Below are positions 1-64,000 of a stretch of DNA of 64,000 nt, one piece after another (the stretch's first letter is position 1; each line of letters begins with the position of its first letter). The translations under genes were made by a program, and so were the position numbers. The stretch spans positions 1 through 64,000 of the forward strand of contig JAUZSF010000021.1 of NCBI GenBank assembly GCA_030949705.1, in the 5' to 3' direction. The notes beneath the pieces are model-generated. The model was not told the origin of the DNA, searched no databases, and saw nothing but the letters and a program-made list of their open reading frames with translations. Origin of the DNA: Robiginitomaculum sp. GTDB taxonomy: Bacteria > Pseudomonadota > Alphaproteobacteria > Caulobacterales > Maricaulaceae.

Positions 1-45
1 CTGTTAATCAGCGGGTCACTGGTTCGAGTCCAGTCCGAGGAGCCA
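1..45 (+). tRNA. tRNA-Asn (GTT), 3' part
   Basis: The window opens inside a tRNA. The first bases read as an anticodon loop with GTT (CTGTTAATC), followed by a T arm with GGTTCGAGTCC and an acceptor strand ending in an encoded CCA. The 3' half closely resembles bacterial tRNA-Asn. The D arm and 5' acceptor strand lie upstream of the window. Confidence 0.9.
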
Positions 46-50
46 ATTCA

Positions 51-83
51 ACCCGCTAAGTCAATGACTTAGCGGGTTTTTTG
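51..83 (+). terminator. Rho-independent terminator after tRNA-Asn
   Basis: A perfect 12-bp stem (ACCCGCTAAGTC / GACTTAGCGGGT) with a 3-nt loop is followed by a run of T. It lies five bases after the tRNA CCA end. Confidence 0.9.
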
Positions 84-195
84 TTTCTCATCCCAACTCC
101 ACCGCAAAATGGCCATGTCGCCCCACATGCGCTATCCTAATGATGCTTAGCGTTTACCCCTAACTGCATTACGATAGCGGCACTGGGAGAATCAT

Positions 196-996
196 ATGCC
201 GACCTCAAATTGCCTATTGGTGGAAACCAACCATCATGTTCTCACCCTGACGCTGAACCAGCCGGAAAAACGCAATGCCTTAAGCTTTGAAATGCTGGAA
301 ACTTTGCAGGCCGCGCTGGCGCAATCCTGTGAAAACAAAGATATCCGCGCGGTGGTGATCGCCGCCAACGGACCGGTGTTTTGCGCCGGTCATGATCTAA
401 AGGAACTAACCGGGCACCGGACCGATGCAGATCATGGAAAAGCGTTTTATGAACACACCATGGCGCTGTGTGCCAGGGTCATGCAGGCCATTGTGCATCA
501 CCCAAGGCCGGTCATTGCCAAAATACAGGGCATGGCCACGGCGGCGGGGTGTCAGTTGGTGGCCAGTTGCGATCTGGCAATATGCACAGATAATGCACGG
601 TTTTGCACGCCGGGCGTTAATATCGGCCTTTTTTGTTCCACCCCCATGGTGGCGCTCAGCCGCAATCTGCCGCGCAAAAAGGCCATGGAAATGTTGTTGC
701 TGGGCGAGGTCATTGATGCCCAGACGGCACAGGTCTTTGGCTTGGTCAATCAGGTGGTCAGCCCGGACCAGCTGGATAACGCCACCAACCAGTATTGCGA
801 CACGCTGTGCCAGAAGAGCACAATGGTGCTGGCCATCGGCAAAGAGGCGTTTTACCAGCAAATCGAAATGCCGCTGGAAGAGGCCTATCACTATACCTCT
901 GCGGTCATGGTCAAAAACATGCTGCATGGCGAGGCCATCGAGGGCATTGGCGCCTTCATTGAAAAACGCCGTCCCCAATGGCAGCAACCCGAATAG
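196..996 (+). CDS. Enoyl-CoA hydratase/isomerase-family protein lacking catalytic Glu (ECHDC3-like)
   Basis: The 266-residue protein has a full crotonase fold: an N-terminal LNQPEKRNAL segment, an oxyanion-hole region around FCAGHDLKEL (residues 62-71) and a second around MATAAGCQLVASCDLA. In true hydratases two glutamates (Glu144 and Glu164 of rat crotonase) do the chemistry. Here these positions are Gln120 and Gly140, so hydration of enoyl-CoA is unlikely. The GHDLKE motif and this pattern fit the ECHDC3-type subgroup of unclear function. A GGGAGA ribosome site precedes the ATG. It is followed after 8 nt by the uracil-DNA glycosylase-family gene. Family assignment is firm; the reaction is unknown. 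Confidence 0.85.
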   Translation: MPTSNCLLVETNHHVLTLTLNQPEKRNALSFEMLETLQAALAQSCENKDIRAVVIAANGPVFCAGHDLKELTGHRTDADHGKAFYEHTMALCARVMQAIVHHPRPVIAKIQGMATAAGCQLVASCDLAICTDNARFCTPGVNIGLFCSTPMVALSRNLPRKKAMEMLLLGEVIDAQTAQVFGLVNQVVSPDQLDNATNQYCDTLCQKSTMVLAIGKEAFYQQIEMPLEEAYHYTSAVMVKNMLHGEAIEGIGAFIEKRRPQWQQPE

Positions 997-1004
997 GGGC
1001 CGCC

Positions 1005-1592
1005 ATGGATATGCCTCTTGATGATCTTCTGACGCAAATCCGGGCCTGTACGGTTTGTGCCACCCATCTGCCCCATGGGGTTCGCCCGGTGGTACAGGCC
1101 AGCAAAGAGGCGCGCATTCTGATTGCCGGCCAGGCCCCCGGCCGCCGCGTACAGATGAGCGGCATTCCCTTTGATGACCCTAGTGGCGATCGGTTGCGGC
1201 GCTGGCTGGGGGTGGATCGGCAGACCTTTTATGATCCGCAAAAATTCGCCATTGTCCCCATGGGCTTTTGCTTTCCTGGCACCGGAAAATCCGGTGACTT
1301 GCCACCAAGGACGGAATGCGCCCCGCTGTGGCAGGACAAATTGCACGCGGCCCTGCCCAATATCCAACTGCGCCTGACCATCGGCCAATATGCCCAAAAT
1401 TGGCATTTGGGTAGCCGGCGCGCGCGCACCCTGACTGATACCGTTAAAAACTGGCGCGCCTTTTGGCCAGACATCCTGCCCATGCCCCACCCCAGCCCCC
1501 GGAACCAGATGTGGCTGCGTAAAAATCCATGGTTTGAAGCCGATGTCATACCGGTTTTGCAAACCCGCCTTGGGCGGTTATTGCAAGACTGA
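1005..1592 (+). CDS. Uracil-DNA glycosylase family protein
   Basis: The 195-residue protein matches the small UDG-like superfamily. It has an N-terminal CxxC (RACTVCATH), an IAGQAPGRRVQMSG segment corresponding to the active-site GxxPG loop, and a C-terminal HPSPRN motif. This subgroup is commonly annotated as uracil-DNA glycosylase family; base-excision activity is inferred. The ATG at 1005 is chosen over the upstream in-frame ATG at 978 because AGGGG lies just before it and the upstream start would overlap the preceding gene. Probably cotranscribed with the crotonase-like gene. Confidence 0.8.
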   Translation: MDMPLDDLLTQIRACTVCATHLPHGVRPVVQASKEARILIAGQAPGRRVQMSGIPFDDPSGDRLRRWLGVDRQTFYDPQKFAIVPMGFCFPGTGKSGDLPPRTECAPLWQDKLHAALPNIQLRLTIGQYAQNWHLGSRRARTLTDTVKNWRAFWPDILPMPHPSPRNQMWLRKNPWFEADVIPVLQTRLGRLLQD

Positions 1593-1670
1593 TCGTAATT
1601 TTCCTGTTTGCCCGCTTGCGCGAACCGGCGAACAGAGGCCTAATATTGCTGATTCCATAATGAGAAAACC

Positions 1671-3083
1671 ATGAAACGCGCCCGTACCAAAATCGTTGCC
1701 ACCCTTGGCCCCGCCAGCCAGTCCGCCGAAGTCATCGGGGCGCTGTTTGATACCGGGGTGGATGTCTTTCGCATGAACTTTTCTCATGGCACCCATGAGG
1801 ATCATCAGCGCGTTTACGACACCATCCGCGCGGTCGAGGTTTCCAAAAAGCGCCCCATCGCCGTACTGGCGGACCTGCAGGGACCAAAACTGCGCCTGGG
1901 CGAATTCAAAGATGGCCAAGCCCTGCTGGAAGAAGGCCAGGAGTACCGGTTTGATCTGGACAAGGCGGAAGGCGATGAAACCCGCGCGCCTTTGCCCCAC
2001 CCCGAAATCTTCAAGGTTCTGAAAAAGGGTGAATTGCTGCTGGTTGATGATGGGCGCATGCGCTTTGAAATCACCAAGGTGGGCGATGGCTTTGCGGCGG
2101 CCAAAGTGCTGACCAAAGGCAAGCTCTCCCCCCATAAGGGCGTTAATCTGCCGGGGGCAAAGCTCCCCATCTCGGCGATCACCGACAAGGACATGCGCGA
2201 TTTATCTTTTGCCTTGGACCTTGGCATAGACTGGGTGGCGCTGTCCTTTGTGCAAGGCCCAGAAGATGTGGCGGACTTACGCAAACTGGTTGGCGGCAAG
2301 GCGGCCATTGTCTCCAAGCTGGAAAAGCCATTGGCCATTGCCCGGCTGGATGAAATTCTGGAGCTTTCCGATGCAGTGATGGTGGCGCGCGGCGATCTGG
2401 GGGTGGAGCTGCCCCCCGAAGACGTACCCATTTTGCAAAAACAGATCATCCGCGCTGGACGCGCCATGGGCAAGCCAGTGATTGTGGCAACGCAAATGCT
2501 GGAATCCATGATACAAAACCCGGCACCCACCCGCGCCGAGGCCTCGGACGTGGCCACCGCGGTTTATGACGGGGCCGATGCGGTAATGCTCTCTGGCGAG
2601 ACCGCCATGGGCGCCTATCCGGTGGAGGCTGCCAAAATGATGGACCGCATCATCCGCCGGGTGGAGCGGGCCAGCAGTTACCGCCGCCTGTTGGCAGCAG
2701 AGCGGCTGGAACGCGAAAGCACCACGCCAGACGCCATTATGGCCGCGGCTCACCTGGCCGCCGACACCATCAATGCAGCCGCCATTGTTACCTATACCTC
2801 CTCTGGCTCCACGGCCTATCGCGCGGCGCGTGAACGGCCCATTCAGCGCATTATCGGCCTGACGCCCAATCGCTCGACCGCGCGGCGCCTGACCCTGGTC
2901 TGGGGTGTCACCGCCATCGAGATCGAAGATGCCCAGAACATCAATGACATGATCGAAAAGGCCAAGGCCCAATCCAAAAAAGAGGGCATTGCCAAAATCC
3001 GCGACCGCATTGTGGTCACCGCCGGCATTCCCTTTGGGGCACCGGGCAAAACCAATCTGATGCGTATTGCCCGTGTCGATTAA
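1671..3083 (+). CDS. pyk: Pyruvate kinase
   Basis: Catalyses phosphoenolpyruvate + ADP to pyruvate + ATP, the last step of glycolysis, in the cytoplasm. The 470-residue length is typical. Visible landmarks are the N-terminal MKRARTKIVATLGPAS, the RMNFSHG motif, the signature around SKLEKPLAI with ARGDLGVELP, the ATQMLESM strand, and DAVMLSGETAMGAYPVEA before the C-terminal allosteric domain. The ATG follows AGAAAACC, a modest ribosome site. The ABC-F gene begins 17 nt downstream, so the two may share a transcript. Confidence 0.97.
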   Translation: MKRARTKIVATLGPASQSAEVIGALFDTGVDVFRMNFSHGTHEDHQRVYDTIRAVEVSKKRPIAVLADLQGPKLRLGEFKDGQALLEEGQEYRFDLDKAEGDETRAPLPHPEIFKVLKKGELLLVDDGRMRFEITKVGDGFAAAKVLTKGKLSPHKGVNLPGAKLPISAITDKDMRDLSFALDLGIDWVALSFVQGPEDVADLRKLVGGKAAIVSKLEKPLAIARLDEILELSDAVMVARGDLGVELPPEDVPILQKQIIRAGRAMGKPVIVATQMLESMIQNPAPTRAEASDVATAVYDGADAVMLSGETAMGAYPVEAAKMMDRIIRRVERASSYRRLLAAERLERESTTPDAIMAAAHLAADTINAAAIVTYTSSGSTAYRAARERPIQRIIGLTPNRSTARRLTLVWGVTAIEIEDAQNINDMIEKAKAQSKKEGIAKIRDRIVVTAGIPFGAPGKTNLMRIARVD

Positions 3084-3100
3084 GCGGTGTTGAGGCATCC

Positions 3101-4795
3101 ATGGCCCCGCCCCTTCTGCATGTCCGCGACATTGAACAAAGTTTTGGCAATACACAGGTGCTGGACGGGGCGGAATGCGCCCTGCACGCCGGCGAGCGCC
3201 TGTGTGTGGTCGGGCGCAATGGTTCGGGCAAATCCACCCTGTTGAAGGTGATGGCGGGCCTGATCGAGCCCGATGAAGGCAGCGTCTTTATTCAGCCGGG
3301 CACCACCATACGCTATTTGCCGCAAGAGCCTGATTTTACCGGCTATGCCACTATTGGTGATTATGTCGAGGCGGGTCTGGCCCCCGGCGATGATCATTAC
3401 CGGGCCCAGGCATTGATGCAGGCGCTGGGTTTGACCGGCGAAGAATATCCCAAACTGATCTCTGGTGGTGAGGCGCGCCGCGCCGCCCTGGCCCGCACCC
3501 TGGCCCCCAAGCCCGATGTTCTCTTGCTGGATGAGCCCACCAACCATCTGGACCTGCCCAGCATTGAATGGCTGGAGCGCGAATTATCTTCGCTCTCCTC
3601 CGCACTGGTGCTGATCAGCCATGACCGGCGGTTTCTGGAACAGCTCAGCCGCAAAACCCTGTGGGTGGATCGGGGGCAATGCCGCCTGTTGAACAAGGGG
3701 TTTGGCGCCTTTGAAGACTGGCGCGATGAAGTGTTGGAAGCCGAAGAGCTGGAACAGCACAAGCTGGCGCGCAAGATTGTTCGCGAAGAACACTGGTTGC
3801 GCTATGGCGTGACGGCGCGGCGCAAGCGCAATGTGCGCCGCCTGAAAAACCTGGGCGAATTGCGCGCCCAGAAACGCGATTTTGAAGGACCAAAGGGCAA
3901 TATCACCCTGAACGTGGCCGAGGGGCGTGGCGCAGGCAAAATCATCATTGATGCCAAAAACATTGGCAAAGCCTATGGCGAGCAAACCCTGATCCAGAAC
4001 TTTTCCTGCCGCATCACACGGGGCAGCCGGGTGGGCATTGTCGGCCCCAATGGGGCGGGCAAAACCACGCTGTTGAACATGCTGATCGGCGAGCTGGCCC
4101 CCGATACCGGCACCATTAAAATCGGCGATACGGTGGATCTGGTCAGCATGGATCAGAACCGCTCTGAGTTGAACCCGGAATGGTCACTCAAAGAAGCGCT
4201 GACCAATGGCGGCGACATGGTGGATCTGGCCAATGGGCGCAAACATGTCATGGCCTATATGAAGGATTTTCTTTTCACCCCGGATCAGGCTGGCACCCCG
4301 GTTGGCGTATTGTCTGGCGGCGAGAAAGCGCGCCTGATGCTGGCCCGTGCCCTGGCCCTGCCGGGTAATTTTCTGGTGCTGGATGAACCCACCAACGATC
4401 TAGATCTGGAAACCCTGGACCTGTTGCAGGCGTTTTTATCCGATTATGCGGGCACGGTAATGCTGGTCAGCCATGACCGGGATTTTCTGGACCGGGTGAC
4501 CACCTCGATCATCGTTCACGAAGGCCCGGGCCAATGGCGCGAATATCCGGGCGGCTATTCCGACATGCTGCGCCAGCGCAAAGCCGCCCCCGCCACCAAG
4601 AAAAAGAACAAGAAGCAAGCCCAAAAGGCCGATAAATCCAAACCCGCCACCGGGGATACAAAATCCGGCAAGGTGAAGCTGACCTTCAAGGATCAGCACG
4701 CGCTCAAAACCCTGCCCCTAGAGATCGAAGCCCTGGAAAAACGCATCGAAAAAAATCAACGCGATCCTCGCCGATCCGGACCTTTTTACCAATGA
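3101..4795 (+). CDS. uup: ABC-F family ATPase (Uup-like), C-terminus frameshifted
   Basis: This soluble protein has two ATP-binding cassettes and no membrane segments. Cassette 1 has Walker A GRNGSGKST, signature SGGEARR and Walker B LLLDEPTNHLD; cassette 2 has GPNGAGKTT, LSGGEKAR and LVLDEPTNDLD. ABC-F proteins act on ribosomes or DNA structures. The Lys-rich linker and DPDLF...RWLELDEL tail are typical of Uup. The frame closes early at 4795 after a run of seven A (4749-4755). One base fewer would restore INAILADPDLFTNDRKRF and end at a TAG at 4902-4904, so the expected coding span is 3101-4904. The missing tail is the end of the C-terminal coiled coil, so the ATPase core is intact. Confidence 0.9.
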   Translation: MAPPLLHVRDIEQSFGNTQVLDGAECALHAGERLCVVGRNGSGKSTLLKVMAGLIEPDEGSVFIQPGTTIRYLPQEPDFTGYATIGDYVEAGLAPGDDHYRAQALMQALGLTGEEYPKLISGGEARRAALARTLAPKPDVLLLDEPTNHLDLPSIEWLERELSSLSSALVLISHDRRFLEQLSRKTLWVDRGQCRLLNKGFGAFEDWRDEVLEAEELEQHKLARKIVREEHWLRYGVTARRKRNVRRLKNLGELRAQKRDFEGPKGNITLNVAEGRGAGKIIIDAKNIGKAYGEQTLIQNFSCRITRGSRVGIVGPNGAGKTTLLNMLIGELAPDTGTIKIGDTVDLVSMDQNRSELNPEWSLKEALTNGGDMVDLANGRKHVMAYMKDFLFTPDQAGTPVGVLSGGEKARLMLARALALPGNFLVLDEPTNDLDLETLDLLQAFLSDYAGTVMLVSHDRDFLDRVTTSIIVHEGPGQWREYPGGYSDMLRQRKAAPATKKKNKKQAQKADKSKPATGDTKSGKVKLTFKDQHALKTLPLEIEALEKRIEKNQRDPRRSGPFYQ

Positions 4796-4940
4796 CCGCA
4801 AACGCTTTGATCAGGCCAGTGCAGCACTGGTTGAATCCACCCAAAGACTCGAAGAGATGGAGTTACGCTGGCTGGAACTGGATGAATTGGCGGGCGGAGA
4901 GTAGGCGCGCAGGCTCGCCCATAGAGAGACTTACCACACC

Positions 4941-5050
4941 GCACCATCCCCTCACCTCATTCCTCTCCCTTTTTGGGAGAGGGTGTCATAGACAGGCCCA
5001 GAAGAACCCCTTCTCCCGGTGGGAGAAGGTTGGGATGAGGGGGTTCTGTC
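4941..5050. repeat. Dispersed palindromic repeat (TCTCCC/GGGAGA type)
   Basis: Two small hairpins in tandem: CCTCTCCC-TTTTT-GGGAGAGG and CCTTCTCCC-GGT-GGGAGAAGG, bounded by ATCCCCTCACCTCAT on one side and GGGATGAGGGGG on the other. The same motifs recur at 13140-13265, including the trailing GGGTTCTGTC, so this is a repeat family and not a terminator. Confidence 0.75.
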
Positions 5051-5058
5051 TTATAGAA

Positions 5059-5198
5059 CTGGATTGCCCGAATAAATCGGGCAATGACAAACTAAAACTT
5101 ATAAAGCCATCAGCTTCGTGTCATTACCCGGTTCATCCGGGTAATCCAGCACTTACCCAAAGCCTTTTCTGGATTGCCGGGACAAGCCCGGCAATGAC
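5059..5198. repeat. Three copies of a 30-bp hairpin repeat (CTGGATTGCC...GGCAATGAC)
   Basis: Near-identical units occur at 5059-5088 (forward), 5120-5149 (reverse) and 5169-5198 (forward). Each is CTGGATT + CCCG-type stem + loop + stem + AATGAC. The alternating orientation resembles BIME/REP-type clusters known from many alphaproteobacteria. Confidence 0.8.
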
Positions 5199-5233
5199 AT
5201 GAGCAAAAGACCCTTAAACCAACCGCCGAAGCA

Positions 5234-5752
5234 TCAACAAGGCCAGCCCATCAAAAAAAACAGGCTGATGCCCACATAAAGGCCAACAATCCAGAAGCTG
5301 GTACCCGGCCAACCGGCCAGAATGAACAGCGACAGGGCAAAGGATAAAATGGCATTGAGCAACAGCCAGAACCAGCCGCGCATGGGGCGGCGCATTTCAA
5401 AGGCCATGCCCGCATTGGCAAAGCCATCAAACATAAAATAGATCGCCAGCATCAGGCCCAAAGCCGCCGCCCCGGCAATCGGATAAACCAGAATGAGAAG
5501 CCCCGTGGCAATCAGTACAAACGGCTTTAGCCAGCGCAACCAGCCGCGCCCGCCAAAACCCTGCCAGGTCAGATAAAACGTCACAAACCCCGCCAGCACC
5601 AACAGCCAGCCGGCAAAGGCGGCGGTGATCAAACTCATCAATTGCGGCAGGGCCACGCCGGCCACGCCCAGCACGATAAGTAATATTCCGGTGATCAAAG
5701 CAAAGCGGCGAAAGTCTCTTCCCAAATCAAAGGCGTGTATTGTTGTTGTCAT
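5234..5752 (-). CDS. HdeD/DUF308-family membrane protein, C-terminus frameshifted
   Basis: The protein has about six hydrophobic segments arranged in pairs, as in HdeD, an inner-membrane protein linked to acid resistance in enterics. The role here is unknown. The ATG at 5752 is preceded by GGAGG at good spacing; the longer frame to 5884 has no such site. The ending is abnormal: after YVGISLFF it reads LMGWPC and stops. The gene strand has eight T in a row (5243-5250). One T more would give FDGLALLMLRRLV and a stop at 5214-5216, the ending expected for this family. Confidence 0.8.
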   Translation of the reverse strand: MTTTIHAFDLGRDFRRFALITGILLIVLGVAGVALPQLMSLITAAFAGWLLVLAGFVTFYLTWQGFGGRGWLRWLKPFVLIATGLLILVYPIAGAAALGLMLAIYFMFDGFANAGMAFEMRRPMRGWFWLLLNAILSFALSLFILAGWPGTSFWIVGLYVGISLFFLMGWPC

Positions 5753-5926
5753 CACATCCTCCGTATTTAGTTTATTTTTTATCGTCCCTGCACATTTGGG
5801 GAGGTTTTTCAGCCGTGCAAGCAACAGCGCCATTTTGCCGCACAATTTTGCTTGTGACTTGAAGGCAATAGCCCGCATCCCCATTACTCAAGTCAGACGG
5901 CCCAATGACCACAGGAGTACAGGATT

Positions 5927-6208
5927 ATGGATAATTTCCATCGTGATCTGGATGCATTTGGCAAGGAACTGAAAGAAAAGCTGAGCGAATATGCCCATGC
6001 TCACGGCAAGGTGCCTCGCCATGGTCCGGCGGCGCAATTACAGAAACTGCAAAAGGCTCAGGCCGAACTGGCCGCCCGCGCCAATGCCGTTGGTCAATCC
6101 GAATGGGAGGCCGCCAAAATCACTTTGGAAGCAGAACGCAAAGCCCTGCGCGATGAGTTTTCCAAATGGGTGGCCCTGATTGATGCCCAATATCGGGATG
6201 AAATTTAA
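5927..6208 (+). CDS. Small hydrophilic coiled-coil protein
   Basis: A 93-residue protein with no signal peptide or membrane segment. Residues 35-85 are rich in Ala, Glu, Lys and Gln with heptad-like spacing (QKLQKAQAELAARA), so a long helix or coiled coil is likely. Start ATG follows AGGAGTACAGG, a strong ribosome site. It converges on the Rieske-module gene after 9 nt. No family recognised; coding potential is supported by codon use and the ribosome site. Confidence 0.6.
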   Translation: MDNFHRDLDAFGKELKEKLSEYAHAHGKVPRHGPAAQLQKLQKAQAELAARANAVGQSEWEAAKITLEAERKALRDEFSKWVALIDAQYRDEI

Positions 6209-6217
6209 ACCGACCCG

Positions 6218-6970
6218 TCAAACACTCTGAATGCGTGTCGGGTCAACGCGAAACTGCACCAGATCGTCACGGCGGATCAAACGGCCGCTGGCCCGTACCG
6301 GCTCGCCCACCAAAGGCAGAATCTCATCGCGCAATGGCTCGCCTTGCGGCCCGGTCAGCACAAAGACAGCGCGTTTACCGGCTTTATCTTTGGCCAGAAA
6401 CCAGGGCGTTCCGCCCATGCGAATGCAGAGCGACGCACAGGATTTGTGGGTTTTGCCCTCCCCCGGTCGCATGGCCCCGGTCCAGCATTTGGCATCCAGA
6501 ATTTCACCATTTAAGGCCGCCCGGCCCAGATATTCCTCTTTGATGGGGCTGATGGGGATGGGGTTTTGAGATGGCCCAACCCAGTCCGCATCGCGGACCA
6601 CCGCCAACAGGCGATGGCGGCCCCGTGCGATCACGGATCCACGCACCCAGACCGGCTGCCCTTCATACTGTGCCAGTTGGGCCGCCACCCCGCATTTGCT
6701 GGAACAGACCAGCGATACACTGCGCCTTTGTCCATCCAATGCAGAGGTGCGCAATACCGGATAGGGCGATTGTTCGCCCCGGCCCTCTAACGTGATGATT
6801 TTATCCTGATCCCATTTGCCGCTGCCTCGGCTTTGCTGATGCACCGCCAGCTTGGCCCCGGCCAGCGCCGCGCCCACCAGGCCGGCGCTACTGGCCAGAA
6901 TCATCGCCCGACGATCTGGCCGTGGCAATTTGGGATCATAACCGACAAAGAAATTATCTTTATGGCTCAT
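6218..6970 (-). CDS. Protein of Rieske/ferric-reductase module with C-terminal GEILDAKCW domain
   Basis: A 250-residue protein with a single N-terminal membrane segment (about residues 23-43), so probably membrane-anchored with the rest in the periplasm. The distinctive motif is LNGEILDAKCWTGAMRPGEG followed by THKSCASLCIRMGG, with three cysteines and a histidine that could bind metal. Two further cysteines lie in LVCSSKCGV. I recall similar segments in proteins beside heme or iron-sulfur redox genes, but no function is established. It starts 2 nt after the stop of the Rieske gene and is surely translated with it. Confidence 0.6.
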   Translation of the reverse strand: MSHKDNFFVGYDPKLPRPDRRAMILASSAGLVGAALAGAKLAVHQQSRGSGKWDQDKIITLEGRGEQSPYPVLRTSALDGQRRSVSLVCSSKCGVAAQLAQYEGQPVWVRGSVIARGRHRLLAVVRDADWVGPSQNPIPISPIKEEYLGRAALNGEILDAKCWTGAMRPGEGKTHKSCASLCIRMGGTPWFLAKDKAGKRAVFVLTGPQGEPLRDEILPLVGEPVRASGRLIRRDDLVQFRVDPTRIQSV

Positions 6971-6972
6971 GA

Positions 6973-8022
6973 TTATGCCTCCTTGATGGTGGCGGGCGGG
7001 GTGGGCGTACCCGGCGGCAAGGCATCGGGATGAACATAGACCATGCCCCCATCCACCTGCACCCGATAGGTGGCGATTTTTTCATCAAATGGCGCGGGCG
7101 AGCGGCCGTCTTCGGGGCGATATTGCCAGCCATGCCAGGGGCACGTGATGCACCCGTCAATGATGCGCCCCTCGCCCAGCGGGCCATTCTGGTGCGCGCA
7201 GACATTGGTTACCGCACTGATTTTGCCGTCATAGCGAAACACCGCAATACGATCCCCCGCCGCGGTTTTGATAATGCGCGCCCGATTTTCCTTGATACTG
7301 TGCGGGGCGCCGATATTGATCCAGCCATCCAGCGATGCCCCGGCCGTTTTATCCCGCATTCGGCCCACGATCGCCGATGCCCCATGCAATATGGTGATTA
7401 GACAAAAGGCCCCGATCACACTGATCGGATAAATCGTCGCCTTTTCTCCCTGCACAATGCCCAACATGATGTGCATCACCAACAATCCATAGGCCAGATA
7501 CACACTCATATGGATGCGTTTCCACAAGGTAGGCCCCAAGGCGGCCTGCCAGTAATCATGGCTGCTGACCGCCAGTACCGCCAACAGGATCAGCGCCACC
7601 AGCCCCAGACTTTCAAAGGGAAAGCCGGCAATGGAGGTATAACGCGCATTGGACACAAACAGCGCCACCACGGGGTTTAGGGCTGAAAACCCCTGATACC
7701 AAAAGAGCGACAAGGCGGCATGAGTAAGCGCCAGCAAAAAGCATAATACCCCCATATGCCGCCGGTTATACAAAAGCGGTTTAAAGCGCGGGCTGAGCCG
7801 GGCCAGAGGACCAATGGCCAAAATGATATTCAGCAATAAAAATGCCGATGCCCCAGTGGCCCGCATCAACATCTGCACCATGCTCAGGCTTTGCCCCGGT
7901 GCCCGCGTCGCCATGGTCATCAATACAAAGGCGAGCATAAAAATGCCAATTCCCGCCAGCATTACCAGATCATAACGCCATTTAAAGCCGTTCCATTGCA
8001 CGGCGGCATAGCCATGGCTCAT
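6973..8022 (-). CDS. Ferric reductase-like transmembrane protein with C-terminal Rieske [2Fe-2S] domain
   Basis: Residues 1-240 carry about six membrane segments with paired histidines (RRHMGVL, LTHAALSL, KRIHMSVYL, LVMHIMLG), the pattern of ferric reductase-like/YedZ b-heme proteins. Residues about 240-340 are a Rieske domain with both cluster motifs: Cys275-x-His277 and Cys294-x-x-His297 (CPWHGWQY). The predicted job is membrane electron transfer between b-type heme and an iron-sulfur cluster. Substrate unknown. Overlaps the upstream small membrane-protein gene by 4 nt and precedes the anchored cysteine-rich protein by 2 nt. Confidence 0.8.
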   Translation of the reverse strand: MSHGYAAVQWNGFKWRYDLVMLAGIGIFMLAFVLMTMATRAPGQSLSMVQMLMRATGASAFLLLNIILAIGPLARLSPRFKPLLYNRRHMGVLCFLLALTHAALSLFWYQGFSALNPVVALFVSNARYTSIAGFPFESLGLVALILLAVLAVSSHDYWQAALGPTLWKRIHMSVYLAYGLLVMHIMLGIVQGEKATIYPISVIGAFCLITILHGASAIVGRMRDKTAGASLDGWINIGAPHSIKENRARIIKTAAGDRIAVFRYDGKISAVTNVCAHQNGPLGEGRIIDGCITCPWHGWQYRPEDGRSPAPFDEKIATYRVQVDGGMVYVHPDALPPGTPTPPATIKEA

Positions 8023-8393
8023 GAGGAGGCCTCCTCAAGGATTATGCCTCGGGGCAGGTTATCGTTCAGCGGCGCAATGGGGCGCAGCATCAACGCCATC
8101 ATGATCCCTAGCGCCACCAACGGCACCAGAAACACCCAGAGCCGGGCATGCAGCCGGCGCAAGGGACGCGGTGGTTCCGGGCGGGGAAAGCCCTTGATCA
8201 GACGAGCCAGCAAGACCGGCCACAGCATAATGGCGCCCGGCAGGATGATGAGGCGAAAGCCCAGCCCCGCGCCGCGCGCCGCCGGCACCATGGCCGCGGC
8301 ACCAAAGCTGATGAAATAGAGGCCGTACAAAGCCCCCAGCACCAGATAAAACCCCAGCGCACTGGCCACAGCATTTGCCATGGCGATGCTCAT
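8019..8393 (-). CDS. Small membrane protein of the Rieske module
   Basis: A 124-residue protein with three predicted membrane segments (residues about 8-30, 40-60 and 85-105) and a Pro/Arg-rich loop (RPEPPRPLRRLHARLW). First gene of a tightly packed three-gene unit transcribed leftward; its stop overlaps the Rieske gene start. ATG at 8393 is chosen because GGGGGG precedes it; an in-frame ATG lies at 8411. No known family recognised; it may stabilise the membrane reductase. Confidence 0.6.
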   Translation of the reverse strand: MSIAMANAVASALGFYLVLGALYGLYFISFGAAAMVPAARGAGLGFRLIILPGAIMLWPVLLARLIKGFPRPEPPRPLRRLHARLWVFLVPLVALGIMMALMLRPIAPLNDNLPRGIILEEASS

Positions 8394-8637
8394 GGGCGCC
8401 CCCCTGTACATGGTGATTTTATTTTCTCAGCCATGGATATCCCGCGCGCCGTACTGGCCTGACGTCTCCTCAACATGAATCCCGTGACAAAGCATACACC
8501 GCCTTTACAGCAAAGCGATTCACAAGTGTAACTTTACCAACACGCCTGAAACAAAAGCGCGTGTAGTGTTGTCAATTTTTCTTGCCCCGCGCGATTCTGC
8601 CCCGTAAGTCCGTGTTACAGGATAAAAAGAACACACC

Positions 8638-9702
8638 ATGAAAAAGTCCCACCTCGCCGCCACCATCATTGCCATTATATCCATTCTGTACTTTGGACTA
8701 AATGCGCTTTTTTCCAAACCGGCACCAGAATCACAGGATACGGGCCTAACGCTCGATACCAACCAGTCCTTCGAAGTCGTGGTACGGGAAATTACCGCCA
8801 GCCAACGCCCCGGGGTTTTGACTTTGCGAGGGCGAAGCGAAGCAGCACGCACCGTCAGCGTTCGTGCCGAAACCGCCGGCGCGGTTGCCGAGGCCCCGGC
8901 CCAGGAAGGCAGCCCGGTTAAAAAAGATGATGTTTTATGCCGCCTGTCAGTGCAGGCGCGCCAGGCCAATCTGGATCAGGCCCGGGCCAACCGCCAGGCC
9001 CGAAAACTGGAATGGGAAGCCGCCAAAGCGCTGGAACGCAAGGGCCATCGTTCCGCCAATCAAACGGCTTCGGCCAAGGCCGCCTATGATGCGGCCTATG
9101 CCGCCGTCAGGCAGGCCGAGGTGGAGCTTTCCAATATTAACATCCGGGCCCCTTTTGATGGGGTGTTTGAACGGCGCAATGCGGAAATCGGCGATTATCT
9201 CACCCCTGGCCAAAGCTGTGGTGTAGTGGCCGAGCTGAACCCGCTGCTCATTGTTGCCAACGTATCAGAGCAGGATGTGGCCAAGGTGCACCTTGGCATG
9301 CCCGGCAGCGCCACCCTGGCCTCAGGGCAAAGCCTTACCGGCACCATCCGCTATGTGGACCCCATCGCCGACAATATGACACGGACCTTCCGCATTGAAC
9401 TGGCCGCCGATAATCCCGATGGGGATTTGCGTGCCGGCATGACCGCCAATCTGCGCCTTGAGGGTGATCCGGTACAGGCCCAGCATATCCCCACCGACAC
9501 CATGGTATTGGACGACAATGGCGTTCTGGGCGTTCGGGTTGTGGATGAAAATCGCAAGGTGCGTTTTTACCCGGTTCAGATCCTTGAAGACGAAGGCAAT
9601 GGCGTTTGGGTGTCGGGTCTGCCCGATCAGGTCAGACTGATTGTCGAGGGGCAAGACTTTGTCAGCACCGGCAGTCAGGTTGATTGGGTAGTTGAACCAT
9701 GA
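8638..9702 (+). CDS. RND efflux periplasmic adaptor (membrane fusion) protein
   Basis: A 354-residue protein with an N-terminal signal/anchor (residues 5-26), a lipoyl-like half (GAVAEAPAQEGSPVKKDDVL), a helical hairpin with repeated Ala/Gln (about 105-165), the second lipoyl half (IRAPFDGVFERR) and beta-barrel segments, the layout of AcrA/MexA-type adaptors. It bridges an inner-membrane RND pump and an outer-membrane channel. Its last 4 nt overlap the pump gene, so the two are translationally coupled. No outer-membrane factor gene is adjacent. Confidence 0.92.
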   Translation: MKKSHLAATIIAIISILYFGLNALFSKPAPESQDTGLTLDTNQSFEVVVREITASQRPGVLTLRGRSEAARTVSVRAETAGAVAEAPAQEGSPVKKDDVLCRLSVQARQANLDQARANRQARKLEWEAAKALERKGHRSANQTASAKAAYDAAYAAVRQAEVELSNINIRAPFDGVFERRNAEIGDYLTPGQSCGVVAELNPLLIVANVSEQDVAKVHLGMPGSATLASGQSLTGTIRYVDPIADNMTRTFRIELAADNPDGDLRAGMTANLRLEGDPVQAQHIPTDTMVLDDNGVLGVRVVDENRKVRFYPVQILEDEGNGVWVSGLPDQVRLIVEGQDFVSTGSQVDWVVEP

Positions 9703-12700
9703 ATGGCATTGTTGCCGCAGCGATTGATCGCTGGCGTACCTCTTTGCTGGTGCTCTTTACCGGCTTGCTGGCCGGTGTTTTGTCCTATGCCAATCTGCCA
9801 AAAGAATCCGACCCAGACATTCCGATACCCTATATTTATGTGGGAGTGCCATTGGAAGGGGCCTCCCCCGAAGATGCCGAACGACTGGTGGTCCGGCCAC
9901 TGGAAACCGAGCTGCGTGCCCTGGAAGGGGTAAAAGAGCTGAACTGCGCCGCCCTGGTTGGCATCGGCATGTGTGTCATCGAGTTTGAGGTTAATTTTGA
10001 TCAGGACCAGGCCCTGATTGATGTGCGCGACAAGGTGGATAATGCCCGTCGCCGCTTCCCCGCCGAGGTCGACGAATGGACCGTGCGCGAATTTAACGCC
10101 AGCCTGCAACCGGTATTGGCCATCACGCTGTATGGCGAGGCCCCGGAACGTACGCTCTATGCCCTGGCCAAGGAATTGGAACGCGAATTGGAGGCCCAGC
10201 CGACCATTTTGAATGCCGATCTTTCGGGGGCGCGCGAAGAAGTGCTGGAGATCGAAATCGATCCGGCGCGCCTTGAGGGTTATGACATCACTTATGAGGA
10301 AATCCTGGCCGCCGTTTCGGGCAATAATACACTGATCACCGCGGGCAATCTGGATACTGGCTCAGGACGTTTCCAGATCAAAGTCCCGGGGTTGATCGAA
10401 AATGCCAGTGACCTTCTGGACCTGCCCATTCGCGCCGAGGGAGACCGGGTGATTCTGTTACGCGACGTCTCCAACATCAAGCGCACCTTTAAAAATGCCG
10501 ATAACTATGCCCGTTTTGACGGCAAGCCTGCCATTGCTTTGCAAGTGGTAAAACGGCTGGGCGCCAATTTGATCGAAACCACCCAAAGCGCGCGCCGCGT
10601 GACGGACCAGTTAAGCAAAGACTGGCCCCAAAGCGTACATATAGCCTACAGCCTGGATCAGTCCACATGGATCCGCAATTCCATGAACCAACTGATTGCT
10701 TCGGTCACTACGGCCATATTGCTGGTGATGATTTTGGTGGTCGGCGCCTTGGGGCTGCGCTCTGGCCTGTTGGTTGGCTTTGCCATTCCCGGCAGTTTCT
10801 TTTTGGCCTTTTTCCTGATTGGCCTGGCCGGGATGAGCATTAATTTCATGGTGCTTTTTGGCATGGTGCTCTCCGTCGGCATGCTGGTCGATGGGGCCAT
10901 TGTGATCGTTGAATATGCAGACCGCAAAATGGCCGAAGGACTGGACCGCGTAGAGGCCTATAAAATGGCGGGCCAGCGCATGTTCTGGCCGGTAGTGTCC
11001 TCCACGGCCACCACACTGGCCGCTTTCGTACCGTTTTTATTCTGGGACAGCATGGCCGGTAAATATATGAGTTTTTTACCCAAAACGCTCATTCTGGTAT
11101 TACTGGCCTCGCTTTCCATGGCCCTGTTGTTCTTGCCTGCCATCGGGTCCCTGATTGGCAAACGCCCCGAAGATGCCGATGATGCCATTGGCAAGGTCAG
11201 CGCCGGCGCCGGGGCGCCCACGGCCTTGCCCGGTTTTACCGGCATGTATGCCCGCCTGGTTGCACGGCTGGTCAAACGGCCCATCATGGTGTCCATGACC
11301 GCGCTGTTTATAGTGGTGAGTGTCTTCATGTGGTTTGGGGCCACACCGCACCGGTCCGAGTTTTTTCTGGCTACCGAGCCTGAACAGATTTTCGTCTATG
11401 TGCGCGCCAGAGGTAATTTGTCCCCCCGCGAACAGGACAGCCTTGGCAATATGGTCACGGACCGGATCAAGGACGTAGAAGGCATTGAGTCAATTTACAT
11501 GACAACCGGGGCAGGCAGCTCGGTTGGTGGCTCCAATTCTCCACCTCCCGAAGATACGGCCGTGACCCTGTTTATCGATTTTCTCCCTTTTGGCGAACGT
11601 CGCAATGGGCATGAAATCGTGGCCGATATTGCCAAACGGGTCGCCAATGTTCCCGGCGTCATTACGGAATTGCGTGAATTACAAAGAGGCCCACCGGTTG
11701 GCAAGGATATCCAGATCGAGTTGATGGGTACTGACTCTGTGGCACTGGACCGGGCAGCGCGATTGGTGCGGGCGCATTTTAACGAAATGGACAGTCTGCG
11801 CGATATCGAAGACACCCTGCCCTTGCCTGGCATCGAGTGGCAATTGGACGTGGACCGGGAACAGGCCGGGCGCTTCAAGGTGAATATTTCCAGTGTTGGC
11901 GCCGCGGTACAATTGCTGACCAATGGTATTCTGGTGGGCCGCTACCGGCCCGATAACTCAGATGAGGAACTGGATATCCGGGTGCGCTTTACCCCCGATG
12001 CCCGCGATATTGACCAGCTCGACCGCCTGCGCGTAACCACGCCGCTGGGACCAGTGCCGGTATCCAATTTTGTAACCCGCAAGGCCAGCCAGCGCGTGGA
12101 TAAAATTTCCCGCCGGGATGGCCGCCGGGTAATTGAAGTGCGTGCCAATGCCAAGGAAGGCTATGCCGCCAACCTACTGATTGAAGAACTAAAAGACTGG
12201 CTACCCAGCGCAGGCCTGCCCAAAAACGTCAGTGTGAATTTTCGCGGGGCCGATGAAGAAACCGCCAATGCCTCCAGCTTTTTCGCCGGCGCCATGGCGG
12301 CGGCGCTCTTTATGATGGCGGTGATCCTGTTGATGCAATTCAACAATTTCTGGCATGTGTTCCTGACCTTGCAGGCCGTGGTGTTGTCCATTACCGGCGT
12401 GTTGATCGGCATACAGCTGAATGCCCCGCTGGATTATATCAGCGTACTGATGGTGGGCACCGGCGTGGTGGCACTGGCCGGAATTGTGGTCAACAACAAT
12501 ATTGTGCTGATCGATACCTATCACCATATGCGCAATCTGGGCTATGAGCCCGATGAAGCGGTAGTCCGCACCGCGGCACAACGTCTGCGGCCAGTTTTGC
12601 TGACCACCATCACCACCATTTTGGGCCTGCTGCCCATGGTGTTCATGATCAATGCCAATTTTGTCAAAGGTGAAATTACCATTGGTGGCCCCTCTGCCGA

Positions 12701-12893
12701 ATGGTGGGTACCCTTGGCCGCCACGGTGGTCTGGGGGCTTAGCTTTGCCACCTTGTTGACCCTGATCCTGACCCCGGTTCTGTTGGGTGCCCCATCTCGG
12801 GTGCGGGCAAGTCTTGCCAATGTCCGGCGCTTTGTCGGCGCTATGGTTTCCCGGTTGATCGGCAAAGCAAAGCCGCATCACCCCGCCGAATAA
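9699..12893 (+). CDS. RND efflux transporter permease (AcrB/HAE1 family)
   Basis: A 1064-residue inner-membrane protein with the duplicated RND layout: one N-terminal helix, a large periplasmic loop, a six-helix bundle, a second loop and a second bundle. Recognisable segments are GMLVDGAIVIVEYADRK in the first bundle, carrying the Asp typical of the proton relay, and VVNNNIVLIDTYHHMRNLG plus RLRPVLLTTITTILGLLP in the second. It expels small molecules using the proton gradient; the substrate range cannot be read from sequence. Preceded by its adaptor and followed by a strong terminator. Confidence 0.95.
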   Translation: MNGIVAAAIDRWRTSLLVLFTGLLAGVLSYANLPKESDPDIPIPYIYVGVPLEGASPEDAERLVVRPLETELRALEGVKELNCAALVGIGMCVIEFEVNFDQDQALIDVRDKVDNARRRFPAEVDEWTVREFNASLQPVLAITLYGEAPERTLYALAKELERELEAQPTILNADLSGAREEVLEIEIDPARLEGYDITYEEILAAVSGNNTLITAGNLDTGSGRFQIKVPGLIENASDLLDLPIRAEGDRVILLRDVSNIKRTFKNADNYARFDGKPAIALQVVKRLGANLIETTQSARRVTDQLSKDWPQSVHIAYSLDQSTWIRNSMNQLIASVTTAILLVMILVVGALGLRSGLLVGFAIPGSFFLAFFLIGLAGMSINFMVLFGMVLSVGMLVDGAIVIVEYADRKMAEGLDRVEAYKMAGQRMFWPVVSSTATTLAAFVPFLFWDSMAGKYMSFLPKTLILVLLASLSMALLFLPAIGSLIGKRPEDADDAIGKVSAGAGAPTALPGFTGMYARLVARLVKRPIMVSMTALFIVVSVFMWFGATPHRSEFFLATEPEQIFVYVRARGNLSPREQDSLGNMVTDRIKDVEGIESIYMTTGAGSSVGGSNSPPPEDTAVTLFIDFLPFGERRNGHEIVADIAKRVANVPGVITELRELQRGPPVGKDIQIELMGTDSVALDRAARLVRAHFNEMDSLRDIEDTLPLPGIEWQLDVDREQAGRFKVNISSVGAAVQLLTNGILVGRYRPDNSDEELDIRVRFTPDARDIDQLDRLRVTTPLGPVPVSNFVTRKASQRVDKISRRDGRRVIEVRANAKEGYAANLLIEELKDWLPSAGLPKNVSVNFRGADEETANASSFFAGAMAAALFMMAVILLMQFNNFWHVFLTLQAVVLSITGVLIGIQLNAPLDYISVLMVGTGVVALAGIVVNNNIVLIDTYHHMRNLGYEPDEAVVRTAAQRLRPVLLTTITTILGLLPMVFMINANFVKGEITIGGPSAEWWVPLAATVVWGLSFATLLTLILTPVLLGAPSRVRASLANVRRFVGAMVSRLIGKAKPHHPAE

Positions 12894-12963
12894 TTACAGC
12901 ACGATTTTATCGCCAGAGCATGCGATACCCAACAATACCGCAGCCTAAATGACACCAGTATAG

Positions 12964-12990
12964 CCCCCGCCATCATGGCGGGGGTTTTTT
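12964..12990 (+). terminator. Rho-independent terminator of the RND operon
   Basis: CCCCCGCC-ATCAT-GGCGGGGG stem followed by six T, about 70 nt after the pump stop codon. Confidence 0.9.
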
Positions 12991-13139
12991 GGTTTTATCC
13001 CCGTGTTTGTTAGGGGCAATCAGGGGTAAACAAGGGACGTTTCAGGGTCATTTTTCTTCTCTTCAGGGGTATTTGAGGGGTAAGTGATGGACGGCTCAGG
13101 GGTAAGCCTTGCCCCTCTTTGACCCTTGGGGGCGTATCC

Positions 13140-13265
13140 GGGGGATTTCTCCCTCTCCCTGGGGAGAGGGCCGGGGTGAGGGGATGGTGCAGCAACGTCA
13201 GGGTTCTGTCCTTAAGCCTATGACCCCTCACCTTATTCCTCTCCCACCCGGGAGAGAAAAGAGAT
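13140..13265. repeat. Dispersed palindromic repeat (TCTCCC/GGGAGA type), second locus
   Basis: Contains CCCTCTCC-CTG-GGGAGAGGG followed by GGGGTGAGGGGATGGTGC, and then CCCCTCACCTTATTCCTCTCCC with GGGAGAG in the opposite order. It shares GCACCATCCCCTCACC (reverse strand) and GGGTTCTGTC with the locus at 4941-5050. Confidence 0.7.
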
Positions 13266-13351
13266 TGTCTCCATGCCGGTGCCACAGCTTAGGTTTGGGG
13301 GGATAGAAAAACCTTGTCCCACACCGGCGTGGATGGAGTATTATTCTAGCC

Positions 13352-13456
13352 ATCCTTCGAGGCTCACTTTTGGCTCACACCTCAGAGCCTGCCCCGGACT
13401 GGATCCGGGGATGAGGAGATTTATACAAAGATCTCGTCCTGAGGTGCCCTCAAGTC
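13352..13456. repeat. Degenerate copy of the CCTTCGAGG palindromic repeat
   Basis: Left arm ATCCTTCGAGGCTC, an inner CCTCAG...GGATGAGG part, and right arm CGTCCTGAGGTGCCCTCAAG. It is a less perfect relative of the repeats at 41898-41995 and 42319-42428 and includes the same CCCCGGA...TCCGGGG insert type seen in the latter. Confidence 0.65.
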
Positions 13457-13638
13457 GTGTGAACCATTATGATGTGGAGCGTGGCATGAGAGAAAATCAC
13501 TCAGTTTCAGGAACAGAACCACTGCAAAGCCCCCGTGTCTTTGCTCCCTGGAGGCGCCAGATCCAACGACGACACGCCCGCAGCATAATGGCCATACAAC
13601 CCAGGCTCCAAACTCATTCAGATGATTGATTTTGGACC

Positions 13639-13824
13639 CTAGAGTGGCCGTTTGAAATAAAACTGCAATTCGGCAGCTGGGGCAATGGTTGGGGCGCTAA
13701 CCAACTCCCACCCCTCAAGCCCGCGGCGGTTCAGCACCTCGGTGATATACTCTGCTTTAGTCGTAGATTTTGCAAAAACTGGTGGTTTAATGGTTTCGAC
13801 TTTATAGGTCCATTTGGTTTTCAT
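13639..13824 (-). CDS. DUF4177 domain protein
   Basis: A 61-residue protein: N-terminal KWTYKVETI strand, then LNRRGLEGWELVSAP, the hallmark of DUF4177, and a final beta strand ending in FYFKRPL. Function unknown; the family often sits beside small regulators. Its ATG overlaps the stop of the RHH gene by 4 nt, and it is the third gene of the SPFH operon. Confidence 0.8.
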   Translation of the reverse strand: MKTKWTYKVETIKPPVFAKSTTKAEYITEVLNRRGLEGWELVSAPTIAPAAELQFYFKRPL

Positions 13825-14018
13825 TTCTTCTGTTCCTCGGTCTCTATGACCTCTGGCGGGTGCTCGCGCAGACGCCCGGCGCGACGCAAAGCATCGCGCA
13901 GGACATATTCAATCTGCCCGTTCAAAGATCGCAATTCATCATCGGACCAACGCTTCATGGCGGTCAGAATGTCCTCATGAATGCGAAGCGGATAGGATTT
14001 TCTGACCTTTTGGGTCAT
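13821..14018 (-). CDS. Arc-type ribbon-helix-helix DNA-binding protein
   Basis: A 65-residue protein. Residues 3-45 form a ribbon-helix-helix: strand KSYPLRIHEDI, then two helices ending in SLNGQIEYVLRDALRRAGR, as in Arc-like regulators. The ATG at 14018 follows AGGAGG; the longer in-frame start at 14078 runs inside the SPFH gene and lacks a ribosome site. Middle gene of the SPFH operon, with an 8-nt gap upstream and a 4-nt overlap downstream. It is the obvious candidate to bind the tandem TGATATCA boxes in front of the operon. Confidence 0.8.
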   Translation of the reverse strand: MTQKVRKSYPLRIHEDILTAMKRWSDDELRSLNGQIEYVLRDALRRAGRLREHPPEVIETEEQKK

Positions 14019-14026
14019 ACGCCCTC

Positions 14027-14896
14027 CTAATAAATGGAGCCGGTATTGACCACGGGCTGGGTGGCCCGGTCCGAACACAGTACCACCAGAAGATTACTGA
14101 CCATGGCGGCCCGGCGTTCATCATCCAGATCAACCACGCCCTTGTCTTTGAGAGAATTGAGCGCCGCCTCGACCATGCCCACAGCCCCTTCGACAATGCG
14201 TTTACGGGCCGCAATAATGGCCCCGGCCTGTTGACGTTGCAGCATGGCCTGGGCGATCTCGGGCGAATAGGCCAGGTGCGAAATACGCGATTCGATCACG
14301 GTAATGCCGGCTTTGGTCAGGCGATCCTGAATTTCGGTTTTCATCCGTTCAGAAATTTCCATCGGGTGGGAGCGCAAAGAGGTTTCCCCCTCCTTATGGG
14401 GGTCATAGGGATAGATAGAAGCCATCGCGCGAATGGCGGCTTCGGACTGGATTTGCACAAAGCTTTCATAATCATCGACATTGAAAACGGCCTCGGCGCT
14501 GTCGGTCACTTCCCAGACCACAATGGCGGCAATTTCAATAGGAGAACCGCCAGAATCATTGACCTTCATCCGACCGCTTTCAAAATTACGCACCCGCAGC
14601 GAGATTTTTTTCTTGGTTAAAAACGGATTGTTGAAATGCAGCCCCTGTGTGCGGTTGGTACCCACATATTTGCCAAACAGGCTCAGGACCGCCGACTGGT
14701 TTGGCTCGACCTTATAAAGACCAATCAACAACAGCAGCACGATCAGAATACTGGTGATGAGCATGAGAACTGGCACCCCCTCGCCGCCACCGGCAAACAT
14801 GGTAATGGCGGCCCCCACGCCACCGACGCCAATGATCAAAGCCAAAAACAGCATAGGTATGCCTGGCAGGGATGAAACGGTTTTTTCTTGCATCAT
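14027..14896 (-). CDS. SPFH/Band 7 domain membrane protein
   Basis: A 289-residue protein with two N-terminal hydrophobic segments (about 10-33 and 42-62), then an SPFH domain: VEPNQSAVLSLFGKYVGT, LRVRNFES, IAAIVVWEVTDSAEAVFNVDDY, and the helical region ending in ARKRIVEGAVGMVEAAL. Such proteins assemble into rings in membrane microdomains and often control proteases or membrane stress responses. The start is the first of two adjacent ATGs, 6 nt after GGAGA. First gene of an operon with the RHH and DUF4177 genes, a grouping I recall from other proteobacteria. Confidence 0.88.
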   Translation of the reverse strand: MMQEKTVSSLPGIPMLFLALIIGVGGVGAAITMFAGGGEGVPVLMLITSILIVLLLLIGLYKVEPNQSAVLSLFGKYVGTNRTQGLHFNNPFLTKKKISLRVRNFESGRMKVNDSGGSPIEIAAIVVWEVTDSAEAVFNVDDYESFVQIQSEAAIRAMASIYPYDPHKEGETSLRSHPMEISERMKTEIQDRLTKAGITVIESRISHLAYSPEIAQAMLQRQQAGAIIAARKRIVEGAVGMVEAALNSLKDKGVVDLDDERRAAMVSNLLVVLCSDRATQPVVNTGSIY

Positions 14897-14929
14897 GGTT
14901 GGTCTCCATTTTTTTGATTATTTTATTAT

Positions 14930-14946
14930 GATATCATTTTGATATC
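14930..14946. promoter_or_regulatory. Likely operator for the SPFH-RHH operon
   Basis: A perfect inverted repeat GATATCA-TTT-TGATATC, 34 bp upstream of the SPFH start. It can also be read as two tandem 8-bp self-palindromes (TGATATCA and TGATATCT) 11 bp apart, the arrangement used by ribbon-helix-helix regulators such as MetJ. Confidence 0.5.
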
Positions 14947-14975
14947 TTTTTGTCCAGCGCAACAGGAATGCTAAC

Positions 14976-15042
14976 GGAAGAGGAAGAGGAAGAGGAAGAG
15001 GAAGAGGAAGAGGAAGAGGAAGAGGAAGAGAGGAAGAGGAAG
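14976..15042. repeat. Tandem hexanucleotide repeat (GGAAGA)n
   Basis: About eleven copies of GGAAGA, all purine on the plus strand, with one 2-base interruption near 15031. It sits in the divergent intergenic region between the SPFH operon and the tetR gene and is not inside a gene. Confidence 0.95.
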
Positions 15043-15140
15043 CGCTGTCTTATGCCGATCACGCCCGCGACCATCCCGGTGCCACGGAAAATCCATGGTC
15101 TTGTATTTGTTATTATTGATAAATCATAATCACTTGACTC

Positions 15141-15160
15141 ATTAGGACGATCATCCTAAT
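15141..15160. promoter_or_regulatory. Likely TetR operator and promoter
   Basis: ATTAGGA-N6-TCCTAAT, a perfect 7-bp inverted repeat of the size TetR dimers use, 34 bp before the tetR start. A TTGACT at 15134-15139 could be the -35 box, putting the repeat between -35 and -10 so that binding would block transcription. Confidence 0.5.
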
Positions 15161-15194
15161 CATATGCCCGCAATGTTGTAAATGAGGTTATGTT

Positions 15195-15800
15195 TTGAAA
15201 ACCAGGGCAATACGAGAGCGAATAATCGAGGCCGCAGACCAGCTGTTCTATCAGCAGGGCTTTGCGCACACCTCATTTTCAGACATTGCCGGTGTTGTTG
15301 GGATTTCACGGGGTAATTTTTATTATCACTTCAAATCCAAGGATGAGATTCTGGATGCGGTGATTAATGAACGCCTGCAAAACACGCAAAACATGCTGGA
15401 CATGTGGGAAGAGGACGCACCAACGCCAGAAGCCCGCATCCGCTGTTATATCCATATCCTTCTGACCAATCGCAATAAAATAATGCGTTATGGCTGCCCC
15501 GTGGGGACGCTTTGTGGCGAGCTGGCAAAACTGGACCATTGCGAAAGGACAGAGGCCATCCGTCTGTTTGACCTGTTCCGTGCATGGTTGCGCCATCAGT
15601 TTACACAGCTGGGTCACAAGGAGGATGCCGACAGACTGGCCATGCATGTTCTGGCCTGGAGCCAAGGTGTCGCGACACTGGCCAATGCCTATGAGGACAA
15701 AGATTTCATTGACCAGGAAATCCAGATGATTTGCACCTGGTTAGAGGCATACACACAATCCACAAAACGCTCTCAACATTCTTCGGACGCCCTCCATTAA
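15195..15800 (+). CDS. TetR/AcrR family regulator
   Basis: A 201-residue repressor-type protein. Residues 3-50 are the TetR HTH (IIEAADQLFYQQGFAHTSFSDIAGVVGISRG then NFYYHFKSKDEIL). The ligand domain contains YGCPVGTLCGELAKLD, seen in a TetR subgroup often next to oxidoreductase genes. No ATG is in frame; translation must begin at TTG, which is preceded by GAGG at 6 nt. The palindrome upstream suggests autoregulation. The YciI-like gene 17 nt downstream, and perhaps the convergent flavoprotein, are likely partners. Confidence 0.88.
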   Translation: MKTRAIRERIIEAADQLFYQQGFAHTSFSDIAGVVGISRGNFYYHFKSKDEILDAVINERLQNTQNMLDMWEEDAPTPEARIRCYIHILLTNRNKIMRYGCPVGTLCGELAKLDHCERTEAIRLFDLFRAWLRHQFTQLGHKEDADRLAMHVLAWSQGVATLANAYEDKDFIDQEIQMICTWLEAYTQSTKRSQHSSDALH

Positions 15801-15817
15801 TTAACAGGAAGAAAAAT

Positions 15818-16108
15818 ATGTTCATCGTGCTGCTTAAATTTTCAGACAATAAAAGCCAGGCCGGCCAATTCATGGATGGTCACAAACAATGGATCAAACG
15901 TGGGTTTGATGATGGTGTATTCTTGCTTTCCGGCAGCCTGCAGCCCAATCTTGGCGGTGCAATCGTGGCGCATAATACATCATTGGAGGCCCTGCAAAGC
16001 CGGGTAAATGATGATCCTTTTGTGGCTCAGAATATCGTCCGCAGCGAGATCATTGAAATATCCCCTTCCAAAGCCGCGGTACCGCTTGCCTTTTTGCTTG
16101 AGGCATAG
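15818..16108 (+). CDS. YciI-like family protein
   Basis: A 96-residue protein of the dimeric alpha-beta barrel YciI fold: MFIVLLKFSDNKSQAGQFMDGH with the family's His, then GFDDGVFLLSGSLQP and DPFVAQNIVRSEIIEI. Members are small enzymes or ligand-binding proteins of mostly unknown role. The ATG at 15818 follows AGGAAG; the longer frame from 15731 overlaps tetR. Sits directly behind tetR, so probably part of its regulon. Confidence 0.82.
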   Translation: MFIVLLKFSDNKSQAGQFMDGHKQWIKRGFDDGVFLLSGSLQPNLGGAIVAHNTSLEALQSRVNDDPFVAQNIVRSEIIEISPSKAAVPLAFLLEA

Positions 16109-16139
16109 CCCCCAAAGATCTGCCGGGTGGCATAGGCCT

Positions 16140-17366
16140 TCACTGTGCCCGCATCATGATCTCTTTCATCGGCACCGCCATATCGACCAGTGCCTGGCGG
16201 TCCGGGCGTGTGCCTTTGGCAATCATCATCCGGGCGGCCATATATTCTGCCGGGGCATTCACCGCATCACAGGCAATCAGGGCACCGTCTTTGAAATAGA
16301 AAACCGCAAAGGTATTGGCCGACGGATCGCCGCGCGTCACGGTTTCATCATAGCCGGTGGACAGGCCGGCAATTTGTAATTTCAGGTCATACTGATCCGA
16401 CCAGAACCATGGCACCTGATCATAGGGCTTTGCCCGACCGGTAATGGCACCAGCGGCGGTTTTGGCCTGTTCCAGCGCATTGTGGACGGATTCCAGCCGC
16501 AAAGCACGTCCGTAAATGGCGCTGGGATGACGCGTTACATCGCCAAGGGCATAAATATCAGGGTCCGAAGTACGGCACAGATCATCAACCACAATGCCGT
16601 TATCGCAGGCCAGTCCGGCCGCCTGGGCCAGCCCATCATTGGGGATCAGGCCGATGCCCACCACCGCGATATCGGCCGCCAGCACGGTGCCATCGGCCAG
16701 CCGCACCCCGCTAAGCCTATCGGTGCCTTCAAAGGCCTTGGCCAGGGCGCCGGTCATGATATTGACGCCGTGCTCGCCATGAATGCGCTCGAAAAATGTG
16801 GACAGGTCCTCGCCAGCTACCCGGGCCAGCACCCGCGCCTCGGCCTCCAGTACAGTCACATCCAGATCATGCTTGCGTGCCGTGGCGGCCACTTCCAGGC
16901 CAATATAGCCACCGCCAATAATGACCAGCCGCCGCCCCTTTTGCATGGATTGGCGTAACCGGTTGGCATCCTCTAGCGTGCGCAACACCTGTACCCCGTC
17001 CAGGTCTTCACCAGCACAGCCAAGACGGCGTGCCCGACCACCGGTGGCCAGAATAAGATGGGCATAGGAGAGCGAGGCCCCATCATCGCAATGCACCTGT
17101 TTTTCATCTGGCGAAATGGCAACAACCTTGCGCCCGGTGATGACCTCTATGTTCTGGGTCGGCCAGAATTCGGCAGGTTTAAAAAGCACGTCCTCCATCC
17201 CCACCTCACCGGCCAGCCAGGCCTTGGACAGGGGGGGACGCTGATAAGGGGCACAGCCTTCTTCACCAATCAGGGTGATGGGGCCCTCACAGCCAAACTG
17301 GCGCAGGCTTTGTGCAGCCTGGCCGGCCCCATGGCCAGCCCCGACAATGACAACCCCTGGTTCCAT
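16140..17366 (-). CDS. FAD-dependent ferredoxin reductase-like flavoprotein
   Basis: A 408-residue pyridine nucleotide-disulfide oxidoreductase. It has the FAD-binding GAGHGAGQAAQSLR near the N terminus, an ATGGRARRL segment, the NAD-binding GGGYIGLEVA, a second FAD motif (DIYALGDVTRHP) and a C-terminal reductase domain (VPWFWSDQYDLKLQIAG). This matches rhodocoxin/putidaredoxin reductase-type enzymes that pass electrons from NADH to a ferredoxin, typically for a P450 or dioxygenase. No such partner is adjacent. ATG at 17366 chosen with GAAGGAAA upstream; a longer frame to 17408 is less likely. Confidence 0.88.
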   Translation of the reverse strand: MEPGVVIVGAGHGAGQAAQSLRQFGCEGPITLIGEEGCAPYQRPPLSKAWLAGEVGMEDVLFKPAEFWPTQNIEVITGRKVVAISPDEKQVHCDDGASLSYAHLILATGGRARRLGCAGEDLDGVQVLRTLEDANRLRQSMQKGRRLVIIGGGYIGLEVAATARKHDLDVTVLEAEARVLARVAGEDLSTFFERIHGEHGVNIMTGALAKAFEGTDRLSGVRLADGTVLAADIAVVGIGLIPNDGLAQAAGLACDNGIVVDDLCRTSDPDIYALGDVTRHPSAIYGRALRLESVHNALEQAKTAAGAITGRAKPYDQVPWFWSDQYDLKLQIAGLSTGYDETVTRGDPSANTFAVFYFKDGALIACDAVNAPAEYMAARMMIAKGTRPDRQALVDMAVPMKEIMMRAQ

Positions 17367-17401
17367 GGACGTATTTCCTTCACCTGAATGAGTCTGGACC
17401 C

Positions 17402-18581
17402 TAGTCACCCGAATCTAAAGTTCGGCACATAATCTAAAGTTCGGTGCATAAGGTTTGCTGTGTTTTGTGGCAGAAGCGTTTGACGGAGGCAAGGATTTCA
17501 TCGGCGGATTTGACCCATCTGTATGGTTTTGGGTTTTCATTGTGGGTCTCAATGAAGGCGAGAATGTCAGCTTCCAGTTCGCGGGTTGATCGGTGAACAC
17601 CGCGTTTAAGTTTCTTTCGGCTCAACTCGGCAAACCAGCGTTCGACCTGATTGATCCAGGAGGCGGAGGTGGGCGTGAAGTGAACATGCCAGTGAGGCCG
17701 CCGGACCAACCACGCCTTGACTTCTTTGGTCTTGTGGGTCGCGTAGTTATCCATCACCAGATGCACGTCCGGTCCTTTAGGCAGACACTCATCAATCTGT
17801 TTGAGAAAGCCCAGAAATTCTTGTGAGCGGTGGCGTTTGTAGCACTTGCCGATCACCGCACCGGTGGCAATATCAAGGGCGGCAAACAGGGAAGTCGTGC
17901 CATGGCGGATATAGGTGTGAGTTTGTCGCTCTGCCACCCCAGGCATCATTGGCAGAACCGGCTGTTCGCGATCCAGCGCCTGAATTTGGGACTTTTCGTC
18001 TACACAAAGCACAATCGCCCGGTTGGGCGGTGACATATAGAGACCAACAATGTCCCGCACCTTGTCAACAAACAAAGGGTCGGTCGAGAGCTTGAAGGTC
18101 TCACGCCGATGTGGTTGCAGGCCAAAGGCATTCCAGATGCGCCGGATGGTGGTATGCGAAAGACCGACCTCTTTGGCCATCGAGCGGATCGACCAGTGGG
18201 TGGCATCTTTGGGTGTGCTGTGCAGCGTGCGCTCAATCACCTTCGCCACTTGTGCATCAGACACCGTGCGCGGTCGGCCCGGGCGATACTCGTCCGACAA
18301 ACCCTGCACACGGTCCCTCACAAATCGTCGCCGCCATTTGCCAACCGTATGTTCATGCACGCCCATGGTGCTGGCCACTTCCTTGCTGGGCAACCCATCG
18401 GCGCACAGCAGGATCATCCGGCAGCGATCCGAAAGTGAACGCGGTGCCTTGTGCCGCCTGACCTGACTTTCCAGAAAAGAACGTTCTTCAACACTCAATA
18501 CAACAACACCAGCAACACGACCCACCAAAACCTCCAAATCAATAGCATCATAATGATATCAATTACAGTTCCAGATGACTA
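17402..18581 (-). mobile_element. IS630-family insertion sequence
   Basis: About 1.18 kb between two TA dinucleotides, each within CTAG, the usual IS630 target. The ends share imperfect inverted repeats: both begin CTAGTCA inward and match at roughly 14 of 22 positions. One transposase gene fills the element. A direct repeat AATCTAAAGTTCGG occurs twice in the left end (17411-17445). The right-hand TA lies in the stop codon of the GntR gene. Confidence 0.88.
17434..18537 (-). CDS. IS630 family transposase
   Basis: A 367-residue intact transposase. The N-terminal half has two HTH regions ([20 protein letters not shown] and the winged helix around [17 protein letters not shown]). The catalytic half has the DDE residues: [19 protein letters not shown], and [10 protein letters not shown], with 35 residues between the second Asp and the Glu. 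No frameshift is seen, so the element may still be active. Confidence 0.95.
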
Positions 18582-19307
18582 GCCCGGTATGTGATGAGAA
18601 TAAACCTCTACCCGGTCCGCCGCAAACAAGGAACAGTCATGCAGAACCGGTTTGGCCTCGGCGTTGATAAACAGACACCCCACAACCAGCAAGGGCGTAT
18701 GCAAGGCAATGTCCAGGGCAGACCGCTCTTCGGCGCTGGCGGTTCTGGCCCGGGTACGCACCCATTTACGGGTAATCCGGCACAGGTTCAGCCGTTCCAG
18801 CGCCTTGGGCAGATTGCCCACGGCCTCAACGGCTTCCAAGATTCCAGGCACCCGCGCCAAAGGCAGCGTACGGGTGGTCAACGCCAAAGGCTCCCCATCG
18901 GCGGAAAACACCTCAAAATCCAGCACCGCCACCGGATCCGATGGCTCGATCTGCAAGGCCTTGGCCATTTGCGCGCTGGCTGGCTCAGTGCGAAGCGGTT
19001 TCTCGTGGCCGTGCCCGCGCTTTGCCAACACAATCTGCACATCCGAAGGCGCGTAAATATCTTTGGAATAATCAATGCTGACCCGGGGGCGACAGACAAA
19101 GCTGCCCCGGCCTTGGGTTACCTCGACCAGGTTTTGCATGACCAGCGCGTGGATCGCCCGGCGTACCGTGTGACGGTTGACATCATAATGCTCAGCAAGC
19201 TTGTTTTCCGTGGGCAGCCGTGCCCCCGGGGACCATTCGCCAGAGGCGATTTTGGCTTCGATATCCTTGACAATCAACTGCCACAGCAAAAGAGAATTCG
19301 TACTCAT
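18579..19307 (-). CDS. GntR-family regulator with UTRA domain (PhnF-like)
   Basis: A 242-residue regulator with a GntR winged helix (residues 8-70: LWQLIVKDIEAKIASGEW, PGARLPTENKLAEHYDVNRH, TVRRAIHALV) and a UTRA ligand domain in the C-terminal part. NRHTVRRA and the overall pattern match PhnF, the phosphonate-utilisation repressor; no phn genes are nearby, so the target is unknown. The stop codon TAG coincides with the TA at the IS630 edge. The pre-insertion sequence would also have read TAG, so the protein is unchanged. Confidence 0.83.
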   Translation of the reverse strand: MSTNSLLLWQLIVKDIEAKIASGEWSPGARLPTENKLAEHYDVNRHTVRRAIHALVMQNLVEVTQGRGSFVCRPRVSIDYSKDIYAPSDVQIVLAKRGHGHEKPLRTEPASAQMAKALQIEPSDPVAVLDFEVFSADGEPLALTTRTLPLARVPGILEAVEAVGNLPKALERLNLCRITRKWVRTRARTASAEERSALDIALHTPLLVVGCLFINAEAKPVLHDCSLFAADRVEVYSHHIPG

Positions 19308-19568
19308 AGGTGCCCCGCAAAGGCTCTGGTGAGAAGCTATTGATACTGAATTTTTCCGGCTTTCAAAGTAGGAAAAGCACTATTTTTTAGTGACTTGGGC
19401 AACCAATTTGGTATTTGTTGCCTGAACATTATAGGTGATTTTCTCACACAGCTATTGTGCTACAGTTTTTTGAAAACACCCTGCTTACTATTAAAGAAGT
19501 CCTTGGAAAACCTGATACTGAATATCAATGAGTAGCCCGTCGATGAACATCCATACCCTTCGCAGAAA

Positions 19569-20078
19569 ATGAGAAAATTGATGAACAACCCCATGCTAAT
19601 CTTACTCAATTTACTGTTGTTTACCGGCCTGGCCGCCTGTGAGCCCACGTCAACAGGTACAAAAGCGGAAAAAAAACCTGAAACATCTAAAATACACACC
19701 GATATAGAGGCTAATGCGCAGGGTGAAAGCGCAGCAGAAAAACATGAAGAGACAGCGGCACCGGATCTGGTCAATGGGCAACGCCAATTTTCAAAATGCA
19801 AGGTTTGCCACACGATTATCAAGGGAGGGCGCCACAAAGTGGGCCCCAACCTCTATGGCATTTTGGGCAAACCCGCCGCCAGCAGTGAAGGGTTTCGGTA
19901 TTCCAGCGCCCTGAAAAAGGCTGATATTGTATGGGACAAGGCCACACTGGACAAATGGATCCAAAGCCCCCGCAACACGGTGCCCGGGACCAGCATGTCC
20001 TTTATTGGCATTCGCGATGAAAAATCCCGGCGCGATTTGCTGGCCTACATCCTTAAGGAGACGGCTGCGTCGGACTAG
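19569..20078 (+). CDS. Lipoprotein c-type cytochrome (class I)
   Basis: A 169-residue protein. Residues 1-24 form a lipoprotein signal with lipobox LAAC (Cys24), so the protein should be lipid-anchored at the periplasmic face. A charged, Glu/Lys-rich linker (residues 25-65) leads to a cytochrome c domain with Cys77-x-x-Cys80-His81 and distal Met143 (PGTSMSFIG). KVGPNLYGILGKPA and YSSALKKADIVWD are typical of c2/c552-like electron carriers. Its stop overlaps the 3' end of the convergent outer-membrane gene by 4 nt. Confidence 0.9.
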   Translation: MRKLMNNPMLILLNLLLFTGLAACEPTSTGTKAEKKPETSKIHTDIEANAQGESAAEKHEETAAPDLVNGQRQFSKCKVCHTIIKGGRHKVGPNLYGILGKPAASSEGFRYSSALKKADIVWDKATLDKWIQSPRNTVPGTSMSFIGIRDEKSRRDLLAYILKETAASD

Positions 20079-20855
20079 AACTTCTGCCAGAGCCCCAGGG
20101 TAAGACCTGAATCACGGACTACATTACGCCCCACCATCGTGCGGGACAAAGAGAGTTGCAGCCCTGTTTTTCGTTTGAAAAACCAGACCGCGCTGGCCTG
20201 GGCCTTCAGGCTGTCCACGGTGCGAATATCAGGTCTGGAAGATGGGATTCCGACCACAATATTGGATTGCAGGTGCACTTGCATACGCCGGGTTACCTGC
20301 CCTCCCAGCGTCGCATCCAGGCGGACCTCATTGCCGGAACCGCGCGAGCGTTCGCGAAATGCCAATTGCAGGTCAACAAAGCCGGGGCGTTTTGCCAGTT
20401 TCAACGATCGCCCGGCCAGTGCTCGCACCTCCCAGTCCAGGCCGCTTTGACCAAGGGGTTTATTAAAGCCATTTTCCACACTGCCAGGAATAAACGCACC
20501 GGACTGGGCTGAAATCACCCATTGTTTCCACCCCGGCAAAGCCCGACGCACAGACAATTCTGTGGCCCCAAACCCCTTTGCCTGGTCCACCACTTCTTCA
20601 AACCGCAACCGTACATTTTGCACAGCCGGGCGCGCAACCACCGTCCACTTTTCTGTAAGCCCATATTCTAGAAAAACTGCGTTTTCATATTTTTGAAAAC
20701 TCAAATCCACACGCGCTTTGCCGTGCCGATCAAAACCTTTTGCACCACCCTGCCAGGTAAACGTTGTTATACTTTGCCTCTTTCCCTTTTTTCATCGGCC
20801 ACGCTCCTGCATAGGCGCATCCACACCAAGCAACACCAAGAATTGCACAAAGCAT
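20075..20855 (-). pseudogene. Outer-membrane beta-barrel protein, frameshifted near the N-terminus
   Basis: The main frame (GTG at 20710 to 20075) encodes a 211-residue beta-rich protein ending in LTLGLWQKF, a C-terminal aromatic typical of outer-membrane barrels, but it has no signal peptide. A signal-like start exists upstream in another frame: ATG at 20855, MLCAILGVAWCGCAYAGAWP then MKKGK. A run of six A on the gene strand (20787-20792) separates the two frames. With five A the reading becomes MKKGKRQSITTFTWQGG and joins the main frame directly. The full product would be about 259 residues. Function unknown. Confidence 0.65.
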
Positions 20856-20974
20856 ATATGTTTGTGTAAACACTCTGATTATGCACACTAAGCAAACTTT
20901 GCACATTATTACCCTTCCCTTTCCCTATTTTTATACTGTGCGCAAATAAATACAAATGGTCAAAGGAAATTCTG

Positions 20975-20997
20975 AAAATCCGGATATACCGGATTTT
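20975..20997. promoter_or_regulatory. Perfect inverted repeat between divergent genes
   Basis: AAAATCCGG-ATATA-CCGGATTTT, a 9-bp perfect stem with a 5-nt spacer, 103 bp before the DUF2336 gene and 119 bp before the divergent outer-membrane gene. Either an operator or a bidirectional terminator; its place between divergent starts favours an operator. Confidence 0.4.
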
Positions 20998-21100
20998 GTA
21001 ACCATGTTTAGAAAATTGCAGTACCGGTGCAAAATATTAACGTGGCATCAATGGCTTGGCCTAAGAATACCTCTTCAAATGGGAATGTAGGGTGCTTAGC

Positions 21101-22192
21101 ATGGGGTTGACCTCCCAATTTAAAATGTCTGATCTGGCGCGCCTTGCGCAATCAAATGACCCGGCTCATCGTGACCAATTATTGCTGGCCCTTGGCTCCT
21201 TGTGTGCCCTCGGGCCGCTAGAGGACAAGGTCACAGAAGAAGCCGTCGGGCAGATCATGATGATCCTGTTCCCACGCGTTCACCAGACCGCACAATTGAC
21301 CCTTTCCGGCAAGTTGTGCAAGGCGGCATGGGCCTCGCATCCGCTCATTATGACCATCGCCAAAGGGCCGCCCAAAGTTGCCGAGCCCGTCATTACCTCC
21401 AGCCCGGTCTTGCAGGAAAAAGACCTGGTCGAACTTTCCAAGGTTACGGGCATTGAACATCGGGCGCTGATTGCACACCGTCCCAATATCGGCACCACGG
21501 TTACTGAGGCACTGATCCGCCATGATGAACCCAGTGTGATGACCGCTCTGGTGGAAAATACCAGTGCCAAACTGAGCATGGAATCCTTTGCCACCTGTGT
21601 TCGGGTTTCACGCCGGATCGAGCCCTTGCGCGCCAAACTGACCTTGCGCAAGGACATGCCGCGCAGTCTGATTCCCTCTTTGTTTGCCTATTCGGATGAA
21701 CCCATGCGCAAAATGATTGCTGTACGGTTTGGCATTGATGGCAATCATCTTTCGGCGGTGGTCAAAGAAGCCATTATGAACAAGGGACAGCGCCCGCCAC
21801 CAGATCCGGATCAGAAACTGGAAGATGCCGCCAGAACCCTGGTAGACAAGCTGGCAAAGGCCGAACGTCTTAGTGGGTCTTTCATCATCAAGTGCCTGAA
21901 TGATAAAAAGTTTATCATGTTCGAACATGCCCTGGCCCGTATGGCAGGGGTTGGGCTGGATCAATTTCGTTCCGCGCTGGAACGCGATGCACTCTATGCG
22001 GTTGCCCTGTCTTGCCGGGCGGCCAGGATTGATCGCGGGGCCTTTCCGATGATCCACAGTGCCATGGTCAGCGCCGGCATGGAAGTTCCCCCGCTTCGTG
22101 GCAAAGAAGGCAATAAAGCGGCTGATGCCTTTGGCAATCATTCACCCGCTGCTGCCGCCGTTGCCCTGAGATTGTTAAGCCGCGAAGCTTGA
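21101..22192 (+). CDS. DUF2336 domain protein
   Basis: A 363-residue helical protein of the alphaproteobacterial DUF2336 family: N-terminal SDLARLAQSNDPAHRDQLL, then repeated helical pairs such as LVELSKVTGIEHRALIAHRP and AEALIRHDEPSVMTALVENT-like HEAT units. No enzymatic motif, signal or membrane segment. The start at 21101 (ATG) is preferred to GTG at 21092, as AGGG lies 8 nt upstream. A paralog lies at 47806-49029. Followed by nadK after 30 nt. Confidence 0.8.
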   Translation: MGLTSQFKMSDLARLAQSNDPAHRDQLLLALGSLCALGPLEDKVTEEAVGQIMMILFPRVHQTAQLTLSGKLCKAAWASHPLIMTIAKGPPKVAEPVITSSPVLQEKDLVELSKVTGIEHRALIAHRPNIGTTVTEALIRHDEPSVMTALVENTSAKLSMESFATCVRVSRRIEPLRAKLTLRKDMPRSLIPSLFAYSDEPMRKMIAVRFGIDGNHLSAVVKEAIMNKGQRPPPDPDQKLEDAARTLVDKLAKAERLSGSFIIKCLNDKKFIMFEHALARMAGVGLDQFRSALERDALYAVALSCRAARIDRGAFPMIHSAMVSAGMEVPPLRGKEGNKAADAFGNHSPAAAAVALRLLSREA

Positions 22193-22222
22193 CTTATGGC
22201 CTGCTTTCGGTGACGGGAGCTT

Positions 22223-23005
22223 ATGAGCACTTTACCAACTTCTTATCGTAAGCTTTCATTCGTTGCTGGCGCCCGTGCCGAAGCACGCAAGGCCATGAGC
22301 GCATTTATCAAAACCTATGGCCAGACCCCGATAGAGGAAGCCGATGTGATTATCGCCATTGGGGGCGATGGTTTCATGCTGGAAACCCTGCATAAAAATA
22401 TAGGTCGGCAAATACCGGTTTTTGGTATCAATTGCGGCTCGGTCGGGTTTTTGATGAATGAGCCAAATAACGAAGATCTGTATGAACGGTTGGCAAAGGC
22501 AGAGCGCACCCACATTCGCCCCTTGCGAATGACCGGCATGACCGTTGATGGCAGCAACTTTAATGCCTTGGCGATCAATGAGGTATCGCTGCTGCGGCAA
22601 ATACACCAAAGCGCCAAAATCCGGGTCATTATCGATGGCAAGGAACGCCTGAAGGAACTGATTGCCGATGGTATTCTGGTGTCCACCCCGGCGGGCAGCA
22701 CCGCCTATAATCTGTCGGCCCATGGCCCGGTTATCCCTCTTAACGCCGCCGTTTTGGCATTGACGCCGATCAGCGCCTTTCGACCGCGCCGATGGCGGGG
22801 GGCCTTATTGCCACGCTCTGCCGAAGTGACGTTTGAAATTCGCGAGGCGGAAAAGCGCCCGGTTAGCGCCGTGGCTGATAATCGTGAAGTGCGCCACGTG
22901 AGCGTAGTCAATGTCCGCGAAAGCCGGACCATTGCGCTGTCCATGCTGTTCGATGAAGGAAAAGCACTGGAAGAGCGTATATTGATTGAACAATTTACTG
23001 CGTAA
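22223..23005 (+). CDS. nadK: NAD kinase
   Basis: A 260-residue cytoplasmic enzyme that phosphorylates NAD to NADP using ATP or polyphosphate. The diagnostic [11 protein letters not shown] (residues 47-57) and the NEVSLLRQ and [15 protein letters not shown] segments are all present. Its short length and [13 protein letters not shown] are typical of alphaproteobacterial NadK. ATG follows GGGAGCTT. Probably cotranscribed with the DUF2336 gene upstream. Confidence 0.95.
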
Positions 23006-23100
23006 ACGCCATAAAATTCTAACATGCGCTTAACACTCAGGATTTATGATTCGTAACAGATACGGCCTGTTTCGGCCGGGTTTGGCATGTGTGATAAAAA

Positions 23101-26100
23101 ATGACGCGGTTACGTCACATAAAATCTGCACTGATCATGGTGTGCATGACGTGGTCATGCCTTGCCATTTCCGGCATTGCCCTAGCCGCCACCCCCATTA
23201 CGCTAAAAGGTGAAAAAGGCGATGGCTATGCCCGCATTATCGCCGCTTGGCCAGAGGACAAGGCCGGCAAGGATCTATCCCTGACAGCGGAAATCAAAAA
23301 CGGGGTTTTGATCGCCCGCTTCTCCCAGGCCTATAGCGTGAATACCGACACCCTGCTTAGCGATCTGAAAGATGTTATCGCACTGATCCGCGTGGACCCG
23401 GACGGACACACCATGCGGATTGCCCTGCGCCAGAAAAGCGAAGTCAGCACCAGGCGTTCCTATAATCTTTTTGCCATTGATCTGGTTGCCCCAAACCGCA
23501 CGGTAAAATTGCCGGACCTGATTTCCCGGCGCGAGGCCGAACTGCGCCAGATGTCCGAAGCGCAAAAGCGGGCGGCCTTAAGGGCGGAAAAAGCCAAATC
23601 CATGCCCCGTCGGTCGCGCCCTGCCATCCCGCTCAGAGTGCGGGCCGCCGAAACCAGCGAATATACACGCATCGCCTTTGACTGGACCAAACCCGTTGGC
23701 CACAAGCTGAACAAATCCGGCAATATGGCCGAACTGGTATTTGATCGCCCCGCCGTCCCCGACCTTGCGGTTCTCAATGTCCATGCGCCGCGCGGGCTGA
23801 TCAATGCGACCAGCAAGGTAAAAAATGGAAAGACCTATGTAAAATTTGGGTTGGCCCCGGGCTTTCAAACCCGAATGTGGACAGATGGCCCCAAAGTGCT
23901 GATCGACCTTTTCGAACCAAAGCTTGATGGTCAGGTGTTATCAAAAGCCGCGGCCAAACCAAAAACCGCGCACACCGAGATCAAAAAAGTGCCGGTCGCC
24001 GCCCCGGCAAAAGTGTACCAGGATCCCAGCCCCGGGGATGGAATTATTCGTGCCAAGGTTTCGCGCATTGGCACCGATTTGCAACTGGCCTTTACCTTTG
24101 CCGCCCCGGTCGGCAGCGCCGCCTTTCGCCGTGCAGAAAACATCTGGATAATGTTTGACGACAATGCCTCTTTGGACCTGACGGAATTGCAACGCGGCGC
24201 CAGCCAGCATATTCGTGGCTTTGAAACCTTTCAGACCGCCACCACCAGTGGTGTACGCTTTCAGGTTCCCCCCTCTACCCAGATCGAAGTCCAGGTCAGC
24301 GAAGGGGGAGCCCATTGGGAGTTTTCATTTGGCGAAAAGCTGGGCAACACGCCCAGAAAACTAAATCTCTATCGCGAAGCTGATGGCTCTGGTCCCGGTA
24401 TTTTGATTGCGGATTTACCCAATATAACCAAAATCCATACGCTGGATGACCCCATCATCGGCGACCAGATCAGCGTCGCCACCGCTCTTGGCCCAATTAC
24501 CGGCGTGCAATCACAGCGCCAGTTTGTGGACGTGACCGCCCTGCCCTCGGCCCACGGTCTGGCTTTTGAGATTAATGCTGATGGCGTCATGTTTGAACAG
24601 CATAAAGATCAGGTCATTGTGCGTACCAAAGAGGGACTATCTTTGACCCCGACCGCCCGGCCAACGCATATTGCGGCTAATAATCGTGCTCATTCCAGTG
24701 TTGCCCTGCCGGCCCGTAATGCCACCCCTGGCTTTATAGATTTTGCCAACTGGGCCGCCCCAGACCCGGATCTGAGCTTTAATGAAAATTATGATGCCCT
24801 GTTGCGCCATGTCGCGGCCGAGCAAACGGACCCCCAGGCGCGCATATCGATGGCGCGCTTTTTGGTGGCCAATCATTTGGCCCCCGAAGCCCTGGGTATG
24901 CTGGAACTGGCCCAAAGACTGGACCCGATGCTGGTACAGGATGCACAGTTTCGGGCCTTGCGGGGAACTGCAAATATGTTGATGCACAGGATCAAGGATG
25001 CCCGGGCTGACTTTGCGGCCCAAACCCTTAACCGCGATCCATCGGCGGCTTTATGGCGTGGCTATCTGGCCGCCAAAATGGAAGACTGGGGCACGGCCAG
25101 ACGGGAGTTTGATTCCGGACGGGAGGCCTTTTACCTGTTTGTCCCCGAATGGCAGGCCCGCTTTCGCAATGCCTATGCACGTTCGGCGCTGGAGCTAAAC
25201 GACCTGGGAGCCACCAAAAGGCAAATAGACGAAGCGCTGGCCATTGATGCCGAACTCGATACGCGTCTGCGCACACGTCTGGTCCGCGCCGCCTTTGCCG
25301 AGGCCAGCGGCAATATTAACGAGGCCATTCGCCACTATGAAAAAGTTGCCGAGGCAGGTTATGAACCTCTGGAAACACAGGCGCTTTTTCAAATCACACG
25401 ATTGCGCACTGAAGCCGGCGAGCTGAAGCCCGAAGAGGCCGCCAACATACTGGAAAATTTACGTTATCGCTGGCGCGGTGACAGTACGGAATTGGAAGAG
25501 GTGCTGGCGCTGGGGAAAATCTATGGGGAAATCGGTGATTATAACCGTGCGCTAAAAGCCATGAACACCGCCGTCAAACGCTTTCCGGATAGTCCGGTGA
25601 CCCGGCGCATATCCAAAGACATGCACACCATTTTTAATGATCTTTTTTTGCATGGCGGGGCCGATGACATGGACCCGGTGCAGGCCTTGGCCCTGTTCTA
25701 TCAATTCATTGATATGGTGCCCATTGGGGCCGATGGCGACCGTATGCTGCGCCTGTTGGCGGACCGGCTGGTGGATTTTGATCTCTTGCCCCAGGCCACA
25801 GAATTATTGCAACACCAGGTGGATAACCGTATTCGTTCCGGCCAGGCCCGGGCCCAGGTTGCAGCCAAATTGGCCCTGATATACCTGATGGATCGCAAAC
25901 CGGAGAAGGCGCTGGACGCCATACGCGGCACCCGACAGGCCCGCCTGCCCAAAGATCTTAATCAGCAACGCCGCCTGATCGAAGCCCGCGCACTGGTCGC
26001 TCTTGGCAAGTCCGACCATGCGCTGGAACTGATTGAAACCGACCGCACCCGCGAAGCCGCCATTTTGCGCGCCAATATTGCCTGGCAATCCAAAGACTGG

Positions 26101-26451
26101 AACATGGCCGGACCACTAATGCTGGGCGTAGTCAATCAATACATTACCCGCCTTGACAGCCTCAGCGAGGAGGATGCGAATTTGGTCCTGCGTACCGCCA
26201 TAGCCCTTTCCTTGAGCCGCAATCGCGCAGGACTGAACGCCCTGCACAAGGCGTTTGCAGCCGCCATGGCCTCAACAAAAGAGAATGAGACCTTCGACCT
26301 GGTTTCCCGTGAGCAATATCTGGGCAATATTCCAGTCAAGGAACTGGCCCCTACCCTGGCGAAAACTGAGGAGCTAAAAGCGGTCTTAAAGCGTTATCAA
26401 CAGCGCTTTGAACCTTCTACGGGTTCTTCGGCAGCATCCGGGGCGCCCTAA
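23101..26451 (+). CDS. Large exported TPR protein with beta-rich N-terminal modules
   Basis: An 1116-residue protein with a signal peptide (residues 1-29, ending ALA). Residues about 35-130, 180-280 and 310-420 are three beta-rich modules with alternating hydrophobics (ARIIAAWPED, TRIAFDWTKP, LQLAFTFAAP), resembling AMIN-like envelope-binding domains. From about residue 560 on are many TPR-type helical pairs (LAPEALGMLELAQRLDP, NINEAIRHYEKVAEAGYEPL, GDYNRALKAMNTAVKRFPDS). Likely a periplasmic scaffold; its position just before the flagellar island suggests a motility or envelope role, which is inference only. Confidence 0.75.
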   Translation: MTRLRHIKSALIMVCMTWSCLAISGIALAATPITLKGEKGDGYARIIAAWPEDKAGKDLSLTAEIKNGVLIARFSQAYSVNTDTLLSDLKDVIALIRVDPDGHTMRIALRQKSEVSTRRSYNLFAIDLVAPNRTVKLPDLISRREAELRQMSEAQKRAALRAEKAKSMPRRSRPAIPLRVRAAETSEYTRIAFDWTKPVGHKLNKSGNMAELVFDRPAVPDLAVLNVHAPRGLINATSKVKNGKTYVKFGLAPGFQTRMWTDGPKVLIDLFEPKLDGQVLSKAAAKPKTAHTEIKKVPVAAPAKVYQDPSPGDGIIRAKVSRIGTDLQLAFTFAAPVGSAAFRRAENIWIMFDDNASLDLTELQRGASQHIRGFETFQTATTSGVRFQVPPSTQIEVQVSEGGAHWEFSFGEKLGNTPRKLNLYREADGSGPGILIADLPNITKIHTLDDPIIGDQISVATALGPITGVQSQRQFVDVTALPSAHGLAFEINADGVMFEQHKDQVIVRTKEGLSLTPTARPTHIAANNRAHSSVALPARNATPGFIDFANWAAPDPDLSFNENYDALLRHVAAEQTDPQARISMARFLVANHLAPEALGMLELAQRLDPMLVQDAQFRALRGTANMLMHRIKDARADFAAQTLNRDPSAALWRGYLAAKMEDWGTARREFDSGREAFYLFVPEWQARFRNAYARSALELNDLGATKRQIDEALAIDAELDTRLRTRLVRAAFAEASGNINEAIRHYEKVAEAGYEPLETQALFQITRLRTEAGELKPEEAANILENLRYRWRGDSTELEEVLALGKIYGEIGDYNRALKAMNTAVKRFPDSPVTRRISKDMHTIFNDLFLHGGADDMDPVQALALFYQFIDMVPIGADGDRMLRLLADRLVDFDLLPQATELLQHQVDNRIRSGQARAQVAAKLALIYLMDRKPEKALDAIRGTRQARLPKDLNQQRRLIEARALVALGKSDHALELIETDRTREAAILRANIAWQSKDWNMAGPLMLGVVNQYITRLDSLSEEDANLVLRTAIALSLSRNRAGLNALHKAFAAAMASTKENETFDLVSREQYLGNIPVKELAPTLAKTEELKAVLKRYQQRFEPSTGSSAASGAP

Positions 26452-26466
26452 AACAATCATGTAAAA

Positions 26467-29163
26467 TCAGGCGATAAATCCACCACCACCGCCAGATTGC
26501 AAGCGGGACAGACCCGCCGAATAATTGGCAATCTGTCTTGATAAATAGGCCGGCACCGGACCGCCTGTTCCCTTGCCCTTGCCGTTGAGCAAGTCTTTCA
26601 AGGCTGGATCCAGCGTCAGCGTGCGATAGGCCGACCGAATGGTGGTCAGCGCCTGTTGCAATATATCAGAGGCCGCCTTGGCCCCGGTCAGCGTGCTGAG
26701 ATCCAAATCACTACCAAGAGCCAAACCATAGGTTGGCGGCTCGGTGGGGGTCGTGGTTTTGGTGGTCACAGCCTTTGAAGGCTGAATTACCCCTTCGGGC
26801 AGACCAAGAGCGCTCAGCAGATCCCGCCCCTTTGGTCCGGCAAACAGTTCGATGGAATGTCTCTTGCTGGCGGTAATTTTCAAGGTATCCCCATCGGTGC
26901 CACGAACCACACTGGCCTTGCCATTGAGCAGGGTAATTGCATTTATTTTTTGCGTCAGCGTGCGGTAATTATCGGTGGCGCTGATCCGTATTTTGCGCTT
27001 TGCACCGCCATCGACACTGATTAGGAAACTATCTCCGGCCCGCGCCAGCGAACGATCAGTCAACAGGCGGCTGTCCGCATACAGCACATCACCTCTGGGA
27101 AGGCCCAGGGCGTCGAGTATGGAGACTCCTTGCGGGTCCACTGCAATCGCCGCCGCCGAAGAAAATCCAGCCCGGCCAGAGACCTGTACGCTGCCGGTTT
27201 GGGCGCCGTTGGCCGCGTTTAGTACGGCTGAATATGCGTTTTCGGTGCCCGCCAGAACACCGCCGCCAGGCAGGGAACCGGTGGTGCTGCCAGCCAGATA
27301 CAGATTGCCGCCATAGGCAACAACATCATTGATCCGGTCATCGGTGCTGGTCCCTAAAAAGGTGGTATAGGTGCGCACCGGTTGCCCCAAACCATTTTCG
27401 TCAATCCGCGCTACAAAGCCGTCGCGCCCTCCCGCGTGGGCGGTTACGGCCGGGCCCAGGGCATTGGCGGCACCGGCGCTGCCAGCCACAATAATGCCCG
27501 TACCATCCAGCGTGATCGAACTGATCGTACCCCCATCCAGCGTGCCCAGATCGTGGGTGTATAACGCCGCCGAGACACCGTCTGCGGCGCTGTATTTGCG
27601 CAATTTACCAACCCCGCTTTCCACGCTGGCTACCAACAAGTCACCATTGGCGTCCACCGTAATGGCATTGGCGGTTTCATTGCCCGCACCGCCAAACTGG
27701 CGGGTATAGAGCGTGGCCCCGGTCGACGACAGCGCCCGCACATAACCGTCATCACCACCGCCTTGCGTGCCGCTAAGCGGAGAACTGGTCCGTCCAGCCA
27801 GATATATATTGCCATTGGCCCCCAGCGCGATACTGCGCACATCATCGGTGCCAGAACCGCCAAAGCGCTTCACAAACACCTCGCGCCCTGTGGCATCAAA
27901 TTTGGTGACAAAAGCATCGGCTCCGCCAAAATTTGTGGTCGATCCCAAAATACCGGTAACCTTGCCCGCCACCACAACCGAGCCATCGGCAGCCACCGCC
28001 AGTGCCAGTCCCGAAGCCGTGTCAGCAGCCCCGATCCCCCGGGTAAAAACCTCTTTTCCGGTTGAATCATATTTGGTCAGAAACACATCCTGCGTGCCGC
28101 GCGGAGTCAGCCCCCCGGTCGTCCCTGTTGACTGCGACAACACATAGACTTCGCCATTGGCCCCGGTTTTCACCGCCAGCGCTTTACTCGGCGTGCCTTC
28201 AGTGGTTTCCAGCCGATTGGAAAAAGCCACTGTAGGGGCGGCCCCGGTTTGCGTGTCATAACGGATCAATTGCACGGCCAGATCCTTGCCAAATCCGCTG
28301 GTGCCCACCGTATAAAGCGACGGGGTACTGGTTGGTGAGGAAAAGGATAATGGTTCGGAACTGACCCCCGTAAATTTCAAGCCAAACTGTGTTCCCGGTA
28401 TAATGCCGTTCTTGTCAGGGGTGCCGATTTTTACCCGCTTTACCGTGGTCACCAGGCCAGCAGCAGCCAATTTGGTATTGATATAAGCGGCCACATTATC
28501 CAGATTGCGCGGCGTTGTGCCCATGCCGGCCAGGTCAATATTGACGACCACATTGCCGTTCAGTTTTTTAGCGGTGATATCAAATTGCACATTGCCAGAA
28601 AGCGATGCCACGGGGGCGTCAAACGGACCATCCTGGATAACACCGGTAACAAATTCGCTATTACCACGGCCAATGGCCAGCGTAGAGCGCGCACTGGTCA
28701 GCTTTTCCCCTTGCAAAAAGCTCAGTTCATCAAACTTGGTTGCCGATAGAAAACTACCCAGTTGGGCAATCCCATTGGCAAAGTTTTTATTCAGAAAACT
28801 GCGCCGGGAATCTGTCGTCGTCCGGTTCGATGCATCAGTCGCCAGCGCCGCCAACTTGTTAACGCCGCTGTAAAGTGCGAATAGTTTTTTTTGATCGGGC
28901 GGGGCTGCCGAATTGGAAAAGGCCCCCAGATCATTTTCAAAAAAGACCCCGCGAGCCAGCACCGTATTGAGCGTTTTTTCCAGCCCGGGTGGCTTCGCAT
29001 CCGGGTCCCATGGCGGCGGCACCGAGGTATCGGGCGCCTTGGAATTTGGCAGCGGTCCAGGCTTAAATGTACGCGCAAGTGTTTGCGCCGATCGTGCATT
29101 AAAAACATCAATCAGCAAATTGGAACTCAGGCCTATGGGTGGGAGTAACCCCAGATCCGCCAT
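26467..29163 (-). CDS. Beta-propeller (SBBP-like) protein with flagellin-IN-like C-terminal region
   Basis: An 898-residue protein with no classical signal peptide. Residues about 300-680 contain repeated units of the form DAFVTKFDATGREVFVKRFG and DDVRSIALGANGNIYLAGRT, typical SBBP/NHL-like propeller blades. Two segments, one before and one after the propeller (VQFDITAKKLNGNVVVNID and SFLISVDGGAKRKIRISATD then LKITASKRHSIELFAG), resemble flagellin-IN modules found in flagellin and FliD. ATG at 29163 is chosen because AAGGAG lies 8 nt upstream. Its place beside flagellin and glycosylation genes suggests a flagellum-associated or flagellar-exported protein; this is inferred. Confidence 0.7.
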   Translation of the reverse strand: MADLGLLPPIGLSSNLLIDVFNARSAQTLARTFKPGPLPNSKAPDTSVPPPWDPDAKPPGLEKTLNTVLARGVFFENDLGAFSNSAAPPDQKKLFALYSGVNKLAALATDASNRTTTDSRRSFLNKNFANGIAQLGSFLSATKFDELSFLQGEKLTSARSTLAIGRGNSEFVTGVIQDGPFDAPVASLSGNVQFDITAKKLNGNVVVNIDLAGMGTTPRNLDNVAAYINTKLAAAGLVTTVKRVKIGTPDKNGIIPGTQFGLKFTGVSSEPLSFSSPTSTPSLYTVGTSGFGKDLAVQLIRYDTQTGAAPTVAFSNRLETTEGTPSKALAVKTGANGEVYVLSQSTGTTGGLTPRGTQDVFLTKYDSTGKEVFTRGIGAADTASGLALAVAADGSVVVAGKVTGILGSTTNFGGADAFVTKFDATGREVFVKRFGGSGTDDVRSIALGANGNIYLAGRTSSPLSGTQGGGDDGYVRALSSTGATLYTRQFGGAGNETANAITVDANGDLLVASVESGVGKLRKYSAADGVSAALYTHDLGTLDGGTISSITLDGTGIIVAGSAGAANALGPAVTAHAGGRDGFVARIDENGLGQPVRTYTTFLGTSTDDRINDVVAYGGNLYLAGSTTGSLPGGGVLAGTENAYSAVLNAANGAQTGSVQVSGRAGFSSAAAIAVDPQGVSILDALGLPRGDVLYADSRLLTDRSLARAGDSFLISVDGGAKRKIRISATDNYRTLTQKINAITLLNGKASVVRGTDGDTLKITASKRHSIELFAGPKGRDLLSALGLPEGVIQPSKAVTTKTTTPTEPPTYGLALGSDLDLSTLTGAKAASDILQQALTTIRSAYRTLTLDPALKDLLNGKGKGTGGPVPAYLSRQIANYSAGLSRLQSGGGGGFIA

Positions 29164-29322
29164 AACATGCACTCCTTAGAGCCAGCATGCCGCGAAAACG
29201 TGCAAGAAGGATTAAATTACAAGGCCGTATGCCTTTCAAATGGCATCATTCAGGCCCTCCAACAAGGCCACACATCGCCCCCCGCTCGTCCGCACTGCTG
29301 TGTCGAGCAAGCCGCCCGGTTT

Positions 29323-29868
29323 CTAAGCGCCAAACTCATTTCGCAACACCCCATAAAACAGGCAATCAACAAAACGCCCGTCTTCCATTTTATGGGCTTC
29401 GCGATGACGACCCTCCAGGGTAAAGCCAAGGCCGGGCAGCAGGTTTTGTTTGGCGCTGTCTACATCATATATTTCGGCCCAAATGCGATGCAGAGCCAGG
29501 GTTTCAAAGCCGTATTTCAGTAATAATCTGCCGGCATCGGGGGCATAAACCTCGTCAATATAAAGATCATCGGCTCCCAGATAGATGGAAAAATCGGCGC
29601 TCTCATTGCGCCGGTCTATATAGCATAGCCCGCACGCCCCCAGCAGGCGTCCGCCATCTGCCACCGTGATAGCAAACATGTGTACGCGCTCGTCCGCCAG
29701 CACAACATTTTCATACCAGCTTTGTTGCATGGTTGGCGTAATATCACGGTATTCGCGAAAATACTGGCGATAATCGGGGCGGTTTCGCCATAGGCGCAAC
29801 GGCTCCAGGTCATCAGGCATGATCGGTCGCAAGACCACCTGGTCGCCGTTAAGCACCGGCACACTCAT
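29323..29868 (-). CDS. GNAT N-acetyltransferase (possible PseH role)
   Basis: A 181-residue RimJ/RimL-type acetyltransferase: N-terminal VVLRPIMPDDLEPLRLWRN, central LLGACGLCYIDRRNESADFSIYLG, and the acetyl-CoA region leading to LLKYGFETLALHRIWAEIY with a GFTLEGRHREAH end. Its start overlaps the NeuB-like gene stop by 4 nt (ATGA), so it belongs to the sugar operon. In pseudaminic acid synthesis PseH acetylates the 4-amino sugar, and this gene could fill that role. The exact substrate cannot be told from sequence. Confidence 0.82.
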   Translation of the reverse strand: MSVPVLNGDQVVLRPIMPDDLEPLRLWRNRPDYRQYFREYRDITPTMQQSWYENVVLADERVHMFAITVADGGRLLGACGLCYIDRRNESADFSIYLGADDLYIDEVYAPDAGRLLLKYGFETLALHRIWAEIYDVDSAKQNLLPGLGFTLEGRHREAHKMEDGRFVDCLFYGVLRNEFGA

Positions 29869-30941
29869 GAGAGCATATCCCAGCTTAGCGCCTCGCCCTT
29901 GCCCAGCGCCTTGCCCAGGGTGCGGCCAACAACTTTGTCTTCCTCGAATGGCTCTACCGAACCTTCGGGGCGCGGACGCAAGGCCTTTAAATCAGACGCA
30001 CACAAGACATGGCCCGCCGGCAGATCAGTGCGCACCCGCAGACAGCGGCGCTGTACTATGCTGGCCTCTTGCTCATTACCCTCAACCCGTTTGATGCCAT
30101 CGCCCAGCGCCAGTTCCAGCTCGCGCGCCCGGTCCACCATTTCACGCCAGCTTTGCGGGTTCATGGAAAACCCATGGTCCGGCCCCTCGCGCGAATTATC
30201 GTCGGTAAAGTGCTTTTCCACCGCCCGCGCGCCCAGCGCAATGGCCCCTAAAACCGTGGCATGACCGGGGGTGTGATCCGACAGCCCCAGCACCAGTCCC
30301 GGGTATTTTTGTGCAAATTCACGCAAAACATTCAGATTGATAAATTCAAAATTTTCCAGCGCACCGGTATAATTGGTATTGCATTGCATCAGGCACAGGT
30401 CGGGTGTGTGTGCCAGCACCGCCGCCACGGCGCGTTCCACATCCGCCATGGTACTGGCCCCGGTGGCCAGAAACACCGGCTTGCCCCGCGCTGCCACCTG
30501 GCCAATGAATTGTGGCCAGCCCATATCGCCCGAGCCGATTTTATAGGCCTGCACCACCGGATCCATAAGTTCCAGTGCCGCCACATCATAGGGTGTGGTC
30601 ATATAATCTATGCCGGCCTCGGCGCAGGCAGCCACCAATGTGTCGGTCCAGTCCCGCGGGGTTTGGCACTGCTCAAACACTTCATAAACCGATTGCTTCC
30701 AGGCTGCCTGATGGGCGCTTTGACCGCCCAGTTTTTTAAAGCCTTCATCAGAGACGATATCTTTGGCCAAAAAGTGCTGAAACTTGGCACAATCGGCGCC
30801 GGCTTTGGCCGCCAGATGAATAAGTTCGACCGCGCGGGTAAGCTCCCCATCATGGGAAGAGGCAATGTCGGCAATAAAATAAGTAGGCTGGTCCGGCGCA
30901 ATCACCCGATCCCCAATACGGATTTGCGAATTCCATTTCAT
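29865..30941 (-). CDS. N-acetylneuraminate synthase-family protein (NeuB/PseI-like)
   Basis: A 358-residue enzyme of the NeuB family, which condenses phosphoenolpyruvate with a C6 amino sugar to make a nine-carbon sialic-type acid. Landmarks: PTYFIADIASSHDG near the N terminus, AGADCAKFQHF, DYMTTPYD, YKIGSGDM, FLATGAST, LGLSDHTPGH, VEKHFTDD, and a C-terminal SAF-like domain (RRCLRVRTDLPAGHVL). IADIASSHDG departs from the usual IAEIxxNHxG, so the substrate may be unusual. Start at 30941 overlaps the reductase stop (ATGA). Confidence 0.88.
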   Translation of the reverse strand: MKWNSQIRIGDRVIAPDQPTYFIADIASSHDGELTRAVELIHLAAKAGADCAKFQHFLAKDIVSDEGFKKLGGQSAHQAAWKQSVYEVFEQCQTPRDWTDTLVAACAEAGIDYMTTPYDVAALELMDPVVQAYKIGSGDMGWPQFIGQVAARGKPVFLATGASTMADVERAVAAVLAHTPDLCLMQCNTNYTGALENFEFINLNVLREFAQKYPGLVLGLSDHTPGHATVLGAIALGARAVEKHFTDDNSREGPDHGFSMNPQSWREMVDRARELELALGDGIKRVEGNEQEASIVQRRCLRVRTDLPAGHVLCASDLKALRPRPEGSVEPFEEDKVVGRTLGKALGKGEALSWDMLS

Positions 30942-31798
30942 GCGAGTGCTCTCCATTGCGAAACAAGGGTTTTGCACACTGCGGCCTGTCCCGGCAGATC
31001 ATAACCCAGCATTTGTTCTGCCCGTCTTACGTCCAACCCCAGCGAGCGGGCCCGGCGCGGGACCAGCGCCCTGACCGAGCCGGTTTTGGCCCCCATCACC
31101 TTGATACCGGCGGCCGCGGCAAGGCCCAGAATAAAATCTTTTTTGGATGAGACATCGCGGCTGGCCAGATTGATCAGACCCGTTTGGTTTCGCTCGATCA
31201 GATCAAACAGCGCCGCCGAAAACATGGTCGTATCTATGATCGAGCCATAAAAATCATCAAACAATGTCATAGGCTCGTGGTTTTTCAGAGCCTTCAGTGC
31301 CCAATTGGCAAAGCCGCGCCCATCGGGATGAAACCCGGCGATGGACGTGCGCACCACAAGGGCCTTAGGCACAGCAAGGGCATGCTGTTCGGCGGCATAT
31401 TTGCTGCGCGCATAGGCATTGCACAGCACCACCGCGGCCTGTTCATTATGTTTGGCATTACCGTCGCCATCAAAAAAATGATCGGTGGAAATATGTACAA
31501 AAAGCTTGGTCGTCTCGTGGCTCCAATCAGCCAGAATGCGCGCCGGGCGCGCATTGATATGATCGGCAAGGACCGGATCGGCTTCACATGCCGCCAGATC
31601 CACCAGCGCCGCCGCATTGATCACCATGTCCGGCTTTGCCTTTTTCAGTATAGGGACCAGAGCGTCTTCTCCACCAAGGTCCAGCGTATAGTCGGCACCG
31701 GATCGCGCCACGCTGAGCGGCACATGGCCACGCCGTTTTGCCTCGGCGCATAACGCCCGGCCCAACAGGCCGGTTCCCCCCAGGATCAGGATTCGCAT
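30938..31798 (-). CDS. RmlD-like sugar nucleotide reductase/epimerase (SDR)
   Basis: A 286-residue extended short-chain dehydrogenase: NAD(P)-binding GGTGLLGRAL at the N terminus, VINAAALVDLAACE, and the catalytic pair YARSKYAAEQ (Tyr and Lys). The pattern is closest to dTDP-4-dehydrorhamnose reductase (RmlD). In this operon it probably modifies a nonulosonic-acid precursor or another glycan sugar. Flanked by the cytidylyltransferase (15 nt upstream) and the NeuB-like gene (4-nt overlap). Confidence 0.82.
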   Translation of the reverse strand: MRILILGGTGLLGRALCAEAKRRGHVPLSVARSGADYTLDLGGEDALVPILKKAKPDMVINAAALVDLAACEADPVLADHINARPARILADWSHETTKLFVHISTDHFFDGDGNAKHNEQAAVVLCNAYARSKYAAEQHALAVPKALVVRTSIAGFHPDGRGFANWALKALKNHEPMTLFDDFYGSIIDTTMFSAALFDLIERNQTGLINLASRDVSSKKDFILGLAAAAGIKVMGAKTGSVRALVPRRARSLGLDVRRAEQMLGYDLPGQAAVCKTLVSQWRALA

Positions 31799-31813
31799 AA
31801 CGCCCCCGGCCCT

Positions 31814-32599
31814 TTATGCGGCATAATCAAGCGCCATGGGCGCGGTTTGCAGGGGCGCGCGAGTTTCGTCCCGCAGGCGTGCCTCGTCAGCAACATCGGC
31901 ATTGATCGCCACCAGATCCGGGCGACGCAGACACAGGGCGGCCAGTTCGGCGGCGCTGGCAAAGGCGGCCCCTTCCCCATAAGCCTGCGCGCAGGCACGG
32001 AAAAATTCCAGATCAGCGGCATGGTCCAGCGTCCAGCGCAGACGTTCCAGCCCGCCGCCGGGACCGCGCAGGCAGGCCTTGCTGAGACGGCGATGACGAC
32101 GCAACCACGGGGTTACGTGTTCGCGCTCATAAGGGTCGTGGGCGCATTTTTCCGCCTCATACAGAAGCGCCGCCGGAAAGGCATCGCAATCCAGCCCATG
32201 GGGGAAACGCGGGGGCATGTTATTGCACGCATAATCCACATCCGCCGAACCCAGCAATGTCAGCACCTGGCCACAAATTACCGGATCTATAAACGGACAA
32301 TCCGAGGTCACCCGCATCACCGTTGTCGCCTCGGCCTCGCGTGCCGCCTTGGCATAACGGGCCAGCACATCATGTTCGGATCCGCGCGAAACTCCATAGC
32401 CAGCGGCCCGCGCCGCCGCCGCCACCGGATCGTCTGCCTCCCCTTCGGGTACCGCACAGACAACCTTGTCCACACCGGACACACGCGCCAGGCGGTCCAG
32501 ACACCACAAAAGCGCAGATTTGCCAGCAATCTCCTCCAGGATTTTACCGGGTAATCGGGACGAACCCAAACGCGCCTGAACAATCACAACACAAGTCAT
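31814..32599 (-). CDS. SpsF/NeuA-type cytidylyltransferase
   Basis: A 261-residue nucleotidyltransferase: N-terminal VVIVQARLGSSRLPGKIL, the CTP-binding signature, then VCAVPEGEADDPVAA and VMRVTSDCPFIDP. The family activates acid sugars as CMP conjugates, so this gene would charge the NeuB product. The ATG at 32599 is preferred; a longer frame to 33028 only exists because it runs antisense to pseB. First gene of a four-gene leftward operon divergent from pseB. Confidence 0.85.
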   Translation of the reverse strand: MTCVVIVQARLGSSRLPGKILEEIAGKSALLWCLDRLARVSGVDKVVCAVPEGEADDPVAAAARAAGYGVSRGSEHDVLARYAKAAREAEATTVMRVTSDCPFIDPVICGQVLTLLGSADVDYACNNMPPRFPHGLDCDAFPAALLYEAEKCAHDPYEREHVTPWLRRHRRLSKACLRGPGGGLERLRWTLDHAADLEFFRACAQAYGEGAAFASAAELAALCLRRPDLVAINADVADEARLRDETRAPLQTAPMALDYAA

Positions 32600-32683
32600 A
32601 ATTACATTATCTGCACCGGCGGCTAACGTCTGGTTAACCATAAATGGCGAAGCTGTGTTTTGTTCAGAATGGGAAGAATCGTC

Positions 32684-33760
32684 ATGGCGCAAACCGCAGT
32701 CAAACAAAACCCGCCGGCCCGATTGGCCGCGGTGCACCGCAGTTTTCGCGAGCCACGCATTAATCTGGATGGCAAGGCCGTCATGATCACCGGCGGTACC
32801 GGCTCGTTCGGCAAACGCCTGACCCAGATGATTATCGATGAATACAAGCCGGCAAAACTGATCATTTTTTCCCGGGACGAGCTGAAACAGTATGAAATGG
32901 CACAGCGCTTCAACCCCGCTGAACATACCTTCATGCGGTATTTCATTGGAGATATTCGCGATCAGTCCCGCTTGGAACAGGCCATGCGCGGTGTTGATGT
33001 GGTGGTCCATGCCGCCGCCCTGAAGCATGTCCCCATTGCCGAATACAACCCGTTTGAATGCATCAAGACCAATGTGATGGGCGCAGAAAACGTGGTGCGC
33101 GCGGCCATTGCCGCCAAGGTCAGCAAAGTCTGCGCCCTGTCCACCGACAAGGCCGCCAATCCGATCAATCTTTATGGGGCCTCAAAACTGGCCTCCGACA
33201 AAATTTTTGCCGCCGCCAGCGCCATGGGCGGCTCGGACGGTCCAGTCTTTTCCATCGTACGCTATGGCAATGTGGTGGGATCGCGCGGCTCGGTTGCACC
33301 GTTTTTCAAAAAACTGATCGCCGAAGGGGCCAAAGAATTGCCCATCACCGATCCGCGCATGACCCGGTTCTGGATCACCCTGCCCCAGGCGGTGGATTTC
33401 GTGCTCTCTTCATTGGAAATGGCACGTGGCGGGGAAACCTTTGTGCCCAAGATTCCGTCCATGAGCACGGTGGAAATGGCCAATTCTCTGGCCCCGGGCA
33501 TGCCGCACCGGGTGATTGGCATTCGCCCTGGCGAAAAATTGCACGAAACCATGGTGCCGCTGGATGATGCCCATTCCACACTGGAACTAGAAGATCGCTT
33601 TGTCATTCTGCCCAGCCACGATAACAGCCAGCGCCAGCATTATCTGGATTGCAATGCCAAGGCTGTGGCCGCCGACTTTTCCTATGTGTCGGATTCAAAC
33701 CCGGAACATCTGGATGCCCATGGCCTGCAAATGCTGCTCGAAGAAACCTTTAACGGCTAG
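32684..33760 (+). CDS. pseB: UDP-N-acetylglucosamine 4,6-dehydratase (inverting)
   Basis: A 358-residue SDR-type enzyme doing the first step of pseudaminic acid synthesis. It has the nucleotide-binding GGTGSFGKRL, FSRDELKQYEM, VHAAALKHVPIAEYNP, STDKAANPINLYGASKLASD with catalytic Asp-Lys and Tyr-Lys, and IRPGEKLHETM near the end. The ATG at 32684 follows GGAAGA at good spacing. Divergent from the NeuB operon. PseC (aminotransferase) and PseG (hydrolase) genes are not in this window. Confidence 0.93.
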   Translation: MAQTAVKQNPPARLAAVHRSFREPRINLDGKAVMITGGTGSFGKRLTQMIIDEYKPAKLIIFSRDELKQYEMAQRFNPAEHTFMRYFIGDIRDQSRLEQAMRGVDVVVHAAALKHVPIAEYNPFECIKTNVMGAENVVRAAIAAKVSKVCALSTDKAANPINLYGASKLASDKIFAAASAMGGSDGPVFSIVRYGNVVGSRGSVAPFFKKLIAEGAKELPITDPRMTRFWITLPQAVDFVLSSLEMARGGETFVPKIPSMSTVEMANSLAPGMPHRVIGIRPGEKLHETMVPLDDAHSTLELEDRFVILPSHDNSQRQHYLDCNAKAVAADFSYVSDSNPEHLDAHGLQMLLEETFNG

Positions 33761-34346
33761 ACGCCATGATTGCTTTGCTGACCGTAAAGGCTCCACGCAG
33801 ATCACCCAGTGCAAACCCCGTGGCCTGATCTTCGGGGTAATGCTCTCCAAGAGCTTTCTGTACCGCAGGCGAAAGATTGCTGCCATGGCAGGCCAGGCAC
33901 GGCTGTCCCACGGGGATGGCTTTCATATAGCGAAAGGTTTTGCCGCCGTTTTTATTGGCAAAAAAGGCAAAGCGTTCCAGCGCTGCCGGCGCCACCCCCT
34001 TGTCCATGGCAGCCTGAAAGCCCAACAGGGTTTCCCGTTCCCACGCATCGGGGGCATTGGCCGGATTGCGCAGCTTTAACGCCGTGCGGCCAATGTACAG
34101 GCCATCGGTTGAATATTGCGCCGCGATTGCCGGGGCAATCTGTTGGCATACAGAGATCGCCCCGACGGGTCCATCGACCTTCATGGCGGCCATCAATTGG
34201 CTTTTAAGGGTCGTGGCAAAGGTCTGGCTGGCGGCGCGCGCCTCAACCGCCTCGGCACGCAGGGCCGCCTGTTCGGCACTGTAGCCCACCGCCACAATCA
34301 CAAACCCGATCAGGACCAACAGCCCCATAATGATGACAATGCGCAT
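33750..34346 (-). CDS. DUF3365 (Tll0287-like) heme protein
   Basis: A 198-residue protein with an N-terminal membrane anchor (residues 2-22) followed by a periplasmic helical region. One c-type heme site is present: QPCLACHGS, near residue 150. This matches the DUF3365/Tll0287-like family of single-heme sensor or electron-transfer proteins. Its last 11 nt overlap the end of the convergent pseB gene. Confidence 0.82.
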   Translation of the reverse strand: MRIVIIMGLLVLIGFVIVAVGYSAEQAALRAEAVEARAASQTFATTLKSQLMAAMKVDGPVGAISVCQQIAPAIAAQYSTDGLYIGRTALKLRNPANAPDAWERETLLGFQAAMDKGVAPAALERFAFFANKNGGKTFRYMKAIPVGQPCLACHGSNLSPAVQKALGEHYPEDQATGFALGDLRGAFTVSKAIMASSR

Positions 34347-34417
34347 GCGCTTTCCTCTTCCAAGCCGGAAGAGTTTAGGGCAATCCCGCGAAAAGGAAAG
34401 TCGGCCCAGGCTGGGAC

Positions 34418-35254
34418 TTATTGGCCCTGGAACAAGGCTAAGATGGCTTGCGGTCGCCGATTGGCAATACCCAGCGCCTGTACGCCCAATTGTTGTTGCA
34501 CCTGCAAGGATTGCAGCTTGGCACTTTCCACCGCCATATCCGCATCAACCAGATTACCAACGCCCACATTCAGAGCATCGGTCAATTTGCTGACGAAGAC
34601 ACTGTGTGCCTCGATCTTTCGAACGTCCGAGCCAAGATTAGCCAGCGCCTGGTTGACATTATCCAGTGATGTTTTTACCGCCGTAACCGCCGCCTTGGCG
34701 AGGGTTACCGTGCCCAGACTGGCCGTAGAGGCCAAGGTGATGATCGAACCACCAAAGGACATGTTCTGGGTTTTCAAAGTCAGCGTACGAGTACCGTCCG
34801 CATCGGCCAGAAACCCAATGCCGGGCGAATTGGAGCTGTCCAGAATATTGGCGCCGTCAAAAGCAGCATTGGCCAGAATGGTCGATATTTGCGAAAGGAT
34901 GGCTTTGAAATCAGAATCAAAAGCCTTGCGCGTAAATGTATCAATGGAGGTTTCCGTGGCCGCCGTTGCCTTGGCCCGTAATTCAATCAGCAAATTGGAG
35001 ATGGCCTCTCCGGCGGCCAGAGCCACATTCCCAATCGAGGCAGCCCGGTCCAGCGACGTACCCACCGCGTCATAGGCGCCAATGTCCGAGCGTAAACTCT
35101 GCGCCACTGCAAATATGGCCGCGTTGTCCTTGGCCCCGGCCACCTTCAATCCCGTATTGATGCGGCTTTGGACATTGTCCAAAGCGCCATTGGTTTTGTT
35201 CAGTTGCTGAAGAGCCGCCAAGGCTGCCGTATTGGTATGAACGCTGATAGTCAT
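34418..35254 (-). CDS. Flagellin (divergent copy)
   Basis: A 278-residue short flagellin of the alphaproteobacterial type without the central variable domains. The N-terminal D0/D1 reads NTAALAALQQLNKTNGALD with SRINTGLKVAGAKDNAA; the C-terminal D0 has LVDADMAVESAKLQSLQVQQ and ends FQGQ. It differs from the two copies upstream, which end in ILGFFR or ILGFFQ. A sigma-54 promoter lies 67 bp upstream (35321-35335). The filament protein is exported by the flagellar type III system and is the likely target of the sugar operon next door. Confidence 0.93.
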   Translation of the reverse strand: MTISVHTNTAALAALQQLNKTNGALDNVQSRINTGLKVAGAKDNAAIFAVAQSLRSDIGAYDAVGTSLDRAASIGNVALAAGEAISNLLIELRAKATAATETSIDTFTRKAFDSDFKAILSQISTILANAAFDGANILDSSNSPGIGFLADADGTRTLTLKTQNMSFGGSIITLASTASLGTVTLAKAAVTAVKTSLDNVNQALANLGSDVRKIEAHSVFVSKLTDALNVGVGNLVDADMAVESAKLQSLQVQQQLGVQALGIANRRPQAILALFQGQ

Positions 35255-35320
35255 TATATGCTCCGACGCACAAGGTTTACGTACCAGGCGGCAAGACCCG
35301 CCCCACTGACCATAGACAGA

Positions 35321-35335
35321 GCAACACTCGTGCCA
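35321..35335 (-). promoter_or_regulatory. Sigma-54 promoter of the divergent flagellin
   Basis: On the minus strand: TGGCACGAGTGTTGC, an exact match to the TGGCAC-N5-TTGC core with GG and GC 10 bases apart. Confidence 0.85.
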
Positions 35336-35476
35336 ACACGAGCGTGAGCATTTTATTCAATTATTACAATATATTGTGATTTTTTAATTTTACCAGGGCG
35401 GCAATATTAACCATAGTAAGGTCGCCATGTCGTGCCGGTCGGCGTCTTTTGCCGAGTACCCATCCAAAGGATAAAA

Positions 35477-35827
35477 TCAGGCTTTGGTATCGACTATCAG
35501 CCCTTCGGCATCGCTGGCGATGGCGATCGCCCGCAAGACTTCTTCACGGGGATATTGCTTGATCACTTCACCAGTTTCGCGATCAACACTTTTGTAGACG
35601 AAACTGCCCGTCGCTTCGTCTTTTCCGATGACCAGGTGTGTATTGGCCCGGTTCGGGGGCAAAGGGGCCGATAGCCGACCTGATAAAAGCGTATCGGCAA
35701 CGTCTTTTGACGCCGCCGGCATGTCTTGTTCTTGCTGAATGGGCGATTCCGTGGCGGACCCGCCACCATTGCCAGGACTGGCGGGCGGAGGAACAAGAAA
35801 CGGTATTTTTTGTATCTCGTTTGCCAT
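35477..35827 (-). CDS. FlaG-like protein
   Basis: A 116-residue soluble protein. The Pro/Gly/Gln-rich first half is variable; residues 65-110 carry LVIGKDEATGSFVYKSVDRETGEVIKQYPREEVLRAI, the FlaG signature. FlaG affects filament length or flagellin export in other bacteria. It lies between two flagellin genes in the same direction, with no clear sigma-54 site of its own. Confidence 0.75.
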   Translation of the reverse strand: MANEIQKIPFLVPPPASPGNGGGSATESPIQQEQDMPAASKDVADTLLSGRLSAPLPPNRANTHLVIGKDEATGSFVYKSVDRETGEVIKQYPREEVLRAIAIASDAEGLIVDTKA

Positions 35828-35914
35828 GTCTCTTCACCGGGGAAATGAGCCTTCGCGATAAGCCTGGCCAGCGTATCTTGCGTACGTTCTGACCAGGCCG
35901 CACGAAGGAAGTGC

Positions 35915-35943
35915 CGGCGGAAGCGAACCCCTTGCTTCCGCCG
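35915..35943 (-). terminator. Hairpin after the second flagellin
   Basis: CGGCGGAAGC and GCTTCCGCCG form a 10-bp stem with a 9-nt loop just after the flagellin stop. There is no T run, so it may protect the mRNA 3' end or act as a partial terminator. Confidence 0.5.
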
Positions 35944-35962
35944 ACGTCCCCAAAGGTTATGA

Positions 35963-36784
35963 TTACCGGAAGAAGCCGAGAATCGTTTGTGGAGCCTGGT
36001 TGGCGATTGAAAGCGCCTGAACGCCAAGCTGCTGCTTGACCTGCAAGGCTTGCAGTTTCGCACTTTCCTTGGCCAGATCCGCATCGACAAGGTTGCCGAT
36101 AGAAGTGGTCAGGGCATCAGACAGTTTGGTTACAAAGTTCGACTGGATTTCCAGCGCCTTGGACTTCGTACCCAAACGGGCCAGTGAAGAGTTCACATTG
36201 GTCAGAGAAGCCTTAACAGCGGTCAACGCCGCTTTGGCGTTTGTCACGGTATCAACGGACTCCGTAGTGGTAACCGTCACGATAGAGCCACTGAGTTGCA
36301 GGGCTTCATCCAACACGGTAATTACTGCTGAACCATCAGAGTTGGCCAGAGCAGCAATTGAATTGGTGGAATTATTGATCAGGTTTGTACCGTTAAAGCT
36401 GGCATTGCTCACAATGGTACTAATCTGGTCGCGCAGAGCCTTGAAGTCTTCGTTCAAAGCCGTACGGGACGTACTGTCCAAAGATGTATCTGTGGCAGCC
36501 AAAGCCTTTTCTTTCAGATCGATCAAAAGATCTGAAATTGCCTGACCAGCGGCCGCGGCAACGTCCACGGCTGAGCCAACCCGGCTTAGGGATTCTTTAA
36601 CAACGTCAAAACCACGAACGTCACTACGCAGCTTTTGCGCGATGGCAAAGGCGCCGCCATTATCTTTGGCGCTGGCAACTTTCAAACCGGTACTAATCCG
36701 ACTTTGAACGGTTTCCAGAGAACGTGATGTTGCGTTGAGGTTTTGTAGGGCGACAAGCGCACCCGCATTAGTATTTACAGTAGC
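35963..36784 (-). CDS. Flagellin
   Basis: A 273-residue flagellin: NTNAGALVALQNLNATSRSL, SRISTGLKVASAKDNGGAFA at the N-terminal end and LVDADLAKESAKLQALQVKQ at the C-terminal end, with few residues between (no D2/D3). Start ATG at 36784 follows AAGGAG; the longer frame at 36817 has no ribosome site. Its own sigma-54 promoter is at 36864-36878. Close paralog of the copy at 37100-37927. Confidence 0.95.
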   Translation of the reverse strand, partial: ATVNTNAGALVALQNLNATSRSLETVQSRISTGLKVASAKDNGGAFAIAQKLRSDVRGFDVVKESLSRVGSAVDVAAAAGQAISDLLIDLKEKALAATDTSLDSTSRTALNEDFKALRDQISTIVSNASFNGTNLINNSTNSIAALANSDGSAVITVLDEALQLSGSIVTVTTTESVDTVTNAKAALTAVKASLTNVNSSLARLGTKSKALEIQSNFVTKLSDALTTSIGNLVDADLAKESAKLQALQVKQQLGVQALSIANQAPQTILGFFR

Positions 36785-36863
36785 CATTTCTTGGCTCCTT
36801 TCCATTCTGGTTATCATACTGCGCGTTTTGCACAGCTGGGGTCTTTGACCCGCAAGCCGCTCT

Positions 36864-36878
36864 GCAAAGCCTGCGCCA
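36864..36878 (-). promoter_or_regulatory. Sigma-54 promoter of the second flagellin
   Basis: Minus strand TGGCGCAGGCTTTGC: GG and GC 10 bases apart, one base off the consensus core. Confidence 0.75.
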
Positions 36879-37055
36879 ACTGAAAAGGGAAAGGGGAGAT
36901 TTTTGCCTAGCGCCCTAGGAAAACAATGCCTTAGGACGAAGTTTCAAGCACTTGCATCATTTTGACACGGCAATTATTGCCGCTTATGGCCGATTTTGGT
37001 CGGTAAATTCTGCCCAAGAGGAAAATTCCCCCCAGCATTATGGTAAATAAAGCGC

Positions 37056-37085
37056 AAAAAAAAGGGCCGCCCAAGGCGGCCCTTT
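37056..37085 (-). terminator. Rho-independent terminator of the third flagellin
   Basis: On the minus strand, an AAAGGGCCGCC / GGCGGCCC-type stem followed by eight T, 15 nt after the stop codon. Confidence 0.9.
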
Positions 37086-37099
37086 GAATGCATCTGAGC

Positions 37100-37927
37100 T
37101 TACTGGAAGAAGCCCAATATGGTTTGTGGTGCTTTGTTGGCAATAGAAAGTGCCTGCACGCCAAGCTGTTGCTTGACTTGCAAGGATTGCAATTTTGCAC
37201 TTTCCTTGGCCAGGTCCGCATCCACCAGATTACCAATACTCGTCGTCAGAGCATCAGAAAGCTTAGTGACGAATCTTGATTGAATCTCCAAAGCTTTCGA
37301 CTTGGTCCCCAAACGCGCCAGCGCCGCATTCACATTGGTCAATGAAGCATTGACCGCCGTTAGCGCCGCCTTGGCGTTGGTAATGGTATTGATTTGCTCC
37401 GTCGTTGTTACGATCACGATGGATCCGCTCAACTGCAAAGCTTCATCAAGTATGGTAATGGCTGTTGAACCTGAAGCACTGGCTAGGGCCTGAACCGAAT
37501 TTGTCGAATTATTGATCAAATTCGAGCCATTGAAACTGGCATTGTTCACAATCGTCTTGATCTGATCACGCAAAGCCTTGAAGTCTTCGTTCAGGGCTGT
37601 ACGCGAGGTTGAATCAAGTGATGTGTCCGTTGCCGCCAATGCTTTTTCCTTCAGATCAACCAGCAGGTCAGAAATAGCCTGTCCTGCCGCCGAAGCCACA
37701 TCTACAAGCGATCCGACCCGGCTTAATGACTGTTCAACCACATTAAGGCCGCGCACATCAGCTCTCAGCTTTTGCGCAATGGCAAAGGCTCCGCCATTGT
37801 CCTTGGCATTCGAGACTTTCAGACCTGTACTGATACGGTTTTGCACGCTTTCAAGTTGCCTGTTGGTTGCATTCAAGTTTTGCAGGGCGACGAGCGCACC
37901 TGTATTGCTATTGACAGATATTGTCAT
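37100..37927 (-). CDS. Flagellin
   Basis: A 275-residue flagellin: NSNTGALVALQNLNATNRQL and the conserved C-terminal ESAKLQSLQVKQQLGVQAL ending ILGFFQ. Almost the same architecture as the copy at 35963-36784, so a local gene duplication is likely. It carries the best sigma-54 promoter (38000-38014) and a clear terminator. Confidence 0.95.
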   Translation of the reverse strand: MTISVNSNTGALVALQNLNATNRQLESVQNRISTGLKVSNAKDNGGAFAIAQKLRADVRGLNVVEQSLSRVGSLVDVASAAGQAISDLLVDLKEKALAATDTSLDSTSRTALNEDFKALRDQIKTIVNNASFNGSNLINNSTNSVQALASASGSTAITILDEALQLSGSIVIVTTTEQINTITNAKAALTAVNASLTNVNAALARLGTKSKALEIQSRFVTKLSDALTTSIGNLVDADLAKESAKLQSLQVKQQLGVQALSIANKAPQTILGFFQ

Positions 37928-37999
37928 TTTGGGGTCCTTCCATTCTGTAAGGGGATCAGCCGTTTTGGCCTATAGACTTTCTTGTCTGACCATCCCCTC

Positions 38000-38014
38000 G
38001 CAATGGATGTGCCA
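38000..38014 (-). promoter_or_regulatory. Sigma-54 promoter of the third flagellin
   Basis: Minus strand TGGCACATCCATTGC, a perfect TGGCAC-N5-TTGC core, 73 bp before the flagellin ATG. Confidence 0.85.
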
Positions 38015-38105
38015 AAGCACGCCCTCTAAAGAGGCGTTTATTGCATTGTTTTTATTGTTATTTTTTAGACAGCATTTGCAACAAGCAACAATAATCTGAA
38101 TGTGG

Positions 38106-38163
38106 AAAAAAAGACCGGGCACATACGACCACGCCCGGCAAGACTTGCTTACCGGGCGTGGTC
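38106..38163 (-). terminator. Terminator of the flbT-flaF operon
   Basis: GACCACGCCCGG and CCGGGCGTGGTC form a 12-bp stem with a 13-nt loop. On the minus strand it is followed after 14 nt by seven T. Confidence 0.7.
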
Positions 38164-38196
38164 ATCATTTATAGAACAGATACGGGCCGGAAAATA

Positions 38197-38598
38197 TTAT
38201 CCCGTGGCGGCCAGACCGGTGGCCGGATTGGGCTGGTTTACCGTGGATCTGGCTGGCACCAGACCCTGCATGACGGTGCGATTTATATCAATCAGAGGCT
38301 CAACATCCGCCCCATCGCGGATGACTTGCGTCGAATAACGGTCAACAAACAGGGACAGCGAAATAATACCGGCGCGCAAGGCCTCGCTATGGCCATTGCG
38401 ATCATCGGCACAATCCTGTGCCAAAGCCGCCCATATCCGTTTGTTCCAGTCAATTACAGAAGATAAAGCGCCCAGATTTGTACGGTCGTAACCTTTGACT
38501 TCCATCAAGGCGCGCACCACCATTCCAAATAGACGATACTCGGTTTCTCGCGGATCTTCAGCCCGCGCGGCTGCCTGCTGATATGCGTTCAGTGACAT
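38197..38598 (-). CDS. flaF: Flagellar biosynthesis regulator FlaF
   Basis: A 133-residue protein: SLNAYQQAAARAEDPRETEY and FGMVVRALMEV at the N terminus and DWNKRIWAALAQDCA in the middle, all hallmarks of FlaF. In Caulobacter and relatives FlaF is needed for flagellin secretion or translation and works against FlbT. The start at 38598 overlaps the end of flbT by 41 nt. Confidence 0.92.
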   Translation of the reverse strand: MSLNAYQQAAARAEDPRETEYRLFGMVVRALMEVKGYDRTNLGALSSVIDWNKRIWAALAQDCADDRNGHSEALRAGIISLSLFVDRYSTQVIRDGADVEPLIDINRTVMQGLVPARSTVNQPNPATGLAATG

Positions 38599-38983
38599 AC
38601 GCCAACCTTCCCTCTTCGTATTCCATGAGCTTACGGCACTTATTGAGAGCCTTATAATACTCACCCGCCATTACATCCCGGCTTACCGCTACGCATTGTG
38701 TCAGCATTTCAGGGTTGCTTACCGCCCCCATGAAATCGGTCATACGCAGCACAAATTCTTCATAATTTGCATCACTGTTATCAGGGTCGAGGTACATCAG
38801 CATGACCGGGAAATAGACCCGCCGTGCCGGCGTGGTCACTTCGCTTTCGTGCATAATATCTTTTTCACGCAGGATCGCCGCGTGGTTTTGTAGAACCAGA
38901 TTGGATCGCCGGTCTCCATTTTGCAGGACGGCTCCGTTCAAGACAAAGCGTTCTCCGGGTTTCAGCGATAATTTCAAAGGCAT
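38558..38983 (-). CDS. flbT: Flagellar biosynthesis repressor FlbT
   Basis: A 141-residue protein: PLKLSLKPGERFVLNGAVLQNGD, the RRSNLVLQNHAAILREKDI segment and FPVMLMYLD are the standard FlbT N-terminal region. FlbT binds flagellin mRNA leaders and represses their translation until hook assembly is done. The start at 38983 (MPLKL) matches the family; the upstream frame to 39010 is longer than usual. First gene of the flbT-flaF unit. Confidence 0.92.
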   Translation of the reverse strand: MPLKLSLKPGERFVLNGAVLQNGDRRSNLVLQNHAAILREKDIMHESEVTTPARRVYFPVMLMYLDPDNSDANYEEFVLRMTDFMGAVSNPEMLTQCVAVSRDVMAGEYYKALNKCRKLMEYEEGRLAYVTERISAGSRAG

Positions 38984-39178
38984 AGGCCTTGGCTCCACTT
39001 TACTCCTCATCCCTGGCTTAACAAAGCCGGAAGAGACACAGCATTAACGAAATAGCTAAACGAATCCTAAAGTGGATTGGTTAACGAAGCCCTGCATTAT
39101 GCGTGATTACGTTAGCATGGCATTAATCGACGCAGGCCATTCTTGGGTTTAAGCGATCAAATCAAAAGAGGTTTTCTG

Positions 39179-40945
39179 GTGACGAATGCGTTTCAATCCA
39201 TACTTGAACAGGGTCCGGAAGAGCAAAAGCGGGAAATACAAGGTGCCGTGGGTGGTGCCCGTCTGCCGGAGATCAGTGCCACGGGCCGGAACAAAACAAA
39301 CAAGAAAACCATCCCCATATTACGCCGCGCCAAAAAACTGATCGACACACATGACTATAGCGGCGCGGCCAAACTGGCCATGCGGGCGCTGGATCTGGAT
39401 GAAGAATTCTCTCTGGCCAATCACATTATGGCCATCGCCCTGGAAAAGCTGGGGCATTTATCCAAAGCACTGGAATTTTACGAGCGCGCCTGGCGGTTGG
39501 ACCCCACGGACGGCGAAGTTTATCAAAACCTGGCACTGGTGGCGTGGAAGCTGGACATGTTGCCCGCGGCCGAAAAATTCCTGCAATTGTTTTTAGAGCT
39601 TCAACCAGGCAATCCCAATGGGGTTATCAATCTGGGCGGGGTATTGCGCGATCTGGGCCGGTTTGACGAAGCGGTCGAATTGATCCGGGCCGCCATTTAT
39701 GTTCACCAGGACCATGCCATGTTGTGGAACGCACTGGCCACGGTCTTGCTGGAATCCGGTCAGCCCGAACAGGCGCTTACCTTTTATGACGAGGCCCTGC
39801 GCCTGGACCCCCATAGTGCCCGGATCTGGCACAATATGGCCTATGCCGCGGGTCTGGCGGGGGATCGCGCGCGCGCCGCCGAAGCCGGGGAAAAGGCCCT
39901 GGCCATGACCACCAGTCCTGAGGACCGCTCGACCATAGAATACGGCCTTTCCCAGGCCTATCTGGCGCTGGGCCGTCTGGAGGAAGGCTGGAAGGCGCAT
40001 ATGGCGCGCTTTGACCCCAATGGGGTGGTCAACATGCTCAGTATCATTGATGCCCCGCGCTGGGATGGTGATGAAGATATTACTGGCAAACACGTTCTTC
40101 TGATGGGCGAGCAGGGGCTGGGCGATGAAGTGCTTTATATGAATGCGGCCCAGGATTTTATCGATGCGGTGGGGCCAAAAGGCCGGGTGGATTTTGCTGT
40201 GGAGCGGCGCCTGATGCCCATGGTGGAGCGCACCTATGCCCCCCAGACCCTGGTGCGGCACTTAACGGTCAATCGCGAAGGCCGGCAAATCCGCATCATC
40301 CCGGATATCAAAGATTGGTCGGACTATGATTTTTATGTCCCCATGGGCAATGCTGTGGCGGCCCACCGCAAGAGCATCGCCGATTTTCCGGACCATGAAG
40401 GCTATCTGGTGCCAGATCCCAAAAAGGTCAAAGCCATGCAGGAGGCCGCAGCGGCCCTGCCTGCGGGCCCCAAGATTGGCCTGTGCTGGAAATCCATGGT
40501 GATGAATGCCAATCGTTCCAAATATTTCAGCCCGTTTGATGCCTGGAAGCCGATTTTGCAAACCCCGGGTGCGGTTTTTGTCAGCATGCAATATGGCGAT
40601 TGCACCGAAGAAATTGCCCAGGCCCAAAAAGAACTGGGCGTGACCATTCATGAATTGCCGGATCTGGACCTGAAAGACGATCTGGACGGGGTGGCCGCCG
40701 CCGGCCTAGCGCTGGACATCACCATCGGCCCGATGAATGCCTCGACCAATCTGGCCGCAGCCCATGGAGGCATGGTGTGGTTTCTGGCCAGTCCGGACCA
40801 TTGGCCGCTGCATTCCACCGGCACCATCCCGTGGTATCCCACGGCGCGGGTGTTTTCACCCAAACAGTTTGGGGCCTGGGATGAAACCATGAAACGGGTG
40901 GCCGATGCCCTGGCCGAAGAAACCCGGGCCAAAAAAGCGGCCTGA
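39179..40945 (+). CDS. TPR protein with C-terminal glycosyltransferase-like domain (FlmG-like)
   Basis: A 588-residue protein. Residues about 50-270 contain at least six TPR units (AAKLAMRALDLDEEFSLANH, LSKALEFYERAWRLDPTDGEV, PEQALTFYDEALRLDPHSARI). The C-terminal half has VLLMGEQGLGDEVLYMNAAQDF, GLCWKSM, and MNASTNLAAAHGGMVWFLAS, resembling an ADP-heptose-type glycosyltransferase fold. The size and layout match FlmG, the Caulobacter flagellin glycosyltransferase with flagellin-binding TPRs. GTG at 39179 is chosen since AGAGG lies 6-7 nt upstream. Role in flagellin decoration is strongly suggested by context, not proven. Confidence 0.8.
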   Translation: MTNAFQSILEQGPEEQKREIQGAVGGARLPEISATGRNKTNKKTIPILRRAKKLIDTHDYSGAAKLAMRALDLDEEFSLANHIMAIALEKLGHLSKALEFYERAWRLDPTDGEVYQNLALVAWKLDMLPAAEKFLQLFLELQPGNPNGVINLGGVLRDLGRFDEAVELIRAAIYVHQDHAMLWNALATVLLESGQPEQALTFYDEALRLDPHSARIWHNMAYAAGLAGDRARAAEAGEKALAMTTSPEDRSTIEYGLSQAYLALGRLEEGWKAHMARFDPNGVVNMLSIIDAPRWDGDEDITGKHVLLMGEQGLGDEVLYMNAAQDFIDAVGPKGRVDFAVERRLMPMVERTYAPQTLVRHLTVNREGRQIRIIPDIKDWSDYDFYVPMGNAVAAHRKSIADFPDHEGYLVPDPKKVKAMQEAAAALPAGPKIGLCWKSMVMNANRSKYFSPFDAWKPILQTPGAVFVSMQYGDCTEEIAQAQKELGVTIHELPDLDLKDDLDGVAAAGLALDITIGPMNASTNLAAAHGGMVWFLASPDHWPLHSTGTIPWYPTARVFSPKQFGAWDETMKRVADALAEETRAKKAA

Positions 40946-41023
40946 TCGGCCAAATAGACGCAATTGACGCTTGCCCGTTCGGGATCAGGGCGATACCTCT
41001 TTTACAAAAATGAGGACAAGTCT

Positions 41024-41866
41024 ATGCGTTTTGAAGGTACCGAAAACTACGTTTCCACCGATGATCTCTCTGTGGCGGTAAATGCCGCCATCACCCTGGA
41101 ACGCCCCCTGCTGATCAAGGGTGAACCAGGCACCGGCAAAACCATGCTGGCCATCGAGGTTGCCAAAGCACTGGATGCGCCGCTGATCGAATGGCACGTT
41201 AAATCCACCACCAAGGCCCATCAGGGTCTTTATGAATATGATGCCGTGGCTCGTCTGCGCGACAGCCAGCTTGGCGATCCACGCGTCGAAGACGTGAGAA
41301 ACTATATCCGCAAGGGCAAATTGTGGGAGGCGTTTACCTCGGAAAAACGCCCGGTTCTGTTGATCGACGAAGTGGACAAGGCCGACATCGAATTTCCCAA
41401 CGATCTGTTGCAGGAACTCGATCGCATGGAGTTTCATGTCTATGAAACCGGGGAGCTGATCAGCGCCAAAAACCGCCCGATCATCATCATCACCTCGAAC
41501 AATGAAAAGGAATTACCCGACGCCTTTTTGCGCCGCTGTTTCTTCCACTTCATCCGCTTTCCCGATGACGAGACCATGCAGGCCATTGTCGATGTGCATT
41601 TTCCCGGCATTAAAAAGCGCCTGGTCGCCGAAGCCCTGAAAATCTTTTATGATATCCGCAAGGCCCCGGGCCTGAAGAAAAAACCCTCCACGTCTGAGCT
41701 GCTGGACTGGCTGAAACTGCTGATGGCCGAAGATATCGACGCCATGACCCTGCGCGAACGCGATCCGCGCAAGCTGATCCCGCCTTTGCATGGGGCTTTG
41801 TTGAAGAATGAACAGGATGTGCAGCTTTTTGAACGCCTGGCCTTCATGGCAAGACGGGATGGGTAA
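41024..41866 (+). CDS. MoxR-type AAA+ ATPase
   Basis: A 280-residue ATPase: Walker A GEPGTGKTM, Walker B VLLIDEVDKAD, sensor TSNNEKELPDAFLRRC. MoxR ATPases act as chaperones that insert cofactors or activate protein partners, usually with a VWA-domain protein encoded next to them. Here the next element downstream is a repeat, and no VWA gene follows. Start at 41024 has GAGGA upstream. The FlmG-like gene is just before it, but the 78-nt gap and unrelated roles argue against a shared function. Confidence 0.92.
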   Translation: MRFEGTENYVSTDDLSVAVNAAITLERPLLIKGEPGTGKTMLAIEVAKALDAPLIEWHVKSTTKAHQGLYEYDAVARLRDSQLGDPRVEDVRNYIRKGKLWEAFTSEKRPVLLIDEVDKADIEFPNDLLQELDRMEFHVYETGELISAKNRPIIIITSNNEKELPDAFLRRCFFHFIRFPDDETMQAIVDVHFPGIKKRLVAEALKIFYDIRKAPGLKKKPSTSELLDWLKLLMAEDIDAMTLRERDPRKLIPPLHGALLKNEQDVQLFERLAFMARRDG

Positions 41867-41897
41867 TCTATGGTGAGGGGCGAATAACAAGCCCTCT

Positions 41898-41995
41898 ATC
41901 CTTCGAGGGCGCTTCGCGCCGCCTCAGGATGAGGGAGGTATATTCAATTTACGCCTCATCCTGAGGCGCGTAGCGTCAGCGGAGCCTCGAAGGAT
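41898..41995. repeat. Long palindromic repeat, left of the GIY-YIG gene
   Basis: Arms ATCCTTCGAGG...CCTCAGGATGAGG and CCTCATCCTGAGG...CCTCGAAGGAT flank a spacer with TATATTCAAT. Both ends are exact inverse copies. Related to 42319-42428 and 13352-13456. Confidence 0.9.
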
Positions 41996-42012
41996 CGTTA
42001 CAGGAAAAATGC

Positions 42013-42316
42013 ATGACTGCATGGGTTCTATATGCTGCAGTGCTCTGATGGATCTTATTACGTTGGTTCTCATCGTGGCGAATATGTCGAACAAAGGGTG
42101 GCTGAACACCAATCTGGCAATGGTGGTGCGTACACCAAACGGGGGCTGCCAGTAGCACTGGTCTGGGCACAAAGCTTTGTGCGCATTACGGACGCAATCT
42201 CCGCGGAGCGTCAGATCAAAGGCTGGTCGCGAAAGAAAAAGGCAGCCTTGATCAGCGGTGACTGGGACAGTTTGAAACAATTTTCAAAAAGGCGTGGGGG
42301 TACACCAAAGCGTTAA
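42013..42316 (+). pseudogene. GIY-YIG nuclease family gene with an N-terminal frameshift
   Basis: The open frame from 42032 encodes MLQCSDGSYYVGSHRG then QRVAEHQSGNGGAYTKR and AERQIKGWSRKKKAALISGD, a YhbQ-type GIY-YIG nuclease domain of about 95 residues. The start of the domain is lost: the family begins xWxYMLxCxDG. An ATG at 42013 with AGGA 7 nt before it reads MTAWV in another frame. Removing one T of the TT at 42026-42027 gives MTAWVYMLQCSDGSYYVGS, a perfect family start. So the gene has a one-base insertion, or the sequence has one. It sits exactly between two palindromic repeats. Confidence 0.75.
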
Positions 42317-42318
42317 AC

Positions 42319-42428
42319 CCCCTTCGAGGCTACCCCCGGATCAAGTCCGGGGTGCGCACCTCAGGATGAGGAGGGTTATATTCAATGCATGCCTCACCCT
42401 GAGGTGGCGCGGAGCGCCCTCGAAGGGT
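42319..42428. repeat. Long palindromic repeat, right of the GIY-YIG gene
   Basis: Arms CCCTTCGAGGC...CCTCAGGATGAGG and CCTCACCCTGAGG...CCCTCGAAGGGT, spacer with TATATTCAAT as in the left copy. The left arm carries an added CCCCCGGATCAAGTCCGGGG hairpin. Confidence 0.88.
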
Positions 42429-42441
42429 CTCAAAGAACACC

Positions 42442-43083
42442 CTAAACCGCATCCACCATATCAATGGTCCAGGGCTCGGCCAGCGCCGCCATTTCCCAGT
42501 CCAGATAGTCTTCATCGGCCAGAAGTTCGCTGAAATAGGTGTCCACCTTCAGGTCACATGCCATGCCATAGGAATGAAACCGGGTGGCAAAGGGCGTGGC
42601 AAAGGCGTCGGCGATGGACCAGTCGTCAAACAAAAACGGTCCGTCATGAGCGCCCAGCAAATCTTCGAAAATGGCCGCCAGCCGCGCCGCCTCATCGAGA
42701 CAGTCCTGGGGCATGGGCGTGGTGGTGCGCCGGCGTAAATTCATATGAGCGGTGTTGCGCAATACCCCGAAATCATCCTGCATCTGTTTGCAAAGGGCGC
42801 GGGCGCGCTCCCGATCTGCCGGGTCTTTGGGCCAGAGATTGGGCACGCATTTGGCCGCCCACTCACTGATCGCCAGACTGTCGGGAATCATTTCGCCCTG
42901 AACCTGCAAGACCGGCACGGTGCCGGCGGGCGATAACGCCAACAGTTTTTCCTTGGTGCCGTCCTGATAAAGCGGGATCAGGGTTTCTTCAAAAGGCAAT
43001 TGCGCCTTGCGCAGCACCAGCCATGGGCGCATGGACCATGAGGAATAGTTCTTATTGCCGATATACAGTGTCGGAACGGTCAT
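42442..43083 (-). CDS. Glutathione S-transferase family protein
   Basis: A 213-residue soluble GST. N-terminal thioredoxin-like part: YIGNKNYSSWSMRPWLVLRKA, with Ser in the usual catalytic region, and AGTVPVLQVQGEMIPDSLAI, which binds glutathione. The helical C-terminal half has FLFDDWSIADAFATPFATRF. It starts one base before the stop of the histidine kinase gene upstream, so the two are cotranscribed. Substrate unknown. Confidence 0.88.
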   Translation of the reverse strand: MTVPTLYIGNKNYSSWSMRPWLVLRKAQLPFEETLIPLYQDGTKEKLLALSPAGTVPVLQVQGEMIPDSLAISEWAAKCVPNLWPKDPADRERARALCKQMQDDFGVLRNTAHMNLRRRTTTPMPQDCLDEAARLAAIFEDLLGAHDGPFLFDDWSIADAFATPFATRFHSYGMACDLKVDTYFSELLADEDYLDWEMAALAEPWTIDMVDAV

Positions 43084-44801
43084 TAGCCATTGGCTATTTT
43101 TTTAGTGGCCTTGGCGATTTCCTCGCTGGCATTCTGGGCGCGGCGGATATGGTCTCTCACATCGAAATGGGTCAGTTCGCCCAGGCCCATGGCCTGACTG
43201 TCCAGAACCGGCAGACGCACACAGACATTGGTGCCGACCCCCAATTCACTTTGTACCGTCATGGTCCCGTCATGCAGTTCCGCCAGCGATTTGACCAGTG
43301 CCATGCCAAGACCGGTGCCCCGGGCATCGGTAACCTGGGCACTGTCGGCCTGTTGATAGGGGATGCCTACGCGCGCCGCATCTTCGGCGCTCATGCCCAC
43401 GCCATCATCGCTGATCCCCAACAAGACATCATGCCCCTGGGTGCTGAGCTTGATCGTTACCGTGCCGCCCGCGGGGGTGAATTTTATGCCATTGGAGAGG
43501 AGGTTAAACAGGATTTGCCGCAAGGCCTTGCGATCGGCGCTGACCGGCACCACCCCATTTGGCAATTGGGTTCTCAAGGTCACCCCGGCCTCTTCGGCGC
43601 TCAGTTCCATCAGTTTCACGCTGGAGCTGACCACATCGCGGGCATCAAAGGCGGTTTTGTTGAGGGTGTAATGGTCGGCCTCGATCTTGGACATATCCAA
43701 AACGTCACCAACCAGATCCACCAGATGGCGGCCACTATCATAGATCAGATCGGCATATTCAGCGTATTTTGCCGGCAAGGGCCCAAACAAACGGGCCTTC
43801 ATCATGTCGGAAAACCCAATAATGGCATTCAAAGGTGTGCGCAATTCATGGCTGATCCCGGCCAGGAATTGTGATTTCTGCCGCGCGGCGCTCAGCGCCT
43901 CATCGCGCTCGGCCACCAATTGCTCTTCGCGTTCGGCATGGCGGGTAATGTCATGCATATAGACCATTAACGCCCGTTCGCCTTCACGAGCCAGGTTCAG
44001 TTCAAAACGGCGCGCCGGTTCATCGGTACGTCCGGGCACTTCGACCTCGACCATCTCGGCCTTACCGGAACGCAAAACCCGGGTCAGCGCCGCCCCAAAG
44101 CGATCCCGATGCGCAGCGCTGAGCACGCTGCCCAACCGTCTGGCGCCGCCCAAAAGACGCCGGGCCTCAGGGGACGCAGCCATATTGCGCCCGCGCGCAT
44201 CCAGACACACGATCGGTTCGTGGGCAAAGCGCAACAGGCGCAGACGCGCGGAATGGGCATCCCAGCCCCCCTGACGACGCACCACCAAGGCACTGGAAGA
44301 GGCAATCAGGGTCAGAATAACACTTAATGGCCCGATCAAGCCCACCGGCTGAGCACTGCTCAGGGTCGAGGACAACAACCCCCCGGTTTCCATGGCCACC
44401 AGCAACGCCACCGCCAGCATGGTCAGGGCCGAAGCCTCCATGGTCAGGCGCGCCCCCCCCAGACTGTGCGCAGCCACCACCGGCATAACAAACAGAACCA
44501 CAAAGGGGGTCGACATACTGCCTACGGCGGCCACGGCCAGCCCGGCCATTGCTGTCCAGGCAAGAACAACAAGTGCCTGCGCCCAGTCTTCATCCAGAAA
44601 CGGGCTGACAATCAGACCCAGCATTGCCGGCATGGCCCCGATCAGCGCAATGGTCAAAATGACCGGTCGCACCACCGCATTGTTCAAAAACAGGGCAATA
44701 ACAGTACACACCAGGACCCCGCCCAGCCACAACAAGGGCATGGTCAGGGCACCCGCGGGGATGCGCCGTATTGGCTTTTTGAGAATCGACTCATCAATCA
44801 T
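43083..44801 (-). CDS. Membrane sensor histidine kinase
   Basis: A 572-residue kinase with about six N-terminal membrane segments (residues 20-175), a PAS-like region (about 190-285), a coiled coil, then the H box SHELRTPLNAIIGFSDMM with phosphorylated His318 and ATPase boxes (FNLLSNGIKFTPAG, SDDGVGMSAED, GTGLGMALVKSLAELH). No response regulator is adjacent, so the partner is elsewhere. The N-terminal membrane region with few loops suggests sensing within the membrane. Last base overlaps the GST start. Confidence 0.9.
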   Translation of the reverse strand: MIDESILKKPIRRIPAGALTMPLLWLGGVLVCTVIALFLNNAVVRPVILTIALIGAMPAMLGLIVSPFLDEDWAQALVVLAWTAMAGLAVAAVGSMSTPFVVLFVMPVVAAHSLGGARLTMEASALTMLAVALLVAMETGGLLSSTLSSAQPVGLIGPLSVILTLIASSSALVVRRQGGWDAHSARLRLLRFAHEPIVCLDARGRNMAASPEARRLLGGARRLGSVLSAAHRDRFGAALTRVLRSGKAEMVEVEVPGRTDEPARRFELNLAREGERALMVYMHDITRHAEREEQLVAERDEALSAARQKSQFLAGISHELRTPLNAIIGFSDMMKARLFGPLPAKYAEYADLIYDSGRHLVDLVGDVLDMSKIEADHYTLNKTAFDARDVVSSSVKLMELSAEEAGVTLRTQLPNGVVPVSADRKALRQILFNLLSNGIKFTPAGGTVTIKLSTQGHDVLLGISDDGVGMSAEDAARVGIPYQQADSAQVTDARGTGLGMALVKSLAELHDGTMTVQSELGVGTNVCVRLPVLDSQAMGLGELTHFDVRDHIRRAQNASEEIAKATKKIANG

Positions 44802-45057
44802 GGGGCAAGTCTTTGCTTACACCGTTAACAAATCCTGAATCCCCCTTACGCAACCACAGCCGAAAATCCACCTTACTATATTGTAATTATTAAATTATTT
44901 TTGGTTTTAGATATCGTTAACTTTATTGCCATCGCGGTACCACGCCGCCGCCCGGCCCTTGGTAATGGTGTTTCTCTGCGCTAGTATGCCGGTAAGGGAA
45001 TTGCAGCCATATTTGTGTTAGGGTGCGATTGAACGAGAACTGTCTGGGAAAAGGTAT

Positions 45058-46209
45058 ATGCTCCGATCGCGTATTTTTTATATCGGTGCCGTCTTGCTCT
45101 TGCTTTGCCAGGGTGGTCTGGCGCAGGCTGTGAGCGCTGACCATCCTTCGGATTTTGCAACCAATTCAGCCGACAATGACCCGGCAAATGTTGGCACAGT
45201 GCCTCCAATCCCGCCTTTGCAAAGCACCACCACCTCCCCACCACCACCCCACACTCCTATTCCAGATCTGGTGCTGGCCGCCGGCCCCTATGCCCGCTTT
45301 TTGAATATTATTGACCACGCCGCCAAAGTGCCGCCGCAATCCGCCGAAGATCTGGAACATCTGATGGGGGATCTGGCCGGTTTTGATGGGCCTAAATTAT
45401 CGCACTCATTTCGAGCCTATGCCATTTTACAGGCCATGCAGACCCCTGCCTTTTCCTCTGGAATACAAAGATGGGGGCGGCAATATGATCGCCAGGGCCT
45501 GATTGCAAACTTGCGGGCCAATCCGGCCTATGTGGAACAAATGCCCGGCATTGGACAAGCCCGCGAACAGGTCTTGCGTCAGATCAGAAAAGACGGCCAG
45601 GCCGCCTTGCTGGCTGGCGGCATATACAAAGACCTCGCCTATTCCCTTCAGCGCCTTAAATGGGCAAGCAAGGTACGTGGAGGCAAAGCACTGAGGCTGG
45701 CGGCCCTGCGCAACGCCCCTTATGCACCGCAAACCATTTCGAGCGATATTTTGCAACCACTGTTGCGCGCCTATTCATTACAACCGCCGCTGCTCAGCCC
45801 GCTGATGGCGACCAATGCCATTCCTTCCAGAAAACCGGCAAAAAGCAGCCTGTTAAAAAAGCTGGTGAGCAATATCGGCCCGGATGCGGCTTTGGCTTCC
45901 AGCCCACCACTGGCCATTCCAACGCTTAGCGCGGCCCCGGCCTATGCAGGAGAGTTGCAAAACATTCTGGCCAATGCTGCCTTGCAGATTTTGGACCCAT
46001 CCACCCCCTATCCCGGCGCATTATCTTCGCGCGGCCTGTCTGACACGATGGCAGAATGCGTTGACTGGGCCCGCTTGCATCTGAACCAGTGTGTAGCGGC
46101 CACGCGATTTGTCTATGAGGACAGTTTTTGCATTGCCCGCCACCAGCTCAAGGATTCCGGACGCTGTATTGCCGAATTTATTGACGGCCATCACCAAGCC
46201 ACCCATTAA
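45058..46209 (+). CDS. Exported protein of unknown function
   Basis: A 383-residue protein with a signal peptide (residues 1-23, LLLLCQGGLAQA), a Pro/Ser/Thr-rich spacer (residues 50-70, SPPPPHTPIP), then a helical domain. Four cysteines near the C terminus (MAECVDWARLHLNQCVAATRF, SFCIARHQLKDSGRCIAEF) are spaced for two disulfides, supporting a periplasmic location. AAAGG lies before the ATG. No family recognised. Confidence 0.65.
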   Translation: MLRSRIFYIGAVLLLLCQGGLAQAVSADHPSDFATNSADNDPANVGTVPPIPPLQSTTTSPPPPHTPIPDLVLAAGPYARFLNIIDHAAKVPPQSAEDLEHLMGDLAGFDGPKLSHSFRAYAILQAMQTPAFSSGIQRWGRQYDRQGLIANLRANPAYVEQMPGIGQAREQVLRQIRKDGQAALLAGGIYKDLAYSLQRLKWASKVRGGKALRLAALRNAPYAPQTISSDILQPLLRAYSLQPPLLSPLMATNAIPSRKPAKSSLLKKLVSNIGPDAALASSPPLAIPTLSAAPAYAGELQNILANAALQILDPSTPYPGALSSRGLSDTMAECVDWARLHLNQCVAATRFVYEDSFCIARHQLKDSGRCIAEFIDGHHQATH

Positions 46210-46424
46210 GAACGCCTCACGGGTAACCCGGCAGGGGCCTTTTGCCCCTAATCCACACAATTTTAATCAATCCTGCGCTGCATTTGACCCAATATTATGT
46301 CAAAACCAACAGGCTGGCTAACCGCTTCTTAACGGCACTTACAGGCTTTGCTTGAGTTTATGGCCCACGTGCGCATACTCCCCTCATACCGTGCATAATG
46401 GTGTGCGCGAAATGAGGATTAATT

Positions 46425-46706
46425 GTGGGTTTCATTATCAAATCCATATTCTGGGCGGGCATTGTATGCCTGTTCCTGCCGCGAGACCCCTCGGCGCTGA
46501 AGACCCCTAAGGCCATGGCCAGGGTGTCTTCGGCAACCGTGCTGGATATAGCCGCGGCGGGAGCAAACTTTTGCCGTAGCCAGCCGGCAATTTGTGAATC
46601 CGCCCTCAAAACCAGCGCCGCCAGTCGTGAAATATTGTCAGTTGCGGCCACCACACTATCCAATACTCTGTCGGACAAGCCCAAACGCAAGAACTCTATC
46701 AACTGA
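46425..46706 (+). CDS. DUF5330-type small membrane protein
   Basis: A 93-residue protein: N-terminal membrane segment (IIKSIFWAGIVCLFLPRDP) followed by a short periplasmic part with two cysteines (GANFCRSQPAICESA) that could form a disulfide. The arrangement resembles DUF5330 of alphaproteobacteria. GTG start with GAGGA 7 nt upstream. It lies in front of sufE, but no functional link is evident. Confidence 0.65.
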   Translation: MGFIIKSIFWAGIVCLFLPRDPSALKTPKAMARVSSATVLDIAAAGANFCRSQPAICESALKTSAASREILSVAATTLSNTLSDKPKRKNSIN

Positions 46707-46787
46707 TCTCTTATCCTTGCCAGCGGCGTTTTGGGCGATTATGTGCCAGAGCAACTGCACTGTGTTTGGAAAAGATATCTGGTGATT

Positions 46788-47207
46788 ATGGACGATCCCC
46801 GCGCCAACGAACTTATCGATGAATTTGATTTTCTGGATGACTGGGAAGAGCGCTATCGCCATGTCATCGAGCTTGGCAAGACGCTGGAACCCCTCAGCGA
46901 CAGCGAGCGCAATGATGCCAACAAGGTTCAGGGTTGCGTCAGCCAGGTCTGGCTGGTCAGCGAAACCCTGCCCGGTGAACCACCACGCCTGCACTTTCGG
47001 GCCGACAGCGATGCCCATATCGTTCGCGGGCTGGCCGCGTTGCTGATCCGGCTGCTATCAGATCGTCCGGCCAAGGAAATATTGGCGCTGGACGTCAAAG
47101 CAGTTTTTGAAGCGATTGGCATGGCCGATAATTTATCTGCCCAGCGTTCCAACGGCCTGGGCGCCATGATTGCCCGCATGCGCGCCGTGGCCGAAGCAGC
47201 CCAATAG
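46788..47207 (+). CDS. sufE: SufE-family sulfur acceptor protein
   Basis: A 139-residue protein that accepts sulfur from the cysteine desulfurase SufS for Fe-S cluster assembly. Landmarks: LIDEFDFLDDWEERYRHVIELGK and KVQGCVSQVWL, where Cys50 is the acceptor. ATG at 46788 follows GGTGA and gives the family length; a TTG further upstream in frame is less likely. No suf operon is adjacent, which is common for stand-alone sufE in this class. Confidence 0.92.
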   Translation: MDDPRANELIDEFDFLDDWEERYRHVIELGKTLEPLSDSERNDANKVQGCVSQVWLVSETLPGEPPRLHFRADSDAHIVRGLAALLIRLLSDRPAKEILALDVKAVFEAIGMADNLSAQRSNGLGAMIARMRAVAEAAQ

Positions 47208-47315
47208 CCGCCCTCTCATGCCCCACCTCTCACATTAATGTGTCTTGCTTGCCGACACTGACCAAGTCTAACGTGAAACCTTAATCTATGGATGGTTTTA
47301 TGAATGGAGGGTTTC

Positions 47316-47765
47316 ATGAAAAGTGTCCGTTGGTCACTGGCCATCATATTAGCCGCGTTTCTTGTCTTTATGGGATCGCAAAAATTTGGCACCCATAACC
47401 CCGTATTCCAGTATATGGCCATACAGTCCGGCATTAGCCTGTTTGAACCCGGCGTACGTATGGCCACTGGCCTGGCAGAGATCAGCGCTGCTCTTTTGAT
47501 CCTGTGGCCACGCACCCGCCTCTATGGCGCGCTGCTGGCGCTGGCTGTGTTGGGCGGCGCCCTGGCTTTGCACCTTTCCCCCTGGCTTGGCATCAATGCG
47601 CCAGTGGATTTTAGCGAGGCGTGCCGTGCGGCACAAAATTGCGACTATGCTGATATGTCCAGCTATATGAAAAGCCCAATGTTGTTTATCATGGCTCTGG
47701 GTTTTTCCCTGATTACCCTGGGTTTATATGTGTTGGAGCGCAGTGCAGGTAAAAAACCGTCATAG
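47316..47765 (+). CDS. DoxX-like membrane protein
   Basis: A 149-residue protein with four membrane segments (about residues 5-25, 48-68, 73-93 and 123-143). FMGSQKFGTHNPVFQYMA and GVRMATGLAEISAALLIL resemble the DoxX/DUF417 group, whose roles are mostly unknown, some in redox balance. ATG at 47316 is preceded by GGAGGG; an ATG at 47304 in the same frame lacks a good site. Confidence 0.7.
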   Translation: MKSVRWSLAIILAAFLVFMGSQKFGTHNPVFQYMAIQSGISLFEPGVRMATGLAEISAALLILWPRTRLYGALLALAVLGGALALHLSPWLGINAPVDFSEACRAAQNCDYADMSSYMKSPMLFIMALGFSLITLGLYVLERSAGKKPS

Positions 47766-47805
47766 CGACCATCTCTTGAGTCATTGACCAAAGATTAACC
47801 CGGCA

Positions 47806-49029
47806 ATGCTTGACTGGGCCTCTCATCACAAGGCCCGGACAATGCCCCTGACCAACGCCATCCAACCGGATGCATCACAACAGAATAATACCGGGAAAAC
47901 CCGCGCCATATTGGCGCGTCGCCTTGCCGATATTGTTTGTCTGCCGTCCAGCCGGATCACCCCGGTGGAGCGGCATATGTCGGGCGATCTGCTGGTGGGC
48001 ATTTTGGCACAAAGCCCGCTGGATTTGCGCAAACGCTGTGCCCGCCGGGTGGCTTCCTTGATTGACGCCGCCCCCGGATTGTTACGTTTTCTCATCCATG
48101 ATGAAATCGAAGTCGCCAGACAAGTGCTGGAAGACAGCGAAGCGCTGAGCGATTATCTACTGGTCGAGGCGGCCCGTACCACTACGCTGGATCACCGTTT
48201 GATCATTGCCCAGCGTCGAGGCTTGAACGAACTGGTCTGCGAAGCCCTGCTGGCCCCGGGCGAACCCGAGGTAACCGCCAGAGTCCTCAAAAACCGCAGT
48301 GCACAACTTTCGCAAAACGGGCTGTCCAGAGCTCTGGAACTCAGCCGCGAATACCCCACACTGTGTGCAATCTTGCTCAAGCGCGATGAGTTGCGCCCGG
48401 CCCAGGGCATGACCCTGTTCTGGTGGGCAGGCCCAAAAGAGCGGGCACAAGTTTTGAATCGCTTTGCCGTTGGGCGTGACATTATGCAGGACATTGCCGG
48501 GGATATATTCTCGATGATGGCTGAAGAAGACTGGCAGGATCTGCTGGTACGCAAAGCCATGCAGTTTATTGAACGCCGTCAGCGCAACCGCGCCGCCATC
48601 GACAAGAGTCCCTATAGCAGTCTGGAAAATGCCGTGGATACGGCACTGGAAACCGGCATGGACGCCACGCTGGCCGAAGAGATTTCTTACTTAAGCGGCA
48701 TCAAGCCTGTCACCGGTGCCCGCATCCTTAGCGATCATGGCGGTGAACCCATCGCGGTTTTATGCAAGGCCACAGGTTTGAAACGTGATTATCTGCTGAA
48801 ACTCTGGCGGGCGCTCAAACGCCCGACCGGCGCACCAGACACCCCCGACCCGGCCCTGACACGTACCATTCAGTGTTTTGACAGCCTGTCGTCCAACAAG
48901 GCACAAACCGTGCTGCGCTATTGGAACTGGGCATTTAACGCAGAAACACACACCACCGGCCTGGCCGAGGCCAGTCTCGCTGTCGACCATGAGATCACCA
49001 CCCCCAACAGTGCCGCTGCCTTCGTCTAA
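47806..49029 (+). CDS. DUF2336 domain protein, second copy
   Basis: A 407-residue helical protein of the DUF2336 family. Visible are paired helices such as LDLRKRCARRVASLIDAAPGL, DHRLIIAQRRGLNELVCEAL and PEVTARVLKNRSAQLSQNGL. Distantly similar in layout to the one at 21101. Either ATG 47806 or ATG 47842 may be the start; neither has a strong ribosome site. Ends 16 nt before the likely promoter of the FMN riboswitch. Confidence 0.75.
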   Translation: MLDWASHHKARTMPLTNAIQPDASQQNNTGKTRAILARRLADIVCLPSSRITPVERHMSGDLLVGILAQSPLDLRKRCARRVASLIDAAPGLLRFLIHDEIEVARQVLEDSEALSDYLLVEAARTTTLDHRLIIAQRRGLNELVCEALLAPGEPEVTARVLKNRSAQLSQNGLSRALELSREYPTLCAILLKRDELRPAQGMTLFWWAGPKERAQVLNRFAVGRDIMQDIAGDIFSMMAEEDWQDLLVRKAMQFIERRQRNRAAIDKSPYSSLENAVDTALETGMDATLAEEISYLSGIKPVTGARILSDHGGEPIAVLCKATGLKRDYLLKLWRALKRPTGAPDTPDPALTRTIQCFDSLSSNKAQTVLRYWNWAFNAETHTTGLAEASLAVDHEITTPNSAAAFV

Positions 49030-49044
49030 GTCCTGAAAATAGTA

Positions 49045-49072
49045 TTGACCCCGGCCCGGTGCTTGCTAGGCT
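49045..49072 (+). promoter_or_regulatory. Possible promoter of the FMN-riboswitch transcript
   Basis: TTGACC and TAGGCT separated by 16 bases, placed so that transcription would begin about 20 bases before the riboswitch. Confidence 0.4.
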
Positions 49073-49097
49073 TGGCATGTGGATTGTCCACAACAAT

Positions 49098-49262
49098 GGT
49101 CTTCGGGGCGGGGTGAAAGTCCCCACCGGCGGTAATGCAGGTCTGTTTTCACAAACCTGACGAGCCCGCGAGCCGATCATGGTCCCGCTTTGGCGGGGCA
49201 AGATTAGCAGATTCCGGTGTGAGCCCGGAGCCGACGGTTATAGTCCGGATGGTAGAAGATCG
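49098..49262 (+). ncRNA. FMN riboswitch (RFN element)
   Basis: Full-length FMN riboswitch. The diagnostic strings are all present in order: GGGGTGAAAGTCCCCACC with GGCGGTAATG, AGCCCGCGAGC, CAGATTCCGGTGTGAGCCCGG, AGCCGACGGTTATAGTCCGG and ATGGTAGAAGA. The outer P1 stem pairs GGTCTTC (49098-49104) with GAAGATC (49255-49261). It binds FMN and, by analogy, reduces expression of the downstream gene when FMN is plentiful. It leads straight into the TonB receptor gene. Confidence 0.97.
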
Positions 49263-49296
49263 AACAGACGAGCGTGGCTCGTACGGGTTCAGAAAA

Positions 49297-49320
49297 CACA
49301 CCAGTATTGGTGTGCGTTTT
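49297..49320 (+). terminator. Likely riboswitch-controlled terminator
   Basis: CACACCA-GTAT-TGGTGTG stem followed by CGTTTT, lying between the riboswitch and the receptor start. The T run is short, so control may also occur at translation. Confidence 0.55.
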
Positions 49321-49387
49321 GGCGTGTGCGTAGGCGGTTTTCTGTGAAACGCCCCGAAGCTGTTGCCTTGGCTTTGGGACTGAATTT

Positions 49388-51616
49388 ATGAGCAACACAT
49401 TTACCGACAAGACAACCATAAGCGCGTTTGTACGCTTGCTTTCCTGCACCGGCATTTTGGCGATGCCCTCTATCGCCCTGACCAAGACACAGGATAAGCC
49501 GGCCAAAGATGATCGGCTGGACCAGATCATCGTGACTGCCACGCGGCGGGCCGAAAACCTGCAAAGCGTTCCCATTTCCATCTCCGCCTTTTCCGCGGCA
49601 CAATTAGAGGCCTATCAGGCCCCGGCCCTGGAAGATTTAAGCGATCATGTTGCCAATATGTGGATGCCCGCCTCCACCGAGGCCGGCCAGAGCTTTATCA
49701 CCATGCGCGGCATTAATGCCGGCATCACACGCAGTTCGGGCCGTTCGGTTGGCGTTTATATTGACGGGGTGTTTGTCTCGGCCGATACCGCCATGAATAT
49801 CGCCCTGTTTGATGTGGCCCGCGTTGAGGTGCTCAAGGGCCCCCAGGGCACGCTCTTTGGCCGCGATACCATCGGTGGTGCGATCAACATCGCCACCAGA
49901 AAACCAGCCCCCCTGCCCGAGGGCAAAGTGCAGGTCGAGGCCGGCAGTTATGGCTTGCGTCAAATCCTGGCCAGTGCCAGCACCCCCTTGGTCAAAGACG
50001 TGCTTTTTCTTCGTCTGGCCGCCATGAAACGCAATAAGGGCGGCTATATCAAAAATGCCTTTACCGGACGCAAGGCCGGGGCCGAGGATCATTTCTTTTA
50101 TGATGCACAGCTTTATTACACGCCCAATGCCCGCCTGGACGCACGTCTGGTTTTCAGTGCGCAAAAGATAGATGATCGCCCCAACGCGCTGGGCGAAGCC
50201 GTTACCAATATCGGTTCGGACACCATCCCCTACACCATCAGTCTTGATCAGGATGAGTTTCAAAAACAAACCGTCAAACGCGCTTCCCTGAATGCCAATT
50301 ACGAATTTGCCAGCGGCCACACGCTGAGCTGGACCAGCGGCTGGTCCCATGTGAATGATTTTTACATTCAGGACGGGGACCGGTTGCCACAATCCATAAC
50401 CGTGGCGCAATTTGATGGTGGTGCGCGGGAAGTGTCGCAGGAGGTCCGCCTGACCTCCCCATCCTCGGATCGCTTTGATTATCTGTTCGGCCTCTATTTT
50501 CTGGATGCCCGGCGCGATTTTAACCCGACGTTTCCGGTCATGGGCAGCGCCTTTTTGGAGCAGGTGCTGGGCATCCCTCCTCAATTCCACCCCGCCGACA
50601 CACTGGACGGACAACAGGTGCGTACCAATACCACCAGCAAGGCCGCCTTTACCCACGCCAATTTCCACCTGACCGACACGCTGACCGCCTATGGCGGCTT
50701 GCGGTTTACCAATGATCATAAACGCGTCGATTATCGCAGCTTTGGCGAAGTGTTTGGTGTGTTTGGCCTGCTACCTTTGCAGGCAAAATCACAGGTGCGT
50801 AACCATCCGCTGTCGTGGGTGGGGGGCCTGCGTTATCAGCTCACCGATACGATCATGACCTATGGCAGTATCAGCCGCGGTTATCGCAGTGCCGCGATCA
50901 AGGACAATTTTGTCTCTGCCGCCGACATTAATGCGCCCAGCGGATTCTTTACCCGACCGGAATTTCTGACCAATTATGAAACCGGATTTAAGGCGAGCCT
51001 TTTTGGCAATCGGCTGCAGGTCAATGCCGCCGCCTTCACCATGCAATATACCGATATTCAGGTTACGGTATCGCAAGAGCCGTTTTTATTTTTGCGCAGC
51101 CTGACCAATGCCGCCAAGGCCCACATAAACGGTTTTGAGGCCGACCTGGCAGCCCGGCTTTCCCCGCGCCTGAAAATCACCGCGGCGGCAGGCTATGTGC
51201 ATTCGCGCTATGACGATTTTATACCGCGCCCCGGGGTGGACCTGGCCGGCACCAGTTTTGGCACCGCGCCGGTCTGGACATTCAGCACCGCCGCCGATTA
51301 CCGCCTTCCCCTTGCCAATGGCAGTGCACTGAACGCGCATCTGGATTATGCCAACCGCACCGCTCCCAAAACCACGCCGCCGGGGGAGCTGGCCTTTGTG
51401 GGCGATTATGGGGTGATAAATGGTGCCCTGGGGTATGAAGCCCCGGGTGGGCGCTGGCGCGCAAAGCTCTGGGTCAAGAACCTGGGCAATGTAAACCTGC
51501 CGATGGTGAACAAACTCTGGGGATCCGGCCTTGGACCACTGATCGAAAACGAAACCGTGCGCTATGAACCACCCCGTCGTTTTGGGGTTTCTTTCACCCT
51601 CAATTACAGCAGATGA
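49388..51616 (+). CDS. TonB-dependent outer-membrane receptor under FMN riboswitch control
   Basis: A 742-residue receptor: signal peptide, then TonB box DQIIVTA (residues 45-51), plug domain (SVPISISAFSAAQLEAYQ, SFITMRGINAG, VGVYIDGVFVS, VEVLKGPQGTLFGRDTIGGAINIATRKP) and a 22-strand-type barrel ending in FGVSFTLNYSR. TonB receptors pull scarce substrates across the outer membrane using energy from the inner membrane. The FMN riboswitch 126 nt upstream of the ATG points to riboflavin, FMN or a related flavin as the substrate. No inner-membrane transporter is next to it. Substrate is inferred from regulation. Confidence 0.88.
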   Translation: MSNTFTDKTTISAFVRLLSCTGILAMPSIALTKTQDKPAKDDRLDQIIVTATRRAENLQSVPISISAFSAAQLEAYQAPALEDLSDHVANMWMPASTEAGQSFITMRGINAGITRSSGRSVGVYIDGVFVSADTAMNIALFDVARVEVLKGPQGTLFGRDTIGGAINIATRKPAPLPEGKVQVEAGSYGLRQILASASTPLVKDVLFLRLAAMKRNKGGYIKNAFTGRKAGAEDHFFYDAQLYYTPNARLDARLVFSAQKIDDRPNALGEAVTNIGSDTIPYTISLDQDEFQKQTVKRASLNANYEFASGHTLSWTSGWSHVNDFYIQDGDRLPQSITVAQFDGGAREVSQEVRLTSPSSDRFDYLFGLYFLDARRDFNPTFPVMGSAFLEQVLGIPPQFHPADTLDGQQVRTNTTSKAAFTHANFHLTDTLTAYGGLRFTNDHKRVDYRSFGEVFGVFGLLPLQAKSQVRNHPLSWVGGLRYQLTDTIMTYGSISRGYRSAAIKDNFVSAADINAPSGFFTRPEFLTNYETGFKASLFGNRLQVNAAAFTMQYTDIQVTVSQEPFLFLRSLTNAAKAHINGFEADLAARLSPRLKITAAAGYVHSRYDDFIPRPGVDLAGTSFGTAPVWTFSTAADYRLPLANGSALNAHLDYANRTAPKTTPPGELAFVGDYGVINGALGYEAPGGRWRAKLWVKNLGNVNLPMVNKLWGSGLGPLIENETVRYEPPRRFGVSFTLNYSR

Positions 51617-51764
51617 AACGCATTATCATCTAGTAGAGGGTCTGATCTGCCAGCCAACTACATTCTCTTTAAAAACCGGTGCAGAAAGACTCGCCAAGCG
51701 TCAAAGACATGGATAGAAAAGAGGTAACAAGACCGTAATCAACGAGTCGATAAGTGGGGAGAAA

Positions 51765-52256
51765 ATGGGGTACGCTCTATCCTTGACGGTGGCAATGGCC
51801 GTTCTTTGGTTGATGCTGTCGGGCCATTATGACAGCACTTTACTGCTGAGCCTGGGTGCCGGTTCCGCCATTTTTGCCAGTGCCCTTGCCTGGCGTCTGC
51901 ATATCTTGGATGGCGAGACATCCCCCTATCACAAACTCTGGCGCTTTTTTGTGTATTGGCCCTGGCTGTTATGGGAAGTGATCAAGGCCAACATCATTGT
52001 CATTCGCACCATCTTGCAACCGGACATGGTGCTGACCCCCCGCATGGTGCGGGTCAAAACCATGCCCAAGACCGATATGGGCCGGGCGCTATTTGCCAAT
52101 TCCATCACCCTGACCCCCGGCACCGTCAGTGTGGATCTGGATGCGGATGAAGTGATTGTCCATGCGGTACTCAAAGAGCTAACCGGCAAAGAAGGCTTTG
52201 CCGACATGGCGGCCCGGTGCGCCCGGGCATGCGGCGAGAAGGATCCGGTGAAATGA
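51765..52256 (+). CDS. mnhE: Mrp antiporter subunit E
   Basis: A 163-residue membrane protein with two or three N-terminal membrane segments (VAMAVLWLMLSGHYDSTLLL, FVYWPWLLWEVIKANIIVIR) and a soluble C-terminal part containing ITLTPGTVSVDLDADEVIVHAL-type sequence, the MnhE signature. Part of the multi-subunit Na+/H+ antiporter in the inner membrane. First gene of a nine-gene operon; its ATG follows GGGGAGA. Confidence 0.92.
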   Translation: MGYALSLTVAMAVLWLMLSGHYDSTLLLSLGAGSAIFASALAWRLHILDGETSPYHKLWRFFVYWPWLLWEVIKANIIVIRTILQPDMVLTPRMVRVKTMPKTDMGRALFANSITLTPGTVSVDLDADEVIVHAVLKELTGKEGFADMAARCARACGEKDPVK

Positions 52257-52546
52257 TTTTTGCGACGTCTCTTTTATTGATGGCCAGCATGGCATTGATG
52301 CTGGTGCGTCTGTTGCGCGGCCCCCAGCTCTATGACCGGGTGCTGGCGGTCAACTCCTTTGGCACCAAGACCATTCTGTTTCTTTGTGTCTTTGCCTTTT
52401 TGATCGGTCGATCTGATGCGGTGGATATCGCTTTGCTCTATGCCTTGATGAACTTTATCGCCACCATCGCCATCTTGAAGTTTTTCCGCTATCGCGCTTT
52501 GGATGTGGCCCTGTCGCGCACCCGCCGTCGCGGAGAGGCCCGATGA
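52253..52546 (+). CDS. mnhF: Mrp antiporter subunit F
   Basis: A 97-residue protein with three membrane segments. LVRLLRGPQLYDRVLAVNSFGTK and ALLYALMNFIATIAILKFFRYR are typical of MnhF. Start overlaps mnhE by 4 nt, and its end overlaps mnhG by 4 nt. Confidence 0.92.
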   Translation: MIFATSLLLMASMALMLVRLLRGPQLYDRVLAVNSFGTKTILFLCVFAFLIGRSDAVDIALLYALMNFIATIAILKFFRYRALDVALSRTRRRGEAR

Positions 52547-52911
52547 GCGATTTATTGCATATACTGGATATTCTACGGCCCTATGTGGCGGGCATTGCGC
52601 TTCTCAGTGGCGGCGTAATTGTCTTGATCGGTGCCAGTGGTGTTTTGCGCCTGCCGGATTTTTACACCCGCCTGCATGCGGCCGGGGTGACCGACACGCT
52701 GGGTACACTGTTGGTATTGCTGGGCCTGATCCTGCTCTCCGGTTTTACACTGCTTAGTGGTAAACTGGCCCTGGTTGGCCTGTTCCTGCTGTTAACCAGC
52801 CCGGCGGCCACCCATGCGGTGGCCAATGCCGCACACAAAGCGGGGTTAAAGCCTCGTCTTGGCACAATACAAAATCCCTCGCCCGATGAAGCCAAGGGTG
52901 ATGCGTCATGA
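52543..52911 (+). CDS. mnhG: Mrp antiporter subunit G
   Basis: A 122-residue protein with three membrane segments. LIGASGVLRLPDFYTRLHAAG and TDTLGTLLVLLGLIL match MnhG. Overlaps both neighbours by 4 nt. Confidence 0.92.
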   Translation: MSDLLHILDILRPYVAGIALLSGGVIVLIGASGVLRLPDFYTRLHAAGVTDTLGTLLVLLGLILLSGFTLLSGKLALVGLFLLLTSPAATHAVANAAHKAGLKPRLGTIQNPSPDEAKGDAS

Positions 52912-53969
52912 GTACTGGTTTTCTGACCCCGATCGATGCCTTTACAGTCATTGATCTGATTTTTATGTCCATGCTGGTGGTGGTGGGTATCGCCATTGTC
53001 CGCCTTAAAGACCTGTTCGCCGTGGTGATGCTGTCCGGGGTATATTCGTTGGTATCGGCGGCCTGGTTTGTCTCTTTGGATGCGGTGGATGTGGCCTTTA
53101 CCGAGGCCGCGGTTGGTGCGGGAATTTCCACCGTTTTAATGCTGGGGGCCATGTTGCTGACGGCACGACAGGCTGCACCGTCCAAACCGGCCCGGCACTG
53201 GGTCGCCCTGATCGTGGTTTGTGCCACCGGCGCGGCACTGCTCTATGCCACAGTGGACATGCCCTCCTTTGGCGATCCGCTATCGGCCCCCAATGCGTAT
53301 ATCGGTCTTGAATATCTCAAACGCACGGGCGCGGAAACCGGGGTTCCCAATGTGGTGAGCGCCGTTCTGGCCAGCTATCGTGGCTATGATACCTTTGGCG
53401 AAACCACGGTGATCCTGACTGCCGGCCTTGGCGTTATTCTCATTCTGGGTCTGGGTGGCCCGGCCATAAAAAGAAAGAAACCTGCGGCCAAAACAAAGGC
53501 CGCCAAGGCCGATCAGAGCAAAATTCTGGGGGCTCACCATGTGGTCTTGCGGGTGGTATCCAAAATGATGATCCCGGTGATCATTATTTATGGTGCCTAT
53601 GTACAGTTTCATGGCGACTTTGGCCCCGGCGGCGGCTTTCAGGCAGGCCTGATCATTGCCTCGGCGATTATACTGTATGCGCTGATCTACGGCATTGATG
53701 CGGCCAAGGAAGCCGTGCCCCCTTCATTGGTACGTCTTGGGGCGGCGCTTGGGGTGCTGATCTATGGCGGGGTGGGTGTAATCAATTTGCTGCTGGGCGG
53801 CAATTTTCTGGAATACAACATCCTGAACCCGACCCACCCAGCACACGGACAGGAGCTGGGCATTATGTTTGTTGAAATTGGGGTTCTGGTTACCGTGGCG
53901 TCGGTCATGCTGATCATTTTTTATGGTTTCACATCGCGCCAGCCTGACATTAAAGACAAGGACTGGTGA
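52908..53969 (+). CDS. Fused DUF4040 (MbhD-type) + MnhB subunit
   Basis: A 353-residue membrane protein. Residues 1-90 carry DUF4040 (AIVRLKDLFAVVMLSGVYSL then DVAFTEAAVGAGISTVL), normally at the end of MrpA or as MbhD. Residues about 200-345 are MnhB: MMIPVIIIYGAYVQFHGDFG, PGGGFQAGLIIASAIILYAL and the ending YGF. The middle adds two or three membrane segments and a Lys-rich loop. The fusion supplies in one chain the small MrpA-tail and MrpB parts of the complex. Confidence 0.85.
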   Translation: MSTGFLTPIDAFTVIDLIFMSMLVVVGIAIVRLKDLFAVVMLSGVYSLVSAAWFVSLDAVDVAFTEAAVGAGISTVLMLGAMLLTARQAAPSKPARHWVALIVVCATGAALLYATVDMPSFGDPLSAPNAYIGLEYLKRTGAETGVPNVVSAVLASYRGYDTFGETTVILTAGLGVILILGLGGPAIKRKKPAAKTKAAKADQSKILGAHHVVLRVVSKMMIPVIIIYGAYVQFHGDFGPGGGFQAGLIIASAIILYALIYGIDAAKEAVPPSLVRLGAALGVLIYGGVGVINLLLGGNFLEYNILNPTHPAHGQELGIMFVEIGVLVTVASVMLIIFYGFTSRQPDIKDKDW

Positions 53970-53970
53970 C

Positions 53971-54507
53971 ATGAGCTCCGGTATCGAATTCTGGCAGTAT
54001 CTGACTGGCCATTTTAATTATATCGTGGTGATCACCCTGATGATGACCGGGCTGTATATCGTCATCTCCACTGGCAATCTGGTGAAAAAACTGGTGGGTC
54101 TGGGCGTATTTCAAACCGCCGTTTTTCAACTGTATATCACCATGGGCAAGGTTACTGGCGGCCAGCCCCCCATTTTGGAAGGCGTGCACGAAAGCGCCAC
54201 TGGCGAGGCCACCAAAACGGTTGCTGAACATGGCGAAGCGGCCGCAACCACCGCAGCCACGCATGGCGAGAAAGCCGTGCAAGCCACTATTTCCATTGCC
54301 AAAACCATGGATGACGTGCTGGTGGACGGGGTTTTATATTCCAACCCCCTGCCCCATGTTCTTATCCTGACGGCCATTGTGGTGGGTGTGGCCACCTTGG
54401 CTGTTGGTCTGGCCCTGGTGGTTCGCATTCGTGAATCTTACGGCACCATCGAAGAAGATGAGCTGCAAGAAGCTAATTATCAGCATGCAAAAGGGACTCT
54501 TTCATGA
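53971..54507 (+). CDS. mnhC: Mrp antiporter subunit C with extra loop
   Basis: A 178-residue protein with three membrane segments: YIVVITLMMTGLYIVISTGN, LVGLGVFQTAVFQLYITMGK and a final HVLILTAIVVGVATLAVGLALV with RIRESYGT. MnhC is usually about 115 residues. An insertion of about 45 residues rich in Ala, Thr and Glu (VHESATGEATKTVAEHGEAA, then ATHGEKAVQATISIAKTMDD) lies between the second and third segments. The start at 53971 lies 1 nt after the previous stop. Confidence 0.88.
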   Translation: MSSGIEFWQYLTGHFNYIVVITLMMTGLYIVISTGNLVKKLVGLGVFQTAVFQLYITMGKVTGGQPPILEGVHESATGEATKTVAEHGEAAATTAATHGEKAVQATISIAKTMDDVLVDGVLYSNPLPHVLILTAIVVGVATLAVGLALVVRIRESYGTIEEDELQEANYQHAKGTLS

Positions 54508-56051
54508 GCGCGCTCATCGCTTCGGATATTCTGTCGCTATTGCCGGCATGGGTGCTTATGCATGCCGCGGCGCTATTGGTGGTCACGCCCCTTCTTAGCG
54601 GACCGATCGCGCTGATACTGTCGCGCGGACGGCTGGCCTGGGTCTGGGCTCTGGGCATCAGTGCCATCACCTTCGCCCTGTCTCTGGTGCTGTATGCCCA
54701 GGTGCTGGAACACGGCAGTATTATGTATGTGTTTGGCAATTGGGCACCGCCCGTTGGCATTACCTATAATATTGACGCGCTGAACGTACTGGTCTTGCTG
54801 ATCGTGGCGGGCATGGGCCTATTATCACTGATCAATGGCCTGCCCAGTGTTATGCAGGAAATCGAGCCCAAAGATCAGGCCCCGTTTTTTGCTGCCTATA
54901 TGTTGTGTCTGGCAGGCCTGATGGGGGTGGCGATTACCGGCGATGCGTTTAACGTCTTTGTATTCTTGGAAATCTCTTCCATCTCCACTTACATACTGGT
55001 GGCCATGGGCGCCTCCAAAGACCGCCGCGCCCTGACCTCCAGTTTCAATTATCTGATTTTGGGTACCATTGGCGCCACTTTTTTCGTCATCGGGCTGGGC
55101 CTTGTTTATATGGCCACCGGCACGCTCAATATGGCCGATATCACCGTGCAATTGCGTGAAAATGGTGACAGCCGCGTGATCCGCGCTGCCTTTGCCTTTA
55201 TCGTGATCGGCCTGGGTTTGAAAACCGCCATGTTCCCGCTGCATACCTGGTTGCCCGGGGCCTATTCCTACTCGCCGACCATGGTGGGTACCTTCCTGGC
55301 CTCTACGGCCACCAAAGTGGCGTTTTACGCCATGGTACGCTTTATATTCGGGGTGTTTTCCACCGGCGAGCCATTTGACGGCGCTTTGCTGGAACTGGTG
55401 CTGGCCCCCATGGCCGTGGCCGCGATGATCATTTGTTCTGTACAGGCACTGTACCAGATGGATTTGCGCAAATTGCTGGCCTATTCATCGGTGGCCCAGC
55501 TTGGCTATATGCTGCTTGGCCTGTCCATGGGCACGGCGGCGGGGCTGTCGGCTGGCCTGTTGCATATGTTCAACCACGCCCTGATGAAGGGTGCCCTGTT
55601 CATGGGCCTGGGTATTTTTGGCCTGTGTTATGGGGTACGCCGAGTGCCGGATCTGGCGGGCCTTGGCAAGACCATGCCGGTTACCGCGGCCGCCTTTACC
55701 GTTTCTGGACTAAGCCTGATCGGCATGCCGCTGACCGCTGGGTTTGTCAGTAAATATTATCTGATCATCGCCGCCCTGGAACGGGGCTGGTGGTGGGCCG
55801 TGGCCGCCATTTTAGCCTCGTCCGTGCTGGCGATTTTCTATGTCTGGAAAATGGTGGAAATGATGTATCTGCGCGAGACGCCAAGGGCAAAAAGCCGGGC
55901 CAAGAAAGCCCATCCCAAAGCCCCCTTGCTGGCGCTGATCCCCTTGCTGATCCTGGCCATGGCCAATGTCTGGTTCTTCTTTGATGCCAGCCTGCCCAAA
56001 GGACTTACCGATGCCGCCGCCGCGGCGCTGTTGGGTGGAGGCGCATCATGA
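54504..56051 (+). CDS. mnhD: MnhD-like proton antiporter subunit (copy 1)
   Basis: A 515-residue NuoM/MrpD-like subunit with about 14 membrane helices. The key charged residues of ion translocation are present: Glu in FNVFVFLEISSISTYILVAM and Lys in GLGLKTAMFPLHTWLPGAYS. It has YQMDLRKLLAYSSVAQLGYM and MFNHALMKGALFMGLGI, conserved in the family. Overlaps its neighbours by 4 nt on both sides. First of three MnhD-like genes. Confidence 0.9.
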   Translation: MSALIASDILSLLPAWVLMHAAALLVVTPLLSGPIALILSRGRLAWVWALGISAITFALSLVLYAQVLEHGSIMYVFGNWAPPVGITYNIDALNVLVLLIVAGMGLLSLINGLPSVMQEIEPKDQAPFFAAYMLCLAGLMGVAITGDAFNVFVFLEISSISTYILVAMGASKDRRALTSSFNYLILGTIGATFFVIGLGLVYMATGTLNMADITVQLRENGDSRVIRAAFAFIVIGLGLKTAMFPLHTWLPGAYSYSPTMVGTFLASTATKVAFYAMVRFIFGVFSTGEPFDGALLELVLAPMAVAAMIICSVQALYQMDLRKLLAYSSVAQLGYMLLGLSMGTAAGLSAGLLHMFNHALMKGALFMGLGIFGLCYGVRRVPDLAGLGKTMPVTAAAFTVSGLSLIGMPLTAGFVSKYYLIIAALERGWWWAVAAILASSVLAIFYVWKMVEMMYLRETPRAKSRAKKAHPKAPLLALIPLLILAMANVWFFFDASLPKGLTDAAAAALLGGGAS

Positions 56052-57523
56052 ATTGGACTCCCGAACTTGGGCTGATCCTGTTGCTGGCCATTCCACTGGG
56101 CGGCTCGGTCGGTGTTATCGCCCTGTCGCGCTGGCCAAACCTGCGCGAGGCGGCGACGTTGATTGCCGGAGCTTTATTGCTGGCCAATGTGACCGCTTTG
56201 GTGCTGGCGGTGGATGGTGGCGCACGCCCCTCCACCACCTTGATGCAAGTGGCCGGGGGCATGGCGCTGAACTTTACGCTGGAGCCCTTGGGCGCCGTCT
56301 TTGCGGCCCTGGCCAGTGCACTGTGGCTGATCAATTCGCTCTATTCCATTGGTTATATGCGCGGCAATAAGGCCAAGGATCAAACCCGCTTTTATCTCAG
56401 CTTTACCGTCGCCATTGCCGCGGCCATGGGGGTGGCGGCCTCTGGCAATATGTTCACCCTGTTTGTGTTTTACGAGGCTCTGACGCTTTCTACCTATCCT
56501 TTGGTTGCCCATAATGGGGATGAAAAGGCACGGCGCGGCGCGCGGATATATCTATCCATTTTGATGGGCACGTCCATTGGCCTGTTCCTGCCCGCCGTGA
56601 TTGCCACACAGGTGATGGCCGGTTCCACCGACTTTTTGCCGGGCGGTCTGCTGGCCGGTAATATCACCCCGGTCATGGGCAGCATTTTGCTGGTGCTCTA
56701 TGTCTTTGGCATTGGCAAGGCCGCCATTATGCCGGTGCAAAACTGGTTGCCCAATGCCATGGTGGCCCCCACCCCGGTCAGTGCCTTCTTGCACGCTGTG
56801 GCGGTGGTCAAGGCCGGGGTTTTCACCATGTTGAAAATGTCGGTTTACATCTTTGGCCTGGATTTCATGCGCACCCTGCCGGCCTCACACTGGCTGGCCT
56901 GGATTGCTGCTATTTCCATTGTGCTGGCGTCCCTGATCGCGCTGTCCAAAGATAATCTGAAAGAACGGCTGGCCTATTCCACCATCAGCCAATTGTCCTA
57001 CATCACGCTGGGCGCAATGATCGCCACACCGCTGGCGGCATTGGGCGCGGCCTTGCATATCATCATGCACGCTTGGGGCAAGATCACTCTTTTTATGTGC
57101 GCCGGGGCCATTTATACCGCACGGCATATCACCAATGTCAGCCAGTTAAAGGGCCTGGGTAAATCCATGCCATGGGTGTTTGGCGCCTTTATGGTAGGTT
57201 CGTTCTCTATTATCGGCCTGCCCCCCCTGGCCGGGGCCTGGTCCAAATTGTTGCTGATGATGGGTTCAACGGACCCGATCAACCGGGTGTTTATCGGCGC
57301 GCTGATCATCTCATCCCTGTTGAACGTGGCCTATTTGTTGCCGATCCCGGTCAATGCGTTTTTTGGCAAAGCCCCGGACAAACCGGCCAAGCCACCAACA
57401 GCCCCGCGCCTGACGGTCATCCCGCCTTTGATTACCGCGGCGGGAACCATTGTTCTGTTTTTTACCATTGGACCGATCCTGGATTTCCTGAGACCCGTTT
57501 TTGAAAGCGGAGGCATGCCATGA
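56048..57523 (+). CDS. MnhD-like proton antiporter subunit (copy 2)
   Basis: A 491-residue NuoM/MrpD-like subunit. Contains MFTLFVFYEALTLSTYPLVA (with Glu), FGIGKAAIMPVQNWLPNAMV (Lys), VVKAGVFTMLKM, and NLKERLAYSTISQLSYITLG. It is not identical to copy 1 and so is an old duplication. Its position after copy 1 and the 4-nt overlaps place it in the same complex or a variant of it. Confidence 0.9.
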   Translation: MNWTPELGLILLLAIPLGGSVGVIALSRWPNLREAATLIAGALLLANVTALVLAVDGGARPSTTLMQVAGGMALNFTLEPLGAVFAALASALWLINSLYSIGYMRGNKAKDQTRFYLSFTVAIAAAMGVAASGNMFTLFVFYEALTLSTYPLVAHNGDEKARRGARIYLSILMGTSIGLFLPAVIATQVMAGSTDFLPGGLLAGNITPVMGSILLVLYVFGIGKAAIMPVQNWLPNAMVAPTPVSAFLHAVAVVKAGVFTMLKMSVYIFGLDFMRTLPASHWLAWIAAISIVLASLIALSKDNLKERLAYSTISQLSYITLGAMIATPLAALGAALHIIMHAWGKITLFMCAGAIYTARHITNVSQLKGLGKSMPWVFGAFMVGSFSIIGLPPLAGAWSKLLLMMGSTDPINRVFIGALIISSLLNVAYLLPIPVNAFFGKAPDKPAKPPTAPRLTVIPPLITAAGTIVLFFTIGPILDFLRPVFESGGMP

Positions 57524-57852
57524 GCACCGCCAAGAAACCTGCCAAGAAAACCCCGGCGCGCAAGCCCGCCCATGACGAGGACATTCACCCCCTCGCCCGA
57601 CCGTTTTTATGGCTGGTCAGCGATGGCGCGCGCAAAGGCTTCATGTATGTGGTTGGCTTTGCCGCCCTGCTCAGTATTGGCGCAGACTTTCTGGTGCACC
57701 GCCACAGCCATTTTCACTTTGAAGAGTTCAAAGGTTTTTTTGCCTTTTTTGGCTTTGCCGCCTTTGCCTTTGTCGTCCTGATGGGCTGGCCCTTGCGCCG
57801 CCTGACCGGACGTTCCGAAGATTATTACCCGGAGAGCACCGAGGATGACTGA
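57520..57852 (+). CDS. Small two-helix membrane protein of the Mrp operon
   Basis: A 110-residue protein: a Lys/Ala/Pro-rich start (KKPAKKTPARKP), two membrane segments (residues about 41-60 and 70-92), a His-rich loop between them (VHRHSHFHFEEF) and an acidic tail. It overlaps both neighbours by 4 and 8 nt, so is surely translated with them. Possibly an accessory subunit; the His cluster might bind metal or protons. No family name known to me. Confidence 0.75.
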   Translation: MSTAKKPAKKTPARKPAHDEDIHPLARPFLWLVSDGARKGFMYVVGFAALLSIGADFLVHRHSHFHFEEFKGFFAFFGFAAFAFVVLMGWPLRRLTGRSEDYYPESTEDD

Positions 57853-59569
57853 ACTTCTCGCCGCACCCATAAATCCTGCCTGGGCCATTTTGCTGGCCGG
57901 TCTCATCATTGCGGCCCTGCCCTGGCATAATGTCCGCAAGGCGGTGATGTTGCTGGCCCCTGCCGTGGCGCTGATGTTCTGGTTGAAAATGAGTGCCTTT
58001 GGCAGTTTTGACCAGCTCAGCATTGATACACTGGGCGCGGGCCTGACCACGTTTCGTTTTGACGGGCTGAGCCGTATCTGGGGACTTATCTTTATTATTG
58101 CGACGTTTTTAAACGCGCTTTATGCCCTGCACGAACGCGACCGGTTGCAAGACACCATGAGCGTTCTTTACGGCGGGGCGGCCATGGCGGCGGTATTTGC
58201 CGGCGACCTGATCACGCTTTTTATCTTCTGGGAAATCACCGCCATTACCTCGGTCTTTCTGATTTTCCGTACCGGCACCGCCGAGGCCCGCAATGCCGGC
58301 ATGCGCTATCTGGTCATGCATATTGGCTCGGGCGTTTTATTGCTGGCCGGGGCCATCCTGTTGCACGCCCAAACCGGTTCCTGGGCATTTGAACATATCG
58401 GCCTGGAGGCCGGTCTGGCCGGTTGGTTGATCCTGTTTGGCTTTGGCATCAAGGCGGCCTTTCCGCTCTTGCACAGCTGGCTGCAAGATGCCTATCCCAA
58501 GGCCACCATTTCCGGGGCGGTCGTGCTGTCGGCCTTTACCACCAAAATGGCGATATACGCGCTGGCGCGTGGTTATGCCGGCACGGAAATGCTGATTTAT
58601 GTCGGGGCCATTATGGCTTTATTCCCGGTATTCTTTGCCGTTATTGAAAATGACCTGCGCCGGGTTCTGTCCTTTTCCATCAACAACCAATTGGGCTTTA
58701 TGGTAGTGGGCATTGGTGTTGGCACCACCATGGGCATTAATGGCGCCGCGGCACACGCCTTTGCCGACGTTCTTTTTAAAGGCCTTCTCTTCATGAGCAT
58801 GGGCGCGGTGCTGCTGCGTACCGGCACGACCAAGGCTTCCGAGCTGGGCGGCCTGTTCCGCTCGATGCCGATCACTGCCTTTTTCTGTCTGATCGGGGCG
58901 GGATCCATTTCGGCATTCCCCTTCCTGTCGGCCTTTGTCACCAAAGCATTGATCCTGGCAGCCGTTGCCGATGAGGGACATTGGATTATCTGGTTGATCC
59001 TGGTCTTTGCCAGCGCCGGGGTGTTGGAACATGCCGGGATCAAAATCCCGTACTTCTCTTTCTTTGCCCACGACAGTGGCCGCCGGGTCAAAGAGGCCCC
59101 ATGGAATATGTTGCTGGCCATGGGCATTGCCGCCTTCCTGTGCGTCTTTATCGGCGTCAATCATCGCTGGCTTTATGCGCTACTGCCCTATGCCAGCGAT
59201 TATGAGCCATACACGCTTGGCCATATTGTTGGACAAATGCAGCTCTTGCTGGCGGCCATCTTCGCCTTTGCGCTTCTCATGCGGATTGGCTGGTATCCTT
59301 CCGAGAAACGCATGACCATTCTGGATATTGACTGGTTCTGGCGCAAACCCGGCAAAGCCTTGGTGCACTGGCTCTATGCCATTACGGCACGCCTGTGGGC
59401 CTATACCATGGGCGGCACCCGCAAGGCGCTGGGCAATTTCTCGTCCCTGTTGTCCGTCATGCTCAGCCCCGATGGCAATGTCAGTCGCACCGTTCCCACG
59501 GGCGCCCTGGCGGCATGGGCCGTAGCACTGCTGACCCTGGCCCTGTTGGGTGTATATATGGCGGGCTGA
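57845..59569 (+). CDS. MnhD/NuoL-like antiporter subunit (copy 3)
   Basis: A 574-residue NuoL/M-like subunit with about 14 helices and a longer C-terminal region (RMTILDIDWFWRKPGKALV). Contains ITLFIFWEITAITSVFLIFR (Glu), FGIKAAFPLLHSWLQDAYPK (Lys), and ENDLRRVLSFSINNQLGFM. The C-terminal extension is longer than in copies 1 and 2 and is reminiscent of the larger MrpA/NuoL, which is otherwise missing here. Last gene of the operon. Confidence 0.88.
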   Translation: MTELLAAPINPAWAILLAGLIIAALPWHNVRKAVMLLAPAVALMFWLKMSAFGSFDQLSIDTLGAGLTTFRFDGLSRIWGLIFIIATFLNALYALHERDRLQDTMSVLYGGAAMAAVFAGDLITLFIFWEITAITSVFLIFRTGTAEARNAGMRYLVMHIGSGVLLLAGAILLHAQTGSWAFEHIGLEAGLAGWLILFGFGIKAAFPLLHSWLQDAYPKATISGAVVLSAFTTKMAIYALARGYAGTEMLIYVGAIMALFPVFFAVIENDLRRVLSFSINNQLGFMVVGIGVGTTMGINGAAAHAFADVLFKGLLFMSMGAVLLRTGTTKASELGGLFRSMPITAFFCLIGAGSISAFPFLSAFVTKALILAAVADEGHWIIWLILVFASAGVLEHAGIKIPYFSFFAHDSGRRVKEAPWNMLLAMGIAAFLCVFIGVNHRWLYALLPYASDYEPYTLGHIVGQMQLLLAAIFAFALLMRIGWYPSEKRMTILDIDWFWRKPGKALVHWLYAITARLWAYTMGGTRKALGNFSSLLSVMLSPDGNVSRTVPTGALAAWAVALLTLALLGVYMAG

Positions 59570-59613
59570 GCCCCGCCCCCGACCTTTTTCCACCGGCAAA
59601 GTGGCCTATCCTT

Positions 59614-59655
59614 GGCAAGCCAACACTGTTGGTTTGCCCTTTGTCTATTTTTTTC
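59614..59655 (+). terminator. Rho-independent terminator of the Mrp operon
   Basis: GGCAAGCCAA and TTGGTTTGCC form a stem, followed by a T-rich stretch with seven T. It is about 45 nt after the last stop. Confidence 0.65.
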
Positions 59656-59851
59656 AGACAATTACTATTGGCAAAATCTGAATTTATTTCCCACCTCTTT
59701 CTTCACTATGCTTTTATAAAGTTGGCCAATTAGTCAATATACCGCATAGCTCTTATGAATTCTGAAACGTCAAGCCTAAAATCACTTGATTATGCATTAG
59801 AACTACGGCATATATCTATTGAACACGTTTAGTTAGAGGTGAGAATAAAAA

Positions 59852-60262
59852 ATGACCGATAAAACAGCGATCACCGACATGGCCGTAGATATTGTCACAG
59901 CGTATGTTGGAAACAATACGGTTTCTGCTTCGGATCTGCCGGAAATCATACGCAGCGTCTATGGCGCGCTCAGTGCCGCTGATAGCGAAGGCAATGCCCC
60001 GGCTCAGCCACCGCAGAAACCAGCGGTTTCCCCGCGCCGCTCCATTACACCAGATTATATTATCTGTCTGGAGGATGGTGGAAAATACAAATCCCTGAAA
60101 CGGCATTTGCGGGCCAAATACGATATGTCGCCGGACGAATACCGGGCCAAATGGGGACTGGCATCTGACTATCCCATGGTTGCCCCCAATTATGCTGAAG
60201 CCCGTTCCAAGCTGGCAAAGGAAATGGGATTGGGCCGTGGGCGCCGGGGAAGAGGCCGGTAG
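59852..60262 (+). CDS. MucR/Ros family transcriptional regulator
   Basis: A 136-residue regulator. The zinc finger region contains ITPDYIICLEDGGKYKSLKRHL with one Cys, one Asp and two His nearby, followed by YDMSPDEYRAKWGLASDYPM, the MucR core. The C terminus is Arg/Gly rich (GLGRGRRGRGR), a DNA-binding tail. MucR proteins bind AT-rich DNA and repress many genes, including exopolysaccharide, motility and cell-cycle genes, in alphaproteobacteria. GAGGTGAG precedes its ATG. Confidence 0.94.
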   Translation: MTDKTAITDMAVDIVTAYVGNNTVSASDLPEIIRSVYGALSAADSEGNAPAQPPQKPAVSPRRSITPDYIICLEDGGKYKSLKRHLRAKYDMSPDEYRAKWGLASDYPMVAPNYAEARSKLAKEMGLGRGRRGRGR

Positions 60263-60287
60263 ATTCACTTATCAACACTTTTTTTCG

Positions 60288-60320
60288 CAAAGCCCGGCTT
60301 CGTGTCGGGCTTTGTTTTTA
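60288..60320 (+). terminator. Rho-independent terminator of mucR
   Basis: CAAAGCCCGGC and GTCGGGCTTTG form a near-perfect stem followed by five T. Confidence 0.9.
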
Positions 60321-60476
60321 TTAGGGTTTCTTTAATTTTTCCGATTCGCGCTACAATTTCTGATTCCAGAACGATAAAAAAGAGTCAAGGGACTCTTGCG
60401 CCGATTCCATCAGTTAATGGATATTAACCAAACGAATCACTTTTACCGTATGCCATGTACAACGAGGGGGTTGGAA

Positions 60477-61004
60477 ATGGGCGAATGCGCCGAGTCATTT
60501 AAACAACAGCTTGCCTATGACGCACAGCGCAGTCTGTATGATTATTGGCGCAGTAAATGCAGCCCCGGAAAATTGCCAAGCCGCCAGGATTTACACCCCC
60601 GGGATATGGTTCAGTTTCTACCCTTTATTACCCTGACAGATGTCGCACAAAACCACGCCCATATTAGCTTTCGGGTTCGCCTTGCCGGTACGGGTCTACG
60701 TTCTGTATTGCATCAGGAGATTACCGGGCGCACCCTGGACGAGTTGCCCTTTGACCGCCAGGCCCGGGCCCGGTGGCGCCAGATCCACGAACGGATTGTG
60801 GCTGACCGTAGTCCCTTGTGCGGGGTAACACCGCTTATGTGGGAAAAAACCGACCACACAGGTCATACGGCACTGGCCCAGTTCTGGTTGAAATTTCCCC
60901 TTGCTGGGGAAAATGGCAAGGTTTGCTCCATTTTGGCGTATGATATATTTACGCCCCTGGCAGACTTATCCCCGGGATTAGACCTCCGCGCCGCCCATAA
61001 CTAA
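60477..61004 (+). CDS. PAS_5 domain protein
   Basis: A 175-residue single-domain protein: SLYDYWRSKCSPGKLPSRQD, LHPRDMVQFLPFITLTDV, and FRVRLAGTGLRSVLHQEITG fit the PAS_5 family of alphaproteobacteria, thought to be a signal-sensing or adaptor domain without an output module. ATG at 60477 follows GAGGGGG; the upstream in-frame ATG at 60396 has no such site. Stands alone between the mucR terminator and the DnaA-HTH gene. Confidence 0.8.
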   Translation: MGECAESFKQQLAYDAQRSLYDYWRSKCSPGKLPSRQDLHPRDMVQFLPFITLTDVAQNHAHISFRVRLAGTGLRSVLHQEITGRTLDELPFDRQARARWRQIHERIVADRSPLCGVTPLMWEKTDHTGHTALAQFWLKFPLAGENGKVCSILAYDIFTPLADLSPGLDLRAAHN

Positions 61005-61130
61005 TCTATATTTTTATATCTTTTCTAGTCGTTAAAGGACTTTACTCCAACTCATTATAGGAACATAATCCTACAACTTGGAATAGCAATTATCCTGCCT
61101 CCTCGTATTCAATTAATGTTGGAGGATTGA

Positions 61131-61493
61131 ATGAGCCCTGAATATTATCGTCGGCGATCCCAGGACGAAGCACGCGCCCGCCTGGCCAGAACGCTGGTTG
61201 CTTATACCCTGGGCGTGCCGGAACAGGACATGGACGCCCTGACCCGGCGTAACGCCCGGGTGGCCTTTGGTCGACAGGTTGCCATGTATCTGGCGCATAT
61301 TGCCTTTGAGTTGAGCCTTAGCCGCGTGGCCATGGCCTTTGGGCGTGACCGCACCACGGTTTCTCATGCCTGTCATCTGGTAGAGGACCGTCGCGATGAT
61401 CCGGCATTTGATGCCCAGCTGGAAGATCTGGAAAGCCTGTTACGGGCGGCCCCGGCCCCCGCCCCCGTCCTTGATGAGGTGCCACCCTCATGA
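61131..61493 (+). CDS. DnaA C-terminal-type HTH protein
   Basis: A 120-residue protein. Residues about 35-95 show RRNARVAFGRQVAMYLAHIA and FGRDRTTVSHACHLVEDRRD, the DNA-binding domain IV of DnaA with its DxTTVxHA signature, but no ATPase domain. Such stand-alone proteins may bind DnaA boxes. The ATG follows GGAGGA. Overlaps the DUF6456 gene by 4 nt. Confidence 0.85.
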   Translation: MSPEYYRRRSQDEARARLARTLVAYTLGVPEQDMDALTRRNARVAFGRQVAMYLAHIAFELSLSRVAMAFGRDRTTVSHACHLVEDRRDDPAFDAQLEDLESLLRAAPAPAPVLDEVPPS

Positions 61494-62239
61494 ACCGCCG
61501 GGCTAATAAAAAGCTGGCCCGGGTGCTCACCCAGATGCGGGAAAAGGGCTTGTGCCTGATCCGCCAGCCGGATGGCTCTTATGCGGCCAGACACTTGGGT
61601 AGGATTTGCGCCCGCCTGAGTGCAGACGAAGCCAAAACCGCTTGTGCGAATGGTATTCTGATTGCCCATGCTGATCAGCAATTGCAATGCAGTGAACAGG
61701 TGGATTTGTGGTTAAAACGCCGTGCGATTGGCGACCCACAAAGCGCCTACGGCGCTCAACACCGTGATATGCATCGGGTACACCTGATTGATTCAGAGGG
61801 GTGTCTGTTTACGGCGTACAAAAATGCCACTGAATCGCCACTGGCATGGCTGAGACGACATGGCGGCAAAGACAAGGCTCCCTTTTTAACGGCACCGGAA
61901 TTTGCCGCCGCCGAGCAATTGCGTCAGGACTATTATCGTTCTTCCCTGGCACAAAAACTTTGTAGCGATTGGCAAGCCCCGGCCCGAGGCACTGCGGCCC
62001 AAGGCCCCCATAATGCCGTTCTGGATGCCGCCGATAACGCGCTGGCCGCCAAAGAACGCTTTATGGAGGCCCTTGATGCGCTGGGCCCCGGCCTGGATGA
62101 TCTTGTTTTTTGCCTGTGCATACGCGAAATCAGTCTGGGCGCCATAGAAAAGGCACGCAAATGGCCAAAACGCACCGCCAAGGTGGTGCTGAAGCTGGCG
62201 CTGGACCGTCTGGCCCGTCATTATGGTTTATTACATTAA
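61490..62239 (+). CDS. DUF6456 domain protein
   Basis: A 249-residue protein. The C-terminal half has SPLAWLRRHGGKDKAPFLTAPEF, then DYYRSSLAQKLCSDWQAPAR and DLVFCLCIREISLGAIEKARKW, followed by a helical DNA-binding-like end, the DUF6456 pattern. The N-terminal part is basic. It is always found with a DnaA-type HTH gene in my recollection of alphaproteobacteria, suggesting they act together at DNA. Function unknown. Confidence 0.8.
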   Translation: MNRRANKKLARVLTQMREKGLCLIRQPDGSYAARHLGRICARLSADEAKTACANGILIAHADQQLQCSEQVDLWLKRRAIGDPQSAYGAQHRDMHRVHLIDSEGCLFTAYKNATESPLAWLRRHGGKDKAPFLTAPEFAAAEQLRQDYYRSSLAQKLCSDWQAPARGTAAQGPHNAVLDAADNALAAKERFMEALDALGPGLDDLVFCLCIREISLGAIEKARKWPKRTAKVVLKLALDRLARHYGLLH

Positions 62240-62271
62240 TCCAGCTCATCTTTTAGTGTACAGGCAGGCCT

Positions 62272-62637
62272 ATGTCAGATCGCAAACTCACCCCCGAACA
62301 GGAACGCATTGCCATTTCGTGTGCCACCGAAGCCCCGTTTACGGGACCGTGGCTGAATGAAAAACGCCCAGGCATTTATACCTGTATTGCCTGTGATACC
62401 CCATTATTTGATGCCGCCCACAAATATGATTCCGGCTCAGGCTGGCCATCATTTTTTGATGCGATCAGCCCCCAGGCGCTGGCCCAGCATGTTGATACTT
62501 CTTTGGGAATGGCGCGCAATGAAATCCATTGTGCCAAATGCGGCGCCCATATGGGCCACGTATTTGAGGATGGCCCCGCCCCCACCGGATTGCGATATTG
62601 CGTCAATGGTACAGTGTTGAATTTTAAACCGGAATAA
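62272..62637 (+). CDS. msrB: Peptide-methionine (R)-S-oxide reductase
   Basis: A 121-residue enzyme reducing methionine-R-sulfoxide in proteins. It has the zinc-binding cysteines Cys38, Cys41, Cys87 and Cys90, the HKYDSGSGWPSF motif, CGAHMGHVFEDGP and catalytic Cys110 in RYCVNG. Full family length. The gene for MsrA is not nearby. Confidence 0.96.
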   Translation: MSDRKLTPEQERIAISCATEAPFTGPWLNEKRPGIYTCIACDTPLFDAAHKYDSGSGWPSFFDAISPQALAQHVDTSLGMARNEIHCAKCGAHMGHVFEDGPAPTGLRYCVNGTVLNFKPE

Positions 62638-62666
62638 CCTTGCCCCTATCATCAAAGAGCCTGTCC

Positions 62667-64000
62667 ATGTGTCCGTCCCAATCTGTGTTCTCCCCCTCGG
62701 TCGCAGCCCCCGTGGCAGAAAAACGCCCCCATGCTCATAATTGTGGTGACCACCAGATCCGTGATGATTATGCCTGGTTGCGGGCCGACAACTGGCGCGA
62801 AGTGATGCAGAATCCACAGACCCTGCCCGCCGATATTCGTGCGCACCTTTTGGCGGAAAATGCCTATTGCGATAGCGCCCTGAAAGATACCACAGCCTTA
62901 CAAGAAAAGCTGGTGGGCGAAATGCGCGCCCGTATTCGCGAAGAGGATACAGATGTCCCCATAGAGGACGGCCAATATGCCTATTTTTATACATTTGCGC
63001 CGGGCAGCGAACATCCGCTTTATGCCAGACGCACCATCAAAGAAGACGGCACATTATCAGATCAGGTCGAGCCCGTATTAGATGCCAATGCGCTGGCCAA
63101 TGCCCATGATTATTTTGACCTGGGGGCCATCGCCCACAGCCCGGATCATCGATTTGTGGCCTATGCGACTGATTGCCAGGGTAGCGAGTTTTACGACATT
63201 CGCATTCGGGATATTCAAAGCGGTCAGGATTTACCGGATCACCTGGTATCAGCGGCCTCGGATCTGGTATGGAGCACCGACAGTGCCTCTCTCTATTGGA
63301 TTTGGCGCGATGAAAACAATCGCCCCAAAGAGGTACGCCGACACCAGCTGGGCGATCACCCAGACACAGACCAATGTCTTTATCATGAAGAGGATGAAGG
63401 TTTTTTTCTGAGCCTGTCACAAACATCGGATCGCCGCTATATCCTGATTGAAGCCAATGACCACACGACCAGTGAAGTTCATATTCTGGATGCAGACATG
63501 GCAGAGCCCGCTTTGCACTGTATCGCCCCCAGGGAACGTAATCTGGAATATCATGTAGACCATGCAGGCCACGATTTTTACATTCTGACCAATGCGGATG
63601 GTGCCGAGGATTTTAAAATCATCACCGCCCCGGACAACCATCCCGGGAGAGAAAACTGGCAAGATCTGGTACCGGCCAAGCCAGGGACACGGCGGCTGGA
63701 ACACCGTCTATTCAAAAACCATATGGTGCGACTGGAACGGGTTAATGCGTTACCGCGGCTCGTCGTACATCGCCTGTCTGATGGCCGGGAAACCCAGATC
63801 ACCATCAAGGACGAGGCCTATGCCTTGGGCCTGGAACCGCTATCTGATTTTGATACCCGGCGTATGCGCTTTAGTTTCTCTTCGCTTTCTCAACCCGAAC
63901 AGATTTTTGATTATGATATGGAGCGCCATACACGGATTTTACGCAAAACCCAGGATATCCCCTCTGGTCACGATGCCGATGCCTATTGTGTAAGACGACT
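62667..64000 (+). CDS. ptrB: Oligopeptidase B-like S9 peptidase (5' part)
   Basis: The first 444 residues of a prolyl-oligopeptidase-type serine peptidase; the window ends before the catalytic domain. The start has KRPHAHNCGDHQIRDDYAWL and AHLLAENAYCDSAL, as in PtrB, then a seven-bladed propeller region (FDLGAIAHSPDHRFVAYATD, YDIRIRDIQSG). It would cut small peptides after basic residues. Catalytic Ser, Asp and His are beyond the window, so activity cannot be checked. ATG at 62667 is the likely start, though it lacks a strong ribosome site. Confidence 0.88.
   Translation, partial: MCPSQSVFSPSVAAPVAEKRPHAHNCGDHQIRDDYAWLRADNWREVMQNPQTLPADIRAHLLAENAYCDSALKDTTALQEKLVGEMRARIREEDTDVPIEDGQYAYFYTFAPGSEHPLYARRTIKEDGTLSDQVEPVLDANALANAHDYFDLGAIAHSPDHRFVAYATDCQGSEFYDIRIRDIQSGQDLPDHLVSAASDLVWSTDSASLYWIWRDENNRPKEVRRHQLGDHPDTDQCLYHEEDEGFFLSLSQTSDRRYILIEANDHTTSEVHILDADMAEPALHCIAPRERNLEYHVDHAGHDFYILTNADGAEDFKIITAPDNHPGRENWQDLVPAKPGTRRLEHRLFKNHMVRLERVNALPRLVVHRLSDGRETQITIKDEAYALGLEPLSDFDTRRMRFSFSSLSQPEQIFDYDMERHTRILRKTQDIPSGHDADAYCVRR

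Follow-up and report, generated by a model that had tools for sequence, protein, structure and literature searches.

A TonB-dependent receptor behind an FMN riboswitch in Robiginitomaculum, a candidate outer-membrane importer of flavin

The stretch of Robiginitomaculum sp. DNA analysed here (64,000 nucleotides, called the window below) carries an FMN riboswitch directly before the gene for a TonB-dependent receptor, and the sole FMN riboswitch found in this lineage has that receptor as its target. We consider it likely that the receptor uses TonB to import riboflavin or a different flavin (FMN, FAD) across the outer membrane and that high cellular FMN turns its production off. We infer flavin transport from the regulation of the gene and from its distribution across related genomes.

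The riboswitch aptamer (RF00050) was located by cmscan at 49095-49264 on the forward strand and aligned with eight orthologous leaders. Its score of 100.5 bits (E 4e-22; gathering score 66.2) spans model positions 1-138 of 138 with P1 included, so the complete riboswitch described in the first-pass annotation is indeed present. It is the one Rfam match above threshold in the window and the one RF00050 match in the whole genome (2.83 Mb in 29 contigs, 91.9% complete). The next gene begins 123 bases past the aptamer end, with no gene inside the gap, and is the 742-residue receptor that had been named as the direct target (49388-51616, forward strand). Its open reading frame has a Plug domain (PF07715, E 8.8e-18) and a TonB barrel (PF00593, E 4.2e-38), which place it among the TonB-dependent receptors. 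A DUF2336 gene (47806-49029) lies upstream of the riboswitch, and Mnh-type antiporter genes (MNHE, MnhB) start at 51765, 148 bases after the receptor; both assignments come from Pfam.

The pair is conserved within the genus. Riboswitches were surveyed in 61 genomes, the window's own and 60 relatives, 18 of them of the window genome's genus; an FMN riboswitch was found in 17, ten of which belong to the genus. In nine of these ten it precedes an orthologous receptor, with 58-90% identity and a start codon (chosen by hand) 113-146 bases beyond the aptamer end, and in the tenth, G014, it precedes a rib operon of ribD, ribE, ribBA and ribH. The genus genomes that have the receptor are exactly the nine that have the riboswitch before it, at E <=1e-60 as well as at E <=1e-100. 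A DUF2336-type gene stands upstream in eight of the nine loci (recognised by Pfam in three, in the others by size, place and N-terminal letters), and an MnhE-type gene stands downstream in all seven loci whose contigs are long enough (by Pfam for the window, by eye for the others). Outside the genus, the first matching gene behind the riboswitch is RibD in six of the seven riboswitch-bearing relatives from the order, the seventh being G054.

The leader between aptamer and receptor offers a candidate mechanism of control. A likely terminator had been proposed 3' of the aptamer; scanning 48950-49500 for intrinsic terminators gave no site resembling one, and a hairpin visible by eye at around 49297-49314 has a run of just four T behind it. 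A more plausible expression platform is a hairpin at 49353-49378 (forward strand, identified by folding, -14.6 kcal/mol in the window), a putative translational off-state that masks the G-rich stretch just 5' of the start codon. Leader alignment, complement search and folding point to an element, CGCCCCGAAG (49350-49359, forward strand), that could pair alternatively with the ribosome-binding region or with the 5' strand of the aptamer. Its candidate anti-sequestor partner there, CTTCGGGGCG (49101-49110, forward strand), is a 10-nt Watson-Crick complement of it, a length reached by 1 of 500 dinucleotide shuffles. With FMN scarce, the element would pair with the aptamer 5' strand and the ribosome site would stay open; with FMN bound, the aptamer would close, the element would fold onto the ribosome site and translation would stop. 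A platform stem running from CAGA to TCTG with variable hairpins inside (49265-49344, forward strand; read by eye in the leader alignment) is paired in both modelled folds of the window leader.

Relatives share much of this layout. The sequence CGCCCCGAAG is identical in five of the nine receptor leaders, and CCCCGAA is common to them in the interval between aptamer and start codon, with CCCCAAA instead in one of the nine. When short leader excerpts (43-49 bases) are folded alone, the element pairs in all nine with the G-rich run that precedes the start codon. The longest complementary runs between element and aptamer are, in order of leaders, 10, 6, 10, 10, 10, 9, 10, 8 and 7, reached by 1, 337, 2, 6, 0, 3, 0, 20 and 159 of 500 shuffles, so that in two of the nine (337 and 159) the complement does not rise above shuffled sequence. 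In the weakest leader, that of G004, the two sides, read by eye, show matching differences (GGTTTT-C-GGGGCG against CGCCCC-AAAACC). The platform stem likewise varies at its ends by eye, with CAGAC/GTCTG in L027 and L031, CAGGC/GCCTG in L023 and CAGAA/TTCTG in L032, and was not found by such reading in L035; the DNA alignment of the leader hairpins across relatives is of poor quality. Modelled openness of the ribosome site agrees with the proposed switch in five of nine leaders, and the two alternative folds differ by at most 8.4 kcal/mol in all nine, modelled energies that neither prove nor exclude a switch hiding the ribosome site upon FMN binding. On the whole, FMN probably represses receptor production through masking of the ribosome site.

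Most of the genus appears to have lost genes of riboflavin synthesis. RibH (PF00885) and RibB (PF00926) are absent together from 16 of the 18 genus genomes, the window's own (G000) included, and both are present in G010, G014 and all four family controls. RibF (PF01687) is found in 15 of the 18, among them G000 and all 11 good-quality genomes. Because RibH and RibB are missing in most genomes and RibF is kept, the genus is predicted to need flavin from outside; G000, at 91.9% completeness, is a candidate riboflavin auxotroph by its genome (RibH and RibB not found, riboflavin kinase kept).

The distribution of the receptor was compared with that of RibH. Among 137 family genomes, 107 have RibH, and the receptor (E <=1e-100) occurs in 17, all of them among the 30 without RibH and none among the 107 with it. 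Fisher's test of receptor against RibH absence gives p = 6e-14 for the family, a value that ignores kinship and reflects in effect few evolutionary events; within genera, again with kinship ignored, the association is weak by numbers (0.47 in the first, 0.055 in the second, 0.015 pooled). Eight of the 17 receptor-bearing genomes come from a second genus, represented by 14 genomes, 11 of them without RibH; the receptor is found in 8 of these 11 and in none of the three with RibH. Thirteen of the 30 genomes without RibH are also without the receptor, namely seven of this genus, three of the second and three of other genera (75-89% complete), and these require another flavin route or are incomplete. 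Neither gene was found in G003, G006, G009, G012, G013, G015 and G016 of this genus, in G148, G150 and G159 of the second genus, or in G075, G092 and G104 of the others; G003 is 96% complete. A midpoint-rooted RibF tree of 15 genus genomes (G006, G008 and G009 had no RibF match and stand outside it) splits into groups of ten and five. The receptor is present in eight of the ten, the exceptions being G010, where RibH is retained, and G003, where neither gene was found; it is absent from the group of five, one member of which, G014, keeps RibH.

Receptors of the second genus are 49-58% identical to that of the window (seven aligned) and form one clade with those of the first, with support of 100/100, in the receptor tree that had been suggested as a check (its outgroup branches are long). 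Their loci lie elsewhere in the genome, beside fpg- and ubiE-like or trigger-factor-like and DedA-like genes by eye. No FMN riboswitch was found near them: L092-L098, L100 and L084 gave none at the gathering score, and seven of these loci (L098 and L084 excluded) gave none at E <=5. The first-pass annotation had named homologs with a different substrate and no conserved riboswitch as evidence against its proposal; this holds in part, in that the second-genus orthologs lack the riboswitch, but they too are confined to genomes without RibH. Since second-genus receptors go without the riboswitch and are yet confined to such genomes, the receptor is tied more widely to missing RibH than to the riboswitch. 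In one second-genus locus (L084:6822-9019, G027) the ortholog is spread over two overlapping frames with one TAA inside the match, through a broken gene or a sequencing error, and both pieces were excluded from the receptor alignment.

Wider searches reached more distant proteins. An ortholog search of a 385-genome class sample at E 1e-100 added two genomes, with 360 bits at best, against at least 994 bits for complete orthologs with a similar profile. Plasmid relatives of the window receptor share 29-32% identity with it among the best 10 of 856 records. Around more distant receptors, 12 loci at 11 places (two of the loci overlap) and two plasmid loci showed no FMN riboswitch.

In the same class sample, FMN riboswitches matched in 70 of 385 genomes at 71 sites. 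The first recognised gene, assigned by reference match or Pfam, at the 70 sites other than the window's own is RibH at 39, RibBA or RibB at 17, RibD at five, RibE at three, EamA at three, and a PF04973 (PnuC-like) gene, a TonB receptor and a glutamine synthetase at one each; two of the 70, the glutamine synthetase site and one RibH site, score below the Rfam cut-off. Within this sample, the search for downstream TonB receptors that had been recommended yields one case in 70, in G275, a genome from another alphaproteobacterial family. Here an FMN riboswitch (L181 9871-10030, 110 bits) is followed by a hairpin with seven T (10137-10161), an 806-residue TonB receptor with Plug and barrel (10246-12666) and, nine bases past it, an MFS transporter gene (12676-13923), in what is apparently one operon, with the MFS protein as a candidate inner-membrane flavin carrier. 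Its receptor belongs to another branch of the superfamily, because its best BLAST E against the window receptor is 0.001; a plasmid search with it returned 44 weak records. An FMN riboswitch is present in all four genomes of the G275 family, and two of the others precede EamA genes and one (G541) precedes RibH.

The hint to a flavin substrate that the first-pass annotation had drawn from the riboswitch is strengthened by the nine-genome arrangement, by RibH and RibB missing in most of the genus with RibF kept, by the receptor never having been found together with RibH in the 137 family genomes and by the switch, receptor and MFS gene of G275. Taken more broadly, we think it probable that outer-membrane flavin receptors exist and have been drawn on two or more occasions from separate branches of the TonB receptors. 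One alphaproteobacterial group would combine the receptor with lost riboflavin synthesis and have placed it under FMN-riboswitch control, and in another family the riboswitch would govern a two-membrane uptake operon of TonB receptor and MFS carrier.

Most members of the TonB receptor family have no substrate assigned, and in the present case the substrate is told by regulation and cross-genome pattern, not by sequence and fold. The structure model (pTM 0.74, mean pLDDT 69.3, weak loops) returned TonB-dependent receptors in all 50 best Foldseek rows, with FyuA and Fiu on top at 16-18% identity. A stretch like DQIIVTA or DEIIVTA near the N terminus is conserved in the receptor alignment and may be a TonB box. 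None of the 25 best NCBIfam profiles, of which those for siderophore, haem and other receptors are nearest, reaches its cut-off.

Passage of riboflavin across the outer membrane is usually ascribed to porins. Passive, porin-dependent entry is reported for E. coli in the accessible part of PMC12319065, and because riboflavin can pass porins, it is not obvious that active import is required. One special case of flavin import, which we regard as possible but rather doubtful, is that the cargo of the receptor is a larger flavin or a molecule carrying one (FAD, protein-bound flavin or a conjugate) and not free riboflavin. At about 785 Da, FAD lies above the usual porin limit, which would explain the payoff of an active gate, and long segments between the barrel strands are conserved in receptors of the two genera; the sequence, however, gives nothing to separate riboflavin from FMN or FAD. 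Whichever flavin is imported would then cross the inner membrane through a carrier and be phosphorylated by RibF. Searches by phmmer with four candidates found no such carrier in the window or in loci of 3.6-14 kb from 16 relatives.

It is improbable that the receptor imports some other substrate, such as a ferric siderophore, with FMN only reporting on redox or iron status. The nearest profile is that of siderophore receptors (TIGR01783, 139.2 bits), the two top Foldseek matches named above lean the same way, and iron and riboflavin regulation are linked, riboflavin repressing tonB1 in Vibrio cholerae according to the portions available of PMC5816637 and PMC6041382. That profile's cut-off is 223.5 bits, however, and no siderophore model reaches its own among the 25 best; nearly all other FMN sites in the class sample precede flavin synthesis or transporter genes; and iron uptake would not predict a receptor found only where RibH is missing. 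That the riboswitch is a no longer relevant relic of a lost rib operon, left before the receptor by chance, we hold to be very improbable: the switch of G014 shows that the genus uses it before a rib operon too, but the aptamers score 92-109 bits in all nine receptor-linked genomes, element and hairpin are conserved between aptamer and start codon, and the three nearest of 17 aptamers to each receptor aptamer are receptor aptamers (76-92%, against 62-68% to that of the G014 rib operon), a point that counts for little because the aptamer of G014 is far from every other one (58-71%).

Flavin import as proposed here has parallels in riboswitch-controlled receptors for other vitamins. In E. coli a cobalamin riboswitch precedes the TonB-dependent receptor BtuB and acts on translation, as would be the case here (excerpted text of PMC11162775); the vitamin is another one, and the window receptor reaches 53.8 bits with the BtuB profile TIGR01779, whose cut-off is 599.7. 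A TPP riboswitch likewise stands over the TonB-dependent vitamin receptor OMthi (BT2390) of Bacteroides thetaiotaomicron, whose deletion raises the thiamine need of a synthesis mutant and is without defect as a single deletion (PMC5613172, in the part consulted). OMthi differs in its substrate, thiamine, and in belonging to Bacteroidota, and was likened to the window receptor by description. PqqU (YncD), a TonB-dependent receptor for the redox cofactor PQQ, is a structural match (9c4o, TM 0.67 and 0.75) and differs in sequence, with 16% identity and 37.8 bits against a cut-off of 1200.

RibN, RibM, RibZ, RibV, RibXY, ImpX, RibU, RfuABCD and PnuX are cytoplasmic-membrane systems. These flavin uptake genes were found via FMN riboswitches, as described in sections of two surveys (PMC4418817, PMC3766115) in whose main texts the words 'TonB' and 'outer membrane' do not occur. 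A search of the open-access literature, with most subscription literature outside its scope, found no outer-membrane flavin receptor. The principle of a riboswitch-controlled vitamin receptor is known for B12 and thiamine, and the vitamin and receptor described here are, as far as could be seen, new. If the proposal is true, competition for trace amounts of vitamin B2 takes place in some bacteria through a regulated, energy-driven gate, metagenomes could be searched for the receptor gene as a marker of B2 dependence, and flavin would be an added substrate for the TonB receptor family.

Two further observations concern neighbouring matters. In G265, a class genome of 2.0 Mb, an FMN riboswitch precedes a gene for a 292-residue PF04973 (PnuC-like) transporter (L161 1924-2799, reverse strand), an arrangement that recalls PnuX. 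The window also encodes a 383-residue protein at 45058-46209 with no Pfam or NCBIfam match, and several relatives have, by eye, open reading frames of similar size at the equivalent place.
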